NCBI RefSeq assembly: GCF_019112525.1
Contig: NZ_CP077800.1
Span: forward strand, 1,674,001-1,738,000
From: Modestobacter sp. L9-4
GTDB taxonomy: Bacteria > Actinomycetota > Actinomycetes > Mycobacteriales > Geodermatophilaceae
Length of the DNA: 64,000 bases
Direction of reading: 5' to 3'
A program made the translations under genes and the position numbers. A model generated the notes under the pieces. The model saw only the letters and a program-made list of their open reading frames with translations. It had not been told where the DNA came from and did no database searches. Below, one piece after another: positions 1 to 64,000 of this stretch. The first letter of the stretch is position 1. Each line of letters starts with the position of its first letter.

Positions 1-366
1 GGCCGAGGTGAGGACGGCGTCCTCGGTGCCGTAGTGCTCGGCGAGCTCGGCCTCCAGCGTCAGGTGCAGCCGCGTCGTCCCGTTGAGCATCCGGCTGCCG
101 GCGCTGCTGGTGCCGTACTGGCGCAGCGCGCCGACCGCGGCCTCGACGACCTGCGGGTCGCCGGCCAGGCCGAGGTAGTTGTTGGTGCCCAGGTTCACCC
201 GGGTGCGGCCGTCGTCGAACAGGGTCAGCGGCTGCGGCGCGCCCGCGGTGGGCACGGCATGGGTGGGCCGGCCCTCCTGGTCGTGGCGGCGCAGCAGGGC
301 GGCGAACTCGCTGCGCAGCAGCGGGGCGAACGGGTCGCGCCGGGCGGGGACCGGGTGGGCGTGCAC
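1..366 (-). CDS. Alpha-oxoamine synthase-family PLP enzyme, N-terminal part (runs off the window)
   Basis: The first 122 codons of a gene that continues beyond the left edge. It starts at GTG 366, with a GAGGAGGA ribosome site about 8 bases upstream. The protein contains NYLGLAGDP and GTSSAGSRMLNGT followed by H-x-x-LE-x-x-LA, the N-terminal signature of the family holding 8-amino-7-oxononanoate synthase, glycine C-acetyltransferase and 5-aminolevulinate synthase. These enzymes condense an amino acid with an acyl-CoA using pyridoxal phosphate. The Lys that binds the cofactor lies outside the window, so the exact substrate cannot be read. Confidence 0.85.
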   Translation of the reverse strand, partial: MHAHPVPARRDPFAPLLRSEFAALLRRHDQEGRPTHAVPTAGAPQPLTLFDDGRTRVNLGTNNYLGLAGDPQVVEAAVGALRQYGTSSAGSRMLNGTTRLHLTLEAELAEHYGTEDAVLTSA

Positions 367-537
367 GAGCTGGGTTCCTCCTCGTCGCCGCGAGGGGCCG
401 CAGCGGTGCTCCACCGACCCTGGCGGCCCGCACGCTCCGTGGTCAACGACGGTCGCCCGGTCCGGTCGGGGGTCACCCGACCCGGCGACACGCCCGTCCC
501 CCGCGCACGCCCCGTGACGGCGCGCGACGCAGCCGAC

Positions 538-553
538 CGGGTGACGTCACCCG
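538..553. promoter_or_regulatory. 16-bp perfect palindrome around TGACGTCA
   Basis: CGGGTGACGTCACCCG is a perfect palindrome in the 230-base gap between mshA and the oxoamine synthase gene. It is about 170 bases upstream of the latter and could be an operator for a dimeric regulator. No regulator is identified, and a chance palindrome in GC-rich DNA is possible. Confidence 0.3.
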
Positions 554-563
554 ACCGTGCCCA

Positions 564-587
564 CCCGGCCGGGCTCACCCGGCCGGG
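564..587 (-). terminator. Possible mshA terminator hairpin
   Basis: Two copies of the self-complementary CCCGGCCGGG separated by a 4-base loop lie just after the mshA stop codon. They can fold as a 10-bp stem. There is no T-tract. Confidence 0.4.
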
Positions 588-596
588 CTCGACCGG

Positions 597-1991
597 TCAG
601 CGGGCGCGCAGCCTCATCGGCGCGCGGTAGCGGTCGCCGGAGCCGCGGGTGAGCTGCCGCGTGGCCCGGCCGGGGTCGGCAGCGGTGCGCATCTCGGCCA
701 TCGCCGCGGCGTAGGCGTCGACGAGGGAGTCGGTGGTGCGGTCCCAGCTGAAGGCGCTCGCGTGCCGGCGGGCGCCGACGGCCAGCAGCTCGTGCCGGGC
801 CAGCACCCCGCGGACGGCGGCGGCGTAGTCCTCGGGGTCGCGGCTGTCGACCAGCAGGCCGGAGACGCCGTCGGCGACGGCGGTGGGCAGGCCGCCGACC
901 GCCGCGGCCACGACCGGCGTGCCGCAGGCCTGCGCCTCCAGGGCGACCAGGCCGAAGGACTCGTTGTGGCTGGGGACGACGGCCACGTCGGCGGCCCGGT
1001 AGTGGTCGGCCAGCTGCTCGGCCCGCTGCGGGGGCAGGAAGCGCACCACGTCGGTGATGCCCAGGGAGACGGCCAGCTCCTGCAGCCGCTGCGGCTCGGC
1101 CAGCCCGGAGCCGCTGGGGGCACCGACGACGAGCACCTGCAGGCGACTGCGCAGCGCCGGGTCGGAGGCGAGCATCCGCGCGGCGGTCTCCAGCAGCAGG
1201 TCGGGGGCCTTCAGCGGCTGGATCCGGCCCACGAACAGCAGGACGACGGCGTCCGCGGGCACCCCGATGCGCTCCCGGGCCCCGCGCCGGTCGCCGGGGG
1301 TGAAGCGCTGCAGGTCGACCCCGGGCGGGACGACCAGGGTGCGCCGGGGGTCGGCGCCGTAGAAGTCGACGAGCTGCCGGGCCTCCTCGGCGGTGTTGGC
1401 CACCAGCCGGTCGGCCTCGGCGACGACCTGCTCTTCACCGATCACCCGGGCGCGCGGCTCGGGCTCGTCGCCCTCGGCCAGCGCGGCGTTCTTCACCTTG
1501 GCCAGGGTGTGCGCCGAGTGCACCAGCGGCACGCCCCACCGGTCACGGGCCAGCCAGCCGACCTGGCCCGACAGCCAGTAGTGGGAGTGGACGACGTCGA
1601 AGTGGCCCGGCTCGTGCCGGGCCTCCTCGCGCAGGACGGCGGCAGTGAAGGCGCACATCTGCGCAGGCAGGTCGGCCTTGCCCAGCCCCTCGAACGGGCC
1701 GGCGCTGACGTGCCGCACCGACACCCCGGGGACCATCTCGACCACGGGCGGCTGCTCGCTGGAGGTGGCCCGGGTGAAGACGTCGACGGCGATGCCGCGC
1801 TCGGCGAGGCGACGGGAGACCTCGACGACGTAGACGTTCATGCCGCCGGCGTCACCGGCACCGGGCTGCTCCAGCGGGCTCGTGTGCACCGACAGCGTCG
1901 CCACCCGGCGGGGCAGCAGCGGGCCGGCCGACCCGGGCACCGGCCCGGCCCGCCACGGCGTGGGCTGGCGGGGGGAACGGCGAGCGGGCAC
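597..1991 (-). CDS. mshA: D-inositol-3-phosphate glycosyltransferase MshA
   Basis: First step of mycothiol synthesis: transfer of GlcNAc from UDP-GlcNAc to 1L-myo-inositol 1-phosphate. A GT-B fold protein of 464 residues. The N-terminal strand [19 protein letters not shown] runs into GGMNVYV, the glycine-rich loop typical of MshA. The retaining GT4 E-x7-E motif is present as [10 protein letters not shown] (Glu344/Glu352). The start is GTG 1991 because GGGGGAGGAG lies 5 bases before it. The reading frame stays open to an ATG at 2063, but that extension encodes a 15-bp tandem repeat (RQRPG units) and has no ribosome site. The upstream SDR gene is divergent. Confidence 0.95.
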
Positions 1992-2021
1992 GGAACTCCT
2001 CCCCCGCTCGGGCTCCGGCCA

Positions 2022-2066
2022 GCCGGGACGCTGCCTGCCGGGACGTTGCCTGCTGGGACGCATGTG
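2022..2066. repeat. 15-bp tandem repeat, about 2.6 copies
   Basis: GCCGGGACGCTGCCT, then a one-mismatch copy, then a degenerate third copy, between mshA and the divergent SDR gene. In the mshA frame it would encode repeated RQRPG, which argues that the longer mshA frame is not translated. Confidence 0.7.
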
Positions 2067-2121
2067 GCTGGTGTGGCACCCGGTCGGGCACCCCTGTCTC
2101 GTTCTCAGTGTGCAACAGCGT

Positions 2122-2127
2122 CAGGAT
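2122..2127 (+). promoter_or_regulatory. -10 element CAGGAT for a leaderless SDR transcript
   Basis: CAGGAT sits 6 bases before ATG 2134, so transcription would begin at or next to the start codon. No convincing -35 is seen. Confidence 0.4.
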
Positions 2128-2133
2128 GGCCAC

Positions 2134-2910
2134 ATGTCCAGCCCCGAGCTCCCGCCGTCCTCCTCCCGCGCCCAGGGCCGCGTGGCCGTCGTGACCGGTG
2201 CCTCCAGCGGCATCGGCGCCGCCACCGCAGAGCGGCTGGCCGCCGACGGGTTCACCGTCGTGCTCGCCGCCCGCCGGGTCGACCGGCTGACCGCGCTGGC
2301 CAACCGGATCGGTGGCCGCGCGGTGGCCCTCGACGTGACCGACCAGGCCTCCGTCGACGCCCTCGCCGCGGGGCTCGACCGGGTCGACGTCCTGGTCAAC
2401 AACGCAGGTGGGGCCTTCGACACCGCCGCCGTGGCCGACGCCGACCTCGACTCGTGGCAGCGCACCTACGACGTCAACGTGCTCGGCACCGTGCGGGTGA
2501 CCCGGGCGCTGCTGCCGGCGCTGCGGGCCTCCGGCGCCGGCGACGTCGTCTTCATGAGCTCGACGGCGGCACTGATCAGCTACGAGGGCGGGGCCAGCTA
2601 CACCGCCGCCAAGCACGGGGTGCACACGCTGGCCGAGACGCTGCGGCTGGAGCTGGCCGGTGAGCCGGTGCGGGTGATGGAGATCGCGCCCGGGATGGTC
2701 AAGACCGAGGAGTTCACGCTCAACCGCACCCGGTCGCAGGAGAAGTACGACGCCGTCTACCGCGGGGTGCGGGAGCCGCTGACCGCCGCGGACGTCGCCG
2801 ACGTCGTGAGCTGGGTCGTCACCCGGCCGCACCACGTGAACGTCGACCTGCTCGTCGTCCGCCCCCTGGCCCAGGCCGCCCAGCACAAGGTCGTCCGCGA
2901 CGCCGAGTGA
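2134..2910 (+). CDS. Short-chain dehydrogenase/reductase (classical SDR)
   Basis: A 258-residue NAD(P)-dependent oxidoreductase. The cofactor motif TGASSGIG is at residues 21-28, NNAGG follows strand 4, and the catalytic Ser and Tyr-x-x-x-Lys appear in MSST and YTAAK. The length is typical for the family, close to the YdfG type acting on hydroxy acids and small alcohols; the substrate is not evident. The start is ATG 2134, directly downstream of a -10-like element. The frame is open further upstream but covers the mshA promoter region. A long perfect hairpin follows the stop. Confidence 0.9.
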   Translation: MSSPELPPSSSRAQGRVAVVTGASSGIGAATAERLAADGFTVVLAARRVDRLTALANRIGGRAVALDVTDQASVDALAAGLDRVDVLVNNAGGAFDTAAVADADLDSWQRTYDVNVLGTVRVTRALLPALRASGAGDVVFMSSTAALISYEGGASYTAAKHGVHTLAETLRLELAGEPVRVMEIAPGMVKTEEFTLNRTRSQEKYDAVYRGVREPLTAADVADVVSWVVTRPHHVNVDLLVVRPLAQAAQHKVVRDAE

Positions 2911-2963
2911 GCCCGATGGAGTCCCAGCGCTCGGTCCCCGTAGCGCTGGGACTCCATCAGGGC
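2911..2963 (+). terminator. Very strong terminator-like hairpin
   Basis: A 17-bp perfect inverted repeat (arms 2915-2931 and 2942-2958, loop 10) begins one base after the SDR stop, with GCCC/GGGC pairing outside it and then CTTTTAT. The run of T after the stem fits intrinsic termination, which is uncommon at such GC content. Confidence 0.85.
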
Positions 2964-2999
2964 TTTTATCGAGACGACTCCGTCCGGGATGATCGACCG

Positions 3000-3473
3000 G
3001 TGACCACTCAGGACGTGCAGGTCCGACCGGCGGTGACCGCCGACCACGCGGCGGTGCGCGCGCTGGCCGGCGAGCTGACCAGCGGGGTCTCCACCTGGCG
3101 TCCCGCGGACGGGGTGGCTGCCGCGGCGGCGAGCTGGGTGGCCGACGCCTGCAGGGCCGCGGACGACGACGACCACGTGCTGCTGGTGGCCTGCGACCCG
3201 GACGACGGGCTGGTCGGGTTCGCCGGGGCCAGCGCCCGTCGGCACTTCAGCGGCGAGCAGGAGGCCTACCTGGGCGAGCTGGTCGTGGCACCGGCCGACC
3301 GTCGGCGCGGCGTGGCCAGCCGACTGGTCGCCGGGGTCGAGGCGTGGGCCCGCTCCCGCGGCCTGCACCGGGTCACGCTGGACACCGGCACAGCCAACAC
3401 CGCGGCCCGGGAGCTGTACGAGCGACTCGGCTACAACGCCGAACAGGTCACGCTGACCCGCGCAATCGGCTGA
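3000..3473 (+). CDS. GNAT-family N-acetyltransferase
   Basis: A 157-residue protein with the acetyl-CoA binding motif A at residues ~98-112 (VVAPADRRRGVASRLV) and motif B ending in a typical ARELYERLGY. The acceptor substrate is unknown. GTG 3000 is chosen because it falls after the preceding hairpin; the longer frame from 2907 would translate the hairpin. The stop codon lies inside the first unit of an 8-bp tandem repeat. Confidence 0.85.
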   Translation: MTTQDVQVRPAVTADHAAVRALAGELTSGVSTWRPADGVAAAAASWVADACRAADDDDHVLLVACDPDDGLVGFAGASARRHFSGEQEAYLGELVVAPADRRRGVASRLVAGVEAWARSRGLHRVTLDTGTANTAARELYERLGYNAEQVTLTRAIG

Positions 3474-3522
3474 GCGGCTGAGCGGCTGAGCGGCTGAGCG
3501 GCTGAGCGGCTGAGCGGCTGAC
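3468..3522. repeat. 8-bp tandem repeat, 6.75 units (GGCTGAGC)
   Basis: Six perfect copies of GGCTGAGC plus a partial seventh run from the last codon of the acetyltransferase gene into the intergenic region. It borders the AT-richer HEPN gene. Slippage would change copy number without altering the protein much, because a TGA occurs in the first unit. Confidence 0.95.
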
Positions 3523-3614
3523 AACGTTTCATGCGCCATGACATTGCAACCGCTGAACGGCGATACAAGCGGTTACACCTCCCGTGGTCGGGACGCGACC
3601 AGTGTCATCTCCAC

Positions 3615-3620
3615 TACGGT
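3615..3620 (+). promoter_or_regulatory. -10 element TACGGT for the HEPN-like gene
   Basis: TACGGT is 6 bases before ATG 3627, the same spacing as many native genes here, and there is no ribosome site. It suggests leaderless expression of the acquired gene. Confidence 0.5.
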
Positions 3621-3626
3621 CACAGC

Positions 3627-4244
3627 ATGGACATACCACCGGCGGACCCCATTCCGGCATGGTTCACCCCCTTTGCCGAACAGGTCTACCTTCGCGAACT
3701 CCTGCAGCAAGCTGAGTACCTCCAGGTGGCATATCTGAATCTGGTAGAGGTCTTCAATGATCGCGAGCTCGATTCGCGCGTGAACATGGCATTCAGCCAA
3801 GCGCTCGCCATGGTCGGAGCAGCCGCCTCGATGTCGAAGATCCTGTGGCCCCCGACAAGAAACGTTGACTCGCGCGCAAGGGGGCATGCAATCCGAACGA
3901 GGCTTGGAATTGATGAGACGTCCTTACTGCATGACCGAGCGGTGAGGAACGACTTCGAGCACTTCGATGAACGCCTAGATGAATTTTTCCAGTCTGGACG
4001 CACCAACATCTTTGATAGAGCACTCACACCCGTCGAGATGCTTCCTCTAGGCCCCTACTTCGACCCACCGCCAGGCTCGTCCGGTGATGGTGGCGCCATC
4101 TTCCGACTCATCGACCCCGTTGCTGGAACCATCGCCGTACTTGGCCACAGCATCGGTATCGATGAACTTCATGCTGCAAGTGGTGACGTGTACCGAGCAG
4201 CGGTTAAGCGTTTCGAGGAAATCGATCGAACCCTGCGGAGCTAA
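3627..4244 (+). CDS. HEPN-like protein of unknown function in an AT-richer patch
   Basis: A 205-residue protein I cannot assign to a named family. It is predicted mostly helical in its first 150 residues and carries RNDFEHFDERLDEF at about residues 112-125. R-N-x-x-x-H matches the HEPN active-site signature found in toxin, abortive-infection and CRISPR-associated RNases. Codon use is unlike the neighbours: many A/T-ending codons and roughly 50-55% GC against well over 70% around it. No antitoxin or nucleotidyltransferase partner is adjacent. The ATG at 3627 follows a -10 element; an in-frame ATG at 3531 would add 32 residues but has no ribosome site. Likely horizontally acquired; a role in defence is inference. 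Confidence 0.7.
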   Translation: MDIPPADPIPAWFTPFAEQVYLRELLQQAEYLQVAYLNLVEVFNDRELDSRVNMAFSQALAMVGAAASMSKILWPPTRNVDSRARGHAIRTRLGIDETSLLHDRAVRNDFEHFDERLDEFFQSGRTNIFDRALTPVEMLPLGPYFDPPPGSSGDGGAIFRLIDPVAGTIAVLGHSIGIDELHAASGDVYRAAVKRFEEIDRTLRS

Positions 4245-4253
4245 CTACTCCGC
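4235..4253. terminator. Hairpin spanning two convergent stop codons
   Basis: GCGGAG (4235-4240) and CTCCGC (4248-4253) with a 7-base loop. The TAA of the HEPN-like gene and the TAG of the opposing gene lie in the loop. Confidence 0.5.
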
Positions 4254-4526
4254 GTGGTGGAGGAGGACCTCGTAGGCCCTCGCCACGCGGGCGGGGTCGG
4301 CGGCGGTGCCGCTGCGGTCGAACAGCGACTGCGCGTCGGTGACCTCCGCGGTGGTCGCCGTCCCGGAGTTGAGCACCCGGGAGATCAGGCCGGACAGGGC
4401 CGCGTCGGCCTCGACGCGGGCCATCCACCCGGTCAGCTGCCGGGGGTCGGCCGGCATCGGCGCGGGCGTGCGGAGCGCGTCGTACAGCGCGCCGAGCTGC
4501 AGCGACTCGTCCGGGCGCATGCTCAC
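4245..4526 (-). CDS. Small hypothetical protein coupled to murB
   Basis: A 93-residue acidic helical protein with no family I recognise. Its GTG start overlaps the murB stop as GTGA, so it is probably translated by ribosomes finishing murB. The sequence has no transmembrane segment, signal peptide or Cys pair. GC content is normal for the genome, unlike the adjacent HEPN-like gene, so the acquired segment appears to end here. Confidence 0.75.
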   Translation of the reverse strand: MSMRPDESLQLGALYDALRTPAPMPADPRQLTGWMARVEADAALSGLISRVLNSGTATTAEVTDAQSLFDRSGTAADPARVARAYEVLLHHAE

Positions 4527-5557
4527 GGCCGCACCTGCGTGGGCTCGGGCACCAGCGTGACGCCGAACTGCGTGCGCACCGCGGCCACGACCTCACCGGC
4601 GAAGGACATCAGCTCCGCGGCGGTCGCGCCGGGCTCGGTGGTCAGCGCCAAGCTGTGCCGCGACGACGTCCCGACCCGGCCCGCCCGCGTGCCCTTGCCG
4701 TAGCCGGAGTGCTGCACCAGCCAGGCCGCGCTGAGCTTCACCTGCGCGGCACCGTCGGCGCCGGTGCCGGCCGGCCAGGACGGGCACTCGGGCACCGCGG
4801 TGCCCACCGGCACGACCGGGTTGGTGAAGAAGGACCCGGCGCTGCGGGAGTCGGGGTCGGCGGGGTCCCAGACCATGCCCTTGCCGCGGCGCAGCTCCAG
4901 CACGGCGTCGCGCACCTGCGCCAGCGGCGCGGTGTCGCCCAGCTCGACACCCAGCTTCTTCGCCAGCTCCGCGTAGCTGACCGGGCTGGAGGAGTCCGAG
5001 GGCCGCAGCGCGAAGGTCACCGACAGGACGACGAAGACGCCGGGGCGGGACTTGAGCATGCTCTCGCGGTAGGCGAAGGCCAGGTCGGCGGGCGTCAGCA
5101 CCCGCTCGGCCCGCGCCGTCCGGTCCCAGACGCGCACGGCGGTGATCAGCGCGGCGACCTCCTGGCCGTACGCGCCGACGTTCTGCACCGGGGTGGCGCC
5201 GGTGGAGCCCGGGATGCCCGACAGCGCCTCCATGCCGGCCAGCTGCTCGGCGACGGTGAGGGCGACCAGGTCGTCCCAGTACTCCCCGGCCTCGACCTCG
5301 AGCTCCACGCCGTCGGCGGTGTCGGTGCGCGCGACCCCGCGGCTGCGCACCAGGACGACGTCGCCGGGCCAGCCGCTGTCGGGGGCGACGATGTTCGAGC
5401 CACCGCCGAGCACCAGCAGCGGGCGGCCGGCGTCGTCGGCGTCCCGGACGGCGGCGACCAGCTCGGCACGGGTGGAGACCTCGACCAGCCGGTCGATCGG
5501 ACCGCCGACCCCCAGGGTGGTCAGGTCCGAGAGGCGGGCGTCCCGGCGTTCCTGCAC
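4523..5557 (-). CDS. murB: UDP-N-acetylmuramate dehydrogenase MurB
   Basis: NADPH- and FAD-dependent reduction of UDP-GlcNAc-enolpyruvate to UDP-MurNAc in peptidoglycan synthesis. 344 residues. TTLGVGGP near the N-terminus, the FAD-binding VLGGGSNIV, and GIPGSTGATPVQNVGAYGQE are the classical MurB signatures. The catalytic Ser lies in SAGSFFTNPV and the C-terminal Glu in LVPEPTQ. The start GTG 5557 gives the usual N-terminus; the open frame upstream to 5746 overlaps the divergent methyltransferase promoter and has low-complexity content. It overlaps the following small gene by 4 bases. Confidence 0.95.
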   Translation of the reverse strand: MQERRDARLSDLTTLGVGGPIDRLVEVSTRAELVAAVRDADDAGRPLLVLGGGSNIVAPDSGWPGDVVLVRSRGVARTDTADGVELEVEAGEYWDDLVALTVAEQLAGMEALSGIPGSTGATPVQNVGAYGQEVAALITAVRVWDRTARAERVLTPADLAFAYRESMLKSRPGVFVVLSVTFALRPSDSSSPVSYAELAKKLGVELGDTAPLAQVRDAVLELRRGKGMVWDPADPDSRSAGSFFTNPVVPVGTAVPECPSWPAGTGADGAAQVKLSAAWLVQHSGYGKGTRAGRVGTSSRHSLALTTEPGATAAELMSFAGEVVAAVRTQFGVTLVPEPTQVRP

Positions 5558-5583
5558 GCACCCACGGTAACGGCCCGTGCGGC

Positions 5584-5589
5584 TAACCT
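5584..5589 (+). promoter_or_regulatory. -10 element TAACCT, leaderless methyltransferase start
   Basis: TAACCT ends 8 bases before GTG 5598. With no ribosome site present, this supports a leaderless mRNA beginning at the GTG. Confidence 0.6.
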
Positions 5590-5597
5590 CGTCGTCC

Positions 5598-6443
5598 GTG
5601 AGCGACCACACCCAGCGTGCGTCGCTGCCACCGGTGCGCAAGGTGCCGAAGCTGGCCGCCGGCCGGGCCCGCGCACTGGGTCTGCCGACCCGCGGCACCA
5701 CCAACGCCAACCGGCTGCGCCGGGTCGACCGCTGGCTGGTGGCCACCCAGGTCGCCCGGCTGCGCGACGCCGCCCGGCCGCTGGTGGTCGACCTGGGCTA
5801 CGGCGCGTCGGCGGTGACCACGCTGGAGCTGGTGGACCGGCTGGCCCCGGAGATCGAGCGCCTGGAGGTCGTCGGGCTGGAGATCGACCCGGAGCGGGTG
5901 ACCGCGGTGGCCGGGGACTGCGACCCGCCGCGGGTGGACTTCCGGCTCGGCGGGTTCGAGCTGGCCGGGCTGGCACCGGTGCTGGTGCGGGCGTTCAACG
6001 TGCTGCGCCAGTACGACGAGGAGTCCGCCGCCCGCGCCTGGGACACCATGCGCGGCGCGCTCGCCCCGGGCGGGCTGCTGGTCGAGGGCACCTGCGACGA
6101 GTGGGGACGACGGGCGACGTGGGTGGCCCTGGACAGCGACGGCCCGCTCACCCTGACCCTCGCCGCCCGGGTGTCGGACCTCGACCGGCCCTCCGACCTG
6201 GCCGAACGGCTGCCCAAGGCGCTGATCCACCACAACGTGCCGGGGCAGCCGGTGCACGCCTTCCTCACCGCGTTCGACGCCGCGTGGGCGGCCGCGGCGG
6301 GGCTGTCGGCGTTCGGGCCGCGGCAGCGCTGGGCGGCGGCGTGCGAGGCGCTGTCCGCCGACGGCTGGCCGCTGCTGGGCCCGACCCGGCGCTGGCGGCA
6401 CGGCGAGGTCACGGTGCGCTGGTCGGCGGTCGCCCCGACGTGA
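5598..6443 (+). CDS. Class I SAM-dependent methyltransferase-like protein
   Basis: A 281-residue protein with a Rossmann SAM-binding core: motif I as VVDLGYGASAVTTLEL, the acidic strand-2 end as VVGLEIDPERV, and a later LRQYDEE segment where the class often has its catalytic region. It is related to actinobacterial proteins annotated only as class I methyltransferases, and the substrate is unknown. It is divergent from murB, and its last 35 bases overlap the convergent TetR gene. GTG 5598 is set by the -10 element. Confidence 0.75.
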   Translation: MSDHTQRASLPPVRKVPKLAAGRARALGLPTRGTTNANRLRRVDRWLVATQVARLRDAARPLVVDLGYGASAVTTLELVDRLAPEIERLEVVGLEIDPERVTAVAGDCDPPRVDFRLGGFELAGLAPVLVRAFNVLRQYDEESAARAWDTMRGALAPGGLLVEGTCDEWGRRATWVALDSDGPLTLTLAARVSDLDRPSDLAERLPKALIHHNVPGQPVHAFLTAFDAAWAAAAGLSAFGPRQRWAAACEALSADGWPLLGPTRRWRHGEVTVRWSAVAPT

Positions 6444-6993
6444 CCGGGGGCTCCCCCAGCTCCGCCACGAACGTCGCCCAGGCCGCATCGACGCGGTCGG
6501 TGTCGCCCGTGGCGTCCAGGTCGACGACCAGCCCGCGGACGACCGCGAGCACCAGCGTCGCCAGCTCGGGCCGCCCGATCGTGGCCAGGCCCTCCTGCAG
6601 CGGGCCGAGCCAGTCGGTCGTGGCCTCCCGCCGGAAGCCGGGCCACAGCCGCTGCTCGGCGTCCTCACGCAGCCGGTTGAACACCGCCAGGTAGCGCTGC
6701 CCCTCGGGCCCGGTCATGCCGGCCCAGGCGCGGGCCAGCGTCGTCCGGTAGTCCTCGTCCGGGCGCACGCGGAGCAGGGCCTCCCAGTCCCGCCGCTGGC
6801 GGGCGCGGGCGCGCTGCAGCACCGCGCGGAGCAGCGCCTCCTTCGTGCCGAAGTGGTACAGCAGCATCCGGGACGAGGTCCCGGTGGCGGTGGCGAACGG
6901 CTCGAGGCGGTCGGGCAGCCCGCCGGCCAGTGCCGCGTCGGTGCACGCCTCCAGCAGCCGGTCGGCGATCTCCGGCTGCCGCTGTCGCCCCAT
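6409..6993 (-). CDS. TetR-family transcriptional regulator
   Basis: 194 residues. The N-terminal helix-turn-helix occupies about residues 8-55, ending in the recognition stretch SSRMLLYHFGTKEALL, typical of TetR proteins. The C-terminal ligand domain resembles TetR_C members in mid-length. It is divergent from the alpha/beta hydrolase gene with 73 bases between the starts, so it probably represses that gene and itself. The 3' end overlaps the methyltransferase gene on the other strand. Confidence 0.88.
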   Translation of the reverse strand: MGRQRQPEIADRLLEACTDAALAGGLPDRLEPFATATGTSSRMLLYHFGTKEALLRAVLQRARARQRRDWEALLRVRPDEDYRTTLARAWAGMTGPEGQRYLAVFNRLREDAEQRLWPGFRREATTDWLGPLQEGLATIGRPELATLVLAVVRGLVVDLDATGDTDRVDAAWATFVAELGEPPVTSGRPPTSAP

Positions 6994-7066
6994 GCGCCGA
7001 TCTTTTCGCGTAACTGGCGGTACGTCTAGCGTCGTCGGTGTCCGTCCGGCGACGTGGAGGTCAGCG

Positions 7067-7753
7067 ATGAGAGTGGTGTTCGTGCACGGGGCGTGCGTGC
7101 GGGACGGCGCGTGGTGGTGGCACCGCACCGCCGAGCTGCTGGCGGCGCGTGGCGTGACCAGCGTGGCGCCCGCGCTGCCCAGCTGCGGGGAGACCGGGCA
7201 GGCGGGCCTCGGCCTCGACGACGACGTCGCCGCCGTCCGGCACGTGCTGCAGGGCAGCGACGAGCCCACCGTCGTGGTGGGCCACAGCTACGGCGGCATC
7301 GTCATCGCCGAGGCCGCCGTCGGCGTCAGCGCGGTGCGGCACCTGGTCGCGGTGTCCAGCTACCTGCCCGTCGTCGGGGAGAGCCTGTCCACCTTCGGCC
7401 CCCCGGAGCCGGCCCCGTTCCTGGACGTCGACCCCGCCGCCGGCACGTTCGGCGTCCGGCCCGGGCTGCTCACCGAGACCTTCCTGCAGGACTGCCCCGA
7501 GGTGGCCGACGACGCCCTCGCCCGGCTCGCCCGGCAGACCCTGTCGGTGGTGGGCCAGCCGGTGCAGGTGACCGCCTGGCAGGACGTGCCGTCGACCTAC
7601 CTGGTGTGCGCGCAGGACCGGGGCACCCCCGCCGCGGCGCAGCGGGAGTTCGCCCGCCGCGCCGGCACCGTCGTCGAGCTCGACGCCGGGCACCACCCGT
7701 TCCTCTCCCGGCCGCGGGAGGTGGCCGACCTCCTGCTCGGCCTGCCGGTCTGA
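7067..7753 (+). CDS. Alpha/beta hydrolase
   Basis: A 228-residue esterase-like protein. VFVHGACVRDGAWWW forms the oxyanion-loop region, GHSYGG the nucleophile elbow (Ser), and AGHHPF carries the catalytic His; the acid is probably Asp in CAQDRGTP. This matches the plant methylesterase/salicylate-esterase-like branch of the superfamily. A GGAGG site lies 6 bases before ATG 7067. The divergent TetR gene is the likely regulator. Confidence 0.88.
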   Translation: MRVVFVHGACVRDGAWWWHRTAELLAARGVTSVAPALPSCGETGQAGLGLDDDVAAVRHVLQGSDEPTVVVGHSYGGIVIAEAAVGVSAVRHLVAVSSYLPVVGESLSTFGPPEPAPFLDVDPAAGTFGVRPGLLTETFLQDCPEVADDALARLARQTLSVVGQPVQVTAWQDVPSTYLVCAQDRGTPAAAQREFARRAGTVVELDAGHHPFLSRPREVADLLLGLPV

Positions 7754-7791
7754 CGGGCGCCCGCCGGCCTCACGCCTCGAGCACCACGCGG

Positions 7792-8361
7792 TCACCGGCC
7801 GCCTGCGGACCGCCAGACCCTGGCCCGGGCCAGGATCTCGCCGACGACCTCGGTCTTCGCGTCGGCGTAGTCGTTCATGTCGGCCCACTCCCGGCTCGCC
7901 AGCGCACGCTTCGTCGTGGCGTACAGGGCGCGGTCCTGCGCCGACCGACGCAGCCAGTCACGCAGGTCGAGGTAGTCGGTCACCGCGGGGGCGCCGGGCT
8001 CGTAGACGTGGACGTGCACGTCCCGCCCGGGCGTGCGGAACATGCGATGGCCCGGTTCCCGGACCCGCTGCGGGAACCCGGCCGCCTCCAGGGCGGGCGC
8101 GTAGGCCGGCTCGTCCGCCACGTCGGCGACGGTCACGAGCACGTCGACGATGGGCTTGGCAGCCAGTCCCGGGACCGCGGTGCTCCCGATGTGCTCGATG
8201 CCGAGGGCACGGTCGCCCAGGGCGTTGCGGATCCGGGTGCGCACCACCGCGAAGCGTGCCGGCCACTCCGGGTCCGGGTCCTGGACGACGATCGTCACCG
8301 GCTCGCGGCCGCCGATGAGCACCGACTGGAGGTAGGCGTCCCGGTCAGGGGTCGGGTCCAC
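7792..8361 (-). CDS. GrpB-family (UPF0157) nucleotidyltransferase-like protein
   Basis: 189 residues with the GrpB signature: VVQDPDPEWPARF, then IEHIGSTAVPGLAAKPIVDV and later RDHL-like DYLDLRDWLR. The GSTAV and D-x-x-V segments correspond to the nucleotidyltransferase fold. The activity in most bacteria is undefined, though some GrpB proteins have been linked to CoA metabolism. GTG 8361 follows a -10 element by 6 bases. It is convergent with the hydrolase gene. Confidence 0.9.
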   Translation of the reverse strand: MDPTPDRDAYLQSVLIGGREPVTIVVQDPDPEWPARFAVVRTRIRNALGDRALGIEHIGSTAVPGLAAKPIVDVLVTVADVADEPAYAPALEAAGFPQRVREPGHRMFRTPGRDVHVHVYEPGAPAVTDYLDLRDWLRRSAQDRALYATTKRALASREWADMNDYADAKTEVVGEILARARVWRSAGGR

Positions 8362-8367
8362 CCGGCG

Positions 8368-8373
8368 AGGCTA
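8368..8373 (-). promoter_or_regulatory. -10 element TAGCCT, leaderless grpB-like start
   Basis: On the minus strand TAGCCT lies 6 bases before GTG 8361; no ribosome site is present. Confidence 0.5.
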
Positions 8374-8405
8374 CGACGCCACCCGCGACCGACGCGACCA
8401 GCGCA

Positions 8406-9359
8406 TCAGGCGCCGACGCGGGCGAACCGTTCGGACAGCGTGCGGAAGGCGTCGGCGAGGGCGGGCGGGCTCACGGCGAGGACGTCGGTGTCGTAGCGCG
8501 CCACGGCCGCGGCGACGCCGACCCACGACCACGCCCCGAGGGTGAGCCGGCAGCGGTCGGGGCCCAGCGCCTCGACGACGCCGTCGGCGGCGAACGGGAC
8601 GACGCGGGCGGCGGGGAGGCCCAGCTCGACCGTGCCGGTGCACGGCCAGGCGCCGTCGCTGCTGCCCCGGACGACGCCGTCCATGAAGGTGCCGAGGTCG
8701 CCGCCGGGCAGCTCGCGGGGCGTGAACCGGGGGCCGTTCGGGGTCCGCAGCGTGATCCGGTCGCAGCGGAAGGTGCGCCAGTCGGCCCGGTCGAGGTCGA
8801 ACGCCACGAGGTACCAGCGGCCGCCCCGGGCGACGAGGTGGTGCGGCTCGGCCCGCCGCGGCGGCGACCGGTCGTCCGCGTAGCCGAAGCGCACCACCTC
8901 GCGGGCCCGGACGGCGGCGGTCAGCGCGACCAGCACCGCCGGGTCGACCTCGGCGGTGGAGCTGCTGGCGAGCGGGGTGACCTGCACGGCGTCCACCCGG
9001 TGCCGCAACCGCGCGGGCATCACCTGGCGCACGGTGGTCAGCGCGCGGGCCGCCGCCTCGTTGATCCGCGCCCCGCTCGCGGTCGCCAGCTGCAGCGCCA
9101 CGGCCAGCGCCACGGCCTGCTCGTCGTCGAACAGCAGCGGCGGCAGGTCGGCACCGGCATCGAGGCGGTAGCCGCCGTCGGGCCCCTTGAACGCCTGGAC
9201 GGGGTAGCCGAGCTCGCGGAGCCGGTCGACGTCGCGGCGCACGGTGCGCCCGGTGACCCCCAGCCGCTCGGCCAGGGTGGCACCGGGCCAGTCGCGGCGG
9301 GCCTGCAGCAGCGACAGCAGCGTGAGCAGCCGGGACGACGTCCCGCTCGTCGGGGGCAT
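8406..9359 (-). CDS. HTH-WYL transcriptional regulator (YafY family)
   Basis: 317 residues. An N-terminal winged helix-turn-helix (LAERLGVTGRTVRRDVDRLR, residues ~27-46) is followed by a WYL domain whose signature appears as RWYLVAFDLD, and a C-terminal WCX extension. WYL regulators bind small ligands or nucleic acids. The gene is divergent from a VOC/PhnB-like gene, a pairing I know from other actinobacteria, and the inverted repeat between them is a likely operator. ATG 9359 is preferred over the upstream GTG at 9377 because the latter lies within the promoter. Confidence 0.9.
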   Translation of the reverse strand: MPPTSGTSSRLLTLLSLLQARRDWPGATLAERLGVTGRTVRRDVDRLRELGYPVQAFKGPDGGYRLDAGADLPPLLFDDEQAVALAVALQLATASGARINEAAARALTTVRQVMPARLRHRVDAVQVTPLASSSTAEVDPAVLVALTAAVRAREVVRFGYADDRSPPRRAEPHHLVARGGRWYLVAFDLDRADWRTFRCDRITLRTPNGPRFTPRELPGGDLGTFMDGVVRGSSDGAWPCTGTVELGLPAARVVPFAADGVVEALGPDRCRLTLGAWSWVGVAAAVARYDTDVLAVSPPALADAFRTLSERFARVGA

Positions 9360-9378
9360 GTTGTCGATGCTGCGCACA

Positions 9379-9403
9379 GTAGAGGACAGGAGCTGTCCGC
9401 TAC
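9379..9403. promoter_or_regulatory. Inverted repeat operator between WYL and VOC genes
   Basis: GTAGAGGACAG, spacer GAG, CTGTCCGCTAC: 11-base arms with a single mismatch. A minus-strand -10 (TACTGT, 9376-9381) touches the left arm, so a protein bound here would block WYL-gene transcription. Confidence 0.6.
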
Positions 9404-9461
9404 CACTGCGACTGTCTCCTCATCGCCACCGACGGGGTGGCGGCGAGCTGAGGAGCCGGAC

Positions 9462-9893
9462 ATGAGCATCACCACCACCACGCACCTGAACTTCCGCGGC
9501 CAGGCCCGCGAGGCGCTGGACTTCTACGCCTCGGTGTTCGGCGGGGAGGTCATGGCCTTCACCTTCGCCCAGGGCGGCAGCGAGCGGGACACCGCCGACG
9601 GCGCCGTGCCCGAGCAGATCATCTGGGGCGGCGTGCAGGCACCGAACGGCTTCGCGGTCATGGCCTTCGACGTCCCGCCGGGCCGCGCGTACGACGCGGG
9701 CACGGACGCCGTCTACGTGTCGGTGCGCGGCACCGACACCGAGGAGGTCACCCGGTACTGGCAGGCGCTCGTCGTCGGCGGCTCGGTGCGGACGGAGCTG
9801 GCCCCGGCCGGCTACGCCCCGCTGTACGGCATGGTCACCGACCGGTTCGGCGTCACGTGGGTCCTGGACGTGCTGCCGCCGTACAACGGCTGA
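9462..9893 (+). CDS. VOC-superfamily (PhnB/glyoxalase-like) protein
   Basis: 143 residues with the PhnB-type pattern: LNFRGQAREALDFYASVFGG at residues ~9-28, a central GF-x-VMAFD strand and a C-terminal DRFGVTWVLDV. Members of this group form beta-alpha-beta-beta-beta metal-binding dimers, and most have no known substrate. AGGAG lies 6 bases before ATG 9462. Control by the divergent WYL regulator is inferred from position. Confidence 0.88.
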   Translation: MSITTTTHLNFRGQAREALDFYASVFGGEVMAFTFAQGGSERDTADGAVPEQIIWGGVQAPNGFAVMAFDVPPGRAYDAGTDAVYVSVRGTDTEEVTRYWQALVVGGSVRTELAPAGYAPLYGMVTDRFGVTWVLDVLPPYNG

Positions 9894-9925
9894 CCCGGTC
9901 GGCGGCGGCGTCCGCCTGGGGCACC

Positions 9926-10693
9926 ATGGACGGCGTGCCCGACGAGCTGTTCGACGCCTGGACCGCCGCTGTCGAGCGGGAGGGCGAGCGGGTCGGCGTC
10001 GTCGCCCAGGAGCTGGACGCCGGCCGCACCCCGGCCACCGGTGGGCTGCAGACCCCGGTGCCCTGGGTGCCCGCCTGGACCGCCCGCGACCTGGTCGTGC
10101 ACCTGGGCGGCGTGCACCGCTGGACCGTGGGCATCCTGCGGGCCGGGCACACCCACCCGCCGGAGCGCGGCGCGGCCCACCCGCCGCACGACGACCTGCA
10201 CGGCTGGTACGCGCAGGGCCTGATCGAGCTGGTGGCCACCCTGCGCACCACCGACCCCGGCGCCCCGGCCTGGCACATGAGCCCGGCCGCCGGCCACACC
10301 GCGCGCGACTGGGCCCGCCGGCAGGCGCACGAGCACACGGTGCACCGGCAGGACCTGGAGACGGCGGCGTCGCTGGCCCTCTCCCCCGTCGACCCGGCGC
10401 TGGCCGGCGACGGGGTCGACGAGGTGCTGGCGATCGTGCTGCCGCGGTGGCAGCACGAGTCCCCGCTGGCCGGCGCCCGGGCCCGGGTGGGCGTCACGGC
10501 GACCGACCTCGGCCGCGCGTGGACCGTCGAGGTGGCCGACGGCGCCGTCCGCTGCTCCGACGGCCCCGCCCCGGACGCCGACGCGCAGGTGTCCGGAGCG
10601 GCCGGCCAGCTGCTGCTGCACCTGTGGGGCCGGCCGGGCGAGGTCGTCGTGGACGGCGACCCGGCGGCCGAGGCCCTGCTGCGGGGACACTGA
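9926..10693 (+). CDS. Maleylpyruvate isomerase-like mycothiol-dependent enzyme (MDMPI/DinB fold)
   Basis: 255 residues. HLGGVHRW and RRQAHEHTVHRQDLE hold His residues in the places used for metal binding in mycothiol-dependent maleylpyruvate isomerase and related DinB-like transferases. The N-terminal four-helix domain is followed by a smaller C-terminal alpha/beta domain (MDMPI_C). The reaction here is unknown, but it is expected to use the mycothiol made by mshA/mshD. Start: ATG 9926, or GTG 9935, which lies 7 bases after CACCAT (9922-9927) and could be leaderless. Confidence 0.82.
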   Translation: MDGVPDELFDAWTAAVEREGERVGVVAQELDAGRTPATGGLQTPVPWVPAWTARDLVVHLGGVHRWTVGILRAGHTHPPERGAAHPPHDDLHGWYAQGLIELVATLRTTDPGAPAWHMSPAAGHTARDWARRQAHEHTVHRQDLETAASLALSPVDPALAGDGVDEVLAIVLPRWQHESPLAGARARVGVTATDLGRAWTVEVADGAVRCSDGPAPDADAQVSGAAGQLLLHLWGRPGEVVVDGDPAAEALLRGH

Positions 10694-10729
10694 CGGCCCC
10701 TGCGGGGTGCGGCTCCGGTCGCCGACGGG

Positions 10730-10762
10730 CCGCCCGGCCCCGGGGTCACCGGGGCCGGGCGG
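10730..10762. terminator. Bidirectional terminator hairpin
   Basis: A perfect 14-bp inverted repeat (CCGCCCGGCCCCGG and its complement) with a GGTCA loop lies between the convergent MDMPI-like and LGFP genes. Confidence 0.75.
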
Positions 10763-10814
10763 AGGCCAGCGGCCGGGTGGAGGTCAGCGGCCGGGTAGAG
10801 GTCAGCGGCCGGTG
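10761..10814. repeat. 18-bp tandem repeat, three copies, across the LGFP gene stop
   Basis: Three adjacent 18-base units based on GGAGGTCAGCGGCCGGGT with one or a few changes each. The third unit includes the stop codon and the last codons of the LGFP protein (GQVTGR). Confidence 0.8.
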
Positions 10815-13800
10815 ACCTGGCCGATCCGCGGTTCCCAGACGAGCGCACCGCGCTGGAAGTCGCTGCGCCGGCCCTCGGGGACGCCGTACTCGTCGGTGGT
10901 CGGGTAGCCCAGCCGGCCGGTCTCCCAGCCGAGGGACGCCCACCGGTCGCGGATCAGGCCCTGCACCGAGTGCGCACCCGTCCGCGGCGTCCAGTAGACC
11001 GACGCGCCACCGGAACCGTTGAAGTGGTTGGCGCGCCCCACCCCGTCCGGCGACCCGAACTCGTCGGTCACCGGGTACCCCAGCGGGCCCAGCTCCCAGC
11101 CCGAGGCCGCCCACCGGTTCCGGATCTCCCCCTGCACCGAGTGCGCACCCGTCCGCGGCGTCCAGTAGATCGACGCGCCACCGGAACCGTTGAAGTGGTT
11201 GATCCGACCCACGCCGTCCGGTGAGCCCGCCTCGTCGATCACCGGGTAGCCCAGCGGACCGGTCTCCCAGCCCGAGGCCGCCCACCGGTTGCGGATCTCA
11301 CCCTGCACCGAGTGCGCACCCGTGCCCGGCGTCCAGTAGATCGACGCGCCACCCGAGCCGTTGAAGTGGTTCGCCCGGCCCACGCCGTCCGGCGACCCGA
11401 ACTCGTCGGTCACCGGGTAGCCCAGCCGGCCGGTCTCCCAGCCCGAGGCTGCCCACCGGTTGCGGATCTCGCCCTGCACGGAGTGCGCACCACTGCCCGG
11501 CGTCCAGTAGATCGACGCACCACCGGAACCGTTGAAGTGGTTCCCGCGGCCCACGCCGTCCGGCGACCCGAACTCGTCGGTCACCGGGTAGCCCAGCCGA
11601 CCCGTCTCCCAGCCCGACGCCGCCCACCGGTTGCGGATCTCGCCCTGCACCGAGTGCGCACCACTGCCCGGCGTCCAGTAGATCGACGCACCACCCGAGC
11701 CGTTGAAGTGGTTCGCCCGCCCCACGCCGTCCGGCGACCCGAACTCGTCCGTCACCGGGAACCCGAGCGGCCCGGCCGGCCCCCCGGCGGCCCGGTACCG
11801 CTCGGCGATGGCGCCCTGGACGACGTGCGCGCCACTGGCGGCCGACCAGCAGATGACGCCGTTCGTGTAGTCCTGGCACCGGCCCCCGGCGACGGCGTAC
11901 TGCGCGTTCAGCGCCTGGCCGACCCCGATGTAGGTGCCCTTCCCGGCACCCGCGCGCACGGCGGCCACCGCGATCGGGTCCTCGATGCCCCTGCCGGTGA
12001 GCACCACCTTCTGCTCGCCCTGCCCGTCGTTGCCGGTGAGCAGGTAGAAGAACGCCGGCCCACCGGCCTGTCCGGTCGCGGTCGGCCGGAAGGTCACGGT
12101 CTGGAAGGCGGTCTCCCCCGGCGGGATCGTCAGGTTCTCCGAGATCGGGTCCGTGGTGCTGAAGACGCCGGCCGGGGCCTTGGCCTTGGTGATGGTCAGG
12201 GCGATGTTGCCGGTGTTCTCCACCGGGAAGGACATCGTCGACTCGAGCCCGACCGCCACGTCACCGAAGTCGAGCGAGGCAGGCAGCTCGAGGTGGGCCG
12301 CACCGGTGACCGCGCTGGCCGTGATCGGCACGCTCACCGACCCGGCGTCGCTGGTCACGCGCAGCTGGTCGGTGACCGCGGCCGTCGACGTCGGGGCGAA
12401 GGTGACCGACACCGGGACCGAGGCCTGCGGCGCGAGGCGCTGCCCGACGGTGGGCAGCGACTGCGGGTCGACGGTGAGCGAGGGGTGGGTCGGCAGCGTC
12501 ACGCCCTGCACGGTGACCGGGGCCGTCCCGGTGTTCACCACGTTGACCGTCTGCCGGCTCAGGGAACCGGTGGGGACGGCGTCGAAGGTCAGCGAACCGG
12601 GCACGCTGCCCAGGCCGGTGCGGGTGCCCAGGCCGTGGACGCCGATCCGGACCTGCTCGCCGTCGGCGGTGGTGAGGTCGAGCGTGCCGTCGGACTGGCC
12701 GGTGACGGTGGGCCGGAAGGTCACCGGGACCGTCATCGACCCGCCCTTGGCCAGCGGCTGCGGCAGCGGCAGCGCGCCCACGGCGAACGGGGCGCCCGCG
12801 GTGGCGGCCGTGACCGTGACCGCCCGCGAGGCGGTCAGCGTGACGGTCGCCGTGGCGGCCTCGCCGACCGGCGCGGAGCCGAGGTCGGTGGCGGTGGCCC
12901 CCAGGGCCGCGGTGGTGGGTGCCCCGAAGCCGAGGACGTGGCCGTCCCGGGTGCCCACGTACACGCGACCGCCGTCGGTGGCCAGGGACACGAACTTGGA
13001 CGCGGTGCCGATCGGGGCGCTGAAGACCTGGCGCAGCTGACCGGTGCTGTCGGGCAGCGCCCGGTAGGCGCGCAGTTGCCCCTGGGAGCCGTTGCCACCG
13101 GCGGCGTAGACCTCCCAGACCAGCGCCGTCGAGGGGTCGGTGCCGGTGGACGTGACCACCGGCGAGCCGGACGTGTAGCCCAGCGTGCCGGCGCTGGTGC
13201 CCACGGCGGCGAGGGCGACACCGCCGTCCGCGCGGACGGCGATCCGGAAGGCGCGCAGGTAGCCGTTGGCCTCGACGGTGTAGACGTAACCGCCCTGGGG
13301 CGTGCCGAGGAACGCCGGCTTTCCCCAGACGCCGCCGTAGGGGCCGGCGCTGTCGAGGACGGCGTCGGTGCCGTTCGGGCCCTGGCCCATCCCGCCCAGG
13401 TCGTCGCGGTCGAGCAGCCGGACCACGCCGTCCTTGCCGACCTGGACCAGCAGGTGCGGGTGGGCGGTGCTGCCGTAGCCGTCGGGGACAGCCACCGGCC
13501 CGCCGGACCCGAGGTCGGCGTCGTCCTGGTCGAGCTTGGCGTTGTCGAAGGGGCTGAAGAAGTCGGTGGCCGCCAGGGTGCCGTCGCCGGCGACCCGCAA
13601 CCGGACGACGGACTCGGCGAGGGTGGCCGGCGGGGTCTTCCCGGGGCTGCGCTGCGGGGAGATGCCGTTGCCGGTGGCGAACAGGATCTGCCCGGGCCCG
13701 TCGGAGACCAGGCCGCCGCCGGACTGCCAGATGCCGGCCTCGGCGTTGGCGTTGCCGGACTCGGTGGCCCACAGCGTGGTCTGCCGCCCTGCCGTGGACA

Positions 13801-14530
13801 CCCCGGCGACGTAGCCGACGAAGGGCGCGTAGTCGCAGTGGCTGGCGAACCCGGCGTAGACCACGCCGTCGAGCAGCAGCAGCCCGGGCCGCTGCATCGC
13901 GGTGAGGGCGTTGAACGGCCGGGTCGGGTCGTTGGTGGGCGCCCCGCCGATCATCACCGGGAAGTTCGGCCGCTCGGCGCCGGTGACCGGGTCCAGGGCG
14001 TGCAGGTACCAGTGCGGCACCTGCGCCGATCCACCGTCGTTCGTCTTGGCCAGCAGGTAGACGCTGCGGGTGGCCGGGTCGTAGACCGGCGTGGAGGTGA
14101 CCCCGACGTTCGGGGTCAGGTCACCGCACCCGAGGGTGGCCGACGGCCAGGCCGGGCCGAGTGACCTCGTCCACCGCCGCTGGCCGGTGACGCCGTCCAG
14201 CCCGTACACGTTGTTGTTCTCGGTCGCCGCGACGACGGTGCCACCGACGACCAGTGGCTGCGCGTAGACCTGCCCGTCGACCTCGGCGGCGAACAGCCGG
14301 CCGAAGGCGCTGGACTGGACGGTGCTCGGGGCCAGGCCGGGCTCGTCGGCGTCCCAGCTGGTGCGGAACGTGTCACCGGCGATCGTGCGGACGTCGGCCC
14401 GGGCCACGTCCGCCCCACCGACGACACCGGCGCCGGCGAGGGCGATCAGCGCGCTCGCCACCGCCAGCACGGACCGGCGTCCGCCCCTGACCCGCGCCGC
14501 CCGCTCGACCCGTCCGTGCCCTGCCCGCAT
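10802..14530 (-). CDS. Secreted PQQ-propeller / ASH-domain / LGFP-repeat protein
   Basis: 1242 residues. A signal peptide (twin basic start, then SVLAVASALIALAGAG and ADVARA) is followed by a beta-propeller-like region of about 520 residues containing PQQ-type blades (GLDGVTGQRRW, HALDPVTGAER). Three immunoglobulin-like ASH/choice-of-anchor segments come next, the third starting LDFGDVAVG. The C-terminus has six LGFP repeats of 57 residues with cores LGFPVTDE, LGYPVTDE, LGYPVIDE and LGYPTTDE. LGFP repeats are associated with cell-wall binding in mycolate actinobacteria. The protein is probably exported and wall-attached, with a binding or enzymatic propeller. ATG 14530 is chosen for the signal peptide and a GGGGCGGG site. 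Confidence 0.88.
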   Translation of the reverse strand: MRAGHGRVERAARVRGGRRSVLAVASALIALAGAGVVGGADVARADVRTIAGDTFRTSWDADEPGLAPSTVQSSAFGRLFAAEVDGQVYAQPLVVGGTVVAATENNNVYGLDGVTGQRRWTRSLGPAWPSATLGCGDLTPNVGVTSTPVYDPATRSVYLLAKTNDGGSAQVPHWYLHALDPVTGAERPNFPVMIGGAPTNDPTRPFNALTAMQRPGLLLLDGVVYAGFASHCDYAPFVGYVAGVSTAGRQTTLWATESGNANAEAGIWQSGGGLVSDGPGQILFATGNGISPQRSPGKTPPATLAESVVRLRVAGDGTLAATDFFSPFDNAKLDQDDADLGSGGPVAVPDGYGSTAHPHLLVQVGKDGVVRLLDRDDLGGMGQGPNGTDAVLDSAGPYGGVWGKPAFLGTPQGGYVYTVEANGYLRAFRIAVRADGGVALAAVGTSAGTLGYTSGSPVVTSTGTDPSTALVWEVYAAGGNGSQGQLRAYRALPDSTGQLRQVFSAPIGTASKFVSLATDGGRVYVGTRDGHVLGFGAPTTAALGATATDLGSAPVGEAATATVTLTASRAVTVTAATAGAPFAVGALPLPQPLAKGGSMTVPVTFRPTVTGQSDGTLDLTTADGEQVRIGVHGLGTRTGLGSVPGSLTFDAVPTGSLSRQTVNVVNTGTAPVTVQGVTLPTHPSLTVDPQSLPTVGQRLAPQASVPVSVTFAPTSTAAVTDQLRVTSDAGSVSVPITASAVTGAAHLELPASLDFGDVAVGLESTMSFPVENTGNIALTITKAKAPAGVFSTTDPISENLTIPPGETAFQTVTFRPTATGQAGGPAFFYLLTGNDGQGEQKVVLTGRGIEDPIAVAAVRAGAGKGTYIGVGQALNAQYAVAGGRCQDYTNGVICWSAASGAHVVQGAIAERYRAAGGPAGPLGFPVTDEFGSPDGVGRANHFNGSGGASIYWTPGSGAHSVQGEIRNRWAASGWETGRLGYPVTDEFGSPDGVGRGNHFNGSGGASIYWTPGSGAHSVQGEIRNRWAASGWETGRLGYPVTDEFGSPDGVGRANHFNGSGGASIYWTPGTGAHSVQGEIRNRWAASGWETGPLGYPVIDEAGSPDGVGRINHFNGSGGASIYWTPRTGAHSVQGEIRNRWAASGWELGPLGYPVTDEFGSPDGVGRANHFNGSGGASVYWTPRTGAHSVQGLIRDRWASLGWETGRLGYPTTDEYGVPEGRRSDFQRGALVWEPRIGQVTGR
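10830..11770 (-). repeat. 171-bp tandem repeat array encoding LGFP units
   Basis: Five near-identical copies at an exact 171-base period (for example GAAGTGGTT recurs at 11021 and 11192) encode 57-residue units; the sixth, outer unit is divergent. The nucleotide identity is much higher than needed to keep the protein motif, suggesting recent duplication or gene conversion. Confidence 0.9.
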
Positions 14531-14695
14531 CTGCCCGCCCCGTGTGTCCGCCCCCGTGGAGACCGCGGACGCACCAGGGGCGAACGCGGTCGGGACACCC
14601 GCCCGGCGCGGGTGTCCCGGCGACAAGCTACGTGGTCCCTGTGACGGAACGCGTGGTCAGCAGCCTCCTCGACCGGCCGGCGGTCGTGGCTGGGG

Positions 14696-14701
14696 CACCA
14701 T
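14696..14701 (+). promoter_or_regulatory. -10 element CACCAT upstream of a 17-codon ORF
   Basis: CACCAT is followed after 7 bases by GTG 14709. The same arrangement (CACCAT-GGACGGC-GTG) occurs at 9922. Confidence 0.45.
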
Positions 14702-14708
14702 GGACGCC

Positions 14709-14762
14709 GTGGACGAGGCAGCGCCGGACCCCTCCCGGACCCAGCAGCAGGGCCAGCGGTGA
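14709..14762 (+). CDS. Possible 17-residue leader ORF overlapping the next gene
   Basis: GTG 14709 opens a 17-codon frame (VDEAAPDPSRTQQQGQR) ending in TGA 14760-14762. That stop overlaps the GTG start of the spermidine-synthase-like gene as GTGA. The spacing from the -10 suggests a leaderless transcript, so the ribosome may enter here and reinitiate at the downstream gene, which lacks a good ribosome site. The peptide has no recognisable family. Confidence 0.4.
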   Translation: MDEAAPDPSRTQQQGQR

Positions 14763-15619
14763 GCCGCAGGGACCGCGGGCACCTGACCGCCCTGCCCGGC
14801 CCCACCGAGGTCGCCGGGGGCACCGCGGAGCTGCTGGCCGACGCCGACCGGGAGGGCTCCTGGCAGCTGATGCTCGACGGCGTCCCGCAGTCGCACGTCG
14901 ACCTCACCGACCCCTCGTACCTGGAGTTCGAGTACGTCCGCCGGATGGGCCACGTGCTCGACCTGGCCGCCGAGCCCGGCCGGGCGCTGGACGTCGTCCA
15001 CCTCGGCGGCGGCGCGCTCACCCTGGCCCGCTACGTCGCCGTGACCCGGCCCGGTTCCCGGCAGCGGGTGGTCGAGCTCGACGAGCCGCTGACGGAGCTG
15101 GTGCGCCGCGAGTTGCCGCTGCCGCGGAACGCCCGCGTGCGGGTGCGCGCCGCCGACGCCCGCGAGGGGCTGGCCGCACTGCCCGACGCCTCCGCCGACG
15201 TCGTCCTGGTCGACGTGTTCGCCGGCGCCCGCACCCCGGCGCACCTGACCACGGTCGAGTTCGCCGCCGACGTCGCCCGGGTGCTGCGGCCCGGCGGCGT
15301 GACGGCGTGGAACGTCTCCGACGGCCCGCCGCTGCGCTTCGCCCGCGCGGAGGCGGCGACGCTGCGCGCGGTCTTCGGGCACGTGGCACTGCTGGCCGAG
15401 CCGGGCACCCTGCGCGGACGGCGGTTCGGCAACACCGTCGCGGTGGCCTCGACCGCCGAGCTGCCGATCGCCGGGCTGACCCGCCGCTGCGCCGGGGACC
15501 CGATGCCCGCCCGGGTGGTCGACGGCGAGGAGCTGGACCGGTTCGTCGGCCAGGCCGCACCGGTGACCGATGCCGACGCCCAGCCCTCCCCGCAGCCACC
15601 GGCCGGGATCTTCGACTGA
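14759..15619 (+). CDS. Spermidine synthase-like (SpeE fold) protein
   Basis: 286 residues. LDVVHLGGGALTLARYVA is the nucleotide-binding loop, RVVELDEPLTELV ends the second strand with its acidic residue, and DVVLVDVFAGARTP replaces the usual D-x-x-D of the aminopropyltransferase site. Actinobacterial members of this group often lack polyamine partners and are called fused-MFS or spermidine-synthase family; they may be methyltransferases. The GTG start is GTGA-coupled to a possible 17-codon leader. Confidence 0.8.
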   Translation: MSRRDRGHLTALPGPTEVAGGTAELLADADREGSWQLMLDGVPQSHVDLTDPSYLEFEYVRRMGHVLDLAAEPGRALDVVHLGGGALTLARYVAVTRPGSRQRVVELDEPLTELVRRELPLPRNARVRVRAADAREGLAALPDASADVVLVDVFAGARTPAHLTTVEFAADVARVLRPGGVTAWNVSDGPPLRFARAEAATLRAVFGHVALLAEPGTLRGRRFGNTVAVASTAELPIAGLTRRCAGDPMPARVVDGEELDRFVGQAAPVTDADAQPSPQPPAGIFD

Positions 15620-15648
15620 GCACCCCGACCACCGGGCGCGTGGCGCCG

Positions 15649-15654
15649 TAGGGT
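15649..15654 (+). promoter_or_regulatory. -10 element TAGGGT for the PspC-like gene
   Basis: TAGGGT lies 6 bases before ATG 15661. The intervening CGGGAG could also act as a ribosome site if transcription began upstream. Confidence 0.5.
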
Positions 15655-15660
15655 CGGGAG

Positions 15661-15864
15661 ATGACGACTCCCTCGTACGGTCGGCTCACCCGCGACACCC
15701 GCCACAAGGTGGTGGCCGGGGTCTGCTCGGGCCTGGCCCGCAGGTTCGGGCTCTCCCGGGGTGGCCTGCGCGCGGCCTTCGTGGTGTCCTGCGTGCTGCC
15801 GGGCCCGCAGTTCATCGCCTACATCGCGCTGTGGGTCCTGATGCCGGCCGACGACAAGTACTGA
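15661..15864 (+). CDS. PspC-domain membrane protein
   Basis: 67 residues, almost only a PspC domain. GRLTRDTRHKVVAGVCSGLA at the N-terminus is the conserved cytoplasmic segment and residues ~35-60 form one hydrophobic helix ending WVLMPADDKY. PspC proteins act at the membrane in envelope stress in other bacteria; standalone copies in actinobacteria are uncharacterised. It is convergent with the DUF2516 gene, 13 bases away. Confidence 0.9.
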   Translation: MTTPSYGRLTRDTRHKVVAGVCSGLARRFGLSRGGLRAAFVVSCVLPGPQFIAYIALWVLMPADDKY

Positions 15865-15877
15865 GGGCCGGGCGGCG

Positions 15878-16168
15878 TCACCAGCTGTTGTTGCCCCGCT
15901 TGAGGCTGCGGACGGCCGGACGGACGTCGACCAGGTAGACCACGGCCGCGACGACGGCGGGCAGGCCGAGGAAGCTCAGCGGGCCCATGCTCCACAGCAG
16001 CAGCGCGGCGATGCCGGTGATCGCCAGCCAGGCGGGCTTGCTCAGCTTGCCGGCGGCGGTGAAGGCGGCGGCGGGGCGGATGACGGCGTCGACGAACGCC
16101 CAGACCGCCAGGGCCAGGGTGCCGTAGTTCACGAGGGTGTAGACGAACCCGTCGAAGCTGCTGCCCAT
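15878..16168 (-). CDS. DUF2516-family membrane protein
   Basis: 96 residues with about three hydrophobic helices: YTLVNYGTLALAVWAFVDAV, PAWLAITGIAALLLWSM and LPAVVAAVVYLVDVRPAV. This is the family of M. tuberculosis Rv0476, which lies just downstream of hbhA, and the order XRE-hbhA-DUF2516 is the same here. The function is unknown. ATG 16168 follows a TATCCT -10 element by 6 bases, giving it a promoter of its own after the hbhA terminator. Confidence 0.88.
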   Translation of the reverse strand: MGSSFDGFVYTLVNYGTLALAVWAFVDAVIRPAAAFTAAGKLSKPAWLAITGIAALLLWSMGPLSFLGLPAVVAAVVYLVDVRPAVRSLKRGNNSW

Positions 16169-16174
16169 GCGCCG

Positions 16175-16180
16175 AGGATA
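16175..16180 (-). promoter_or_regulatory. -10 element TATCCT for the DUF2516 gene
   Basis: On the minus strand TATCCT is 6 bases from ATG 16168, and no ribosome site is present; leaderless start. Confidence 0.6.
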
Positions 16181-16252
16181 GGCGGCTGGCGCCACCGGCC
16201 GGCGAGAACGCGCCCGCCACCGGACCGGGACGACCCTCTCGGGTGAGACGGC

Positions 16253-16288
16253 CGCGCCCCGGCCCCGCGGTGCGGGAGCCGGGGCGCG
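16253..16288 (-). terminator. hbhA terminator hairpin
   Basis: Perfect 10-bp arms CGCGCCCCGG and CCGGGGCGCG enclose a loop with a further CCCGC/GCGGG stem, just after the hbhA stop. There is no T-tract. Confidence 0.6.
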
Positions 16289-16306
16289 GACCGGGGTCGC
16301 GACGCG

Positions 16307-17056
16307 TTACTTGGTGGTGCGCTTCTTGCGGGGGACGGCGAGCGGGTCCGGCAGCGTGGCCTCGGCCGCGCGCTCGGGCGCCGGCGCCTCGACGACGGCC
16401 GCCGTCGTGCGGGCAGCGACAGGAGCGTCGGTGACGGCAGGAGCGTCGTCGGCGGCCGTCGTCGCCTCCGCGGCGTCCTGGACGTCGGCGGTCGCCGCGT
16501 CGACGGCCGCACTCGTGCGGGCGGCGGTCTGCTGGGCGGCCGAGGTGACGGCGTCGGAGGCCGCGGTGACGGTCTCGCCGGTCTCCTCCAGCGCGTCCTC
16601 GAGCCCGTCCTCGACGGCGTCCACGGCGCGCCCGGTGCGGGCCACCACCGTGCGGACGACCGGCTGGCGGCGCAGGTCGCCGACCAGCTGCTCACCACGG
16701 CCGGCCAGCTCGCCGACGGCGTCCATCGCCTGGGCGCGGGCGGCCTCGACCAGGCCGGTGACGGTTCCGAGCACCGTCTCCGGGCGGAGCTCGCTCACCG
16801 TGGTGCGCGCGTGGACGGCGGCGCGGCGGGCCTGCTCGCGGGCGGCCTCGACGCGGGTGCGGGCCTCCTTGGCGCCCAGGTCGGCCTGGACCTGCGCCTC
16901 GCCGGGCAGCGCCTCCGCGCGGGAGCGCAGGCCGGTCACGACGGTGCGGGCGCGGTCGACGGCGACGTCGCCGGCGCCGATCGCGGCCAGCAGGCCGGTG
17001 CGGCCGGTCTCGACGAGGGTCTCGCCGTAGGACCTGAGGGTGTCGGTGCGGCTCAT
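16307..17056 (-). CDS. hbhA: Heparin-binding haemagglutinin-like protein (HbhA homologue)
   Basis: 249 residues, almost entirely helical and Ala-rich, with a long coiled coil over about residues 10-180. It ends in a short basic tail PRKKRTTK. Mycobacterial HbhA has the same plan (coiled coil then Lys-rich heparin-binding tail), although its tail is longer. The upstream XRE gene overlaps by ATGA and a DUF2516 gene follows, as in M. tuberculosis Rv0474-Rv0476. In a non-pathogen the likely role is envelope, lipid or membrane organisation rather than adhesion; that is inference. Confidence 0.8.
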   Translation of the reverse strand: MSRTDTLRSYGETLVETGRTGLLAAIGAGDVAVDRARTVVTGLRSRAEALPGEAQVQADLGAKEARTRVEAAREQARRAAVHARTTVSELRPETVLGTVTGLVEAARAQAMDAVGELAGRGEQLVGDLRRQPVVRTVVARTGRAVDAVEDGLEDALEETGETVTAASDAVTSAAQQTAARTSAAVDAATADVQDAAEATTAADDAPAVTDAPVAARTTAAVVEAPAPERAAEATLPDPLAVPRKKRTTK

Positions 17057-17541
17057 GCCGTCTCCTCCGAGGGGGTGGGGGTGGGTGCGGTCGCCGCGAG
17101 CTCGCGGGCGAGCTGGGCGGCGTGTTCGCGGGCGTAGGTCTCGTACAGCTCCAGGAGCACGGCCTTGTGCCGTTCCGACAGCGCCTCGTCGCCGCGGATC
17201 GCGGCGACCGTGCCGGCGGTGCCCGACCGGCGGTCGAGGATTCCAGCCTGCTCGTAGAGCGTCTCGGCGGAGATCTTCAGGCCCCGGGCGATCTGGGCCA
17301 GGATCTCCGCCGACGGCTTGCGCAGCCCGCGCTCGACCTGGGACAGGTAGGGGTTGCTCACCCCGGCCGTGCGGGCCAGCTCGCGCAGCGACACCTGGGC
17401 GGCGCTGCGCTGGGAGCGGATGAACTCCCCGACCTGCGAGCTCACGGCCGCGGGGACGGTCTGCGCCTCCGCCGCCGCGGTGGCCACGGTCTCGCGGACC
17501 GCGCTCACCTGCTCCCGGACGAACTCCGTGGGTCGCTGCAC
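17053..17541 (-). CDS. XRE-family regulator of the hbhA cluster
   Basis: 162 residues. The helix-turn-helix is SLRELARTAGVSNPYLSQVERG, about residues 51-72, preceded by an Ala-rich helix and followed by a second helical region with the conserved GLKISAETLYEQAGIL. It is orthologous in position and type to Rv0474. The start GTG 17541 is 6 bases after a -10 element; the open frame upstream to 17637 covers the promoter. It is coupled to hbhA by an ATGA overlap. An inverted repeat at its promoter suggests autoregulation. Confidence 0.88.
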   Translation of the reverse strand: MQRPTEFVREQVSAVRETVATAAAEAQTVPAAVSSQVGEFIRSQRSAAQVSLRELARTAGVSNPYLSQVERGLRKPSAEILAQIARGLKISAETLYEQAGILDRRSGTAGTVAAIRGDEALSERHKAVLLELYETYAREHAAQLARELAATAPTPTPSEETA

Positions 17542-17547
17542 ATGATC

Positions 17548-17591
17548 AACGTAACCCGCGGTGCTAGCTGTTGCAAGCGGGTCGCTAGCAC
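17548..17591 (-). promoter_or_regulatory. Promoter and GCTAGC inverted-repeat operator of the XRE-hbhA operon
   Basis: Minus strand: -35 TTGCAA (17571-17576), 17-base spacer, -10 TACGTT (17548-17553), then 6 bases to GTG 17541. GTGCTAGC (17561-17568, inside the spacer) and GCTAGCAC (17584-17591, upstream of -35) form a perfect 8-bp inverted repeat flanking the -35 box. Confidence 0.75.
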
Positions 17592-17691
17592 CCGGTGGGA
17601 CGCCTGGCTGGGAAGGACGTCCGGCAGCGGAACCCACACCGGACGACGCAGGGCGCCGTCCGGTGCGTGCAGGTCGTGCAGGCAGGCGAGG

Positions 17692-18669
17692 TCAGGCGAG
17701 GACGTCGGCGGCGCGGATGCTGCCAACCACGCCCTCGCCACCGGACACCGCGGTCGACAACCACGGGGCGAGGGTGTCGGCCGGGACGCCGAGCCGCACC
17801 AGTCCGGCACAGAGGGCGGGCAGCCGACCGCGGTCGCCGCCGTCGTCCAGCTTGAGCGCGACGGCACCGGCGCCGGGCAGCGCGGCGACGTGCACGCCGT
17901 CGGCCCCGCCCTTGACCAGCAGCCCGTCGACGGCCTGCATCAGCTCGGTGTCGTCGCGGCCGGTGCCGGCGACCAGCCACGGGTGGGCGCGCATCGCGTC
18001 GGCGACCCGGCGGCCGGACGTGCCCGGCTCGGCCTGCACCAGCGACAGCACGCCGCGGGCCAGCCCGGTGAGGGAGATGGCGTGCTGGGGCGCACCGCAG
18101 CCGTCGACGACGACGGCGGACACCGGGTCGCCCCCGGCCTCCCCCAGTCGCGCCTCGATCGCCTGCTGCAGCGGGTGCGCGGGGTCCAGGTAGCCCTCGG
18201 TCGGCCAGCCGGCGGCGACGCAGGCGGCGAGCATCGCCGAGTGCTTGCCGGAGCAGTTCATCGCCAGCCGGTCCGGCGCGCGGTCCTCGACCAGCCAGTG
18301 CGCCCGGGTGCCCTCGTGCCCGGGCAGGGACGGCGGGCAGCCCAGGTGCTCAGGACCGAGCCCGGCACCGGCGAGCACCTGCGCGGCCAGCTCCCGGTGG
18401 CCGTCCTCACCGCTGTGCGAGGCACCGGCCAGGGCGAGCTCCCGGTCGTCGCGGGGCTGCCAGCCGGCGTCGAGGTAGACGGTGGCCTGCACCGGCTTGT
18501 TCGACGAGCGCGGCAGCACCGGCCGGGTGACGTCCCCGACGGTCAGCGTCGGCGCACCGTCGGCGCCCAGGACGACGAGCGCCCCGCGGTGCACCGACTC
18601 CAGCACGTCGGACGCCAGCCCACCGCGCCACACCTCCACCAGCACCGGGTTCTGCGGCCACGACGTCAT
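17692..18669 (-). CDS. L-asparaginase of the asparaginase II (PF06089-type) family
   Basis: 325 residues. LPRSSNKPVQA near residue 55, ASHSGEDGH, MNCSGKHSAML and VDGCGAPQHA are the conserved blocks of the Rhizobium-type asparaginase family, which is unrelated to the classical E. coli enzymes. In these enzymes a Ser-Lys arrangement and a zinc-binding Cys near the active site have been described; the SNK and NCSGKH motifs are intact here. It has no signal peptide, so it is cytoplasmic. ATG 18669 is the first start that leaves the upstream rsiG terminator untranslated. Confidence 0.9.
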   Translation of the reverse strand: MTSWPQNPVLVEVWRGGLASDVLESVHRGALVVLGADGAPTLTVGDVTRPVLPRSSNKPVQATVYLDAGWQPRDDRELALAGASHSGEDGHRELAAQVLAGAGLGPEHLGCPPSLPGHEGTRAHWLVEDRAPDRLAMNCSGKHSAMLAACVAAGWPTEGYLDPAHPLQQAIEARLGEAGGDPVSAVVVDGCGAPQHAISLTGLARGVLSLVQAEPGTSGRRVADAMRAHPWLVAGTGRDDTELMQAVDGLLVKGGADGVHVAALPGAGAVALKLDDGGDRGRLPALCAGLVRLGVPADTLAPWLSTAVSGGEGVVGSIRAADVLA

Positions 18670-18696
18670 GCGCACATCATCGCGACGTGCTGGAAC

Positions 18697-18775
18697 GGCC
18701 CCCTCGCAGGGGCCCGCCCCGGCCCCGTTGCAGGGCCCCGCCGCGAGCTTGCTCGTGGTGGGGGGCAACGGGGTC
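18697..18775 (-). terminator. Double hairpin downstream of rsiG
   Basis: A hairpin with CCCCGTTGC (18723-18731) and GCAACGGGG (18765-18773) follows the rsiG stop. A smaller GGCCCC/GGGGCC hairpin (18697-18714) lies closer to the asparaginase start. Confidence 0.65.
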
Positions 18776-18777
18776 CT

Positions 18778-19344
18778 TCATCCGTGGCGCGACTCGTCGG
18801 CCAGCAGCTGGGCGACGTCGGCCAGGCCCTCGCGGTAGCGACGGGCCAGCTCGCCGGCGACGGCGTCCATGACGGTCTGCACGCCCCGGCGGCGCTCGGA
18901 CAGCGACCGCTCACCGGCGGCCAGCGACCGGGCCGTCTGCTCGAGCCGGTCGTCGGGCATCGACGGGACGTCGGTGAGGTCGGCACCGGGCGCCAGGCTG
19001 TTGACCCAGGTCTCGAACTGCTCGGGCGAGGTGGGCTGCACGGTCTGGTGCCGGCCCAGGCCGTGGGCGGGGCCGCGGCCCTTCTCGGACAGGATCTCCG
19101 GCAGCAGGTCGACCAGCGACCGCCCGTCGTGCTCGGCGCGGCGCTGCAGCTCGCGGCGCACGATGTCGAGCCGGCCCTGCAGCAGCCGCCGCGTGTAGGA
19201 GAGGTTGACCTCCTCCTGCTCGGCGCGGTGCCGTAGCGCGCGCACCTCGGCCATCGGCACGTCCTGGACGCCGTCGAGGAACGAGGGGTCCAGCAGCTCG
19301 TCGACGCCGGTGCCGCCGGCAGCGGCAGGGGTGGGAGCAGTCAT
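18778..19344 (-). CDS. rsiG: RsiG-family c-di-GMP-binding anti-sigma factor
   Basis: 188 residues. The protein contains two perfect copies of the RsiG c-di-GMP-binding pattern E-x3-S-x2-R-x3-Q-x3-D: Glu45, Ser49, Arg52, Gln56, Asp60 and Glu145, Ser149, Arg152, Gln156, Asp160. In Streptomyces RsiG these lie on the two helices of an antiparallel coiled coil that binds a c-di-GMP dimer and holds the sigma factor WhiG. The spacing of exactly 100 residues fits a helical hairpin with a long linker. The sigma partner is not in the window. ATG 19344 has a GGAGG site upstream. ygfZ lies 58 bases upstream on the same strand. Confidence 0.9.
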   Translation of the reverse strand: MTAPTPAAAGGTGVDELLDPSFLDGVQDVPMAEVRALRHRAEQEEVNLSYTRRLLQGRLDIVRRELQRRAEHDGRSLVDLLPEILSEKGRGPAHGLGRHQTVQPTSPEQFETWVNSLAPGADLTDVPSMPDDRLEQTARSLAAGERSLSERRRGVQTVMDAVAGELARRYREGLADVAQLLADESRHG

Positions 19345-19402
19345 CGCGCGGCCTCCGCGGGAGTGGGGACGAAGGACGCCGGGGCGAGGTGCGTGCCCCG
19401 GG

Positions 19403-20518
19403 TCACCGGCCGATCGTCGCAGACCGGACCGCCCGCACGCGGTCGCGGGCCGCCGCCCGGGTGTCGTCGAGCGTGGCGGGGGTGTCGTCGGGGTCGATCG
19501 CAGCCGCCGCCTCACCGACCTTCAGCGCCGCATCGGGGGCCAGCGACTGCTTGACCAGGGCCAGGGCGATCACGCCCAGCTCGTGGTGGCGCACCGCGGT
19601 GCCCAGCCGGCCGACCTCGCGCTCACCGGCGGTGACGGGCGTCCCGGGGCGGGGCAGGGTCTCGGCCATGCCGTCCAGGTGCAGCAGGACCAGCCGGCGG
19701 GGCGGGCGGCCCAGGTTGTGCACGCGGGCGACGGTCTCCTGGCCGCGGTAGCAGCCCTTCTCGAGGTGGACGGCGGTCTGCAGCCACTCCAGCTCGTTGG
19801 GGATCGTGCGGTGGTCGGAGTCGACGCCGGCGCGGGGACGGCGGGCCTCGACCCGCAGCGCCTCGTAGGCGTCGACCCCGGCGATCACGGCCCCGGCGTC
19901 CAGCAGCTGCTGGGACCGGGCGGCGAGCTCGGCGCGCGGCACGAGCAGGTCGACCACCGCGGCGGTCCCGTCGCCGATCGCGGGCATCCGGCGCACCCAG
20001 CCACCGCCGTCCAGACCCACGACGGCGTAGGGCGTCGCGGGCACGGGCCATCCGGCGGCGGTGAGGACCTCGTCGCCGCGGGGGCCGACCAGGGACAGCA
20101 GCGCCCACGCATCGGTGACCAGCGCCGGGTCGACCCGCAGCATGAAGCGCATCCGCTGGAGGAAGGTCACCAGCGCGGCACCCGTGCCCGGCTCGACGTC
20201 GCCCCAGGTGGTGCCGTCGAGCTCGGTGAGGACGACGTGGTGCTCGACGTGGCCCTGCGGGGAGAGCACCAGGGCCTCGGAGCCGGTGGCGTCGCCGAGC
20301 CGCTCGAGGTGCTGGCTGGTCAGGCTGTGCAGCCAGCTCAGCCGGTCGGCACCCGGGACGACGAGCACGTCGCGGTCGCTGCGGTCGACCAGCCCGGCGC
20401 CCTCGGCCAGCCGGCGCTGCTCGGGGAGCGGCTCGCCGTAGTGGGCGGCGACGGTGGCGTCCTCGTGGTCCAGGGCGACGGCCCCGGGGTGCTGCAGCAG
20501 CGGTGAGGGCGATGTCAT
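19403..20518 (-). CDS. ygfZ: YgfZ/GcvT-domain folate-binding protein
   Basis: 371 residues. KGCYRGQETVARVHNLG is the YgfZ hallmark with its conserved Cys, and the N-terminal half has the GcvT tetrahydrofolate-binding fold (RSDRDVLVVPGADRLSWLHSL). YgfZ proteins use folate in repair or assembly of iron-sulfur clusters. The ATG start overlaps the stop of an upstream 27-codon ORF as ATGA, so translation probably depends on that ORF or on the Fur gene before it. Confidence 0.92.
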   Translation of the reverse strand: MTSPSPLLQHPGAVALDHEDATVAAHYGEPLPEQRRLAEGAGLVDRSDRDVLVVPGADRLSWLHSLTSQHLERLGDATGSEALVLSPQGHVEHHVVLTELDGTTWGDVEPGTGAALVTFLQRMRFMLRVDPALVTDAWALLSLVGPRGDEVLTAAGWPVPATPYAVVGLDGGGWVRRMPAIGDGTAAVVDLLVPRAELAARSQQLLDAGAVIAGVDAYEALRVEARRPRAGVDSDHRTIPNELEWLQTAVHLEKGCYRGQETVARVHNLGRPPRRLVLLHLDGMAETLPRPGTPVTAGEREVGRLGTAVRHHELGVIALALVKQSLAPDAALKVGEAAAAIDPDDTPATLDDTRAAARDRVRAVRSATIGR

Positions 20519-20598
20519 GACTCGACTCCGGACTCGTTCCGCTCCTCGGTCGCTGGCGCTCCCTGCGATGCTCGCTCGCCCGTCGTCTTCGCGCTCAT
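20515..20598 (-). CDS. 27-residue coupled small ORF between the Fur-family gene and ygfZ
   Basis: A 27-codon frame (starts [11 protein letters not shown], ends NESGVES) overlaps the Fur-family stop by ATGA at its 5' end and the ygfZ start by ATGA at its 3' end. The peptide is polar, with no hydrophobic segment and no family I recognise. It may only serve to carry ribosomes from one gene to the next. Its DNA, rich in GAGCGA/GAACGAG strings, also resembles dispersed intergenic repeats of GC-rich actinobacteria. Confidence 0.5.
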   Translation of the reverse strand: MSAKTTGERASQGAPATEERNESGVES

Positions 20599-21047
20599 GG
20601 GGTCTCCTTCTCCGTGCAGGCTCGGCAGGTGCCGGACAGCGCCACGTGGCCCACGTCCAGGGTGAAACCCAGCTCGGCCCCCAGACGTTCCGCCGCCCCG
20701 TCGAGCACCGTCGGGTCGACCGAGCTGATCTCCCCGCAGACCTGGCAGACCACGTGCACGTGCCGGTGCTGCTGGCCGGCGTGGTAGATCGGCGCGCCCT
20801 TGCCGAGGTGGGTGTGCCAGACCAGCCCCAGCTTCTCCAGCAGCTCCAGCGCGCGGTAGACCGTCGAGGTGTCGGGGGCCGCGCCGCCGGGCCCGGCGTC
20901 CTCGCGCAGCCGTGCGCCGATCTCCTCCGGCGTCCCGTGCTCCAGCGCCGACACCGCCGCCAGCACCCGCTGCCGCTGACTGGTCAGCCGCAGCCCCCGG
21001 GAGCGCAGCTCCGTGGCCAGCGGTGGGGCGTCGTCGGGTGCGGGCAC
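20595..21047 (-). CDS. Fur-family metalloregulator (Zur/FurB-like)
   Basis: 150 residues. A winged-helix DNA-binding domain ([16 protein letters not shown], then [17 protein letters not shown]) precedes the metal domain [14 protein letters not shown], with a second C-x-x-C pair in CRACTEKE for structural zinc. The short length and two CxxC motifs fit Zur or FurB more than PerR, but the metal cannot be assigned. GTG 21047 lies 7 bases after a TACGCT -10 element. It is divergent from pabC; the two promoters share about 38 bases. Confidence 0.88.
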
Positions 21048-21054
21048 GGGATCG

Positions 21055-21078
21055 AGCGTAGAGCGCGGATGGCAGGGT
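21055..21078. promoter_or_regulatory. Divergent -10 elements for the Fur-family gene and pabC
   Basis: Minus strand TACGCT (21055-21060) is 7 bases before GTG 21047. Plus strand CAGGGT (21073-21078) is 7 bases before GTG 21086. Both genes are probably leaderless, and a regulator bound between the starts would affect both. Confidence 0.55.
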
Positions 21079-21085
21079 GGACGGC

Positions 21086-21931
21086 GTGACGAGTCCTCGG
21101 GTGGCGGTCTGGCGGAACGGTGCGGCGACGGCGGTCTCCCCGGACGAGCCGGTGGTCACCGCCTTCGACCTGGGCCTGGGCCGCGGCGACGGCGTCTTCG
21201 AGTCCGCCCTGGTCGCCGGGGGTGCGACCCCGCACCTCGACGACCACCTCACCCGGCTGCGGCGCTCGGCGGGCATCCTCGGCATCGCCCACCCCGGGGA
21301 CGACGCGGTGCGGGCCGTGGTCGCCACGGCGGTCGAGGGCTGGCCGGCCGACGTCGAGGGCGCCTGCCGCGTGTTCCTCACCCGCGGGCTGGGCGAGGGC
21401 ACCCCGCCGACGCTGCTGGCCCTGCTGGCCGCCGTCCCGGCCGAGACCCTGCGCCAGCGCACCGCCGGCATCAGCGTCGTCACCCTGTCCCTCGGCATCC
21501 CGGCCGACTTCCGGGCGGGCGCGCCGTGGCTGCTCGGCGGGGCCAAGACGCTGTCCTACGCGGTGAACATGGCCGCCGGCCGGCACGCGCACTCCGTGGG
21601 TGCCGACGACGTCGTCTTCACCTCCCTGGAGGACCGGGTGCTCGAGGGCCCCACGTCGACGGTCGTGTGGGCCACCGGCGGCACGCTCCACACCCCGCCG
21701 GTGGAGACCGGCATCCTCGCCGGCACCACCCAGGCCCGGCTGTTCGCCCGCGCCGAGGCCGACGGCTGGCCCACCGCGGTCACCGCCGGCACCGTCGCCG
21801 ACCTGCACGCCGCGGACGCCGTCTGGCTGCTGTCGGGCATCCGCGGCGCCGCCCCGGTGACCCGGCTCGACGGCGTCGAGCGCGGGGACACCGGGCTGTC
21901 GGCGCGGGTGCGGGAGCTGCTCGCCCGGTAG
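21086..21931 (+). CDS. pabC: Aminotransferase class IV, probable 4-amino-4-deoxychorismate lyase
   Basis: 281 residues of the fold-type IV PLP family. [14 protein letters not shown] near residue 25 is the conserved N-terminal motif, [12 protein letters not shown] carries the PLP Lys, and [16 protein letters not shown] is the second phosphate-binding block. Its length and motifs fit PabC (releases 4-aminobenzoate and pyruvate for folate synthesis), but D-amino acid or branched-chain aminotransferases of this family are hard to exclude. Placement next to folate-dependent ygfZ is suggestive. GTG 21086 follows a -10 element; an in-frame GTG at 21077 is an alternative. Confidence 0.82.
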
Positions 21932-21934
21932 GGT
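21929..21934 (+). promoter_or_regulatory. -10 element TAGGGT before nhaA
   Basis: TAGGGT overlaps the pabC stop and lies 8 bases before an in-frame GTG at 21943, which would give NhaA 20 more N-terminal residues than the GTG at 22003. Confidence 0.5.
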
Positions 21935-22002
21935 CGTCGGCGGTGCGCCGGGAAGTCTGGTCGGCAACTCCTCAGCCGACCCCGCACCCCGGAGCTGCCC
22001 CC

Positions 22003-23313
22003 GTGCCCAGCACCCTGTTCGCCCGCGGCTCGTACCGCGAGGCGACCCGCATCGCCGACGTCCTGCGCAAGGAGACCGTCGGCGGCGTCCTGCTCATGAT
22101 CGGCGCGCTCGTCGCGCTGGTCTGGGCGAACACCCCCTGGTCCGCCGCCTACGAGTCACTGCGTGACCTGCGGGTGGGCCCGTCGGACCTGTTCGGGCTG
22201 CACCTGGACCTGTCACTGGGCACCTGGGCCGCCGACGGCCTGCTGGCGGTCTTCTTCTTCGTGGCCGGGCTGGAGCTCAAGCGCGAGTTCGTCGCCGGCG
22301 ACCTCCGCGACCCGCGCAAGGCCGCGCTGCCGGTCGCCGCGGCCGTGGGCGGCATGGCGGCGCCGGCACTGCTCTACGTGCTGGTCAACCTGCGCGCCGG
22401 CGACGGGGCGCTGACGGGCTGGGCGATCCCCACCGCCACCGACATCGCCTTCGCCCTGGCGGTGCTGGCGGTCATCAGCACGCACCTGCCCACCGGGCTG
22501 CGCACGTTCCTGCTCACGCTGGCGATCGTCGACGACCTGCTGGCCATCACGATCATCGCGGTCTTCTACACGTCCACCCTGCAGGTCACCCCGCTCCTGC
22601 TGTCCCTGGTGCCGATCGCCCTGTTCGGCGTCCTGGTGCAGAAGCGCATCCGGTCCTGGTGGCTCCTGCTCCCGCTGGCCCTCGTCGCCTGGGTGCTCAT
22701 GCACGAGTCGGGCGTGCACGCGACCGTCGCCGGGGTCCTGCTGGCCTTCACCGTCCCCGTGGTGCGCAGCGACGCCGCCGGCGGCCCGGACGCCGGGCCG
22801 GGGATGGCCGAGCACTTCGAGCACCGGGTGCGGCCCCTCTCGCAGGGGTTCGCCGTCCCGGTGTTCGCCTTCTTCTCCGCCGGGGTGACCGTCGGCGGGC
22901 TCTCCGGGCTGGGCGCCGCGCTGTCCGACAGCGTGGCCGTCGGGATCGTCGTGGGCCTGGTCGCGGGCAAGACGGTCGGCATCGCCGGGGCCACCTGGCT
23001 GGTCAGCCGGTTCACCAGGGCCGAGCTGGACCCCGAGCTGGGCTGGCCCGACGTGATCGGGCTGTCGATCCTGGGCGGGATGGGCTTCACCGTCTCGCTG
23101 CTGATCGGTGAGCTGGCCTTCGGCGCGGGCTCGCTGCGCGACGAGCACGTCAAGGTCGGTGTCCTCACCGGGACCCTGCTGGCCGCGCTGGTGGCCGCCG
23201 TGGTGCTCCGGCTGCGCGACCGGCGGTACCGGCTGATCGCCGAGCAGGAGGCCCGGGACGACGACGCCGACGGGGTCCCGGACGTCTACCAGCGGCCGTC
23301 CGCCGAGAGCTGA
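22003..23313 (+). CDS. nhaA: Na+/H+ antiporter NhaA
   Basis: 436 residues with 11-12 transmembrane helices. [20 protein letters not shown] opens helix I, and [14 protein letters not shown] and [14 protein letters not shown] follow. [17 protein letters not shown] contains the two adjacent Asp (D163/D164 in E. coli) needed for Na+ binding and exchange. [14 protein letters not shown] matches the helix XI region. It exchanges 2 H+ for Na+ or Li+ at the cytoplasmic membrane. GTG 22003 has GGAG at a suitable distance; GTG 21943 is a possible leaderless start. Confidence 0.95.
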
Positions 23314-23322
23314 AGAAAGGCG

Positions 23323-23351
23323 TTGCCGACCCCCAGATCGCGTCGTACGGT
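23323..23351 (+). promoter_or_regulatory. Sigma-A-type promoter TTGCCG-N17-TACGGT
   Basis: -35 TTGCCG (23323-23328), 17-base spacer and -10 TACGGT (23346-23351). Transcription should start near 23358, giving a leader of about 290 bases before the gene at 23651. Confidence 0.7.
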
Positions 23352-23383
23352 TGGGTCACACGAGAGAGGAGGTGGTCCCGAAG

Positions 23384-23422
23384 TTGATGACTTACAGGAC
23401 GCGTGAGGTGGCTGTCCGCTAG
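23384..23422 (+). CDS. Micro-ORF MTYRTREVAVR with near-perfect Shine-Dalgarno
   Basis: GAGAGGAGGTGGTCC (23363-23377) matches the 3' end of 16S rRNA over almost its full anti-SD length. It is followed 6-9 bases later by TTG/ATG (23384 or 23387) and an 11-codon frame MTYRTREVAVR ending in TAG 23420-23422. The ribosome site is far stronger than that of any other gene in the window. It may be a regulatory upstream ORF for the gene at 23651 or a separate small peptide; no family is recognised. Confidence 0.6.
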   Translation: MMTYRTREVAVR

Positions 23423-23650
23423 CCGCCGTCCAGATGGGCCGCCCGCCCAGTCTCTGTGGAAGACCCACAGCTCGGACTGAGCAGCGGCATCCCGCCCGTC
23501 CGTCGATGGCGGCGAGCGAGAACCGGACAGTCACCCGACCCCCAGGCTGCCGACGTTGTCCAGTCGGCCCGTGCGCAGCTCCCCCACTACGGTGGGGTAC
23601 AGCGCCACGGAGCAGCCTGGGGGTTGTCCGTTTGTCCGGGGAGGTCCGAC
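23423..23650 (+). other. Structured leader between the micro-ORF and the unknown gene at 23651
   Basis: About 230 bases with no further gene. A hairpin with 6-bp stem CCCCAC/GTGGGG and a TACG tetraloop lies at 23582-23597. No known riboswitch class is recognised and there is no T-tract terminator. GGGGAGG at the 3' end is the ribosome site of the next gene. Confidence 0.5.
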
Positions 23651-24376
23651 GTGCAGTTCACCGGCCGGTCCGTCGCCCTGGACACCTCAGCCGGGATCTG
23701 GCTCGCCGAGTCCGCCCAGGCCGCCACCCCCGGCACCGTCGCCGCCCTCGTGCCCGCCTCGTTCGAGGCCGTGGCCCGGGTCTTCCACCCCGCGGTGCGC
23801 TACGTCGGCGACGACGACGTCGAGGTCCCCTGGGCCTCCGTCGCCGCGGCCAACGGGACCACCGCACACCCGCTCATGCAGTGGGGCTCGGTCACCGGCG
23901 CGATGGAGTACTTCGAGAACGACGACCAGGCCCCGCTGTGGCACGGCGCCCCCGCCCGCGGCCACCTGCCCGCCCCGGTCGCCGAACGCCTCGTCGCCGT
24001 CCTCACCCGCTGGACGACGACCCCCGACGTCTGCTGGTTCGCCGTCGCGCAGGGCGGCGCGGTCATCACCGACCACCCGACCCTGCCACTGCCCGGCCGC
24101 GAGTACTGGCTGATCAACGGCCCGATCGGGCTGGCCGCGCAGAACATGGCCGCCGAGCCGTTCGAGCAGAGCGCCAACATCTGGTGGCCGGCCGACCGCG
24201 CCTGGTGCGTGGTCACCGACATCGACCTGGTCACCACCTACGTCGGTGGCAGCGCCGCCTGCATCGCCGAGGTCCTGGCCGCCGAGGGCCTGGAGACCGC
24301 CCCGGCGGACAAGAAGCAGCGCACCACCTGGGACGCCGACCGGGTCAACCCCGCCCCCAGCGACGCCCCCGACTAG
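23651..24376 (+). CDS. Uncharacterised 241-residue protein
   Basis: A soluble protein without a signal peptide or membrane segment that I cannot place in a family. Visible blocks are FHPAVRYVGDDDVEVPWASV and WGSVTGAMEYFENDD in the N-terminal half, and REYWLINGPIGLAAQNM, SANIWWPADRAWCVVTDID and ETAPADKKQRTTWDADRVNP in the C-terminal half. The many Trp and Asp residues suggest a mixed alpha/beta domain of the kind seen in SMI1-like proteins, but that is a guess. The start GTG 23651 has GGGGAGG upstream. A long leader with a micro-ORF precedes it. Confidence 0.7.
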   Translation: MQFTGRSVALDTSAGIWLAESAQAATPGTVAALVPASFEAVARVFHPAVRYVGDDDVEVPWASVAAANGTTAHPLMQWGSVTGAMEYFENDDQAPLWHGAPARGHLPAPVAERLVAVLTRWTTTPDVCWFAVAQGGAVITDHPTLPLPGREYWLINGPIGLAAQNMAAEPFEQSANIWWPADRAWCVVTDIDLVTTYVGGSAACIAEVLAAEGLETAPADKKQRTTWDADRVNPAPSDAPD

Positions 24377-24419
24377 CGGAGTGGACCCGCGCGGGTCACC
24401 GCGACGAGTCCACTCCGCT
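24375..24419. terminator. Bidirectional terminator hairpin
   Basis: Perfect 12-bp arms AGCGGAGTGGAC and GTCCACTCCGCT with a 21-base loop between convergent genes; the upstream TAG stop lies at the edge of the left arm. Confidence 0.75.
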
Positions 24420-24426
24420 CAGCGAC

Positions 24427-26130
24427 TCACAGCTGGGCGAGCTCGGCGGCCAGGTCGTCGAGGCCGAGGCTGCCCTGCGACAGGGCGGCCATGTGCCAGG
24501 CCTTGAGGTCGAAGTCCGCGCCGCGGGCCGCCTGCGCGGCGGTGCGGCCCTCGAGCCAGGCCCGCTCCCCCAGCTTGTAGCTGATCGCCTGACCGGGCAT
24601 GCCCAGGTAGCGCACCAGCTCGCTGTCGAGGAAATCGGCGTCCCGGCCGCAGTTCTCCCCGAAGAAGGCACGGGCCAGCTCCGGCGTCCACGGCTTCCCG
24701 CGGTGCTCGGCGACGGCGCCCTCGGCGTCGTCGGGGATCGGCAGCTCGAGGTGCATCCCGATGTCGACGACCACGCGGACGGCGCGCATCTGCTGCGCGT
24801 CGAGGTAGCCCAGCCGGGCACCGGGGTCGGCCAGGAAGCCCAGCTCGTCCATCAGCCGCTCGGCGTAGAGCGCCCAGCCCTCGAGGTTGGCGCTGACCCC
24901 GCCCAGGGTGGTCTGGTAGTTCGACAGGTCACCGGCGACGTGCACCCACTGCGCGAGCTGCAGGTGGTGGCCCGGGACGCCCTCGTGGTACCAGGTCGAG
25001 ACCAGGTCCCACAGCGGGAAGCGCTCCTTGCCCAGCGTGGGCAGCCAGGTGCGGCCGGGCCGGGAGAAGTCCAGCGACGGGCGCGTGTAGTACGGCGCGG
25101 CGGCGCTGCCGGGCGGGGCGATCATCGACTCGACCCGCCGCAGCGGCCCGGCGATGTCGAAGTGGACGCCGTCCAGGGCCTCGATCGCGGTGTCCATCAT
25201 CGCCTGCAGCCGCTCGCGGATCTGCTCCACGCCGTCCACGGCCTCGCCGTGCTCGCCGAGCCAGCGCATGGCCTCCATCGGGGCCGCGCCGGGCAGGACC
25301 CGCTCGGCCTCCTTGCGCTGCTCGACCAGGATCCGCTGGTGCTCGGCCCAGCCCCAGGCGTAGGCGTCCTCGAGGCCGGTGCCGCTGCCGAGGTCCGAGC
25401 CGTTCCACGAGCGGGCGAACCGGGCGTAGCGCTCCCGGCCGACCGCGTCGGGCGTGCCCTCGCACTGCGCGGCGTAGGTGTCGCGGAGGAAGTCCCGGAC
25501 GGCGGCGACCGCGGCGTCCGCGGCGGCGGCGGAGGCGTCCAGGTCGGCGCGCAGCTCCGCCGGGCCGTCGGCGACGAACGTGCCGAAGTAGGGGCCCTCG
25601 AGCCAGGCGTCCAGCTGACCGATCACGGTGTGCACCTGGCGCGGGGCCGCGAACAGCCCGCGCTCGGCGCCGGCGGTCAGCGACTCCTGGTAGCCGCGGT
25701 AGGCGGCGGGGACCCGGACCAGCCGACGGGCGACCACGGCCCAGTCCTCGGGGGTGGCGGTCGGCATCATCGAGAACACCGAGCGGATCGACTGCACCGG
25801 GGAGAACAGGTTGGACACCGCGCGCAGGCCCTCGCCCGCCTCGTGCAGCGCCAGGGCGGCGGTGAGCCGCTCGCGCAGCAGCCGGGCGCACCGACGCTCG
25901 ATCGGGTCGTCGGCCAGGGACGGGTCAGCGGCCAGCACCCGGTCCAGCTCGGCCAGCGTCGAGCGCATCAGCTCGGCCTCGGCCTCCTGCCCGGCCGGGG
26001 TGGTGTCGGGCAGCCGGTCGTCGCCGGGGCGGGTGCCCAGCTGGGTCGCCACGATCGGGTCGAGGTCGCAGACGGCCTCGACGTGGGCGTCCGCGACCTG
26101 GCGGGGCGTGGTGGGGACAACGGTGGTCAT
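24427..26130 (-). CDS. DUF885-family metallopeptidase-like protein
   Basis: 567 residues of the DUF885 family. TWYHEGVPGHHLQLAQ is the conserved zinc-binding-like H-E-x-x-P-G-H-H motif, and YYTRPSLDFSRPGRTWLP, WALYAERLMDELG and VVVDIGMHLE are other family blocks. These proteins resemble M32/M2-type peptidases, but their substrates are unknown. There is no signal peptide, so it is cytoplasmic. ATG 26130 overlaps the nitrobindin stop as ATGA. It is the last gene of a three-gene operon. Confidence 0.88.
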   Translation of the reverse strand: MTTVVPTTPRQVADAHVEAVCDLDPIVATQLGTRPGDDRLPDTTPAGQEAEAELMRSTLAELDRVLAADPSLADDPIERRCARLLRERLTAALALHEAGEGLRAVSNLFSPVQSIRSVFSMMPTATPEDWAVVARRLVRVPAAYRGYQESLTAGAERGLFAAPRQVHTVIGQLDAWLEGPYFGTFVADGPAELRADLDASAAAADAAVAAVRDFLRDTYAAQCEGTPDAVGRERYARFARSWNGSDLGSGTGLEDAYAWGWAEHQRILVEQRKEAERVLPGAAPMEAMRWLGEHGEAVDGVEQIRERLQAMMDTAIEALDGVHFDIAGPLRRVESMIAPPGSAAAPYYTRPSLDFSRPGRTWLPTLGKERFPLWDLVSTWYHEGVPGHHLQLAQWVHVAGDLSNYQTTLGGVSANLEGWALYAERLMDELGFLADPGARLGYLDAQQMRAVRVVVDIGMHLELPIPDDAEGAVAEHRGKPWTPELARAFFGENCGRDADFLDSELVRYLGMPGQAISYKLGERAWLEGRTAAQAARGADFDLKAWHMAALSQGSLGLDDLAAELAQL

Positions 26131-26699
26131 CGGATCCGTTCCAGTCGGGCGGACATGGTGGGGCGCAGCGGCTGGTCGCCGGCCGCGCGGTCGACGGCGT
26201 ACATGAGCGCGCCGTCGACGATGCCGTAGAGGCGGGTGGCCCGGTTGACGTCGGGGTGGTCGGGGGTGCGGGCCAGCACGTCGCTGGTCAGCTCCCAGCT
26301 GGTCGTCGTCCGGGCGGTGCCCACGTAGATCTCCACGAGGCCGGCCGGGGAGCTCACCAGCAGCTCCACCTCGTCGTCCCCGCGCGGACGCCAGAAGCCG
26401 GACTCGCGGGTGTCGGGGCCGGCGACCTGGCCGTCCTCGGTCAGCCGCCAGGTGCGCGACTCGTAGGAGAGGAAGTCGCGGCCGTCGTGGGCGAAGCGCA
26501 CCCACTGGCCGAAGCGGTGGTCACCACCGGCGCCCGCGGCCTGGCCCTCGCCGTGCCACTCACCCAGCAGCGGCAGCACCGACAGCAGCTCGTGTGCGAC
26601 CTCGGGGCCGGTGCGGACGTCGACGGTGTCGGGCACCGGCAGCTCGGTCGGGCCGGCGGCCGGGCCGTCGGGCAGGCCGGGCGGGACGGGGGCGCTCAT
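26127..26699 (-). CDS. Nitrobindin-like haem-binding beta-barrel (FABP-like/DUF1794)
   Basis: 190 residues. LLGEWHGEGQ is the G-x-W-x-G-x-G signature of the nitrobindin fold, and YGIVDGALMYAVD and a C-terminal MSARLERI fit the last strands. Nitrobindins bind ferric haem through a C-terminal His and react with NO or peroxynitrite. I do not see an obvious His near the C-terminus, so haem binding is uncertain. It overlaps the small membrane-protein gene before it and the DUF885 gene after it, both by ATGA. Confidence 0.82.
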   Translation of the reverse strand: MSAPVPPGLPDGPAAGPTELPVPDTVDVRTGPEVAHELLSVLPLLGEWHGEGQAAGAGGDHRFGQWVRFAHDGRDFLSYESRTWRLTEDGQVAGPDTRESGFWRPRGDDEVELLVSSPAGLVEIYVGTARTTTSWELTSDVLARTPDHPDVNRATRLYGIVDGALMYAVDRAAGDQPLRPTMSARLERIR

Positions 26700-26812
26700 C
26701 GGAGCCCACCCCGTCGCGGCTCGGTGCGGGTGAGCCGCCACGCTGAGGCGGCGAAGCCCAGCGCGGTCAGCCCGGTGAGGGTGACGAGCACCCAGGCGGA
26801 GACCAGACCCAT
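26696..26812 (-). CDS. 38-residue single-pass membrane protein
   Basis: ATG 26812 to TGA 26696: one hydrophobic helix (VSAWVLVTLTGLTALGFAAS) followed by a basic tail with RTEPRRGG, predicted N-out/C-in. The stop overlaps the nitrobindin start as ATGA, and a TACGGT -10 lies 6 bases upstream, so it is the first gene of the operon. No family is recognised; it is below the size usually annotated. Confidence 0.65.
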   Translation of the reverse strand: MGLVSAWVLVTLTGLTALGFAASAWRLTRTEPRRGGLR

Positions 26813-26818
26813 GCCGTC

Positions 26819-26824
26819 ACCGTA
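26819..26824 (-). promoter_or_regulatory. -10 element TACGGT of the small-protein/nitrobindin/DUF885 operon
   Basis: On the minus strand TACGGT is 6 bases before ATG 26812; there is no ribosome site, so a leaderless mRNA is likely. Confidence 0.6.
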
Positions 26825-26970
26825 ATCCGAGCCCCCGGTACACGCCGGAGGCGGTCGGTCTCACCCCAGCGGGGTGCCCGGCTCAAGGACGTCGCGTCCT
26901 CCGCCGACGTCACGGGGGTGGGACGGCTGTCGAACCGACGGGGGCTGCCACCGACAGATGAGGTGACCAG

Positions 26971-27816
26971 GTGTCGATCGACGCCGGAGCACGACCTGCC
27001 CAGCTCACCCGTGGGCCGGTGGCGACCAAGCTGAACGTGACCGCGACCGGCCCCGAGGACGGCCCCGTGCTGCTCCTCGCCCACGGCTTCGGCTGCGACC
27101 AGGGCATGTGGGACGGCGTCGTGCCGTACTTCTCCGGCGACCACCGCGTCGTGCGCTACGACCTGATGGGCTACGGGCAGTCGGACTTCGCCGCCTACGA
27201 CCCGGCCCACTACGCCAGCCTGGACGGGCACGCCGCCGACATCCTGGCCATCTGCGCGGAGCTCGACCTGCACGACGTGACGCTCGTGGCGCACAGCGTG
27301 AGCACGATGATGTCGGTCAAGGCCGCCATCGCCGAGCCCGGGCGCTTCCGGCAGCTGGTGCTGGTCGCCGCCAACCCCTACTTCATGCAGGACTCCACGG
27401 ACGGGTACGACGGCGGGTTCTCCGACGACGACATGACCGAGGTGGCCGGCGCGCTCGACAGCAACTACTTCACCTGGGCCGAGGCGATGGCCCCGGTCAT
27501 CATGGGCACCCCGGAGAGCCCCGAGCACGGCGAGCTGCTGACCGCGAGCTTCTGCCGGGTCAACCCCGACGTCGCCCGCCAGCTGCTGGGCATCATGTTC
27601 ACCACCGACTACCGCCCGCTGCTGCCGCAGGTGACCACCCCGACGGTGGTCATGCAGTGCCGGGCCGACGCCATGGTGCCGCCGCACGTCGCCGGCTACC
27701 TGCACGAGAACCTGGCCGGCTCGACCCTGGTGCAGCTGCAGGCGCTGGGGCACTGCCCGCACATCAGCGCACCGGAGGAGACCGCGGCGGCGATCCGTAC
27801 CCACCTGCTGCCATGA
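26971..27816 (+). CDS. RsbQ/KAI2-type alpha/beta hydrolase
   Basis: 281 residues. LLAHGFGCDQGMWDGVVPYF and VAHSVSTMMSV (nucleophile Ser in HSVS) and GHCPHISAPEET (catalytic His) are the diagnostic blocks of the RsbQ/karrikin-receptor group rather than of general esterases. In Bacillus, RsbQ is needed for the PAS-domain phosphatase RsbP to sense energy stress. Here the stop overlaps the start of a PAS-GGDEF-EAL gene by ATGA, so the PAS protein is the natural partner. An AGGTGA ribosome site precedes GTG 26971. Confidence 0.88.
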   Translation: MSIDAGARPAQLTRGPVATKLNVTATGPEDGPVLLLAHGFGCDQGMWDGVVPYFSGDHRVVRYDLMGYGQSDFAAYDPAHYASLDGHAADILAICAELDLHDVTLVAHSVSTMMSVKAAIAEPGRFRQLVLVAANPYFMQDSTDGYDGGFSDDDMTEVAGALDSNYFTWAEAMAPVIMGTPESPEHGELLTASFCRVNPDVARQLLGIMFTTDYRPLLPQVTTPTVVMQCRADAMVPPHVAGYLHENLAGSTLVQLQALGHCPHISAPEETAAAIRTHLLP

Positions 27817-29570
27817 CCCCGGACTACGCGGACCTGTGGGAGCACGCCCCCGGCAGCCACCTGCTGCTGGACGACGACGGTCTCATCACCGCCGCCAACG
27901 CCACGTTCTGCGAGTGGACCGGCCACGTGGCCACCGACCTGCTGGGCCGGCCGTTCACCGGTCTGCTGCCCATCGGCGACCGGGTCCTGCACACCACGCA
28001 CGCCCTGCCGCAGCTGATGGTGACCGGCCGGATCGCCGAGGCCTCCGTGCAGGTCATCGGCGCCGACGGGCAGCGGCACCCCGCGCTGCTGAGCGCGACG
28101 CGGGTGACCGACGGGCTGCCGGCCCCGGAGACCCGGGTCGTGCTGATCGACGCCCAGCAGCGCCGCCGCTACGAGGAGGAGCTGCTCACCGCCCGCCGGC
28201 GCGCCGAGGAGTCGCAGGCCCGGATCGCCGCGGCCGAGGCGGCGCTGACCGAGCTGGTGCACCACGACTCGCTCACCGGGCTGCTCAACCGCCCCGGTCT
28301 GCTGCACGCCCTGCACGGCCGGCTCGCCCGCTGCGGCGCCGACGAGACCGGTCCCGGCACGGCCGTGCCGACCGTGTTCTTCATCGACCTCGACGGGTTC
28401 AAGGCCGTCAACGACGGGCTCGGGCACAGCAGCGGCGACGAGCTGCTCCGCGTCATCGCCCGCCGCCTCGAGGATGCCTCCCGCGCCGGCGCCGACGTGG
28501 CCCGGCTGGCCGGGGACGAGTTCGTCGTCCTGGACGACGTCTCCCCCGCCGGCACCCGCCGCGTCGCCGCCCGGCTGCAGGACGTGCTCTCCGAGCCGGT
28601 CGTGCTGCAGGGCGTCGAGGTCGTCGTGGCCGCCAGCATCGGCAGCTGCGCGGCCGAGCTGCCCATCGCCCCCGCCGACGTCCCCACCGCCGCCGACCTG
28701 GTGCTCCGCCGGGCCGACACGGCCATGTACCGGGCCAAGAGCCAGGGCCGGGGCCGCTGGGAGGCCCACGTCCCCGGCAGCGCCGACCCGGCCGCCGACC
28801 GGCTGGTGCTGCTGGAGCACCTGCGCAGCGCGATCCGCGACGGGGAGCTGCGCCTGCACTACCAGCCCCGCATGCACCTGCCCACCGGCGCGATCAGCGG
28901 CGTGGAGGCGCTGGTCCGCTGGCAGCACCCCACCCGCGGGCTGCTGCAGCCGATGGACTTCATCGACGCGGCCGAGGAGTCCGGGGTGATCCGCGAGCTG
29001 GGCGCCTGGGTGCTCACCGAGGCCGTAGCGCAGGCCGTGCGCTGGGACGCGACCGGCGTCGCACCGGGCCTGCAGATGGCGGTCAACGTCTCCGCCCGCC
29101 AGCTCGCCGACGGCGACCTGGTCGCCCGGGTGTCCGGCGTGCTGGCCCGGGCCGGCCTGCCGGCGTCCCGGCTGGTCCTGGAGATCACCGAGACCGCGCT
29201 GATGAACGACCCCGAGTCGGCGCTGCGCACGCTGCAGCAGCTGCGGTCGCTGGGCGTGCTGCTGGCCGTCGACGACTTCGGCACCGGGTACTCCAGCTTC
29301 ACCTACCTCAAGCAGTTCCCGGTGGACGAGCTGAAGATCGACCGCTCCTTCGTCGCCGGGATGACCACCGACGACGGGGACCGGGCCATCGTGGCCAGCT
29401 GCGTGCACCTGGCCCACGCCATGGGGTTGGTCGCCGTCGCGGAGGGCGTCGAGTCCGCGGACGAGCGGGACGCGCTGACCGCGCTGGGCTGCGACCAGGC
29501 GCAGGGCTACTTCTTCAGCCGGCCCGTGCCGGCTGCGGCCGTGCCGTTCCCGGTCGCCGTCCCCGCCTGA
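27813..29570 (+). CDS. PAS-GGDEF-EAL c-di-GMP enzyme
   Basis: 585 residues. PAS domain ~8-118 (HLLLDDDGLITAANATFCEW), coiled coil ~120-150, GGDEF domain ~150-310 with active-site RLAGDEF (first Gly replaced by Ala, usually tolerated), and EAL domain ~325-570. The EAL residues are all present: EALVRW, NVSARQ, EITETALM, DDFGTGYSS, KIDRSFV, AEGVES and QGYFFSRP. It could therefore both make and break c-di-GMP. Translation is coupled to the RsbQ-like hydrolase gene. There is no membrane segment. A strong terminator follows. Confidence 0.93.
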   Translation: MTPDYADLWEHAPGSHLLLDDDGLITAANATFCEWTGHVATDLLGRPFTGLLPIGDRVLHTTHALPQLMVTGRIAEASVQVIGADGQRHPALLSATRVTDGLPAPETRVVLIDAQQRRRYEEELLTARRRAEESQARIAAAEAALTELVHHDSLTGLLNRPGLLHALHGRLARCGADETGPGTAVPTVFFIDLDGFKAVNDGLGHSSGDELLRVIARRLEDASRAGADVARLAGDEFVVLDDVSPAGTRRVAARLQDVLSEPVVLQGVEVVVAASIGSCAAELPIAPADVPTAADLVLRRADTAMYRAKSQGRGRWEAHVPGSADPAADRLVLLEHLRSAIRDGELRLHYQPRMHLPTGAISGVEALVRWQHPTRGLLQPMDFIDAAEESGVIRELGAWVLTEAVAQAVRWDATGVAPGLQMAVNVSARQLADGDLVARVSGVLARAGLPASRLVLEITETALMNDPESALRTLQQLRSLGVLLAVDDFGTGYSSFTYLKQFPVDELKIDRSFVAGMTTDDGDRAIVASCVHLAHAMGLVAVAEGVESADERDALTALGCDQAQGYFFSRPVPAAAVPFPVAVPA

Positions 29571-29605
29571 CACCCCGCCGGACCGCCACGGCGTCCCCAC
29601 CCGCT

Positions 29606-29653
29606 GACGCGACAGGGCCCGCCTCCCCGAGGGGAGACGGGCCCTGTCGCGTC
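29606..29653. terminator. Very strong bidirectional terminator
   Basis: Perfect 16-bp arms (29606-29621 and 29638-29653) enclose an inner CTCCCC/GGGGAG stem, giving an almost fully paired 48-base hairpin between the c-di-GMP enzyme gene and the convergent sseC gene. Confidence 0.85.
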
Positions 29654-29700
29654 GGTCCCCGCGCCCTCCGCCGCGAGCGGTGGGGGCGAGGGGGTCGCCG

Positions 29701-29994
29701 TCAGGCGATGGCGAGCGTCGTCTCGTTCAGACCGACGTCCACGGCGACCCGGCGCTCGGCCCGGCCGACCGGGGACAGCGACCGGAGCGTCCACTCACCC
29801 GGGGCGGCGAAGAACCGGAAGTGACCCTCCGGGCTGGTCACCACCTCGGCGGTGAACTCGTCCGTCGCGTCCAGCAGCCGCACGTAGGCGCCGGCGACCG
29901 GCGACCCGTCGTGCCAGACCTGCCCCTGGATGACCGTCTGGGTCGTCAGGTCCACGCCGGCGAGACCGCCACCCTGCTCGGGGGCCCCGCACAC
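29701..29994 (-). CDS. sseC: DUF1416 protein SseC
   Basis: 97 residues of the DUF1416 family: GQVWHDGSPVAGAYVRLLD and GHFRFFAAPGEWTLR form an all-beta carboxypeptidase-regulatory-like fold. It is found almost always directly after the CysA-type sulfurtransferase, as in M. tuberculosis Rv0815c-Rv0814c, and probably acts with it in sulfur metabolism. GTG 29994 lies 2 bases after the sulfurtransferase stop, so translation is linked. Confidence 0.92.
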   Translation of the reverse strand: MCGAPEQGGGLAGVDLTTQTVIQGQVWHDGSPVAGAYVRLLDATDEFTAEVVTSPEGHFRFFAAPGEWTLRSLSPVGRAERRVAVDVGLNETTLAIA

Positions 29995-29996
29995 GG

Positions 29997-30830
29997 TCAG
30001 GCGCCCTTCGCGATCGGGACGCCGACGAGGGAGCCGTACTCGGTCCAGGAGCCGTCGTAGTTCTTGACGTTCTCGTGGCCCAGCAGCTCGCGCAGCACGA
30101 ACCAGGTGTGGCTCGAGCGCTCGCCGATGCGGCAGTAGGCGATGGTGTCCTTGCCCGTGTCCAGGCCCGCGCCGGTGTAGAGCGCGGCGAGCTCCTCGTC
30201 GCTCTTGAAGGTGCCGTCCTCGTTGGCCGCCTTGCTCCACGGCACGTTCACCGCGGTCGGGATGTGCCCGGCGCGCTGGGCACCCTCCTGCGGCAGGTGC
30301 GCCGGCGCCGTCAGCTTGCCGGCGAACTCGTCGGGCGAGCGGACGTCGACCAGGTTCTTCGTGCCGATCGCCTCGACGACCTCGTCGCGGAAGGCGCGGA
30401 TGGAGGTGTCGGGCTCCGCGGCCTGGTACTGGGTGGCGGGGCGCTCGACCACGTCGGCGGACAGCGGACGGCTGTCGAGCTCCCACTTCTTGCGGCCGCC
30501 GTCGATCAGCTTGACGTCGCCGTGGCCGTAGACCTTGAAGTACCAGTAGGCGTAGGCGGCGAACCAGTTGTTGTTGCCGCCGTAGAGCACGACGGTGTCG
30601 TCGTTGCTGATGCCCTTGGCCGACAGCAGGGCGCTGAAGCCCTCGCGGTCGACGAAGTCGCGGGACTCGGCGTCCTGCAGGTCGGTCTTCCAGTCCAGCT
30701 TGACCGCGCCCTCGATGTGGCCCTTGTCGTAGGCGCTGGTGTCCTCGTCGACCTCCACGAGGACGATGCCGGGCTGGCCCAGGTGCTCCTGGGCCCAGTC
30801 TGCGGTGACGAGCACGTCGGTACGGCTCAT
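29997..30830 (-). CDS. cysA2: Thiosulfate sulfurtransferase, CysA/SseA type (tandem rhodanese)
   Basis: 277 residues with two rhodanese domains. The C-terminal one carries the catalytic Cys in AYCRIGERSSHTW (about residue 233), the CRIGER loop typical of actinobacterial CysA2/SseA. The N-terminal domain has NNNWFAAYAYW instead of a Cys and is structural. It moves sulfane sulfur from thiosulfate to acceptors. GAAGGAG lies before ATG 30830. It is the middle gene of the DUF4395-cysA2-sseC operon under a cysteine leader peptide. Confidence 0.94.
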   Translation of the reverse strand: MSRTDVLVTADWAQEHLGQPGIVLVEVDEDTSAYDKGHIEGAVKLDWKTDLQDAESRDFVDREGFSALLSAKGISNDDTVVLYGGNNNWFAAYAYWYFKVYGHGDVKLIDGGRKKWELDSRPLSADVVERPATQYQAAEPDTSIRAFRDEVVEAIGTKNLVDVRSPDEFAGKLTAPAHLPQEGAQRAGHIPTAVNVPWSKAANEDGTFKSDEELAALYTGAGLDTGKDTIAYCRIGERSSHTWFVLRELLGHENVKNYDGSWTEYGSLVGVPIAKGA

Positions 30831-30865
30831 GGGATGGCTCTCCTTCAGGGGTGGGTCGGACGGGT

Positions 30866-31318
30866 TCAGACGGTGCGGGCGGTCTGGGCCCGCCGGACGG
30901 TGAGGTAGAGCTCGCAGCCCAGGCAGAAGCCGGTGGCTGCGTTGAGCAGTGCTGCGACCAGCGCGAGGCCGGTCGCGACGGCGCCGACGAGCGGCACCCC
31001 GAACAGGTACCCCGCGGCGCCGACCACGGCGAACCCCAGCCCGACGAGCTGGGCGAACCGCGGCGGCGCCTCGGGCTCCCGCTCCCGGACCGGACCCAGG
31101 CGCGGGGCGAGCAGGGTGCGGAACAGCACGCCGTAGGGGGCGTACCGGAGCCCGGCGAACGCGCCGACGGCGAAGACGACCGCCTGGGCGGCGACCACCC
31201 AGCCGTTGCCGGTGAGCAGCGCGAGGGCCAGGACGACGGTGGTGACCCAGGCGCCGAAGCGCGGGCCACGGACGTCGACCTGCGGCCCGTCGGCGGGCGT
31301 GGGACGAGGGTGGGTCAT
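30866..31318 (-). CDS. DUF4395 membrane protein
   Basis: 150 residues with about four hydrophobic helices and the family-specific CLGCELYL near the C-terminus, a C-x-x-C pair likely at a membrane face. It is the first gene of the sulfurtransferase operon, as in mycobacteria (Ms5788-type gene before cysA2). A role in thiol or sulfur transfer at the membrane is inferred from the Cys pair and context. Its GGAGG site is complementary to the end of the leader peptide ORF. Confidence 0.9.
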   Translation of the reverse strand: MTHPRPTPADGPQVDVRGPRFGAWVTTVVLALALLTGNGWVVAAQAVVFAVGAFAGLRYAPYGVLFRTLLAPRLGPVREREPEAPPRFAQLVGLGFAVVGAAGYLFGVPLVGAVATGLALVAALLNAATGFCLGCELYLTVRRAQTARTV

Positions 31319-31326
31319 GCGAGTGG

Positions 31327-31384
31327 GGCCTCCGGACGGCGGTCAGGGCGCGTCTGGGCGGGAGCGTTCCGCCCTCAGGAGGCC
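31327..31384 (-). promoter_or_regulatory. Possible SD-sequestering stem between leader ORF and DUF4395 gene
   Basis: GGAGGCC, containing the DUF4395 ribosome site (31327-31333), is fully complementary to GGCCTCC at the end of the leader ORF (31378-31384). The 44 bases between can themselves form a GGGCGG/CCGCCC hairpin. A ribosome stalled near the second Cys codon would cover the anti-SD strand and expose the site. Confidence 0.6.
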
Positions 31385-31449
31385 GGACACCGGCTGCTGC
31401 CGACGCGGCACAGGTCGACTGTGCGTCGCGAGGTCAGCAGGGGGGCCAC
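31375..31449 (-). CDS. Cysteine leader peptide of the sulfurtransferase operon
   Basis: A 24-residue frame from GTG 31449 ending just upstream of DUF4395. It contains TVDLCRVGSSRC, close to the T/HVDLCR-x-x-S-x-x-C pattern of actinobacterial leader peptides found before sulfur genes. Mycobacterial operons of the same gene content are controlled by leaderless Cys-containing upstream ORFs that act as cysteine-responsive attenuators. Here Cys are at positions 14 and 21, and the last codons can pair with the downstream ribosome site. A -10 lies 6 bases before the GTG. Confidence 0.82.
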   Translation of the reverse strand: MAPLLTSRRTVDLCRVGSSRCPAS

Positions 31450-31455
31450 GGCGCG

Positions 31456-31461
31456 AGGGTA
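31456..31461 (-). promoter_or_regulatory. -10 element TACCCT of the leader peptide transcript
   Basis: On the minus strand TACCCT lies 6 bases before GTG 31449, giving a leaderless transcript that opens with the leader peptide. Confidence 0.65.
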
Positions 31462-31466
31462 GCGGA

Positions 31467-31940
31467 TCACGCCTGTGCGCCGGTGTGGGCGTCCACCAGG
31501 GCGGTGAGCTCCTCGGGCCGGGGCGCTCCGCTGCTGCGCCCGATCAGGGCACCGTCGCGGTCCAGGTAGAACAGCGTGGGGGTGCGCCGGACGTCGAGGG
31601 CGCGCACCTCCTCGAGGTGGCTCTCCGCGTCGACGTGCAGGTAGGACAGCCCCGGGCGGGTGGTCTGCAGCTGCTGCAGCCGCGCCCGGGTCGCCCGGCA
31701 GGGGCCGCAGAAGGCGGTGGAGAACTGCACGACGGTCAGGTCGGCGTCCTGCGGACGCGCCCCGAGCCCCTGCAGCACGGCGAGCTCTCCCACGACGGCC
31801 TCCTCGGTCACCTGGCGCACGGCGCCGTTGCGCACGCGCAGCCACCACGCGGCGACGGCGGTCAGCACCAGCGCAGCGGCCAGCACCACCAGACCCGTCG
31901 TGTCCACGACACCTGCGAACCGGTCGGCCCGCGCCGGCAT
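31467..31940 (-). CDS. thiX: Membrane-anchored thioredoxin-like protein (ThiX)
   Basis: 157 residues. One N-terminal transmembrane helix (GLVVLAAALVLTAVAAWWL) precedes a thioredoxin fold with STAFCGPCRATRARL as active site and RRTPTLFYL with the cis-Pro. M. tuberculosis ThiX (Rv0816c) holds the same place next to cysA2-sseC. By the positive-inside rule the basic LRVRNGAVR after the helix suggests the thioredoxin domain is cytoplasmic. ATG 31940 lies 3 bases after the upstream stop; GTG 31907 is an alternative. Confidence 0.88.
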   Translation of the reverse strand: MPARADRFAGVVDTTGLVVLAAALVLTAVAAWWLRVRNGAVRQVTEEAVVGELAVLQGLGARPQDADLTVVQFSTAFCGPCRATRARLQQLQTTRPGLSYLHVDAESHLEEVRALDVRRTPTLFYLDRDGALIGRSSGAPRPEELTALVDAHTGAQA

Positions 31941-31943
31941 TCC

Positions 31944-32654
31944 TCAGCCCGACAGCACCGTGTCGGTCGCCTCGACCCGGACGTCGACGCCGTCGGCCGC
32001 CGGGACGGCGCTGGTCAGCTGCAGACCGAAGGGCAGCGCGGGCACCGGGTAGCGCAGGTCCAGCAGGCCCGCGGCCCGCCGGAGCACCGCGTCGGGCACC
32101 TGGAGCGAGCCGGCCGAGGCGTCGCCGACGTCGATGACGACGTCACCGCCCTCCAGCCGCACCGTGCCCGTGGCGGTGAGCGGGACCTCGGTCCCGAGCA
32201 CCTCCACCCGCCGGGTGACCCGGATGCCGTCCCCCTCCTGCGCCAGCACGGTGTCGCCGCCGAGCTGCTGGGCCAGCAGCGCGTAGGAGATCGTCGCCGT
32301 CCCGTCGACCCGGTCGACCGGGATCTGCTGCACCGAGCCGGACAGGACGTCGGACAACGGCACGTGCACCCCCCGCAGCGACACGTCCGCGTGCGTCCCG
32401 GCCGGCTGGCCGAGCTGCTCGGCGGTCAGCTGCAGCCGGACGTCGCGGTACTCCCCGCGCAGCGCCTGGGTGAGGAAGGGGAACCCGGTGATGTCGACCT
32501 CCGGCGGGCCGGCCAGCCCGCCGCGCTGCGCCACCTGCGTGGCGACCCGGTCCTCGGCGATGCCGACGCCGACCCGGTCGACGACGACCAGCAGGCCCAG
32601 CACGAGCAGCAGCAGGAACACCAGGGCGCCCAGGCAGCCGGCCCGGCGGGTCAC
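31944..32654 (-). CDS. lmeA: LmeA-family phospholipid-binding protein (DUF2993)
   Basis: 236 residues with an N-terminal signal anchor ([19 protein letters not shown]) and a DUF2993 domain starting with the family block [20 protein letters not shown]. The M. tuberculosis counterpart Rv0817c (LmeA) is periplasmic, binds phospholipid and is needed for lipomannan elongation. The GTG start overlaps the upstream stop as GTGA. Confidence 0.9.
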
Positions 32655-33472
32655 CCGGTGCCCGACAGGGCGAGCGCGTAGGCCACCGGTGCGACGGCGG
32701 CCAGCGGCAGGACCGCCTGCACCACCGGCAGCGCCCAGCTGGACGCACCGCGCTCGGCCACCACGTAGGAGGCGCCGACCGCCATCAGCGCCGCCACGCC
32801 CCCGAGCGCCGCCCCGTAGACCGACGCCGACAGCGAGTCGGCCAGGTCACCGCCGTCGCGCCGCAGCAGCGCGACCGCCACCGCGACCAGGACCGACACG
32901 ACCAGGCCGAGCAGGCCGCGCGGCACGCCGTCGGCGATCTGCGGCCGGGGCAGGACCAGGTCGACCAGGTGGCCGGCCAGCAGCGCGGCCCCGACCGCCA
33001 GCACCGCGGTCAGCGCAGCGTGCTCACCGTCGTCGACCCGGGCCACCGCCAGCAGCACGGCCAGCGAGCCCACCGAGCACAGCAGCAGGACGACGCCGGC
33101 CAGCGAGGCCACCAGGTAGCGACGCGGCGGCGGACGGGTCATCTGGTGGACGACCGCGAGCAGGAAGCCCAGCCCCAGGACGGCGAGCAGCCAGTCCAGC
33201 TCGGGCCGGTCGGGGAGCACCATCGCCAGGTCGGCACCGACCGAGGCGAGCGCACCCAGCGCCAGGGAGCCGGCGAACCCGCGGATGCCGGTGGCCACCA
33301 CCCAGGCGGCCACGAGCGCGAGCTGCAGCACGAGCACGGCGGCGAACCGGCCGGTGTCCTCGAGGGCCACCGGCAGCAGCGCCGCCAGGGCCGTCGCCAC
33401 GACCACGGCACCGGCGGCGGGGAGGTGGTGCACGCGGCGGGACAGCTCCACGTCCACGCCGGTCGCCGTCAC
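32651..33472 (-). CDS. Integral membrane protein of unknown function
   Basis: 273 residues with roughly eight hydrophobic helices, including [34 protein letters not shown] and [17 protein letters not shown]. No catalytic motif is visible, and the basic RPPPRRY loop is the most polar stretch. It is coupled by GTGA overlap to lmeA, so it may serve lipoglycan or envelope assembly. Divergent from glnR with about 150 bases between. Confidence 0.8.
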
Positions 33473-33621
33473 CCCGCGATCGTCCCAGAGACCCGCGGCC
33501 CGGGCGTGCGGACCCGCCCGGCCGACGAGGGAGACCTGGTGGGCCCGGCAGTCCGCTATCCTGCCCTCTCACCTCGACAGCGCGGTCGACGGCCTGGGAC
33601 CACGCCCCAGTGAGGAGAGAC

Positions 33622-34359
33622 ATGCGACTCGTGCTCATGACCTCGGCCCGGCAGGCCACCACGGAGGTCCTCCCCGCCCTCGGGCTGCTGGCCCACCAGG
33701 TGCGCGTCGTGGCCCCCGAGCTGTCCAGCCTGCTCGACGGTGACGCCGGTGACGTCGTCCTCGTCGACGCCCGGCACGACCTCGTCTCCGCCCGCACGCT
33801 GTGCTCCCTGCTCGCCTCCACCGGCGTGGCCGCCTCGCTGGTCGCCGTCCTCTCCGAGGGCGGGCTGGTCGCGCTGTCGGCCGACTGGGGTGTCGACGAC
33901 GTCGTCCTGGACACCGCCGGCCCCGCCGAGGTCGACGCCCGGCTGAAGTGGGCCACCGCCCGGCGGCTGGCCGCGGCCACCCCGGCCGACGGCGGCGAGG
34001 GCGGTGTGACCAAGGCCGGCGAGCTCGTCATCGACGAGCACAGCTACTCGGCCAAGCTCCGCGGTCGCCCGCTGGACCTGACCTACAAGGAGTTCGAGCT
34101 CCTCAAGTACCTCGCCCAGCACCCGGGCCGGGTCTTCTCCCGCGCGCAGCTGCTGCAGGAGATCTGGGGCTACGACTACTTCGGTGGCACCCGCACCGTC
34201 GACGTCCACGTCCGCCGGCTGCGCGCGAAGCTCGGCACCGAGCACGAGGCGCTCATCGGCACCGTGCGCAACGTCGGCTACAAGCTCGACCAGCAGGTCG
34301 CCGACGCCACCACCGCGGCGAACGTCGCCGCGACCGACGCCGGCACCGCCCTCAGCTGA
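33622..34359 (+). CDS. glnR: GlnR, OmpR-type nitrogen regulator
   Basis: 245 residues. An atypical receiver domain (~1-115) is followed by a winged helix ([20 protein letters not shown], then [16 protein letters not shown]). Streptomyces and mycobacterial GlnR have the same layout: an orphan receiver that works without phosphorylation. The position beside mshD matches M. tuberculosis Rv0818-Rv0819. It controls glnA, amtB and other nitrogen genes. ATG 33622 has GAGGAGA upstream. A TATCCT (about 33551-33556) further upstream may be a -10 box. Confidence 0.92.
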
Positions 34360-34369
34360 GGCCGGACCA

Positions 34370-35362
34370 CTGAGCACCGAACCGCCCGCCCTGCTCGTCG
34401 AGGTCACCGACCGGCTCGCCCCTGCCGTCGTCACCGAGGTCGGGCTGCTGCTGGCGGCTGCCCTGGCCGCGGACGGCGTGCGGCCGGTATCCGAGGAGTC
34501 CGAGCTGCGGCTGGCGCACGGCGGCCCGGCGGGTGGCGCCGACGTCACCGTCCGCGACCCGGCCGGTGCGCTGGTCGGCTACGCCCGGCTGGAGCGGCCG
34601 GCCGAGGACCCCGACGCCGAGGCCGAGCTCGTCGTCGCACCGTCCGCCCGCCGTCGCGGGGTCGGGACGGCGCTGATCGGCCGGCTCGAGGAGCTCGCCG
34701 GCAGCCGGCCGCTGCGGGTGTGGGCGCACGGCGAGCTGCCCGGCTCCGCGGAGCTGGCCCGCAGCCGCGGGTACGAGCGCGCCCGGGTGCTGCTGCAGAT
34801 GCGCCGTCCGCTCGACGGCGTCGACCCCGACCCGCACCCGCGCCTGCCCGCCGGGGTGACCGTGTCGACCTTCCGGCCCGGCACCGACGAGGACGCCTGG
34901 CTGCACGTCAACGCCCGCGCCTTCGCCGCCCACCCCGAGCAGGGCCGGTGGACCACCGAGGACCTCGCCCTGCGCGAGGCCGAGGCGTGGTTCGACCCGG
35001 CCGGCTTCTTCCTCGCCTGGCGCGAGGTCTCCCCCGACGCCTCCCCCGACGCCGGGCCCGACGACGTCACCGCCGGCCGGCGGCTGCTGGGGTCGCACTG
35101 GACGAAGGTGCACCCGGCGGGTGAGGCCGGGGACGCCCCCGTCGGCGAGGTCTACGTGCTCGGCATCGACCCCGACGCACAGGGCACCGGCCTGGGCCGC
35201 GCACTCACCGACCTGGGGCTGGCGCACCTGCGGGGACAGGGTCTCTCGCACGTGCTGCTCTACGTCGAGGAGGACAACACCGCGGCCGTCGCGCTGTACG
35301 AGCGGAGCGGCTTCACGCGGTACCTGGTCGACGTCTCCTGGCGGAGCACGACCTCTCACTGA
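34370..35362 (+). CDS. mshD: Mycothiol synthase MshD
   Basis: 330 residues with two GNAT domains, the MshD architecture: N-terminal motif A as VVAPSARRRGVGTALI and C-terminal as LGIDPDAQGTGLGRALTD, ending ERSGFTRYLVDVSW. It acetylates Cys-GlcN-Ins, the last step of mycothiol synthesis begun by mshA. No ATG, GTG or TTG lies near the expected N-terminus. The best site is CTG 34370, 8 bases after TGAGG; the next in-frame GTG would remove about 36 residues. Located 10 bases after glnR, as in mycobacteria. Confidence 0.9.
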   Translation: MSTEPPALLVEVTDRLAPAVVTEVGLLLAAALAADGVRPVSEESELRLAHGGPAGGADVTVRDPAGALVGYARLERPAEDPDAEAELVVAPSARRRGVGTALIGRLEELAGSRPLRVWAHGELPGSAELARSRGYERARVLLQMRRPLDGVDPDPHPRLPAGVTVSTFRPGTDEDAWLHVNARAFAAHPEQGRWTTEDLALREAEAWFDPAGFFLAWREVSPDASPDAGPDDVTAGRRLLGSHWTKVHPAGEAGDAPVGEVYVLGIDPDAQGTGLGRALTDLGLAHLRGQGLSHVLLYVEEDNTAAVALYERSGFTRYLVDVSWRSTTSH

Positions 35363-35445
35363 GGGTGCAGTTCCGGTCCCCCACCGTCTCGCCGCGCGGT
35401 GGTTCACCCGTTGGACGTACAGCGTGTGCCGAGTCGTGGTCCACG

Positions 35446-35511
35446 TCTCAACCCGCGTTCACGCCTCGTTCACCGAGGGAGCCGGATCCGTCCATCTGGC
35501 CTGCTTAGCGT
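35446..35511 (+). promoter_or_regulatory. PHO box and promoter of pstS
   Basis: Two adjacent 11-base direct repeats, GTTCACGCCTC (35457-35467) and GTTCACCGAGG (35468-35478), fit the PhoP-box units of actinobacteria (GTTCACC-type repeats). A weaker third unit lies before them (35446-35456). TAGCGT (35506-35511) is a likely -10. The -35 region is poor, as expected for a PhoP-activated promoter. Confidence 0.75.
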
Positions 35512-35576
35512 CTTGCCACGTCACGCAGACCGCCCGGCTCCGACGCCCGGGCACCCTTCAGTTGAAAGGCACTGAG

Positions 35577-36704
35577 TTGAAGCTCAGCACCACGACGCGC
35601 GCCGCGGCTGTCTCCACCGCCCTCGCCGCCACCCTCGCCCTGGCCGCCTGTGGGGCGTCCAACGAGACCAGCTCGCCCGCCGCCGCCGCCACCGGCGGCA
35701 GTGCTGCGAGCAGCGCTCCCGAGCTCGAGGGCTCGCTCGTCGGCGCCGGCTCCAGCGCGCAGACCGCCGCCATGACCGCCTGGCAGGCCGGCTTCAACAC
35801 CATGCAGCCCGGCGTGACCTTCAGCTACGACCCGGTCGGCTCCGGCGGTGGCCGCGAGCAGTTCCTCGCCGGCAGCATCGACTTCGCCGGTTCGGACTCG
35901 GCCCTCAGCGACGACGAGCTCGCCAAGGCCACGACCGCCTGTGGCGACGGTGGCGTCTTCGAGCTGCCGAACTACATCTCCGCGATCGCCGTCATCTACA
36001 ACCTCGAGGGCGTCTCGGACCTGAACCTGGCCCCGGCCACCCTCGCCGGCATCTTCAGCGGCGCCATCACCACCTGGAACGCCCCCGAGATCGCCGCCGA
36101 CAACCCGGGCGTGACCCTGCCGGCCACCGCGATCGCGCCGGTGCACCGCAGCGACAAGTCGGGCACCACCAAGAACTTCACCGACTACCTGGCCTCCGCG
36201 GCCAAGGACGTCTGGACGAACAAGGCCGCCGACGAGTGGCCGATCCAGGGTGGCGAGGCCGCCAACGGCACCTCCGGTGTGGTCGACGCCGTCAAGGCCG
36301 GCGCCGGTGCCATCGGCTACGCCGACGAGAGCCAGGCCGCCGGCCTGAGCATCGCCAAGGTCAAGGTCGGCGACACCTTCGTCGCCCCCTCCCCCGAGGC
36401 CGCTGCCGCCGTCGTCGCCAACTCCGAGACCGTCTCCGGTCGCGGCGAGAACGACCTGGCCATCAAGGTCAACCGCACCACCACCTCGGCCGACGAGTAC
36501 CCGATCGTGCTGGTCAGCTACCACATCGGCTGCGTCGAGATGAAGGACAAGGCCAAGGCCGACGCCCTGAAGGCCTTCGAGACCTACGTGGTCAGCGAGG
36601 ACGGCCAGGCCGCCGCCGCCAAGAACGCCGGCAGCTCGCCGATCACCGACGACGCGCGCACCGCCGCCGAGAAGGTCATCGAGGCCATCACGGTCGCCAG
36701 CTGA
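35577..36704 (+). CDS. pstS: Phosphate-binding lipoprotein PstS
   Basis: 375 residues. Signal peptide with lipobox LAAC (ALAATLALAACG) for lipid attachment, then the PstS fold with phosphate contacts in GAGSSAQ, DPVGSGGGREQF, HRSDKSGTTKNF and NGTSGV. It delivers phosphate to PstCAB. TTG 35577 is the start, with GAAAGG 7 bases before it; no ATG or GTG fits the signal peptide. Preceded by a PHO box and followed by a hairpin that separates it from pstC. Confidence 0.95.
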   Translation: MKLSTTTRAAAVSTALAATLALAACGASNETSSPAAAATGGSAASSAPELEGSLVGAGSSAQTAAMTAWQAGFNTMQPGVTFSYDPVGSGGGREQFLAGSIDFAGSDSALSDDELAKATTACGDGGVFELPNYISAIAVIYNLEGVSDLNLAPATLAGIFSGAITTWNAPEIAADNPGVTLPATAIAPVHRSDKSGTTKNFTDYLASAAKDVWTNKAADEWPIQGGEAANGTSGVVDAVKAGAGAIGYADESQAAGLSIAKVKVGDTFVAPSPEAAAAVVANSETVSGRGENDLAIKVNRTTTSADEYPIVLVSYHIGCVEMKDKAKADALKAFETYVVSEDGQAAAAKNAGSSPITDDARTAAEKVIEAITVAS

Positions 36705-36728
36705 CCGACTGCTCCACGCTCTCCACGG

Positions 36729-36762
36729 CGGCCCGGGGTGTCCACCAGGACAGCCCGGGCCG
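36729..36762 (+). other. Stem-loop between pstS and pstC
   Basis: CGGCCCGGG and CCCGGGCCG (9-bp arms) with an inner TGTCC/GGACA stem and ACCA loop. It probably stabilises or partly terminates the pstS message so that PstS is made in excess over PstCAB. Confidence 0.7.
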
Positions 36763-36826
36763 TCGCAGCACGTGAACGACCCGCTCGATCCCTGGACACC
36801 GCAGCACTGATCCGACGGAGCCACCG

Positions 36827-37771
36827 GTGACGACCCTCACCGCACCACCCAGCCCGCCCCGCCCGAAGCGGCGCGTCGGCGACCGCATCTTCGCCGGCAG
36901 CGCCACCGGCGCCGGCATCCTCATCCTCATCGTGCTCGCCGGTGTGGCGGTCTTCCTCATCAGCGAGGCCCTGCCGGCGCTCACCGCCGACAGCGCCGAC
37001 CTGCCCGACGGGAAGTCGCTGGCCGGCTACATCGGTCCGCTCATCTTCGGCACCCTGGTGGCCGCGGTGATCGCCCTCGTGGTGGCCACCCCGCTGGCCA
37101 TCGCGATCGCGCTCTACATCACCCACTACGCGCCCAAGCGGCTCGCCGCGGCCATGGGCTACGTGATGGACCTGCTCGCCGCCGTGCCGAGCGTCGTCTA
37201 CGGCTTCTGGGGCATCGCGGCGCTTGCCCCGGCCCTCGTGCCGTTCTACAAGTGGCTGGAGACACACCTCGGGTTCATCCCGCTGTTCTCCGGTCCCGCC
37301 TCGGTCACCGGTCGCACGATGCTCACCGTCGGGCTGGTGCTCGCGGTGATGATCCTGCCGATCATCTCGGCCATCTCGCGCGAGGTCTTCAGCCAGGCAC
37401 CGGCCCTCCACCGGGAGGCCGCGCTCGCCCTGGGCGCCACCCGCTGGGAGATGATCAAGATGGCGGTGCTGCCCTACGGCAAGTCCGGCGTCATCGGTGG
37501 CGCCATGCTCGGCCTGGGCCGCGCGCTCGGCGAGACGCTCGCCGTGGCGATCATCCTGTCCGGCTCGGGCGGGGTGACGTTCAACCTGATCGGCAGCAGC
37601 AACCCCTCCACGATCGCGGCGAACATCGCGCTGCAGTTCCCCGAGTCCACGGGTCTGGCGGTCAACACGCTCATCGCCAGCGGCCTGGCACTCTTCCTGA
37701 TCACCCTGGCGGTCAACATGCTCGCCCGGTACATCGTCAACCGGCGCGCCGACTTCTCCGGAGCCAACTGA
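36827..37771 (+). CDS. pstC: Phosphate ABC transporter permease PstC
   Basis: 314 residues with six transmembrane helices; the permease-ATPase contact (EAA) loop is HREAALALGATRWEMIKMAV, with the family GRALGETLAVAI nearby. It forms the membrane channel with PstA. GTG 36827 has CGGAG upstream. The stop overlaps the pstA start by one base (TGATG). Confidence 0.94.
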   Translation: MTTLTAPPSPPRPKRRVGDRIFAGSATGAGILILIVLAGVAVFLISEALPALTADSADLPDGKSLAGYIGPLIFGTLVAAVIALVVATPLAIAIALYITHYAPKRLAAAMGYVMDLLAAVPSVVYGFWGIAALAPALVPFYKWLETHLGFIPLFSGPASVTGRTMLTVGLVLAVMILPIISAISREVFSQAPALHREAALALGATRWEMIKMAVLPYGKSGVIGGAMLGLGRALGETLAVAIILSGSGGVTFNLIGSSNPSTIAANIALQFPESTGLAVNTLIASGLALFLITLAVNMLARYIVNRRADFSGAN

Positions 37772-38856
37772 TGAGCACCCAGGCCCCCCTCGCCCCCGCG
37801 CCGGCCGCCGGTGCGTCGTCCGGACCGGTCCGCACCCAGCGGCACCTCCCCCGCTTCGCGGCCGCCGGCATCTTCCTGGCCGGCGTCGTCCTGGGCGCGC
37901 TGCTGACGGTGGTCACCACCGGCTCCAACATCCCGCTCACCGTCGTCTACGGCGTCGTCCTCGGCAGCCTGGCGGTGTACCTGGTCTCCCGGTCCGTCGA
38001 GGGCAGCCGGAAGGCCACCGACCGCTTCGTCACCACGGTCGTCACGTCGGCGTTCCTGCTGGCCATGGTGCCGCTGGTCTCGCTGATCTGGACGGTGCTG
38101 GAGAACGGGCTGCCGCGCCTGGACTCGACCTTCTTCAACTCCTCCATGCTGGGGGTCGTCGGTGAGGGCGGTGGCGCCTACCACGCCATCTTCGGCACGA
38201 TCATCATCACGGTGTTGGCCACGGTCATCTCGGTGCCGATCGGCCTGCTCACGGCGATCTACCTCGTCGAGTACGGCACCGGCCGCCTGAAGAAGGCCAT
38301 CACCTTCTTCGTCGACGTCATGACCGGCATCCCCTCGATCGTCGCCGGCCTCTTCGCCTACGCGCTGTTCGCGCTGCTCTTCGGCGGCGGGGTCCGGCTG
38401 GGCATCATGGGCGCCGTGGCGCTGTCGGTGCTGATGATCCCGGTGGTCGTGCGCTCCTCCGAGGAGGTCCTCAAGCTCGTCCCGAACGAGCTGCGCGAGG
38501 CCGCCTACGCGCTCGGGGTGCCCAAGTGGCGCACGATCGTCAAGATCGTCCTCCGCACCTCCATCGCCGGGCTGGGCACGGGCATCACGCTGTCGGTCGC
38601 CCGCGTGATCGGTGAGACCGCCCCGCTGCTGGTGACCGTCGGCATCATCACCGGCACGAACCTCAACCCGTTCGACGGCCGGATGGCCACACTGCCGGTG
38701 TTCGCCTTCTACCAGCTCACCCAGCCGGGCGTCCCTGCCCAGTTCGGGATCGAGCGGGCCTGGACGGCAGCCCTCGTGCTCATCATCCTGGTCATGGCGC
38801 TCAACGTCGTCGCCCGGTTGATCACCCGCCTCTTCGCCCCCAAGACCGGTCGCTGA
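37771..38856 (+). CDS. pstA: Phosphate ABC transporter permease PstA
   Basis: 361 residues. Two helices in the N-terminal extension are followed by the six-helix permease core with [20 protein letters not shown] as contact loop and [11 protein letters not shown] after it. The second subunit of the phosphate channel. The ATG overlaps the pstC stop. Longer than E. coli PstA because of the N-terminal extension, common in actinobacteria. Confidence 0.94.
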
Positions 38857-38882
38857 CCGGAACGACACGGAGGACACCCCCT

Positions 38883-39662
38883 GTGGCCAAGCGCATCGAC
38901 GTCAGTGACCTGGACATCTACTACGGCAACTTCAAGGCCGTCGAGGGTGTCAACGTCTCCATCGAGCCGCGGAGCATCACCGCGCTCATCGGCCCCTCCG
39001 GCTGCGGCAAGTCCACGTTCCTGCGGTCGCTGAACCGCATGCACGAGGTCATCCCCGGCGCCCGCGTCGAGGGCAAGGTCGTCATCGACGGCCAGGACCT
39101 CTACGGCGCCGACGTCGACCCGGTCGACGTCCGCACCCAGATCGGCATGGTCTTCCAGCGGCCCAACCCCTTCCCGACCATGTCGATCTACGACAACGTC
39201 GTGGCCGGGGTGCGGCTGAACAACAAGCGGATGAAGAAGTCCGACATGGACGACCTCGTCGAGCGGTCGCTGAAGGGCGCCAACCTCTGGAACGAGGTCA
39301 AGGACCGCCTGAACCGCCCGGGCTCGGGTCTGTCCGGCGGCCAGCAGCAGCGGCTGTGCATCGCCCGCGCCATCGCGGTCGAGCCCGAGGTGCTGCTGAT
39401 GGACGAGCCGTGCTCGGCCCTGGACCCGATCTCCACGCTGGCCATCGAGGACCTGATGACCGAGCTCAAGGAGCGGTTCACCATCGTCATCGTCACCCAC
39501 AACATGCAGCAGGCTGCGCGGGTGAGCACCTCGACCGGGTTCTTCAACCTCAACGGCGTGGGCCAGCCCGGCCGGCTGATCGAGTTCAACCCGACCGAGA
39601 AGATCTTCAGCAACCCCGAGGAGAAGGCGACGGAGGACTACATCTCCGGTCGCTTCGGCTGA
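38883..39662 (+). CDS. pstB: Phosphate ABC transporter ATPase PstB
   Basis: 259 residues. Walker [11 protein letters not shown]-loop VFQRPNPFP, signature [14 protein letters not shown], Walker [13 protein letters not shown] and switch His [12 protein letters not shown]: all intact. It powers high-affinity phosphate uptake. GTG 38883 has GGAGGA upstream. A terminator hairpin follows. Confidence 0.96.
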
Positions 39663-39668
39663 GCGAGA

Positions 39669-39692
39669 TCCCCGGTGCACCTGCACCGGGGA
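39669..39692. terminator. pst operon terminator
   Basis: CCCCGGTGCA and TGCACCGGGG with a 2-base centre plus one outer T-A pair, 7 bases after the pstB stop and just before the convergent LCP gene end. Confidence 0.7.
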
Positions 39693-39697
39693 CGAGC

Positions 39698-42325
39698 TCA
39701 GCTCGTGCAGGCCCCGGCCCCGTCCCCCGCCTCGGCGGGGGGCGGGGCCGCTGTCGTCGGTACGGGCGTGCCCACGTCGGCGGGGGCCAGGCCGGCGTAG
39801 TCCCGGGCCACCACCAGCTGCACCGCCGCACCCACCGCGTCGGTCTCCAGCAGGAGGGCACCGGGCACCGCGGCAGCCACCGTCCGGGCCTGCTCGAGCG
39901 CTGCCGCGCCGTAACGGACCACGGTGCGGTCGACGGCGCCGGGCTCGACACCGCGGGCGCCGATCCGGAAGCCGCCCGCGGCCAGGCCGTCGGCCACCTC
40001 GGTGGTGCGGCCGGTGCCACTGGCGTCCAGGACGTCGACGGTCACCCCGGCCGGCGGCACGGTGACCGTGGTGCCGGCCGGCACCGGGTCGGCAGCCACC
40101 GGGTCCGGCAGGCTGTCGGCCGGGGCAGCTGCCTGACCGGAGGCGTCGGCGGGCGCCGGCGCGGCCTCCACGGGCACCTCGGGCGCGGGCAGCCGGCCGC
40201 TGTTGATGACCTCGTCGAACAGCTCGCGGGTGGCCAGGGCGTCGACGACCACGGCGGCCTGGTCGCTGTCGGAGGCCACCCGCCCGACCTGGGCGACCGG
40301 CAGTGCGGTGACCTCGGGGGCCGGTCCGTCGGCCGGCTGCAGCGCCAGGCCCAGCGACCGCACGTCCGTGAGGCTGGTCTCCTCGTCGACGGTCAGTGCG
40401 TCGCCGGTGCCGGAGAGGAAGCGGGCGAGGGTGACCGGGTCGGCCAGCGCACCACCGGTGAGCCCGGCGACCAGCGTGGAGCCGAGCACCTGCTGCCCCC
40501 GGGCACCGACGATCGCACCGGTGACGTCGGAGCCGGCCCCGCCGGGACGCAGGTGGTCGGCGACGGCGGAGCCGGCCAGCGGCTCCCCACCGCCGGTCGG
40601 GCAGACGTCGACCTCGCCGAGCACGTCGACCAGGCCGGGCAGCCGGGCGGCGTCGACCCCGACGTAGTGGTCGATCCGCAGCCCGGTCAGCTGCTGGACC
40701 GACCGCACCAGGCAGGACGGACCGCCCTGCAGCAGCGCGTCGGCGAACGGCTCGGTGACCGGCGCGCGCAGCGTCCCGTCGGTGGCCCGGCAGGCCGGGG
40801 TGTCGGTCAGCGCCGTCGGTGGCAGCGTCACCACCACGGCGTGCTCGCCGTCCTCGGCCACGTGCGCGACGAACGCGCTCACCGACGCCAGACCGCTGCG
40901 CCCGGGCAGGCCGCGGGTGACCACCAGGGAGGTCTCCGAGCCGACCTGCAGCTGCGGTGCCAGCACCTCGGGGCCGTCGGGCACCAGTGCGTCCACCCGG
41001 GTCATCGCCTGGTCGCCGTAGACGTAGAGCCCGCCGTAGCCGGCGACGACGACGCCCAGGACGGCGGCCAGCGCGCCGCACGCCCGGTTGAACCGGCGGC
41101 GGGCCGGGCTCGCCGGCGTCCGCACCCGCTCCACCGCCGTCGAGCCGGTCGAGGTGGGCAGATCACGGCCGGGGATCGGCGGGAGCGGCAGGCTCTTGCG
41201 GACCCCGGGCACCGGGACCGACGGCTGCGGGGACGCGGGGCGGGCCGGTGCACCGGCGCCGCGCAGGGCCGGCAGCGGCGGCACCGGGGCGGACGGCGAG
41301 GCCCCGCGGCCGGCAGCGGGCGCACCCGCCGGCGGGGCGGGGGCGGCCGGTGGGGAGCCGGCCACCGGGCCGGGCGTGGGCCGGGGCCGCGCGACCGGCC
41401 GGGCCTCCGCCGGCGCTGCCACCGCGGCCCATCCGGCTGCGCGAGCGCCGGCCGGGGCCACCGGCGCCACGGCAGGGGCGTCGGCCGGGGCCACGGCGGG
41501 GACGTCGGCCGGGGCCACGGCGGGGACCTGGGACGGACCGGCGGCCGGGGCGGGCGCCGGTGCCGGTGACCACGCCGAGGCACCGGAGGACCGCGTCGGG
41601 CCGGTCGCCGGTCGGGACGGCGCAGCCGCCGGCGGCGGCGTCTTCCGCCCGGTCGACGGCAGTGGGGGCGCGGCACCCCGGGCGGGCGCCGGGGACGGCG
41701 CGGGAGCCGGGGAGGACGAGGGAGACGGGAACGGCGCGGGAGACGCGGAGGGCGCGGGCGACGCCGAGGAGGCGGGCGCGGCCGGCCGGACGGGGTCCGC
41801 GACCGCGGGCGTCCCCGCGAGCAGGCCGGTCGCCGGGGCGGCGGCCGGCGAGGGTGTCGCCGGCGAGGGCGCCGCGGGCTGCCAGCCGGTCGGCAGGACG
41901 GGCGAGGGGCTGACGGCCGGGGACCCGGGGTCGCGCCGGGCGCCCACCCGGGGGGCCGGCTCCGCACCGCGTGCCCGGTCGGGACGCCGTCCGCCGTCGG
42001 GCTGCGCCGCGGCCCACCGGGACGCGCGCCGGCCGGCGTCCGGCTGCTCCGGCGCGGCCCGGTCGTCGTCCAGTTGGTCCGGGGCGGCCTCGCGGGGCAG
42101 GCCCCGGTCGTCGACCGCCTGCTGGCGGCCGGTGGCCTCGGCCTCGCGGCGCTCGGCGCGGCGTCGGCCCACGCCGGTCCCGCCGGAGCGGGCGACGAGC
42201 TCGGCGACGGTCAGCGGGGCGGACGGACGGTCCCCGGCGGCCCGGGAGCCCGAGGCGGAGCGGTCGTCGACGGACGCGCCGTCGGTCCCGCTCGGCCTCG
42301 ACTGGTCCGCCACCGGTGTCGACAT
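39698..42325 (-). CDS. LytR-CpsA-Psr-like protein with a long Pro/Ala-rich cytoplasmic region
   Basis: 875 residues. Residues ~1-410 are low complexity (Pro, Ala, Ser, with short repeats such as VPAVAPAD). A transmembrane helix at ~412-436 (ACGALAAVLGVVVAGYGGLY) is followed by an LCP-like domain ~440-720 and a LytR_C domain near 775-860 (VTVDVLDASGTGRTTEVADGL). LCP enzymes attach glycopolymers to peptidoglycan, but the catalytic Arg/Asp motifs (D-x-R, RSDT, PRD) are not recognisable here; the region reads GRSGLASVSAF and LPPTALTD. It may be an inactive scaffold. ATG 42325. Confidence 0.75.
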   Translation of the reverse strand: MSTPVADQSRPSGTDGASVDDRSASGSRAAGDRPSAPLTVAELVARSGGTGVGRRRAERREAEATGRQQAVDDRGLPREAAPDQLDDDRAAPEQPDAGRRASRWAAAQPDGGRRPDRARGAEPAPRVGARRDPGSPAVSPSPVLPTGWQPAAPSPATPSPAAAPATGLLAGTPAVADPVRPAAPASSASPAPSASPAPFPSPSSSPAPAPSPAPARGAAPPLPSTGRKTPPPAAAPSRPATGPTRSSGASAWSPAPAPAPAAGPSQVPAVAPADVPAVAPADAPAVAPVAPAGARAAGWAAVAAPAEARPVARPRPTPGPVAGSPPAAPAPPAGAPAAGRGASPSAPVPPLPALRGAGAPARPASPQPSVPVPGVRKSLPLPPIPGRDLPTSTGSTAVERVRTPASPARRRFNRACGALAAVLGVVVAGYGGLYVYGDQAMTRVDALVPDGPEVLAPQLQVGSETSLVVTRGLPGRSGLASVSAFVAHVAEDGEHAVVVTLPPTALTDTPACRATDGTLRAPVTEPFADALLQGGPSCLVRSVQQLTGLRIDHYVGVDAARLPGLVDVLGEVDVCPTGGGEPLAGSAVADHLRPGGAGSDVTGAIVGARGQQVLGSTLVAGLTGGALADPVTLARFLSGTGDALTVDEETSLTDVRSLGLALQPADGPAPEVTALPVAQVGRVASDSDQAAVVVDALATRELFDEVINSGRLPAPEVPVEAAPAPADASGQAAAPADSLPDPVAADPVPAGTTVTVPPAGVTVDVLDASGTGRTTEVADGLAAGGFRIGARGVEPGAVDRTVVRYGAAALEQARTVAAAVPGALLLETDAVGAAVQLVVARDYAGLAPADVGTPVPTTAAPPPAEAGDGAGACTS

Positions 42326-42506
42326 CCCATCGTCGTGTCCTGCGGCACCGTGGCTGGGCCGCTCGATCCGCGCCCCGGCCGGGCTCGAGCCGCCCCCGGG
42401 TGACCGGCCCACGATACGGGCGGCGAGCGGCGCGCGGGGTGGGACGCGCGGGCGGGAGGGCCGACGTCCTGCCCCGCCCCGACCGGCGCGGACGGGTGCC
42501 GGACCG

Positions 42507-42512
42507 TAGCGT
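42507..42512 (+). promoter_or_regulatory. -10 element TAGCGT of the repeat-protein gene
   Basis: TAGCGT is 7 bases before GTG 42520 with no ribosome site; leaderless start. Confidence 0.6.
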
Positions 42513-42519
42513 CGGCCCG

Positions 42520-43476
42520 GTGAAGCTGCCCTTCCCCGGCCCGACCGACGTGCTCACCGCCGCCGGTGGCCTGCGTGACGGAGTCACCGAGGCACTGAAC
42601 CTGCTGCCCCGGCTGGCCGGTGCGATGGGCGAGCTCGAGCGGCTGCTGCAGCGCGGCACGGCTCTGATCGACCGCGCCGAGCTGCTCGCCGACTCTGCCG
42701 AGCGGGCCATCGCGGCCGTCGACGCCACCCGTGCGCACGCCGACGAGGCGATGACCCGGATCAAGGTGACCCAGGCCAACGCCGACGACGCGATCACCGG
42801 GGTGGCCGCGACCCGGGAGCGGGCCGACGAGGCCATCACGCACCTCGGGCTGACCCAGGCCGCCGCCGACCAGGCGATCGGCCGCATCGGCGCCACCCAG
42901 GCCGCCGCCGACCGGGCCATCGAGCAGATCGGCGCCACGCAGGCTGCAGCCGACCGGGCCGTGGCGCAGATCGGCGTCACCCAGGCGGCCGCCGACCGCG
43001 CGGTGGACCGGATCGGCGGGGTCACCGACGTCGCGGAGCAGGTGGTCCGCGCCGTCGGCGGCACCTCCGCGGCGGCGGGCGGCCTGATCGGCCGGGCCGA
43101 GGACCTGCTGGCGGCCACCGAGCCGCTGCTGGACTCGGCCGTCCCGCTGGTCGGCACGGTGACACCGCTGGTCGACTCCTACGCGGCGGCGCTGCACCGG
43201 CTGGCCCCGGCGGTGACCCGGTTCGCCGAGCAGCTGGACCCCGACGAGGTCACGGCGCTCATCGCCCTGGTCGACCGGCTGCCCGACCTGGTGGTGCACC
43301 TGGACGAGGACGTCGTCCCGGTGCTGGTGACGCTCGGGGACGTGGTGCCCGACGTGCACGCGCTGCTGGACACGGTGCAGGACATGCGGCAGGTGGTGAA
43401 GGGCTTCCCCGGCTCGCGCCTGCTGCGCCGCCGGGGCGCGGAGGAGATCGCCGAGGAGGAGGCCGCGCCGCACTGA
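42520..43476 (+). CDS. Coiled-coil protein with seven 14-residue repeats
   Basis: 318 residues without a signal peptide or clear membrane segment. Residues 68-165 are seven head-to-tail 14-residue units (consensus G-A-T-Q-A-A-A-D-R-A-I-x-x-I), each two heptads, predicted as one long coiled coil. A helical C-terminal part (VTRFAEQLDPDEVTALIALV and beyond) ends GAEEIAEEEAAPH. It resembles actinobacterial proteins annotated as ATPase or apolipoprotein-like, with no known activity. GTG 42520 follows a -10. Divergent from the LCP-like gene. Confidence 0.75.
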   Translation: MKLPFPGPTDVLTAAGGLRDGVTEALNLLPRLAGAMGELERLLQRGTALIDRAELLADSAERAIAAVDATRAHADEAMTRIKVTQANADDAITGVAATRERADEAITHLGLTQAAADQAIGRIGATQAAADRAIEQIGATQAAADRAVAQIGVTQAAADRAVDRIGGVTDVAEQVVRAVGGTSAAAGGLIGRAEDLLAATEPLLDSAVPLVGTVTPLVDSYAAALHRLAPAVTRFAEQLDPDEVTALIALVDRLPDLVVHLDEDVVPVLVTLGDVVPDVHALLDTVQDMRQVVKGFPGSRLLRRRGAEEIAEEEAAPH

Positions 43477-43482
43477 CCGTGC

Positions 43483-43514
43483 GGCCGGCACCGCCCTCGA
43501 GGACGGCGCCGGCC
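43483..43514 (+). terminator. Hairpin after the repeat-protein gene
   Basis: GGCCGG and CCGGCC outer arms with further CCG/CGG and CCTC/GAGG pairing, 6 bases after the stop. Confidence 0.5.
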
Positions 43515-43532
43515 AGTCACCGGTCCTCCCGG

Positions 43533-43581
43533 CCCCGTCCCGAGGCTCGCTCCGAGCTCGCTCGGAGTGAGGAGGACGGGG
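43533..43581 (-). terminator. Terminator hairpin after the DUF2795 gene
   Basis: CCCCGTCC/GGACGGGG outer stem with an inner CTCCGAG/CTCGGAG stem and CTCG loop, just beyond the DUF2795 stop on the minus strand. Confidence 0.65.
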
Positions 43582-43586
43582 TCCTC

Positions 43587-44015
43587 CTACTCCGTCGGGT
43601 ACCCGAGCGCGCGGACGACGTCGCCGATCCGCTCGTAGGTCTCCCCGGCGGGCAGCCTGGACAGCTCGTCGGCGACCGAGTCCGGCGCCCGGTGGTCGCG
43701 GGCGGCCTCCACCAGGTCCGGGCCGGTGCTGGGGAAGTCGGCGCGGTCCAGCCAGCGGGCCAGCTCGGCGCGGGCGACGACCGCGTCGGGCGTCATGCCG
43801 TTCGGGACGCCCCCGACCAGGGTGTCGGCCGGTGAGCTGTCGACGTCCGGCTCGCCCTCGGCGACGGGCTCGGGGTCCTTCCACTCCTCGGCGTGGGTGG
43901 ACCGGCCGGCGCGGATCATGCCCTCGACCTCGTGCTTGAGCTGGTCGTCCTCACGCGCGCTGTGCGTGGTGCTGCGGGCGGACGTGCCCGCGAAGGTGTC
44001 GTCGGTGTCGCTCAT
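43587..44015 (-). CDS. DUF2795-domain protein
   Basis: 142 residues. The C-terminal half (LVEAARDHRAPDSVADELSR to VVRALGYPTE) is the small helical DUF2795 domain, whose function is unknown; the N-terminal half is acidic and probably disordered (ARSTTHSAREDDQLKHEVEG). ATG 44015 has GGAG upstream. It is the second gene after the DUF2945 gene on the same strand, 14 bases apart, so the two are likely cotranscribed. Confidence 0.85.
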   Translation of the reverse strand: MSDTDDTFAGTSARSTTHSAREDDQLKHEVEGMIRAGRSTHAEEWKDPEPVAEGEPDVDSSPADTLVGGVPNGMTPDAVVARAELARWLDRADFPSTGPDLVEAARDHRAPDSVADELSRLPAGETYERIGDVVRALGYPTE

Positions 44016-44029
44016 CGGGGTCTCCTCGC

Positions 44030-44239
44030 TCAGTCCTCGTGCAGGGCGCCGGGCTTGTGGACGGCGGTGCCGCCGCTCTTCTCGCTCTTCACCTCGTACT
44101 GCGGGTCGTCCTTGCTCGCCTTGACCTTCCGGCCGGCCGCCTCGGTGTCCTTCGTGATCTTCTTCGTGACGGTGCCCTCGGCCTCGCCGCCGTGGCTCTT
44201 CCAGCTCACGTGGTCGCCCTTGTCGAACTCCTGCGCCAT
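44030..44239 (-). CDS. DUF2945 (hypervirulence-associated TUDOR-like) small protein
   Basis: 69 residues. GDHVSWKSHGGEAEGTVTKKI is the SH3/TUDOR-like core and DDPQYEVKSEKSGGTAVHKPGAL the conserved C-terminal half of the DUF2945 family. Rich in Lys; the function is unknown in bacteria. AGGAGCC precedes ATG 44239. Confidence 0.9.
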   Translation of the reverse strand: MAQEFDKGDHVSWKSHGGEAEGTVTKKITKDTEAAGRKVKASKDDPQYEVKSEKSGGTAVHKPGALHED

Positions 44240-44560
44240 CGCCGGCTCCTCGTCGTCCAGTCGTCGTCCGCTCGGATGTCCGCCCTGCCTGCCCGGGGCA
44301 GCGCGGGCGCACACATCGGCCTGCCCGGCCCGGCCGGGGTCACCCCTTCGAGGGGACTCCACCGGGACGGGTGGTCGGCTCCGATGATCGTCACGTAGCG
44401 TGCTCACTCGACGGGCCGCGCTGAGCGTCTTCCCCGGTCAGCGCAGTCAGCTGGTCACGCACGGTGAGTGCCCGTCCTCGATCGCCGGCCCGGCCGGCCC
44501 CATTCCCCCGGGGCTTGCCGGGTCGGCCCTCGTCTGCCCGGCCCTCGTTAACCTGGGGCC
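44240..44560. other. Intergenic region before the siderophore-interacting protein gene
   Basis: 320 bases without a gene I can support. It contains a GCGCTGA/TCAGCGC hairpin (44418-44444) and, at its end, the -10 of the next gene. The short open frames have no start signals. Confidence 0.6.
44549..44554 (+). promoter_or_regulatory. -10 element TAACCT of the SIP gene
   Basis: TAACCT is 6 bases before GTG 44561; the intervening GGGGCC gives no proper ribosome site. Leaderless start. Confidence 0.6.
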
Positions 44561-45361
44561 GTGGAACCGACCGAGACCGCCGACCCCGCCGTCGACGTCG
44601 TCGCCCGCCCGGTCGACGTCCTCACCGTCAGCGCCGTCCGGGACGTGACCCCCGCGGTCCGCCGGGTCACCCTGACCGCCTCGGGCGCCGTGGTGGCCGC
44701 GGCCGGCCCGACCTTGTCCCTGCTGGTCCCCCGGGTCGGCGACGCCGCCCCGCGCTGGCCGGAGGTGGCCCGCGACGGCCGGATCGTGTGGCCGCAGGGC
44801 AGCCACGGGGTCGCGCTGCGCAGCTACACCGCCCGCCGCCAGGACCCCGCCGCCGGCGAGCTGGACGTCGACTTCGTGCTGCACGGCGACGGCCCGGCCG
44901 CCGCCTGGGCCACGGCCGCGGCACCCGGTGCGGTGCTCGGCGTCGCCAGCGCCGCACCGCTGGGCGCGGAGCTCGCCGGCTGGCTGCTGCTGGCCGGCGA
45001 CGAGACGGCGCTGCCCGGGATCAGCCGGATCCTCGCCGCGGCGGCTCCGGACACCCGCGGCATCGCGCTGCTGGAGGTGGCCGGCCCGGCCGAGGAGCAG
45101 GAGCTGCCCGCCCCGCCGGGGGTCGAGGTGCGCTGGCTGCACCGCGCCGGCACCGACCCCGGCGAGAGCACCCTGCTCGTCGACGCCGTCGCCGCCCTGG
45201 AGCGCCCGGACGGCGAGGACCTGTTCGCCTGGGTGGGCGCGGAGTCCGCCACCGTGCGGGCGGTGCGGGCCGACCTGCGCGGCCGGTGGGGACTGCGGCG
45301 GCACCAGCACCACGCGATCGGCTACTGGCGCCGGGGCCGGGCCATGTCCCCGGCCGGCTGA
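44561..45361 (+). CDS. Siderophore-interacting FAD-binding reductase
   Basis: 266 residues of the SIP family. LRSYTARR is the FAD-binding motif, VDFVLHGDGPAAAWA the second FAD contact, LLLAGDETALPGISRIL the NAD(P)H-binding turn, and FAWVGAESATVRAVR the conserved C-terminal block. These proteins reduce ferric siderophores in the cytoplasm to release iron. No siderophore transporter is adjacent. Confidence 0.92.
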   Translation: MEPTETADPAVDVVARPVDVLTVSAVRDVTPAVRRVTLTASGAVVAAAGPTLSLLVPRVGDAAPRWPEVARDGRIVWPQGSHGVALRSYTARRQDPAAGELDVDFVLHGDGPAAAWATAAAPGAVLGVASAAPLGAELAGWLLLAGDETALPGISRILAAAAPDTRGIALLEVAGPAEEQELPAPPGVEVRWLHRAGTDPGESTLLVDAVAALERPDGEDLFAWVGAESATVRAVRADLRGRWGLRRHQHHAIGYWRRGRAMSPAG

Positions 45362-45425
45362 CACCCCCAGCGTCCTCACAGGGAACGTCCAGTGGCACCG
45401 CAGTCGGCCGCCCCAACCTGTCACC

Positions 45426-46202
45426 ATGACCTCGACAGCGGTGCACAGCTCAACGGGAGGCCTCGTGTCCGGGAGCAGCTCCGGCACCTCGGCGTCCGGC
45501 TCCAAGCCGGAGGCCCGGCTGCTGGTGGTCGACGACGAGCCGAACATCCGTGAGCTGCTGTCGGCCAGCCTGCGGTTCGCCGGCTTCGAGGTGGCCACCG
45601 CACCCGACGGGCAGCAGGCCCTCGCCGTGGCCGAGCAGTTCCGCCCCGACCTGTTGGTGCTCGACGTGATGATGCCCGGGCTCGACGGCTTCGGCGTCGT
45701 GCGCCGGCTGCGGCAGAACGGCACGCACACCCCGGTGCTGTTCCTCACCGCCCGCGACGGCGCCGACGACAAGGTCACCGGCCTGACCCTGGGCGGCGAC
45801 GACTACGTCACCAAGCCGTTCAGCCTCGACGAGGTGCTCGCCCGGATCCGGGCCGTCCTGCGCCGCAGCCAGGGCACCCAGCGGGTGTCCGAGGCGCCGC
45901 GGCTGACCTTCGCCGACATCGAGCTGGACGAGGAGTCCCACGAGGTCCTCAAGGCCGGGAAGCTGGTCAGCCTCTCCCCCACCGAGTTCAAGCTGCTGCG
46001 CTACCTGATGACCAACGCCGGGCGCGTGCTGTCGAAGGCGCAGATCCTGGACCACGTGTGGAACTACGACTTCAACGGCGAGGCCAACGTCGTGGAGTCC
46101 TACATCTCCTACCTGCGCCGCAAGGTCGACACCACCGAGCCGCGGCTGCTGCACACCCTGCGGGGCGTGGGCTACTCCCTCCGCCTGCCCCGCGGCACGT
46201 GA
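45426..46202 (+). CDS. phoP: PhoP-type OmpR response regulator
   Basis: 258 residues. Receiver domain with acidic VVDDEP, phospho-Asp in LVLDVMMPG and Lys in VTKPF; winged helix with LSPTEFKLLRYLMTNAGRVLS and NVVESYISYLRRKVDT. Block by block it is very close to M. tuberculosis PhoP (LTFADIELDEESHEV-KAG, ILDHVWNYDFNGE, RLLHTLRGVGYSLR). TcrA-like regulators are related, so the symbol is a best match. GTGA overlap with the kinase gene. A CAACCT 6 bases before ATG 45426 may be a -10. Confidence 0.85.
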   Translation: MTSTAVHSSTGGLVSGSSSGTSASGSKPEARLLVVDDEPNIRELLSASLRFAGFEVATAPDGQQALAVAEQFRPDLLVLDVMMPGLDGFGVVRRLRQNGTHTPVLFLTARDGADDKVTGLTLGGDDYVTKPFSLDEVLARIRAVLRRSQGTQRVSEAPRLTFADIELDEESHEVLKAGKLVSLSPTEFKLLRYLMTNAGRVLSKAQILDHVWNYDFNGEANVVESYISYLRRKVDTTEPRLLHTLRGVGYSLRLPRGT

Positions 46203-47809
46203 CGACGACGGACCTCCCGGTCGACCCGGCGACGGCACCACCCCAGCCCACCCCCGACGGACCGGCCACCGGCGGGACGGGCGCCACGGTGCACGCCGGG
46301 CCGGGGGGCCGGCCCGGGCGCCGGTGGCCGCACCCGCTGGCCGAGGTCACCGCCGGCATGCCGCTGCGGGTGCGCCTGGTCGCGCTCCTGATCGCCGTCG
46401 TGGCCGCGGCCCTGGCCGCGACCGGCTTCGGTGCCACCTCGCTGCTCAAGGACTATCTGCAGACCCAGCGCGACGGGCAGCTCAGCGGCTATGCCGCCAC
46501 CCTGGCGGGCGACCCGAGGCTGGGCTCGATCTGCACCACCGACAACCTCCGGCTGACCTCGCGGGACACGTACCTGGCGTGCCTGGGGCCCGACGGCGCC
46601 TTCCAGGAGCTCTCCGACGACCGGGCCGGCAACGGCCTGCCCGACGTCTCGTCGATGACCGCGGCCAACGCCGCGGGCTACGGGCAGGACCCGTTCACCG
46701 TCTACTCCGGCAACCGCACCGCCTGGCGGGTCGTCGTGCTGCCGGTCAACAGCCAGGTCGCCATCGTCTACGCCATCGACCTGGCCAACGACCGGGCCGT
46801 GGTGAGCCGGCTGGTCGCCCTCGAGCTGGTCGTGGGCATGCTGGTCCTGGTGGTCATCGGCGCGGCCGGTCAGCGGCTGGTGCGCAACAGCCTCCGCCCG
46901 CTGGAGGAGGTCGAGGTGACCGCGCGGGCGATCGCCGGCGGCGACCTCTCCCGCCGCGTGCCCGCCGGCGACGACCGCACCGAGGTCGGCCGGCTCTCGA
47001 CCGCGCTCAACGGCATGCTCGGCCGGATCGAGGGCTCGTTCCGGGCGCAGCAGGTCTCGGAGGAGCAGGCGGTCGCCTCCGAGGCGCGGATGCGCCGGTT
47101 CGTCGCCGACGCCAGCCACGAGCTGCGCACCCCGCTGACCTCCATCCGCGGGTTCGCCGAGCTGCACCGCCAGGGCGCTGTCCGCGACCCGGGCGAGGTC
47201 GAACGGCTGATGCAGCGGATCGAGTCCGAGGCCACCCGGATGGGCCTGCTGGTCGAGGACCTGCTCCAGCTCGCCCGCCTGGACCAGCAGCGGCCGCTGG
47301 ACGTCGTCCCGGTCGACCTGGCCGAGCTCGCCGGCGACGCGGTGCACGACGCCCGTGCCGTGCAGCCCGACCGACCCCTGGACCTGGTGCTCGACCCGTC
47401 ACTGACCGAGGTGCCGGTCGTGCTCGGCGACGAAGCCCGGCTGCGCCAGGTGATCGGCAACCTGGTCACCAACGCGCTCACCCACACCCCGGCCGGCACG
47501 CCGGTGACCGTGCGGCTGTCCGAGGACGCCGGCGACCCGGACACCGTCTGCCTGGCCGTCTCCGACGCGGGTCCGGGCATGGCCGCCGCCGACGCCGAGC
47601 GGGTGTTCGAGCGGTTCTACCGGGCCGACACGTCGCGCACCCGTGCGGCGGGCGGCAGCGGGCTGGGCCTGTCGATCGTGGCCTCGCTGGTGGCCGCGCA
47701 CGGCGGCCGCGTGGACCTGACCACCGCCCCGGGCCAGGGCGCGACGTTCACCGTGCGGCTGCCCCGGTCGGGCCCGGCACCGGCCGGAGCCGTGCCCGAG
47801 GAGGAGTGA
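46199..47809 (+). CDS. phoR: PhoR-type sensor histidine kinase
   Basis: 536 residues. A Pro-rich cytoplasmic N-terminus, TM1 ~58-80 (LVALLIAVVAAALAATGFGA), an extracytoplasmic sensor ~80-205 with a Cys pair (SICTTDN and YLACLG), TM2 (LELVVGMLVLVVIGAAGQRL), HAMP, H-box DASHELRTPLTS, N-box NLVTNAL, G1 DAGPGM and G2 GGSGLGLSIV. All catalytic boxes are present. The GTG start overlaps the phoP stop. Confidence 0.9.
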   Translation: MTTTDLPVDPATAPPQPTPDGPATGGTGATVHAGPGGRPGRRWPHPLAEVTAGMPLRVRLVALLIAVVAAALAATGFGATSLLKDYLQTQRDGQLSGYAATLAGDPRLGSICTTDNLRLTSRDTYLACLGPDGAFQELSDDRAGNGLPDVSSMTAANAAGYGQDPFTVYSGNRTAWRVVVLPVNSQVAIVYAIDLANDRAVVSRLVALELVVGMLVLVVIGAAGQRLVRNSLRPLEEVEVTARAIAGGDLSRRVPAGDDRTEVGRLSTALNGMLGRIEGSFRAQQVSEEQAVASEARMRRFVADASHELRTPLTSIRGFAELHRQGAVRDPGEVERLMQRIESEATRMGLLVEDLLQLARLDQQRPLDVVPVDLAELAGDAVHDARAVQPDRPLDLVLDPSLTEVPVVLGDEARLRQVIGNLVTNALTHTPAGTPVTVRLSEDAGDPDTVCLAVSDAGPGMAAADAERVFERFYRADTSRTRAAGGSGLGLSIVASLVAAHGGRVDLTTAPGQGATFTVRLPRSGPAPAGAVPEEE

Positions 47810-47927
47810 CCCGGTCCCGGCCGCCGGGGCCGGGGGCGCCATGACGGACACTGGTGGGGGCAATCCGCATCATCCCGATGTGAGAGTGCGTCCTGACCAG
47901 TGCCGCCGTCCCGGGGAGCTCGCCAGC

Positions 47928-48836
47928 GTGATCACCACCGACCACCGGCTCACCCAGCTGCAGACGCTGGAGGCCGAGTCGATCCACGTGCTGCGCGAGG
48001 TGGCCGCCGAGAGCGAGCGGCCGGTGCTGCTGTTCTCCGGCGGCAAGGACTCCATCGTGATGCTGGAGCTGGCCCGCAAGGCCTTCGCCCCGGCGCGCAT
48101 CCCGTTCCCGGTCATGCACGTCGACACCGGGCTGAACTTCCCCGAGGTGCTGGCCTTCCGCGACCGCCGGGTCGCCGAGCTGGGCGTCGAGCTGGTCGTG
48201 GCCTCCGTGCCCGACGCGATCGCCGCCGGCACGGTGCGCCAGGAGCCCAACGGCTCGCGCAACCGCATCCAGACCCCGGTGCTGCTGGACGCCGTCGAGC
48301 GGCACGGCTTCACCGCCCTGTTCGGTGGCGCCCGGCGCGACGAGGACAAGGCCCGGGCCAAGGAGCGGGTGTTCAGCTTCCGTGACGAGTTCGGCCAGTG
48401 GGACCCGAAGAACCAGCGCCCCGAGCTGTGGGACCTCTACAACGGCCGCACCCACCTCGGTGAGTCGATCCGGGTGTTCCCGCTGTCGAACTGGACCGAG
48501 CTGGACATCTGGGGCTACATCGCCCAGGAGGAGATCGCGATCCCGCAGCTCTACCTGGCGGCCGAGCGCGACGTCGTCGACCGCGCAGGGATGCTCTACG
48601 CGGTCAACGAGTTCATCACCCCCAAGGACGGCGAGCAGGTGCAGCGGCGCAGCGTGCGCTACCGCACCGTGGGCGACGCGAACCTGACCGCCGCCGTCCC
48701 GTCGGTCGCCAGCACGGTGGCCGAGGTGATCGCGGAGATCGCCGTGACCCGGCTGACCGAGCGCGGCGCCACCCGCGGCGACGACAAGGTCAGCGACGCC
48801 GCCATGGAGGACCGCAAGAAGGAGGGGTACTTCTGA
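47928..48836 (+). CDS. cysD: Sulfate adenylyltransferase subunit CysD
   Basis: 302 residues. VLLFSGGKDSIVMLELA is the PP-loop of ATP pyrophosphatases, with HVDTGLNFPEV, GGARRDEDKARAKERVFSFR and IRVFPLSNWTELDIW as CysD signatures. It makes APS from ATP and sulfate, driven by CysN GTPase activity. GTG 47928 has GGGGAG upstream; an in-frame GTG at 47880, 6 bases after CATCAT, is a possible leaderless start adding 16 residues. The stop overlaps the cysN start by one base. Confidence 0.95.
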   Translation: MITTDHRLTQLQTLEAESIHVLREVAAESERPVLLFSGGKDSIVMLELARKAFAPARIPFPVMHVDTGLNFPEVLAFRDRRVAELGVELVVASVPDAIAAGTVRQEPNGSRNRIQTPVLLDAVERHGFTALFGGARRDEDKARAKERVFSFRDEFGQWDPKNQRPELWDLYNGRTHLGESIRVFPLSNWTELDIWGYIAQEEIAIPQLYLAAERDVVDRAGMLYAVNEFITPKDGEQVQRRSVRYRTVGDANLTAAVPSVASTVAEVIAEIAVTRLTERGATRGDDKVSDAAMEDRKKEGYF

Positions 48837-50119
48837 TGACCGCGCTCTCCCAGGCGGCCGCCGAGCTCGCCACCGCCCGCAAGGACATCCTCCGGATCGC
48901 CACCGCGGGCTCGGTCGACGACGGCAAGAGCACCCTGATCGGCCGGCTGCTCTACGACAGCAAGGCCGTCTTCGAGGACCAGTACGCCGCCATCGAGCGG
49001 GCCAGCCGGGGCGACCACGTGGACCTGTCGCTGCTCACCGACGGCCTGCGGGCCGAGCGCGAGCAGGGCATCACCATCGACGTCGCCTACCGCTACTTCT
49101 CCACCCCGCGGCGCACGTTCATCCTGGCCGACACCCCCGGGCACGTGCAGTACACCCGCAACATGGTCACCGGCGCCTCCACCGCGGACCTGGCGATCGT
49201 GCTGGTCGACGCCCGCAAGGGGATGCTCGAGCAGAGCCGCCGGCACGCCTTCCTCGCCTCGCTGCTGCGGGTGCCGCACCTGGTCGTCGCGGTCAACAAG
49301 ATGGACCTGGTCGACTGGTCGGAGGAGGTCTACGAGGGCATCCGCGAGGAGTTCTCCGCCTTCGCCACCAAGCTCGAGGTGCCCGACCTGACCGTCGTCC
49401 CGATCTCGGCGCTGCAGGGCGACAACGTGGTGACCCGCTCGGCGAACACCCCCTGGTACGAGGGGACGTCGCTGCTGCACCACCTCGAGCACGTGCACGT
49501 GGCCAGCGACCGCAACCTCGTCGACACCCGGTTCCCGGTGCAGTACGTCATCCGCCCGCAGACCGACGAGCACCGCGACTACCGCGGCTACGCCGGCCGG
49601 GTGGGCGCCGGCGTGCTGCGCCCCGGCGACGAGGTGCAGGTGCTGCCCAGCGGCCTGACCACCACGATCGCCGCGATCGACGGCCCCGACGGCCCGCTGG
49701 ACGCCGCCTTCCCGCCCATGTCGGTGACCGTGCGGCTGACCGACGACCTCGACGTCTCGCGCGGGGACATGATCTGCCGGCCGCACAACGCCCCGACGGT
49801 CACCCAGGACGTCGACGCGATGGTCTGCTGGATGGCCGACGCGCCGCTGGTGCCCCGGATGCGGCTCGCGGTCAAGCACACCACCCGCTCGGTGCGCGCC
49901 GTGGTCAAGGACCTGCAGTACCGGCTCGACGTGAACACCCTGCACCGGGACACCAGCGCCGACGGCCTGGGCCTCAACGACATCGGCCGGGTCACGCTGC
50001 GCACCACCCAGCCGCTGTTCGTCGACGACTACCACCGCAACCGGGTCACCGGCCGCTTCATCCTCATCGACGAGGCCACCAACGCCACCGTCGGCGCGGG
50101 GATGATCACGCCTTCCTGA
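48836..50119 (+). CDS. cysN: Sulfate adenylyltransferase GTPase subunit CysN
   Basis: 427 residues. G1 GSVDDGKST, switch I REQGITIDVAYR, G3 DTPGHVQY, G4 NKMD and G5 region ISALQGDN: a complete translation-factor-like GTPase followed by beta-barrel domains. It drives CysD. The protein stops where many actinobacterial homologues continue into a CysC (APS kinase) domain, so it is the unfused form and no cysC lies nearby. Confidence 0.95.
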   Translation: MTALSQAAAELATARKDILRIATAGSVDDGKSTLIGRLLYDSKAVFEDQYAAIERASRGDHVDLSLLTDGLRAEREQGITIDVAYRYFSTPRRTFILADTPGHVQYTRNMVTGASTADLAIVLVDARKGMLEQSRRHAFLASLLRVPHLVVAVNKMDLVDWSEEVYEGIREEFSAFATKLEVPDLTVVPISALQGDNVVTRSANTPWYEGTSLLHHLEHVHVASDRNLVDTRFPVQYVIRPQTDEHRDYRGYAGRVGAGVLRPGDEVQVLPSGLTTTIAAIDGPDGPLDAAFPPMSVTVRLTDDLDVSRGDMICRPHNAPTVTQDVDAMVCWMADAPLVPRMRLAVKHTTRSVRAVVKDLQYRLDVNTLHRDTSADGLGLNDIGRVTLRTTQPLFVDDYHRNRVTGRFILIDEATNATVGAGMITPS

Positions 50120-50120
50120 C

Positions 50121-50188
50121 CGAGGGGGCAGTTGCGGTCGCCGACACGGCCGGACGCGCCGCGCCGGACGACGGCAACTGCCCACTCG
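50121..50188. terminator. Long hairpin between cysN and the haemoglobin gene (repeat copy 1)
   Basis: GGGCAGTTGC (50126-50135) and GCAACTGCCC (50174-50183) plus outer CGAG/CTCG and inner GTCG/CGAC pairs. It sits between convergent genes and contains a 56-base element repeated at 51104. Confidence 0.7.
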
Positions 50189-50190
50189 AC
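50135..50190. repeat. 56-bp interspersed repeat, copy 1
   Basis: Begins CGGTCGCCGACACGGCCGG and ends CCCACTCGAC. It differs from the copy at 51104-51159 at only 4 of 56 positions. Lies inside the terminator hairpin after cysN. Confidence 0.85.
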
Positions 50191-50204
50191 CGTTGCGCCG
50201 GCGC

Positions 50205-50966
50205 TCAGCCCACCCAGGGCGGGGCGACGCCCCAGCCCCAGCGGGGCACCGGCGCGGAGCGGACGACGTCCGCGCCGGGCCGGGAGTTGGCGACCGCCAG
50301 CCGGGTGCCCCACTCCAGGTAGCCGACGAAGGCCGCGCGGAACTCCGGGTCGGCCGGCAGACCGGTCTCGTCGGCGGCGTCCAGCAGCAGCTCGACCCAC
50401 CGCCGCCGCTGCGCCTCGGTGATGTCCTTGCCCAGGTGGTGGCCGAGCATCGCGGGGTAGCCGCCGCGCTCGCGGGTGTAGCGGTCCGGGCCGCCGAGGA
50501 CCTCGCCGAGCCACAGCGCCACGTGCCGTGGGTGGTCGCCGTCCATGTGCGCGAATAGCGGACCGACCAACGGGTCCCGCCGCACGTGGTCGTAGAACGT
50601 CCTGGTCAGCCGTTCCAGGGCGGTGAGCCCGCCGGCCCAGTCGTAGAGCGAGGGCACCGAGCCGCCGGCGCCGTGCACCGGGGTCCGGGCGTAGTGCCGC
50701 ATCTCCTCGATGTCGTCGATCCACGGCCCCACCGCGGCGAGGAACTCCGGGAACAGCGGCCCGCCGCGGAACCCCTGCAGGTGGTCCTCCGCCGAGGTCC
50801 AGGTGAGGCGCACGACGGCGCAGGCCGGCTCGTCGACACTGCGGCTGAGCTCGTGGTCGACGCACTGGACGGCGCGGGCGAGCACCGCCGCCGCGCGCGC
50901 CCAGGCGGCCTCGAACGCCGGCCAGCTCTCCTCGTCCACCCGGTACCGGATGTACTCCACGATCAC
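50205..50966 (-). CDS. Monooxygenase-like (ABM) domain fused to a truncated haemoglobin
   Basis: 253 residues. Residues 1-95 form a ferredoxin-like antibiotic biosynthesis monooxygenase domain (VIVEYIRYRVDEESWPAFEA, VRLTWTSAEDHLQGFRGGP). Residues ~100-235 form a group II truncated haemoglobin: LYDWAGGLTALERLTRTFYD, FAHMDGDHPRHVALWLGEVL, MLGHHLGKDI with the likely proximal His region, and RRRWVELL with the conserved Trp. The fusion suggests haem-based O2/NO chemistry tied to an oxidation or haem-handling domain. GTG 50966 has GGGGAGG upstream. Confidence 0.9.
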   Translation of the reverse strand: MIVEYIRYRVDEESWPAFEAAWARAAAVLARAVQCVDHELSRSVDEPACAVVRLTWTSAEDHLQGFRGGPLFPEFLAAVGPWIDDIEEMRHYARTPVHGAGGSVPSLYDWAGGLTALERLTRTFYDHVRRDPLVGPLFAHMDGDHPRHVALWLGEVLGGPDRYTRERGGYPAMLGHHLGKDITEAQRRRWVELLLDAADETGLPADPEFRAAFVGYLEWGTRLAVANSRPGADVVRSAPVPRWGWGVAPPWVG

Positions 50967-51103
50967 CTGGGGCCTCCCCTGGTCGCCGGTGGCCCCATCA
51001 CACGCCTGCCGGCGTGCACCGACAAGAGGTCGCGTCGCGGCCGTCGCCGCCCCGGGCGGGCGGCCTGCGCCGCGCCGCGTCCGACGCCCCGAGTGCGCGG
51101 TCA

Positions 51104-51159
51104 CGGTCGCCGACACGGCCGGACACGCCGGGCCGGACGACGGCGACTCCCCACTCGAC
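51104..51159. repeat. 56-bp interspersed repeat, copy 2
   Basis: 93% identical to copy 1 at 50135. Here the outer arms are CGAGTG (51090-51095) and CACTCG (51152-51157), so the long stem of copy 1 is only partly kept. It lies between the cupin gene stop and the haemoglobin-fusion start, in a gap of 215 bases that holds no gene. Confidence 0.85.
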
Positions 51160-51181
51160 GTCCGGCGGCGGAGCTCGTCGA

Positions 51182-51643
51182 TCAGCGGGGCGGGCCCAGG
51201 ACCGTGCTGCCGTAGGCGACGGCCACCTCCGGTCGGGGTGTGACGGTGAAGCCGTCGGGCCGTGGGGTGGACCGGTCCCGTCCGGTCTCGCGGAACATCC
51301 CCTCGATGCCGGCCGGGGTGTTGATCATCAGCAGGTCGGCCTTCTCCGAGGTGATCCGGTAGGAGTGCGGCACGTTCCTGGGCAGGAAGACGATGCCGCC
51401 CGCGGTCAGCTCGCTCTCCTCCTCACCGGCCCACACCAGTGCGGTGCCGCTGATGAGCAGGAAGACCTCGTCCTCCCGGGTGTGCACGTGCCAGGGCGGC
51501 GCCTCGCCCCGGCTCACGTCGAAGCGCCCGACCATCAGCTGGCCGTTCGTGGCCGCGCCGTCGAGCAGGATCGACAGGGTGTCGCCGTTCAGCCACTCCA
51601 GCTGCTGGTGCTGTTCGGGTCGCGCGAGGTACGGGATGCTCAT
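51182..51643 (-). CDS. Cupin-domain protein
   Basis: 153 residues. A single cupin barrel: PPWHVHTREDEVFLLISGT gives the H-x-H-x(n)-E metal motif, and GIVFLPRNVPHSYRI the second motif with His. Metal-dependent dioxygenase, isomerase or binding roles are all possible. ATG 51643 follows the quinone oxidoreductase stop by 30 bases on the same strand. Confidence 0.9.
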   Translation of the reverse strand: MSIPYLARPEQHQQLEWLNGDTLSILLDGAATNGQLMVGRFDVSRGEAPPWHVHTREDEVFLLISGTALVWAGEEESELTAGGIVFLPRNVPHSYRITSEKADLLMINTPAGIEGMFRETGRDRSTPRPDGFTVTPRPEVAVAYGSTVLGPPR

Positions 51644-51673
51644 GTCCGTCTCCGGTCTCGTGTGGGCTGACGG

Positions 51674-52651
51674 TCAGGCGGGCAGGACGACGACCTTGCC
51701 GGCGACGCCGCCGGCGGCGGCCTCGGCGTGCAGGGCGGGCAGCTCGGTCAGCGGGATGCGGCGGGTGACCTCGACGTGCAGCTCGCCGCTGTCGACGAGG
51801 GACACCAGCTGGGTGAGCCGCTCCCGATTGGGCAGCACGAACACCGTCGCGGCGGTGACGCCACGGTCGTCGTCGCCCGGGGTGGCCATGAACGCGGTGG
51901 TGCTGACGACCCGGCCGCCGTCGCGGACCAGGGCCACGAGCGCGGCGAAGCGGTCCGGCTCGATGGGCGCGAGGTTGAGCAGCACGTCGACCTGCTGCTG
52001 CACCGCGCCCAGCAGGTCGGTGGTGGTGTGGTCGACGACCTCGTCGGCGCCGGCGGCCTCGACGGCGGCACGGGAGCGTGGGCTGGCCGTGGCCACCACG
52101 TGCACCCCGGCCCGCTTCGCCAGTGCGACGGCGTACTTGCCGACCACGCCGCCGGCTCCGTTGACCAGCACGCGCTGGCCGGCGGTGAGCCGGCCGTCGT
52201 CGAAGAGCGCCTGCCAGGCGGTCAGCGCCACCGACGGCAGCCCCGCCGCGTCGGCCAGCGGGACGGTCGTGGGCGCGGGGACCAGCGCCTCGGCGGGGGC
52301 GATGACGTGCTCGGCGGCGCCGCCGTCGCGCTCCATCGGCAGGAACCCGATGACCGCGTCCCCGACCCGCAGGCCGCCCTCGACGCCCTCGCCGAGCGCG
52401 TCGACCGTGCCGGAGACGTCGTAGCCGGGCACGTGCGGCAGCACGACCGGGATCGGGAGGAAGCCGCCGCGCATGCCGTTGTCGGCGGCGTTGAAGGCCG
52501 AGCCCGCCACCCGCACCCGCACCTCACCGGCACCGGGCGTGGGCACCTCGACGTCCTCGTACCGCAGGACCTCCGGACCGCCGACCTCGTGGAACCGCAC
52601 TGCCTTCACCGCTGGACCTGCCTTCGCTGGGATGTCGTCGTCGGACGTCAC
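51674..52651 (-). CDS. NADP-dependent quinone oxidoreductase (MDR family)
   Basis: 325 residues. An N-terminal GroES-like domain (VRFHEVGGPEVLRYEDVEVP) and a Rossmann domain with VLVNGAGGVVGKYAVALAKRAG. Zinc-binding Cys residues are absent, as in quinone oxidoreductase (zeta-crystallin) types. GTG 52651 opens the frame; GTG 52606 is an alternative closer to the usual N-terminus. It is 24 bases after the MmyB-like regulator gene on the same strand. Confidence 0.88.
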   Translation of the reverse strand: MTSDDDIPAKAGPAVKAVRFHEVGGPEVLRYEDVEVPTPGAGEVRVRVAGSAFNAADNGMRGGFLPIPVVLPHVPGYDVSGTVDALGEGVEGGLRVGDAVIGFLPMERDGGAAEHVIAPAEALVPAPTTVPLADAAGLPSVALTAWQALFDDGRLTAGQRVLVNGAGGVVGKYAVALAKRAGVHVVATASPRSRAAVEAAGADEVVDHTTTDLLGAVQQQVDVLLNLAPIEPDRFAALVALVRDGGRVVSTTAFMATPGDDDRGVTAATVFVLPNRERLTQLVSLVDSGELHVEVTRRIPLTELPALHAEAAAGGVAGKVVVLPA

Positions 52652-52675
52652 CCACCGTGGCAGCTCAGCGCGCGG

Positions 52676-53530
52676 TCATCCTGGGCCGGTCTGGCCCACC
52701 TTCACGACCGCCCGCCGATCGGTCGCGCCGACGACCTCCGCCAGCCGGGTCGCATCGCGTGACCCCGGCGCGGCGGTGAGCACCACGGCGGCCAGGTCGT
52801 CGCCGGGGATGGCGATCATGCTCCCGACGAGGGTGAGCGAGTCCCCGTCGGCCTGGACGAAGGTCGCACTGCTCTCGTAGGCCGCCACCGGCCGCGGCGC
52901 GCGCCACAGGGCGTCGAACCGCCGGCTGCGCGTGCGCATCTCCTCCACCAGCGCGGCGAGCTCGCCGTCGGCGGGGTAGCGCAGCACCGCGGCCCGCAGC
53001 TGGGCCACCAGGACCGCCTCGTGACTGGTCGCGTCGGCGTCGGACTGCTGGAAGGCGGCGAAGGGGTGGCAGAAGGAGCGCCAGGCGACGTTCCACTCCC
53101 AGCGCTCGCCGGTGAGGTCCCAGTGCTCGAGGGCGAGGAAGGCGCTGTTGACCGCGACCAGGTTCATGGCCGCGTCGGTGACGAGCATCGGGGTGTCGGG
53201 GAACCGCTCCAGCAGCCGCGTCGCCCCCGGCCCCAGGTCGGTGGGCACCTGGCCGTCGGCAGCGGCGTACCCGGCCAGCGCGGACAGCCGCTCGTAGTCC
53301 GCCCGGCCGACCCGCAGGGCCCGGGCGATGGCGTTGACCACCCCGGCGGAGGGATGGCTGCGCCCCTGCTCCAGCCGGCGGACGTAGTCCGCGGACATCC
53401 CGGCGAGGTCGCCGAGCTCCTCCCGCCGCAGGCCGGGCACCCGGCGGCTCCCGGAGGTCAGCCCGACGGCTGCCGGCGGTGTGCCCTCCCGCAACTGGCG
53501 CACCGCGGCGCCGAACTCGAGCCGTTCCAC
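52676..53530 (-). CDS. XRE regulator with MmyB-type ligand-binding domain
   Basis: 284 residues. An N-terminal helix-turn-helix with the typical VPGLRREELGDLAGMSADYV and RLEQGRSHPSAGV, then an MmyB-like PAS-fold domain (DTPMLVTDAAMNLVAVNSAF) that in homologues binds fatty acids. These regulators usually control a neighbouring oxidoreductase, here the quinone oxidoreductase 24 bases downstream. GTG 53530; CAGACT 7 bases upstream may be its -10. Confidence 0.92.
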   Translation of the reverse strand: MERLEFGAAVRQLREGTPPAAVGLTSGSRRVPGLRREELGDLAGMSADYVRRLEQGRSHPSAGVVNAIARALRVGRADYERLSALAGYAAADGQVPTDLGPGATRLLERFPDTPMLVTDAAMNLVAVNSAFLALEHWDLTGERWEWNVAWRSFCHPFAAFQQSDADATSHEAVLVAQLRAAVLRYPADGELAALVEEMRTRSRRFDALWRAPRPVAAYESSATFVQADGDSLTLVGSMIAIPGDDLAAVVLTAAPGSRDATRLAEVVGATDRRAVVKVGQTGPG

Positions 53531-53580
53531 GCGCGCGAGTCTGCTGCACGTCCGCTCGCCACCGGGTCCCGGCCCGCGGG

Positions 53581-54054
53581 TCAGGCGATGGAGCCGCCGA
53601 TCTTGCGGAGGACCTCCGGGATGCGCTCGGCGACCCGGCGTTCCTCGAGAGTGAGCGCCGCTGCCGTGGCCGTGGCGATCACGGTCGCGCGCCGCAGGCG
53701 TTCCTCGCCGAGCCGGCGGGCGCCCTGGTCGAGCAGCTGGACGCTGACCCGGCGTCGGTCGCGCTCGTCGACCGCCGTGGCGACCATGCCCTGTTCGGCC
53801 AGCAGGCCCACCGTGCGGGCCATGGACTGGTGGCGCACCCCCTCCAGCTCCGCCAGGGCGGTGATGGACAGGTCACCGGCGCGGGCCAGGTGGCCGAGGA
53901 CGGCGGCCTGACCGGCGGGCACGGCGTCCTTGCTGCGGACCTGGCGGACGAAGGTGCCCACGGCGGTGCGCAGCGCCTCGGCCTGCGCCAGCTCGGGCGA
54001 CAGGTCCCCCTCGGGCTGTCCGGGTGATGTCGGCACGCGGGTGCTGATGGCCAC
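53581..54054 (-). CDS. MarR-family regulator
   Basis: 157 residues. The winged helix includes DLSITALAELEGVRHQSMAR and GMVATAVDERDRRRVSVQLL, the D-x-R-x-R wing of MarR proteins. Divergent from the PEBP gene, with a perfect inverted repeat in between. GTG 54054 is 6 bases after TACTAT; the open frame upstream to 54108 would read through the operator. Confidence 0.9.
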   Translation of the reverse strand: MAISTRVPTSPGQPEGDLSPELAQAEALRTAVGTFVRQVRSKDAVPAGQAAVLGHLARAGDLSITALAELEGVRHQSMARTVGLLAEQGMVATAVDERDRRRVSVQLLDQGARRLGEERLRRATVIATATAAALTLEERRVAERIPEVLRKIGGSIA

Positions 54055-54060
54055 TCCCGG

Positions 54061-54080
54061 ATAGTACAGCCATGCTGTAC
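54061..54080. promoter_or_regulatory. MarR promoter with operator GTACAGC-CAT-GCTGTAC
   Basis: Minus strand -10 TACTAT (54061-54066), 6 bases before GTG 54054, overlaps a perfect 7-bp inverted repeat GTACAGC/GCTGTAC (54064-54070, 54074-54080). Binding would shut off the marR gene and probably the divergent PEBP gene. Confidence 0.7.
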
Positions 54081-54125
54081 GTTTGGATTGTCCAGCAAGC
54101 CTGTACATCTCCGAGAGGTACCGCC

Positions 54126-54641
54126 ATGTCCTACGACCCCTACGCCCTGGCCTTCCCCGCCCCCTCCTTCCCGCTGAGCAGCACCGACGTCCGCGACGGC
54201 GGGGAGCTGCCGCGTTCGGCCTACGCCGAGGAGGGCGACCGGTCCCCCGCCCTGTCCTGGACCGACCTGCCCGAGGGCACGCGCAGCCTGCTGGTCACCG
54301 CCTACGACGCCGACGCGCCGATCCCCGGCGGGCTCTGGCACTGGGTCCTCACCGACGTGCCCGTCACCGCCGGTGGACTGCCGGCCGGTGCCGGCTCCCC
54401 CGACGGCACCGTGCCCGGCGCGACCGCGCTGCCCAACGACCTGGGCCGCGCGGGCTTCTCCGGCGTCAACCCCCCGCCGGGCACCGGCGTCCACCGCCTC
54501 GTCATCGCCGCCACCGCACTGGACGTCGACCACCTCGAGGTCCCCGCCGGCGCGAGCACCGCACTGGTCCACGTCCTCGCGATCCCGCACACGCTGGGAC
54601 GCGCCGTCCTCACCGCCACCAGCCAGGCACCGTCTGCCTGA
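54126..54641 (+). CDS. YbhB/YbcL-type PEBP protein
   Basis: 171 residues of the phosphatidylethanolamine-binding protein family: GDRSPALSWTDLPEGTRSLL, DADAPIPGGLWHWVLTDVP and GVHRLVIAATALD are the conserved ligand-pocket blocks. The bacterial role is unclear. ATG 54126 has GAGAGG upstream. Likely controlled by the divergent MarR protein. Confidence 0.92.
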   Translation: MSYDPYALAFPAPSFPLSSTDVRDGGELPRSAYAEEGDRSPALSWTDLPEGTRSLLVTAYDADAPIPGGLWHWVLTDVPVTAGGLPAGAGSPDGTVPGATALPNDLGRAGFSGVNPPPGTGVHRLVIAATALDVDHLEVPAGASTALVHVLAIPHTLGRAVLTATSQAPSA

Positions 54642-54651
54642 CCGCCTCCAC

Positions 54652-54695
54652 CGGCGAGCACGTCGACCAGCCGAGACGGCCCGACGTGCTCGCCG
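54652..54695 (+). terminator. Terminator hairpin after the PEBP gene
   Basis: 12-bp arms GGCGAGCACGTC and GACGTGCTCGCC plus one outer pair, 10 bases after the stop. Confidence 0.7.
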
Positions 54696-54893
54696 CCGGA
54701 CCGTGCCCCCGAGGGCAGCTCCCACGAGGACAGGGTCCAGGGAGTCCTCACCTCGACGGGTGTGGCCACTGGCGGGCCTGAGGGACCGCCGGGTCCGGCG
54801 GCCGACCGGGCGACGGGCGGAAGAGCTCACCCAGGGGAGGCACGCGTCGCTCCGGGGCCTCCAGTCCAGGGCAGGACCGCTCGATGGACCAGC

Positions 54894-56069
54894 GTGACAG
54901 GTCCTCACTCCTCCATCCGACCCACGCCCTCACGCGCGTTGCCGGGCTGGTGGTGGCGCGGTGGGGAGGCCGTCGGCTACGGCCGGCTGCTGGGACTCGG
55001 TTCGCTGCTGGCCACCGCGTTGGCGCTGGTGCTGCTGCACCCGCCCTCGGTGCACTGGCCGTCGCTCGCCGGGGTCGTCACCTTCCACCTGGTCGCGGTC
55101 TGGCTGAGCTTCGCTGCGCCGTGGAGCCGCTGGTCGACGTGGGCGCTGCTCGCCTTCCCCGTCCTGTCCCTGGCTGCGCTGGTCATGGTGACCCGAGCGG
55201 TGCCCGAGCTGACCGGCGTCCTGGTCGGCTTCTTCGTCCTGTGCTTCGCCTACGCAGGCCTCTTCCTCCCCTCGCGCGGCGGCTGGGCGCTGCTGCCCCC
55301 CGCGCTGGCCGCCTACCTCGGCACGCTCGGCGACCTCAGCTCCGCTCTCCTGGTCCGCACCGCCTTCGTCGCACTGACCTGGCTGGTGCTCGCCGAGCTG
55401 CTGCACAGGTTGCAGACGAGGCAGGTGACCCTGATCGAACAGCTGCGCGCCGACGGCCTCATCGACCCCCTGACCGGGCTGGCCAACCGGCGTGGGCAGG
55501 CGCGTTTCCTCACCGAGGCCGAGCCGGGCGACGTCCTGATCGTCCTGGACCTGGACCACTTCAAGCAGGTCAACGACGAGCTGGGGCACGCCGCGGGTGA
55601 CCACGTGCTGTCCACCTTCGGCAGGCTGCTGTCGGGGCAGCTGCGTACCCGCGACAGGGCGTCCAGGTCCGGCGGTGAGGAGATGCTGGTGCTCCTGCGC
55701 TGCGGGGAGACCCGGTGCGGGGAGCAGCTCGTCCGGCGCCTGCGGGACGCAGTCGCCCGGGAGGACCTGGGCGTGACGTTCTCCGCCGGCCTGGCCGTGC
55801 TGCGCGAGGGTCAGACCACCGAACAGGCCATCGCCGACGCCGACCGGGCGACCTACTGCGCCAAGCACGCCGGGCGGGACCAGGCCTGGATCGCGGGTGA
55901 CCCGCGCAACGGCATCCCGGACGTGCGGATGCGGTGGGACGCGCAGTCGGGCGCGCTGGACTCCCGGGCCCTCCCCGGCAGACGAGTCCCCCGAGCTGGA
56001 CATGCGACGACGAGCGCCCCCGGCTCCCCCAGCGACGACGTCGAGGCAGCAGGTGTGACGACCGGCTGA
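54894..56069 (+). CDS. Membrane-bound diguanylate cyclase (GGDEF)
   Basis: 391 residues. About six hydrophobic helices in the first 190 residues (LLGLGSLLATALALVLLH to FVALTWLVLAELLHRL) are followed by a GGDEF domain with DPLTGLANRRG, LDLDHFKQVNDELGHAAGD and active site SGGEE (about residue 260; GGEEM variant, active in many cyclases). The N-terminal half is a MASE-like sensor of unknown ligand. The tail after residue ~330 is disordered. The start is uncertain: GTG 54894 is preferred, but the frame is open to 54762. Confidence 0.85.
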   Translation: MTGPHSSIRPTPSRALPGWWWRGGEAVGYGRLLGLGSLLATALALVLLHPPSVHWPSLAGVVTFHLVAVWLSFAAPWSRWSTWALLAFPVLSLAALVMVTRAVPELTGVLVGFFVLCFAYAGLFLPSRGGWALLPPALAAYLGTLGDLSSALLVRTAFVALTWLVLAELLHRLQTRQVTLIEQLRADGLIDPLTGLANRRGQARFLTEAEPGDVLIVLDLDHFKQVNDELGHAAGDHVLSTFGRLLSGQLRTRDRASRSGGEEMLVLLRCGETRCGEQLVRRLRDAVAREDLGVTFSAGLAVLREGQTTEQAIADADRATYCAKHAGRDQAWIAGDPRNGIPDVRMRWDAQSGALDSRALPGRRVPRAGHATTSAPGSPSDDVEAAGVTTG

Positions 56070-56191
56070 CCACCCACCGACGTCGAGCAGCTCCCCGCCG
56101 CACCGGTCGGGCCGGAGGCCGGTCGCGCACCTCCGCCCGACACGCCGTCCGGCGCGTGCGGGATGCGTCACGTACGGGCACCCTGCGCCGC

Positions 56192-56197
56192 TAGCCT
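56192..56197 (+). promoter_or_regulatory. -10 element TAGCCT of the ABC operon
   Basis: TAGCCT lies 34 bases before the likely GTG 56232, leaving a short leader with GGGAGCAG as ribosome site. Confidence 0.45.
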
Positions 56198-56231
56198 GCA
56201 CTCCCTCACCGACGAGCCAGCTGGGAGCAGT

Positions 56232-57167
56232 GTGTCCTCGCGCATCATCGACGACCTGGGCGCCCAGGCCCCACGAGCCGCCGACTTCGGCGGTGACGCG
56301 CTGGTCGTCTGCGACAACCTGGTGCGCATCCACTGGAGCGGGGCCGTCGAGGTGCAGGCCCTGCAGGGGCTGGACCTGCTGGTCTCCGCCGGGGAGATGA
56401 TCGCCGTCGTCGGTGCGTCGGGCTCGGGCAAGTCCACGCTGCTGTCGGTGCTCTCTGGGCTCGACGCGCCGACCGCCGGACGGGTGCGCGTCGGCCCCTG
56501 GGACCTGATGTCGATGTCCCGCCGCGAGCGGGTGGAGTACCGGCGCACGATGGTCGGCCTCATCTCCCAGCAGACCGCGCAGAACCTGGTGCCCTACCTG
56601 ACGGCCGCGCAGAACGTCGCCGTCCCCCTCGCCCTGACCGGTGTCCCCCGGCGGAGACAGAGCGCCCGGACGGCGGAGCTCCTGGACCTCGTCGGGGTCG
56701 CCGACTGCGCCCGGAGGCGACCCGCGGAGCTGTCCGGCGGTCAGCAGCAGCGGGTGGCGGTCGCCGTCGCGCTGGCCAACGCCCCGCGGCTGCTGCTGGC
56801 CGACGAGCCCACCGGGGAGCTGGACACCGACTCCTCGCAGGAGGTGTTCGACGCGATGCGCACGGCCAACCGCGAGCTGGGCACCACCGTCGTCGTGGTC
56901 ACCCACGACGTGGGCGTCTCCGGTCAGGTGGCGCGGACCGTGGCCATCCGCGACGGGCGCACCTCCAGCGAGGTGCTGCGCCGCACGGAGGTCGACGCCT
57001 CGGGCGCCACGGCGGTGGTCGCTGAGGAGTACGCCGTGCTGGACCGGGCCGGCCGGGTCCAGCTGCCCCGCGAACACCGGGAGGCGCTCGCCCTCACCGA
57101 CCGGGTCCGGCTGGCCCTGGAGGCCGACCACATCGCCGTCCGGCCCGACCCGACGGCGAGCCGGTGA
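56232..57167 (+). CDS. MacB/LolD-type ABC ATPase, first of two
   Basis: 311 residues. Walker A GASGSGKST, Q-loop GLISQQTAQNLV, signature [14 protein letters not shown], Walker B LLLADEPTGELD and switch VTHDVGV are complete. The protein continues about 70 residues beyond the usual core with a C-terminal stretch of unknown role. GTG 56232 has a GGGAG site. Its stop overlaps the second ATPase start as GTGA. Confidence 0.9.
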   Translation: MSSRIIDDLGAQAPRAADFGGDALVVCDNLVRIHWSGAVEVQALQGLDLLVSAGEMIAVVGASGSGKSTLLSVLSGLDAPTAGRVRVGPWDLMSMSRRERVEYRRTMVGLISQQTAQNLVPYLTAAQNVAVPLALTGVPRRRQSARTAELLDLVGVADCARRRPAELSGGQQQRVAVAVALANAPRLLLADEPTGELDTDSSQEVFDAMRTANRELGTTVVVVTHDVGVSGQVARTVAIRDGRTSSEVLRRTEVDASGATAVVAEEYAVLDRAGRVQLPREHREALALTDRVRLALEADHIAVRPDPTASR

Positions 57168-57865
57168 CCGCAGCACCCTCGCCCGCGGCCGCACCGATGG
57201 TCGTGGTCCGCGGTGTCGACCGCAGCTACGGCTCCGGACCGGCCGCCGTGCACGCGCTGCGCGGGGTCTCCTTCGACGTGGGCGCCGGGGAGCTGGTCGC
57301 GCTGGTGGGCCGCTCGGGCTCGGGCAAGACCACGCTGCTCAACGTCGTCGGCGGCCTGGACCGCCCCGACTCCGGCACGGTGCAGGTGGCCGGCACCGTG
57401 GTCACCGACCTCGACGAGGACGGCCTGGTCGGGCTTCGCCGGGACACCGTGGCCTACGTCTTCCAGACCTTCGGGCTGGTGCCGGTGCTGTCGGCCGCGG
57501 AGAACGTGGGCCTGCCGCTGCGCTTGCGGGCGCTGCCGGTCGCCGACCGTGAGAAGCGCGTCCAGCTGCTGCTGGAGCTGGTCGGGCTGGGGCAGGCGGC
57601 GGGCCAGCGCCCCGGTGAGATGTCCGGTGGGCAGCAGCAGCGGGTCGCGATCGCCCGGGCGCTGGCCGGGTCGCCGCAGCTGCTCATCGCCGACGAGCCC
57701 ACCGGGCAGCTGGACAGCGAGACCGGGCTGGCCGTCATGGCGCTGATCCGCGCCGTGGTGGAGGCCGAGGGCATGACCGCGATCGTCTCCACCCACGACC
57801 CGGTGATGATCGCCCTCGCCGACCGGGTGCTCTACGTGCTGGACGGCCGGCTGGTGGAGGGGTGA
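57164..57865 (+). CDS. MacB/LolD-type ABC ATPase, second of two
   Basis: 233 residues, the standard size for FtsX-linked ATPases. GRSGSGKTT, VFQTFGLVPVLS, MSGGQQQRVAIARAL, LLIADEPTGQLD and VSTHDPV are all present. GTGA overlaps on both sides tie it to the first ATPase and the first permease. Confidence 0.92.
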   Translation: MTAAPSPAAAPMVVVRGVDRSYGSGPAAVHALRGVSFDVGAGELVALVGRSGSGKTTLLNVVGGLDRPDSGTVQVAGTVVTDLDEDGLVGLRRDTVAYVFQTFGLVPVLSAAENVGLPLRLRALPVADREKRVQLLLELVGLGQAAGQRPGEMSGGQQQRVAIARALAGSPQLLIADEPTGQLDSETGLAVMALIRAVVEAEGMTAIVSTHDPVMIALADRVLYVLDGRLVEG

Positions 57866-60800
57866 GCGGGCTGCTGCTCCTGCTCACCCGGCGTGCGGTG
57901 ACCCAGCGGCGACTGCTCGCCACCGTCCTGGCGGTGGTCGTCGCCGGCACCACGGTCCTGGGCGCGTGCACGCTGCTGCTCACGGTGCTGCTCCAGCAGG
58001 GCCGGTCCGCACTGCTGGAGCGCGCCCCGGACGCCCAGCGCACCGTGGCGGTCGTGCTCAGCGACGTCGACGAGGACGCCGCCCCACTGTCCGAGCGCGC
58101 CGGCGCCCTGCTGGCCACCGCGCTCGGCCCGCTGTCCACCGGCACGGCCACCTGGGCGCAGTCGGGGATGCAGGACCTGCCCGAGGACACGGACGGGCGC
58201 CGACGACTGGGGTACCTCGCCGCCCTCGACGACCTCCCCGGGCACGCCACGCTGGCCTCGGGCCGCTGGCCGGCCGACACCGGCGCGGGCGGTCCGCTGG
58301 AGGCCGTGCTCCCGGTCGAGGCGGCCGATCGACTCGGCGTGCGGCCCGGCGACCAGGTCCTCCTGCGTGCTCCCGACGCCGACGACGCACTCCCCTCGTC
58401 CGTCGTCGTGGTCGGCACCGTCGCACCCGATCCGGCCGACGTCGACACCTGGGGACGGGACGCCCTGCAGGGCACCGGCTGGACACCGGCGTTCGCCCTC
58501 GGCGGCGCCGCCCAGGACCGCCACCCCGCCTTCGGGCCGTTCCTGGTGTCGCCGCAGGCACTGCTGGGCGCCGGCGTGGACCTCGACGAGGTGCGCCTGG
58601 GTGCCGTCCTCGACCTCGGCGCGCTGCCGGGCGAGGAGGTCGCGGCCCTGCGGGCCCGGCTCGCCGACGCCCGCGCCGCCGTCTCCACCGTCGTACGGGT
58701 GCCCGACACCGGTGACCTCGGCGGCCCCTACGTCCGCCTGGACACCCCGGTGCCCCAGCTCCTGGACCGGGTCGACCAGCAGTCGGCGGTGACCTCGGCC
58801 GCGGTGCTGACCGTGGCCCTGGTGAGCACCGCCCTCGCCGTCAGCACGCTGGGCCTGGCCGGGCGGCTGCTGGCCGGCCGCCGGGCCGGGGAGAGGCTGC
58901 TGCTGTCCGCCCGGGGGGCCGGTGGTCGGCAGCTGGCGCTGCTCGCGTCCACCGAGAGCCTGCTGCTGGCCGGCGCGGGCGCGCTGCTCGCCCTCCCCCT
59001 GACGGTGGGCGCGTTGCGGCTGCTGGGCCGGGTGCCGCTGCTGGCCGACGCCGGGCTGACCGGCCCGACCGGCCCGACCGCGGGGCTGGTGGTGACGGTC
59101 GCGGGGACCGCGGTGCTCGTCGCGGTCACGCTGGCAGCCCCGGGGCTGCGCCCGGCCGCCACCGGCCGGCCCCGCCGGCGGCGCCGGCGGGGAGCACTCA
59201 TCCGGTCGGGGGCGGACCTCGTGCTCACCGCGCTCGCCGTCGGCGCCTGGCTGGAGCTGCGCAGCCAGCAGCAGACCCCCCACCCGGGCATCGACCCCGT
59301 CCTGGTGTCCGCTCCCGTGCTGGTCCTCCTCGGCGGCGCGGTGCTGGCGCTGCGGGTGGTGCCGCCGGCCGTGCGGCTGGCCGAGCACGCGGCCGGCCGT
59401 TCCCGGCGGCTGGTGCTCGCCCTCGTGGCGTGGGACGTCTCCCGGCGCCCGCAGGCCACCGGGGCCGCGTTCCTGCTCGTGCTGGCCACGGCCGCCGCGA
59501 CGTTCGCGGTGGCGTTCACCGCGACGTGGACGACGTCCCAGGAGGCGCAGGCGACCGCGCGGGTGGGCGCGGACCTCACCGTCCCCGCGACCGGGCGCGA
59601 CCCACTGACCCAGGGCAGCACCGTCACCTCCGCCAGCGGTGGCCAGGTGCACCCCACGGCGGTGGTCCCCGTGACCCTGGGCAGCGTCGTGCGACTGGAC
59701 GCCGGGTCCGCCGATGCCGCGGTGCCCCAGCTGCTCGCGGTGGACACCGCCTCCGCCGGGTCGCTGCTGCGCGGCCGGCTGCCCGGGGACACCACCTGGG
59801 CCGGGCTGACCCGTGACCTGGTGCCCGCGCCGACCGCCGGCGTGCCCCTCGGGTCGGACCCGGTGACGCTGACGCTGACCGGGTCCTCCTCCGCGGGTGC
59901 GGTGGCGGCCCGGCCGGCCCTGCTGGTGGCCGACGCGTCCGGCAGCCGGACGACCCTGACCGGCGAGCCGGTCGCGCTGGACGGCTCGCCGCACGCGGTC
60001 GCGCTGACCGATGCCACCGGCGCGGTGGCCGGGGGCGCCGAGGGCCTGACTGTCGTCGGGTCGACCCTCGACCTGAGCCTGCTGAGCGAGGACGGCATCA
60101 GTGCGCAGGGCTCCCAGCGCGCTGCCGTCGAGGTCGCCGCCCGGATCGAGGGTGCCGTGCAGACGTCTACCGGCGCCTGGCCGACCAGCTCCCCGGGCAG
60201 CGACGGCAGCACGCAGGGCGACCTGCTCCAGGGCGTCGGGACGACGGTCGCACCGGTCGCCGGTGGCGCACTGGTGACCGGCACCGCCGACGTCTCGCTC
60301 ACCGGGCTGCTCTACGACACCGGGCACCTGGTGGTCACCGCCGCTCCCGTGGGCACGGACGGCACCGCCCCTGCCGCCGCCGCACCCGTCCCGGTGCTCG
60401 TCTCCGGCGCAGTGGCCCGGGCCGCGCAACTCGGCCCCGGGGCCGTGGTCCCGCTGCAGGTGCGGGGCACGACCGTGCGGGCCCGGGTGACCGGGGTCGT
60501 CCCCTACCTCCCCTCGCTCCCCGGGACGCCGGGGGTGCTGGTCGACTACACCGCACTGGCCGATGCGCTCGCCCGCACCGGCGACACCGGACCGCTGACC
60601 TCCGCCTGGTGGGTGGACGGCGTCCCGGACCCGGGAGCGGCAGTGGCGGGGCTGGCCGCCGCCGGGCTCCCCGGCGCGCAGACCGGCGCCCAGCTGGCCG
60701 TCTCGCTCCGGGACGGGCCGCTGGGCGTCCCCCTCCGGGTGGCGCTGGTGCTGCTCATCTGCGGGGCGGTCGTGCTCGCACTGGCCGGCGCGGCGCTGCA

Positions 60801-61158
60801 CAGCGCCGCCGCACAGGGCGGCCGCGTCGTGGAGGTGGCACGGTTGCACGCCCTGGGCGTCCGCCGGCGCACCCTGGCCGCCGTGCTCGTGCTCCAGCAC
60901 GGCGTCGTGACCGCCCTGTCGGTGGTCGTGGGTGCCGCGCTCGGCGCGCTGGCCTCGGTGCTGGTGGCCGGGCGGCTGACCCGGAGCGAGACGGGCACCG
61001 CACCGGCTCCGACCGCCCTGGTCCAGTGGCCGTGGCCCGCCGAGACGGCGGTCGTCGCGCTCCTGGTGGTGGGGTGTGCCGTCGTGGCGGTGCCGGTCAC
61101 CGTCGCACTGGTGCGGCGCGCCGGTGCGGTCCACCTGCGGTTGGACGACGCGTCGTGA
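57862..61158 (+). CDS. Large FtsX-like ABC permease, first of two
   Basis: 1098 residues. A first helix near residues 15-45, an extracytoplasmic domain to ~310, a block of helices ~310-560 (SAAVLTVALVSTALAVST, LLLAGAGALLALPLTVGALRL, FLLVLATAAATFAVAFTA), a second extracytoplasmic domain ~570-950, and three final helices (VALVLLICGAVVLALAGAAL and two more). This is the duplicated FtsX/MacB layout of large predicted lipoprotein or glycolipid transporters. The GTG start overlaps the ATPase stop. Confidence 0.88.
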   Translation: MSGLLLLLTRRAVTQRRLLATVLAVVVAGTTVLGACTLLLTVLLQQGRSALLERAPDAQRTVAVVLSDVDEDAAPLSERAGALLATALGPLSTGTATWAQSGMQDLPEDTDGRRRLGYLAALDDLPGHATLASGRWPADTGAGGPLEAVLPVEAADRLGVRPGDQVLLRAPDADDALPSSVVVVGTVAPDPADVDTWGRDALQGTGWTPAFALGGAAQDRHPAFGPFLVSPQALLGAGVDLDEVRLGAVLDLGALPGEEVAALRARLADARAAVSTVVRVPDTGDLGGPYVRLDTPVPQLLDRVDQQSAVTSAAVLTVALVSTALAVSTLGLAGRLLAGRRAGERLLLSARGAGGRQLALLASTESLLLAGAGALLALPLTVGALRLLGRVPLLADAGLTGPTGPTAGLVVTVAGTAVLVAVTLAAPGLRPAATGRPRRRRRRGALIRSGADLVLTALAVGAWLELRSQQQTPHPGIDPVLVSAPVLVLLGGAVLALRVVPPAVRLAEHAAGRSRRLVLALVAWDVSRRPQATGAAFLLVLATAAATFAVAFTATWTTSQEAQATARVGADLTVPATGRDPLTQGSTVTSASGGQVHPTAVVPVTLGSVVRLDAGSADAAVPQLLAVDTASAGSLLRGRLPGDTTWAGLTRDLVPAPTAGVPLGSDPVTLTLTGSSSAGAVAARPALLVADASGSRTTLTGEPVALDGSPHAVALTDATGAVAGGAEGLTVVGSTLDLSLLSEDGISAQGSQRAAVEVAARIEGAVQTSTGAWPTSSPGSDGSTQGDLLQGVGTTVAPVAGGALVTGTADVSLTGLLYDTGHLVVTAAPVGTDGTAPAAAAPVPVLVSGAVARAAQLGPGAVVPLQVRGTTVRARVTGVVPYLPSLPGTPGVLVDYTALADALARTGDTGPLTSAWWVDGVPDPGAAVAGLAAAGLPGAQTGAQLAVSLRDGPLGVPLRVALVLLICGAVVLALAGAALHSAAAQGGRVVEVARLHALGVRRRTLAAVLVLQHGVVTALSVVVGAALGALASVLVAGRLTRSETGTAPAPTALVQWPWPAETAVVALLVVGCAVVAVPVTVALVRRAGAVHLRLDDAS

Positions 61159-63935
61159 CCGTCCCAGCACCGCGCCGTGCGCGCACGCGCCTCCCCCGGG
61201 TCCAGGTCGCGGTCCTCGCCGGGCGGGCCCGGGCGGACCTGTGGCCGCTGGCGGTCGCCGTCCTGGTGGTGGCGCTGACGACGTTCCTGGCCGTGGCCGG
61301 CCCCCGTGAGGTGGCCCGGGCCGGGGACGCCCTCGTGCGGGACCAGCTGCGCGAGGCCGGCAGCATCGCCGACACGACGCTGGTGGTGCCCTTCCCGCCG
61401 ACCGACTCCCCCTCCGGGGAGCCGGAGACCGACTCGGCCGCCGGGACCGTCCGGGTCGCCCTGAAGACGCAGACGATGCTCGCCCCCGAGCTCGCCTCCC
61501 GGCTCCAGGCGCCCCGCGCGAGCGTGGTCACGGCTCCGCTGCCCGCAGCGCTGCCGCCCGAGGTCGACCGCGGCGAGGTCACCGTGCAGCTGGGCTGGTC
61601 CTGGGACGGCGGGCCGCCACCGGTGCGCTGGGTGGCCGGTGGCGCGCCGGGCGCCGCCCCCGCGCCGGTGGAGCCGACGGCCGGTACCGCGCCGCCTCGG
61701 CAGGTCCCGGTCGCGCTCTCCGCCCCGGTCGCCGCGCGGCTGCACGTGGGCGTCGGCGACACCGTGCCGGCGACGAACCGGCGGCAGGAGGTCGAGCTCC
61801 TCGTCTCCGGCGTGTTCGAGCCGGAGCGGCCCGCGGACCCTGCGTGGCGAGCCGTGCGCGGCCTGCTCGAGCCGCTGACCACGACGGCCGACAGCGGCGT
61901 GCGCACCGAGACCGGGGCGCTGCTGTCCGACGAGTCGCTCCCCGCCGCCCGGCTGGCCGTGGGCGAGCAGGACGTCACGCGGACCCTCGTGTTCGCCCCG
62001 GCGGCCGACCAGCTGCGGGCGGCCGACGTGGCGGAGGTGGCCCGGGCGGTGACCGCGGTGGCGACCCAGCCACAGCTGCTGGCCGCCGAGTCCACGCCGA
62101 TCGTCTCCAGCGGGCTGGCCACGGTGCTGCTGCAGGCCAGGGAACGGCTGCGGGCGGCGCAGACCCAGGTGTCCACGCTGCTCACCGGCGTCGTCGGCGC
62201 GGCCGGCCTGGTCCTGCTGGTGACCGCCGGACTGCTCGCCCGGCGGCGTCGGCCGGTGCTGGGCCTGCTCCGGGCGCGGGGGGCGTCCCTGCCGGGCACC
62301 GCCCTGGAACTGCTCGTCGAGTCCGCCGCCGTCGCCCTCGTGGGGGGCGGTCTCGGTCTCCTCGCCGCGGACGTCGTGGTGCCGGGGGACACCCCGTGGG
62401 CCTGGTTGCTGGCCGGGCCGGCCGTCGCAGCGGCCGCCGGCCCGGTGCTGGGCGTCGCTGCGGCGGCCGGTACGGCCGGCGCCCGGCGCCCGGCGGCCGA
62501 CCGGGAGCAGCGGCGGGCGGTCCTGCGCGACGTCAGACTGCGCCGGGTCGCTGCCGAGGGGGCCCTCGTGCTGGTGGCCACCGGTGCGCTCGCCGCGCTC
62601 CGCGCCCGCAGCGGCAACGCCGACCTGCTCGTCGCCGCAGCCCCGGTGCTGGCCCTGCTGACCGGCGGGGTGGTGCTGGTGCGGCTGCTGCCCGCCCTGC
62701 TGGGGCTGGTGCGCGGGCGCGCGACCCGGTCCAGGCACGCAGTGCCGCTGCTGGCGGCGGTCCGCGCCTCCGCGGGCGCCCGGGTCCCGCTGCCGGTCCT
62801 GGCGCTCACCGTGGCGACCGGGCTCTGCGCCTTCTCCCTCACCCTGGCCACCACGGTCGAGCGCGGCCAGGTCCTGGCGTCCTGGGACGCCGTCGGTGGG
62901 GACGCTGCCGCGGTCGGCCAGCCGAGCCCCCGCTCGGACGAGCGGGCGGCGGCCGTGGCGGGCCGGCCCGGCGTCGAGCGCGCACTCGCCGGACGCGTGG
63001 AGGACCGCGTGCCGCTGCTGGGCGTCCCCGGCACCGAGCGGACGACGGTGGTGGTCGTCGACCCGGCCACCTTCGCCGGCCTGCTGCGCAGCACCCCGCT
63101 GCCCGACGTCCCCGACCTGGACCTGCTCGCCGAGGACGGCGGGACGGTGGACGCGGGGGTGCACGCCCTCCTGCCCGCGGGCGCGGTGGCGGCGGGCTCG
63201 CACCCGTCACTGATCTGGCGGCGGGAGGAGCTGCCCCTGGTACCGGTCGGGACCGTGCCACCGCTGATGGGCCGGGCAGGCGCCACGGTCGTGGTGGACG
63301 CCGGGACGCTCGCCGCAGCGGCCCCCGGGACCGCTGCGGTGGAGCTGTCGACCCCGAACACCGTCTGGGCGGTCGGGCCCGGGGCTCTCGCCGCCATCAG
63401 CGACACGCCCGGCCTCGCGACGGCCCTCGTCACCGACCGGCGCGAGCTGCTGGCCGAGCGGCAGGACGAACCGCTGGGCCGCGACCTCATCCGGCTGATG
63501 ACCGCGGCCGCGGCCGCGGTCCTGCTGTTCGCCCTGCTCGGCGTGGTGCTGGGCACGGCGGGCAGCGCGCCGGAACGGGCACGGACGCTGGCCGTCCTGC
63601 GCACCCTCGGGCTCACCTCGGGCCAGGTCCGGCGGGTCATCGCCGGCGAGCTGTTGCCACCGGTCCTCCTCCCGGCTCTGGTCGGCTCAGCGCTCGGCGT
63701 CGGTGTGGCGGCGTTGACCACGGGGGCGCTGCGTCTGCAGCAGCTCACCGGCTCCGCAGACCCGCCCCGGGCGACCACGTCCTGGCTCCTCGTCGCGGCA
63801 CCCGGAGCGCTGCTGCTGCTCGCCCTCGTCCTGATCAGCGACGAAGGTGCCCGACGACGCCGGGACAGCCTCGGTGACGTCCTGCGGATCGTGGCTGACC
63901 CAGGACCCACACGGGTGTCTCGTGGTGAGCACTGA
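61155..63935 (+). CDS. Large FtsX-like ABC permease, second of two
   Basis: 926 residues with the same plan: N-terminal helix (LWPLAVAVLVVALTTFLAVA), extracytoplasmic domain to ~345, middle helices (LLTGVVGAAGLVLLVTAGLL and others), a second external region, and C-terminal helices (AAAAVLLFALLGVVLGTAGS, LLPPVLLPALVGSALGVG, LLVAAPGALLLLALVLI). GTGA overlap with the first permease. It probably pairs with the first permease as a heterodimer. The last 65 bases of the window after its stop hold no recognisable feature. Confidence 0.88.
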   Translation: MTVPAPRRARTRLPRVQVAVLAGRARADLWPLAVAVLVVALTTFLAVAGPREVARAGDALVRDQLREAGSIADTTLVVPFPPTDSPSGEPETDSAAGTVRVALKTQTMLAPELASRLQAPRASVVTAPLPAALPPEVDRGEVTVQLGWSWDGGPPPVRWVAGGAPGAAPAPVEPTAGTAPPRQVPVALSAPVAARLHVGVGDTVPATNRRQEVELLVSGVFEPERPADPAWRAVRGLLEPLTTTADSGVRTETGALLSDESLPAARLAVGEQDVTRTLVFAPAADQLRAADVAEVARAVTAVATQPQLLAAESTPIVSSGLATVLLQARERLRAAQTQVSTLLTGVVGAAGLVLLVTAGLLARRRRPVLGLLRARGASLPGTALELLVESAAVALVGGGLGLLAADVVVPGDTPWAWLLAGPAVAAAAGPVLGVAAAAGTAGARRPAADREQRRAVLRDVRLRRVAAEGALVLVATGALAALRARSGNADLLVAAAPVLALLTGGVVLVRLLPALLGLVRGRATRSRHAVPLLAAVRASAGARVPLPVLALTVATGLCAFSLTLATTVERGQVLASWDAVGGDAAAVGQPSPRSDERAAAVAGRPGVERALAGRVEDRVPLLGVPGTERTTVVVVDPATFAGLLRSTPLPDVPDLDLLAEDGGTVDAGVHALLPAGAVAAGSHPSLIWRREELPLVPVGTVPPLMGRAGATVVVDAGTLAAAAPGTAAVELSTPNTVWAVGPGALAAISDTPGLATALVTDRRELLAERQDEPLGRDLIRLMTAAAAAVLLFALLGVVLGTAGSAPERARTLAVLRTLGLTSGQVRRVIAGELLPPVLLPALVGSALGVGVAALTTGALRLQQLTGSADPPRATTSWLLVAAPGALLLLALVLISDEGARRRRDSLGDVLRIVADPGPTRVSRGEH

Positions 63936-64000
63936 CGGAACGCTCTCCACGGGCTGGCCGCCATCGCCTGTACGGACCACCCGAGACCCAAGCGATCTCG

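Follow-up and report, generated by a model that had tools for sequence, protein, structure and literature searches.

A probable RsbQ–PAS bipartite sensor with a predicted c-di-GMP-turnover output in Modestobacter sp. L9-4

The closest described systems are the RsbQ–PAS pairs of Nadezhdin et al. (2011; PMC3183031), who report 45 of them and name phosphatases, kinases and cyclases as the outputs. An EAL domain is also present in three of these cyclases, and the kinase outputs are placed in Gram-negative bacteria. The same source offers two models for RsbQ, a product-making hydrolase and a ligand receptor, and calls the signal mysterious (PMC3183031). In the PAS domain of B. subtilis RsbP, residues L48, F55, Y59, E72 (null) and P86 (weak) are important; with the F55A mutation, signalling was lost and RsbQ bound less well (Nadezhdin et al., 2011, PMC3183031). 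In an AlphaFold2 model of two RsbP and two RsbQ chains, RsbQ sits between the PAS domains and linkers (PMC12143880). The plant receptors KAI2 and D14 are related hydrolases, the partners of which are F-box and SMXL proteins, not PAS domains; in what is described of KAI2, its ligand is likewise unknown. Among open-licence PMC papers, RsbQ–PAS with a cyclase output was found in Nadezhdin et al. (2011) and in PMC12143880, which cites it, and PMC10950880 names RsbQ and c-di-GMP in unrelated places. The RsbQ–PAS module, GGDEF-EAL output included, is already published.

The locus described here lies in a window of 64,000 nucleotides from the genome of Modestobacter sp. L9-4 and consists of an RsbQ gene and a gene for a PAS-GGDEF-EAL protein (PGE). 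Its features are as follows.

26960–26966, plus strand: GAGGTGA, read off the sequence 5' of the RsbQ GTG start
26971–27816, plus strand: RsbQ-type α/β hydrolase, 281 aa, GTG start codon; match to 1wom, Abhydrolase_1/6 (Pfam), Ser109/Asp233/His261
27813–27816, plus strand: four-base ATGA start/stop overlap of the RsbQ and PGE genes
27813–29570, plus strand: PAS-GGDEF-EAL protein, 585 aa, ATG start (Pfam, AlphaFold2)
27825–28151, plus strand: RsbP-type PAS domain, aa 5–113 (PF00989 above cut-off, AlphaFold2, class residues)
27972–28025, plus strand: Fα helix, aa 54–71, with Leu59 and His63 aligned to F55 and Y59 of B. subtilis RsbP (AlphaFold2, alignment)
28152–28262, plus strand: continuous helix, aa 114–150, from PAS to GGDEF (AlphaFold2)
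28260–28754, plus strand: GGDEF domain with the motif AGDEF and without an RxxD inhibitory site (Pfam, alignment)
28818–29525, plus strand: EAL domain with the expected metal and catalytic residues (Pfam, alignment)
29606–29653, no strand: inverted repeat past the pair, 23-nt arms; possible bidirectional terminator without a T-run

The GAGGTGA element is presumably Shine-Dalgarno-like, and the ATGA overlap makes translational coupling of the two genes likely. Scans for promoters and T-tailed terminators, the latter by consensus, found none.

The closest solved structure to the hydrolase is B. subtilis RsbQ (1wom, E 4.5e-63, residues 33–278), followed by the Oleispira protein 3qvm and then by plant KAI2/D14 proteins (E 1e-39 to 1e-53). 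The catalytic triad S109, D233 and H261 aligns with B. subtilis S98, D221 and H249, and the three columns are S, D and H in all 97 RsbQ rows of the alignment. Between members of the genus, RsbQ identity is 75–85%, which is faster change than in the rhodanese (82–96%), DUF885 (86–95%) and heme-barrel (87–96%) genes of the same loci, but not faster than in the thioredoxin-like (63–87%) or LmeA-like (59–75%) genes.

Pfam finds in PGE a PAS domain at residues 7–101 (PF00989, 25.2 bits; cut-off 22.6), a GGDEF domain at 150–314 (105.5 bits) and an EAL domain at 336–571 (250 bits). The single-chain AlphaFold2 model, built with 20 sequences, has a PAS-like N-terminal domain, an unbroken helix at 114–150, GGDEF and EAL (mean pLDDT 86.5); the relative placement of the domains is unsure because pTM is 0.52. 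As in the RsbP-PAS class defined by Nadezhdin et al. (2011), the PAS is the most N-terminal domain with the RsbQ gene immediately upstream, and in the model the helix 114–150 leads to the output domain. A DIT motif is absent from the end of the PAS domain, which reads ...VVLIDAQQRRRYEEEL. These data bear out the observation of the earlier note, an RsbQ-like hydrolase coupled to a PAS-GGDEF-EAL protein; its statement that RsbQ–PAS pairs with other outputs are known agrees with the phosphatase, kinase and cyclase pairs of PMC3183031.

The layout of RsbQ upstream, an N-terminal RsbP-type PAS and then a helix is shared with B. subtilis RsbQ–RsbP, whereas the output there is a PPM phosphatase and here GGDEF-EAL, with L and G at the positions of F55 and C10. 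The published cyclase and cyclase-phosphodiesterase pairs, as presented in PMC3183031, have the same module and the same kind of output. In the GGDEF-EAL case of Psychromonas (A1SX34), a heterologous second PAS domain intervenes (PMC3183031), whereas in the window protein a single helix leads straight from the RsbP-type PAS to the GGDEF domain.

Active EAL phosphodiesterases have the signature E-N-E-DD-K-E-Q. It is complete in the window protein (E365, N425, E457, D487, D488, K508, E544 and Q564); in the alignment of 20 PGE proteins, K508 and Q564 are each found in 19 and the other six residues in all. The GGDEF metal residues D192 and N200 are likewise present in all 20 and D209 in 19, and GDEF is invariant behind a first motif residue that is A in 9 and S in 11. 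An RxxD I-site was sought in the GGDEF domains of the same 20 proteins and found in none. The output would most likely be a phosphodiesterase under regulation, in which the GGDEF domain is weak or has a regulatory role.

RsbQ is widespread in the Geodermatophilaceae, with a match at E 1e-30 or better in 93 of the 112 genomes searched. Twenty regions were fetched out of roughly 103 RsbQ matches. Ten contain the window subtype of RsbQ (56–85% identity), with a PGE gene next to it in every case; the other ten contain another RsbQ type, always followed by a PAS-phosphatase gene. PGE thus adjoins RsbQ in 11/11 family loci of the subtype, window included. The loci L005–L033, seen in short flanks only and in part coinciding with the 20 fetched regions, comprise nine with PAS-GGDEF-EAL and 20 with a phosphatase-type PAS with GAF. 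In a wider survey, the second gene starts at −3 from the RsbQ stop in 17 of 21 pairs with a GGDEF partner.

The pair has a common chromosomal site in eight of 23 surveyed genomes of the genus, window included. The gene order is Fur, Na+/H+ antiporter, DUF885, THAP4-like heme-binding barrel, the pair, DUF1416, rhodanese and thioredoxin-like. The divergent neighbour of RsbQ in the window is

26130–26696: THAP4-like heme-binding β-barrel gene (PF08768)

and this gene is conserved there whether or not the pair is present. The window RsbQ subtype was not found in 15 of the 23 genomes, five of them only 67–80% complete, so the subtype is dispensable. In nine genomes without the subtype (G085, G086, G087, G089, G092, G093, G101, G102 and G103; G094–G098 are excluded, as is G104, with its flanks on separate contigs), other genes or little DNA lie between the heme-barrel and DUF1416/rhodanese genes, and no RsbQ remnant was detected there at E 1e-3. 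A PGE query matches a different EAL protein (33–35%) in G085 and G093. Pairs at other chromosomal places occur in G066 and G016. Three RsbQ–PAS pairs occur in one genus member, G088 (locus L042, G088:C1:3753341-3754129): besides the PGE pair at the syntenic site it has another PGE pair, closest to a Blastococcus one, and the phosphatase pair.

The wider survey took the best 80 of 460 relatives ranked by the window query, so its class counts are not population frequencies: 20 PGE, 28 PPM phosphatase, 10 kinase and 1 truncated GGDEF partner, and 21 loci without a partner, one of which (L110) is a contig end. All ten kinase partners carry HisKA and HATPase (Pfam). In a tree of 97 RsbQ rows, 26 PGE-linked, 20 orphan and 9 Arthrobacter histidine-kinase-linked sequences form one clade (SH-aLRT 100), and all 39 phosphatase-linked rows fall outside it; the tree comes from a short search without bootstraps and has long branches, and six loci that were fetched twice entered it once. 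Consistently, 25 PGE and the 9 kinase sequences group together in the PAS tree at 97, matching the set of the RsbQ tree. L077 is a PGE row in the RsbQ tree and is in neither the PAS set nor alignment A2; L104, whose frame is truncated, was used for the tree and the PAS set but not for A2. RsbQ and PAS distances correlate with r 0.84 over 73 pairs (0.96 for PGE; none of 2000 permutations as high), a correlation that could also be expected from linked inheritance of two genes alone. The conserved linkage and the matched RsbQ and PAS clades support a module with a predicted c-di-GMP output that is conserved as a unit; lack of conserved linkage, which the earlier note had named as grounds against its proposal, is not what was found. 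The record of L077 bears the title Vibrio cholerae strain 35D, yet its RsbQ falls among those of Arthrobacter; the assembly is probably mislabelled or mixed. The partner gene at L077 is frame-broken.

The PAS contact helix differs between output classes. B. subtilis RsbP positions were mapped from the published numbering by an ungapped offset of 4. At L48, F55, Y59, E72 and P86 the window PAS has L52, L59, H63, E76 and P90, three of them identical, and the C10 equivalent is G. H63 in place of Y59 would fit the H/Y class described in print, provided that this position is the one meant. The residue aligned with F55 is L in 25/25 PGE, Y or F in 38/38 PPM, V in 9/9 Arthrobacter kinases, and F in the one deltaproteobacterial kinase. 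The class residues at other positions vary more, with E at the E72 position in 21/38 PPM, P at P86 in 12/25 PGE and C at C10 in 15/25 PGE. Nine of 135 PAS columns separate PGE from PPM perfectly, four of them within helix 54–71 (P 0.019), and 6 of 14 near-separating columns lie there too (P 0.004); both P values treat columns as independent, and the separation rests on essentially one split. The pattern in the helix points to partner specificity. Because F55A is null in B. subtilis and the window protein has L at that position and G at C10, the RsbQ–PAS contact may differ here. No report of the class residue at the F55 position was found in open-licence PMC papers; the alignments of Nadezhdin et al. 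(2011) may show part of it.

The same 4.22 Mb genome contains a second RsbQ pair at about 919.6–922.7 kb (G000:C1), in which the RsbQ gene is followed by, and overlaps by GTGA, the gene for a PAS-GAF-GAF-SpoIIE phosphatase of 762 aa. The two-gene layout and the module are those of the window pair; the output is a phosphatase rather than GGDEF-EAL. Identity between the two pairs is 46% for RsbQ and 39% for PAS. Searched against its own genome, the window PAS matches itself, the PAS of the second pair (E 3.6e-21) and one weak hit (E 4.9e-4).

Within the clade of the window RsbQ, twenty Micrococcaceae RsbQs lack an RsbP-type PAS gene in the roughly 4 kb that follow (L075, L076, L078–L080, L082–L085, L088–L093, L095, L099, L102, L106 and L109, with little upstream sequence at L092, L095 and L106). 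Their catalytic triads are intact. No RsbP-type PAS match at E 1e-8 was obtained in five tested orphan-only genomes of unstated completeness, and in each of four tested genomes that combine an orphan RsbQ with a PGE pair there is exactly one such match. RsbQ may therefore act without PAS in some lineages. The neighbours of six of the 20 orphans, listed by eye, include no shared partner. At nine Arthrobacter loci (L097, L116, L118–L122, L124 and L126), RsbQ is followed by a PAS-containing histidine kinase. Open-licence PMC papers yielded no report of RsbQ-linked histidine kinases in Arthrobacter, nor of RsbQs in genomes without a detectable RsbP-type PAS.

The existence of RsbQ lineages without a detectable PAS partner, together with the non-aromatic residue at the F55 position, would suit a different reading of the locus, that the hydrolase serves in biosynthesis or detoxification and PGE is an operon neighbour with a signal of its own, the two forming no physical module. 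This is unlikely given the invariant linkage in the family subtype (11/11), the agreement of RsbQ and PAS clades, the occurrence of RsbP-type PAS domains in this genome only beside RsbQ, and the RsbQ–PAS contact published for B. subtilis (PMC3183031). The GGDEF-EAL part might instead be a degenerate c-di-GMP receptor or scaffold and not an enzyme, as the A or S that opens the GGDEF motif and the missing I-site in all 20 proteins would allow. Retention of the GGDEF metal residues and of the EAL residues in 19 or 20 of the 20 makes this very unlikely, and the AGDEF cyclase VCA0965 is described as active (PMC3974145).

The earlier note also proposed that RsiG, encoded 8 kb away, could read the resulting c-di-GMP changes. 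The gene is there:

18778–19344, minus strand: RsiG, twin-motif c-di-GMP-dependent anti-sigma factor, judged a bystander (Pfam RsiG E 4.5e-27, two stretches)

It carries two E(x3)S(x2)R(x3)Q(x3)D motifs, but the inference from nearness is not supported. Twin-motif RsiG is listed for 16/16 Geodermatophilaceae species in PMC8325347, and RsiG was present in all 18 other family genomes tested. In nine of ten tested genus genomes without the RsbQ subtype it lies 7.0–7.8 kb from the heme-barrel gene, and in the tenth (G085) the two lie on different contigs. Among nine tested Micrococcaceae genomes with a pair (completeness unstated, G121 from a MAG), none has an RsiG match; Kineococcus, with a pair, has RsiG as well. 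The nearness is thus bystander synteny, and on synteny and co-occurrence RsiG was no longer considered a dedicated reader of the pair. A local circuit from hydrolase product through c-di-GMP to release of WhiG/FliA by RsiG can draw on the presence of RsiG, on the single FliA/WhiG-type sigma factor above cut-off in the genome and on the Streptomyces GGDEF-EAL phosphodiesterase RmdB, described in PMC13232838 as an antagonist of RsiG. It is nonetheless highly improbable: RmdB, with eight transmembrane helices, a GGDEF and an EAL domain in that description, is unlike the window PGE, and with 35 GGDEF matches in the genome RsiG would see a shared c-di-GMP pool. Through that pool the pair could still reach RsiG.

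The two genes therefore remain best read, with good though not full confidence from comparative sequence evidence, as an RsbQ–PAS bipartite sensor with a c-di-GMP-turnover output, likely phosphodiesterase control. RsbQ would bind, and possibly hydrolyse, a small molecule and would dock on the Fα helix of the PAS domain, perhaps on the linker too. The signal would run down helix 114–150 in a dimer and shift GGDEF/EAL activity; most likely a phosphodiesterase would be controlled, and the GGDEF domain would have a regulatory role or weak cyclase activity. Insulation from the second RsbQ-PAS-GAF-GAF-phosphatase pair may come from the separate RsbQ lineage of the module and from the residues of its contact helix. 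More tentatively, and somewhat short of an even chance, an old separate actinobacterial RsbQ lineage may be dedicated to c-di-GMP and held apart from the stress-phosphatase lineage of the same cell by a PAS contact helix of its own, with Leu instead of Tyr/Phe at the contact position; in Micrococcaceae, part of this lineage may later have lost its PAS partner.

A predicted-soluble two-gene RsbQ system with a c-di-GMP read-out and a sister pair in the same genome would make ligand search and partner specificity directly testable. If the separate lineage is real, the Micrococcaceae RsbQs without a PAS partner would work by another route, and one KAI2/D14-like hydrolase family would feed two insulated pathways, possibly with two ligands.
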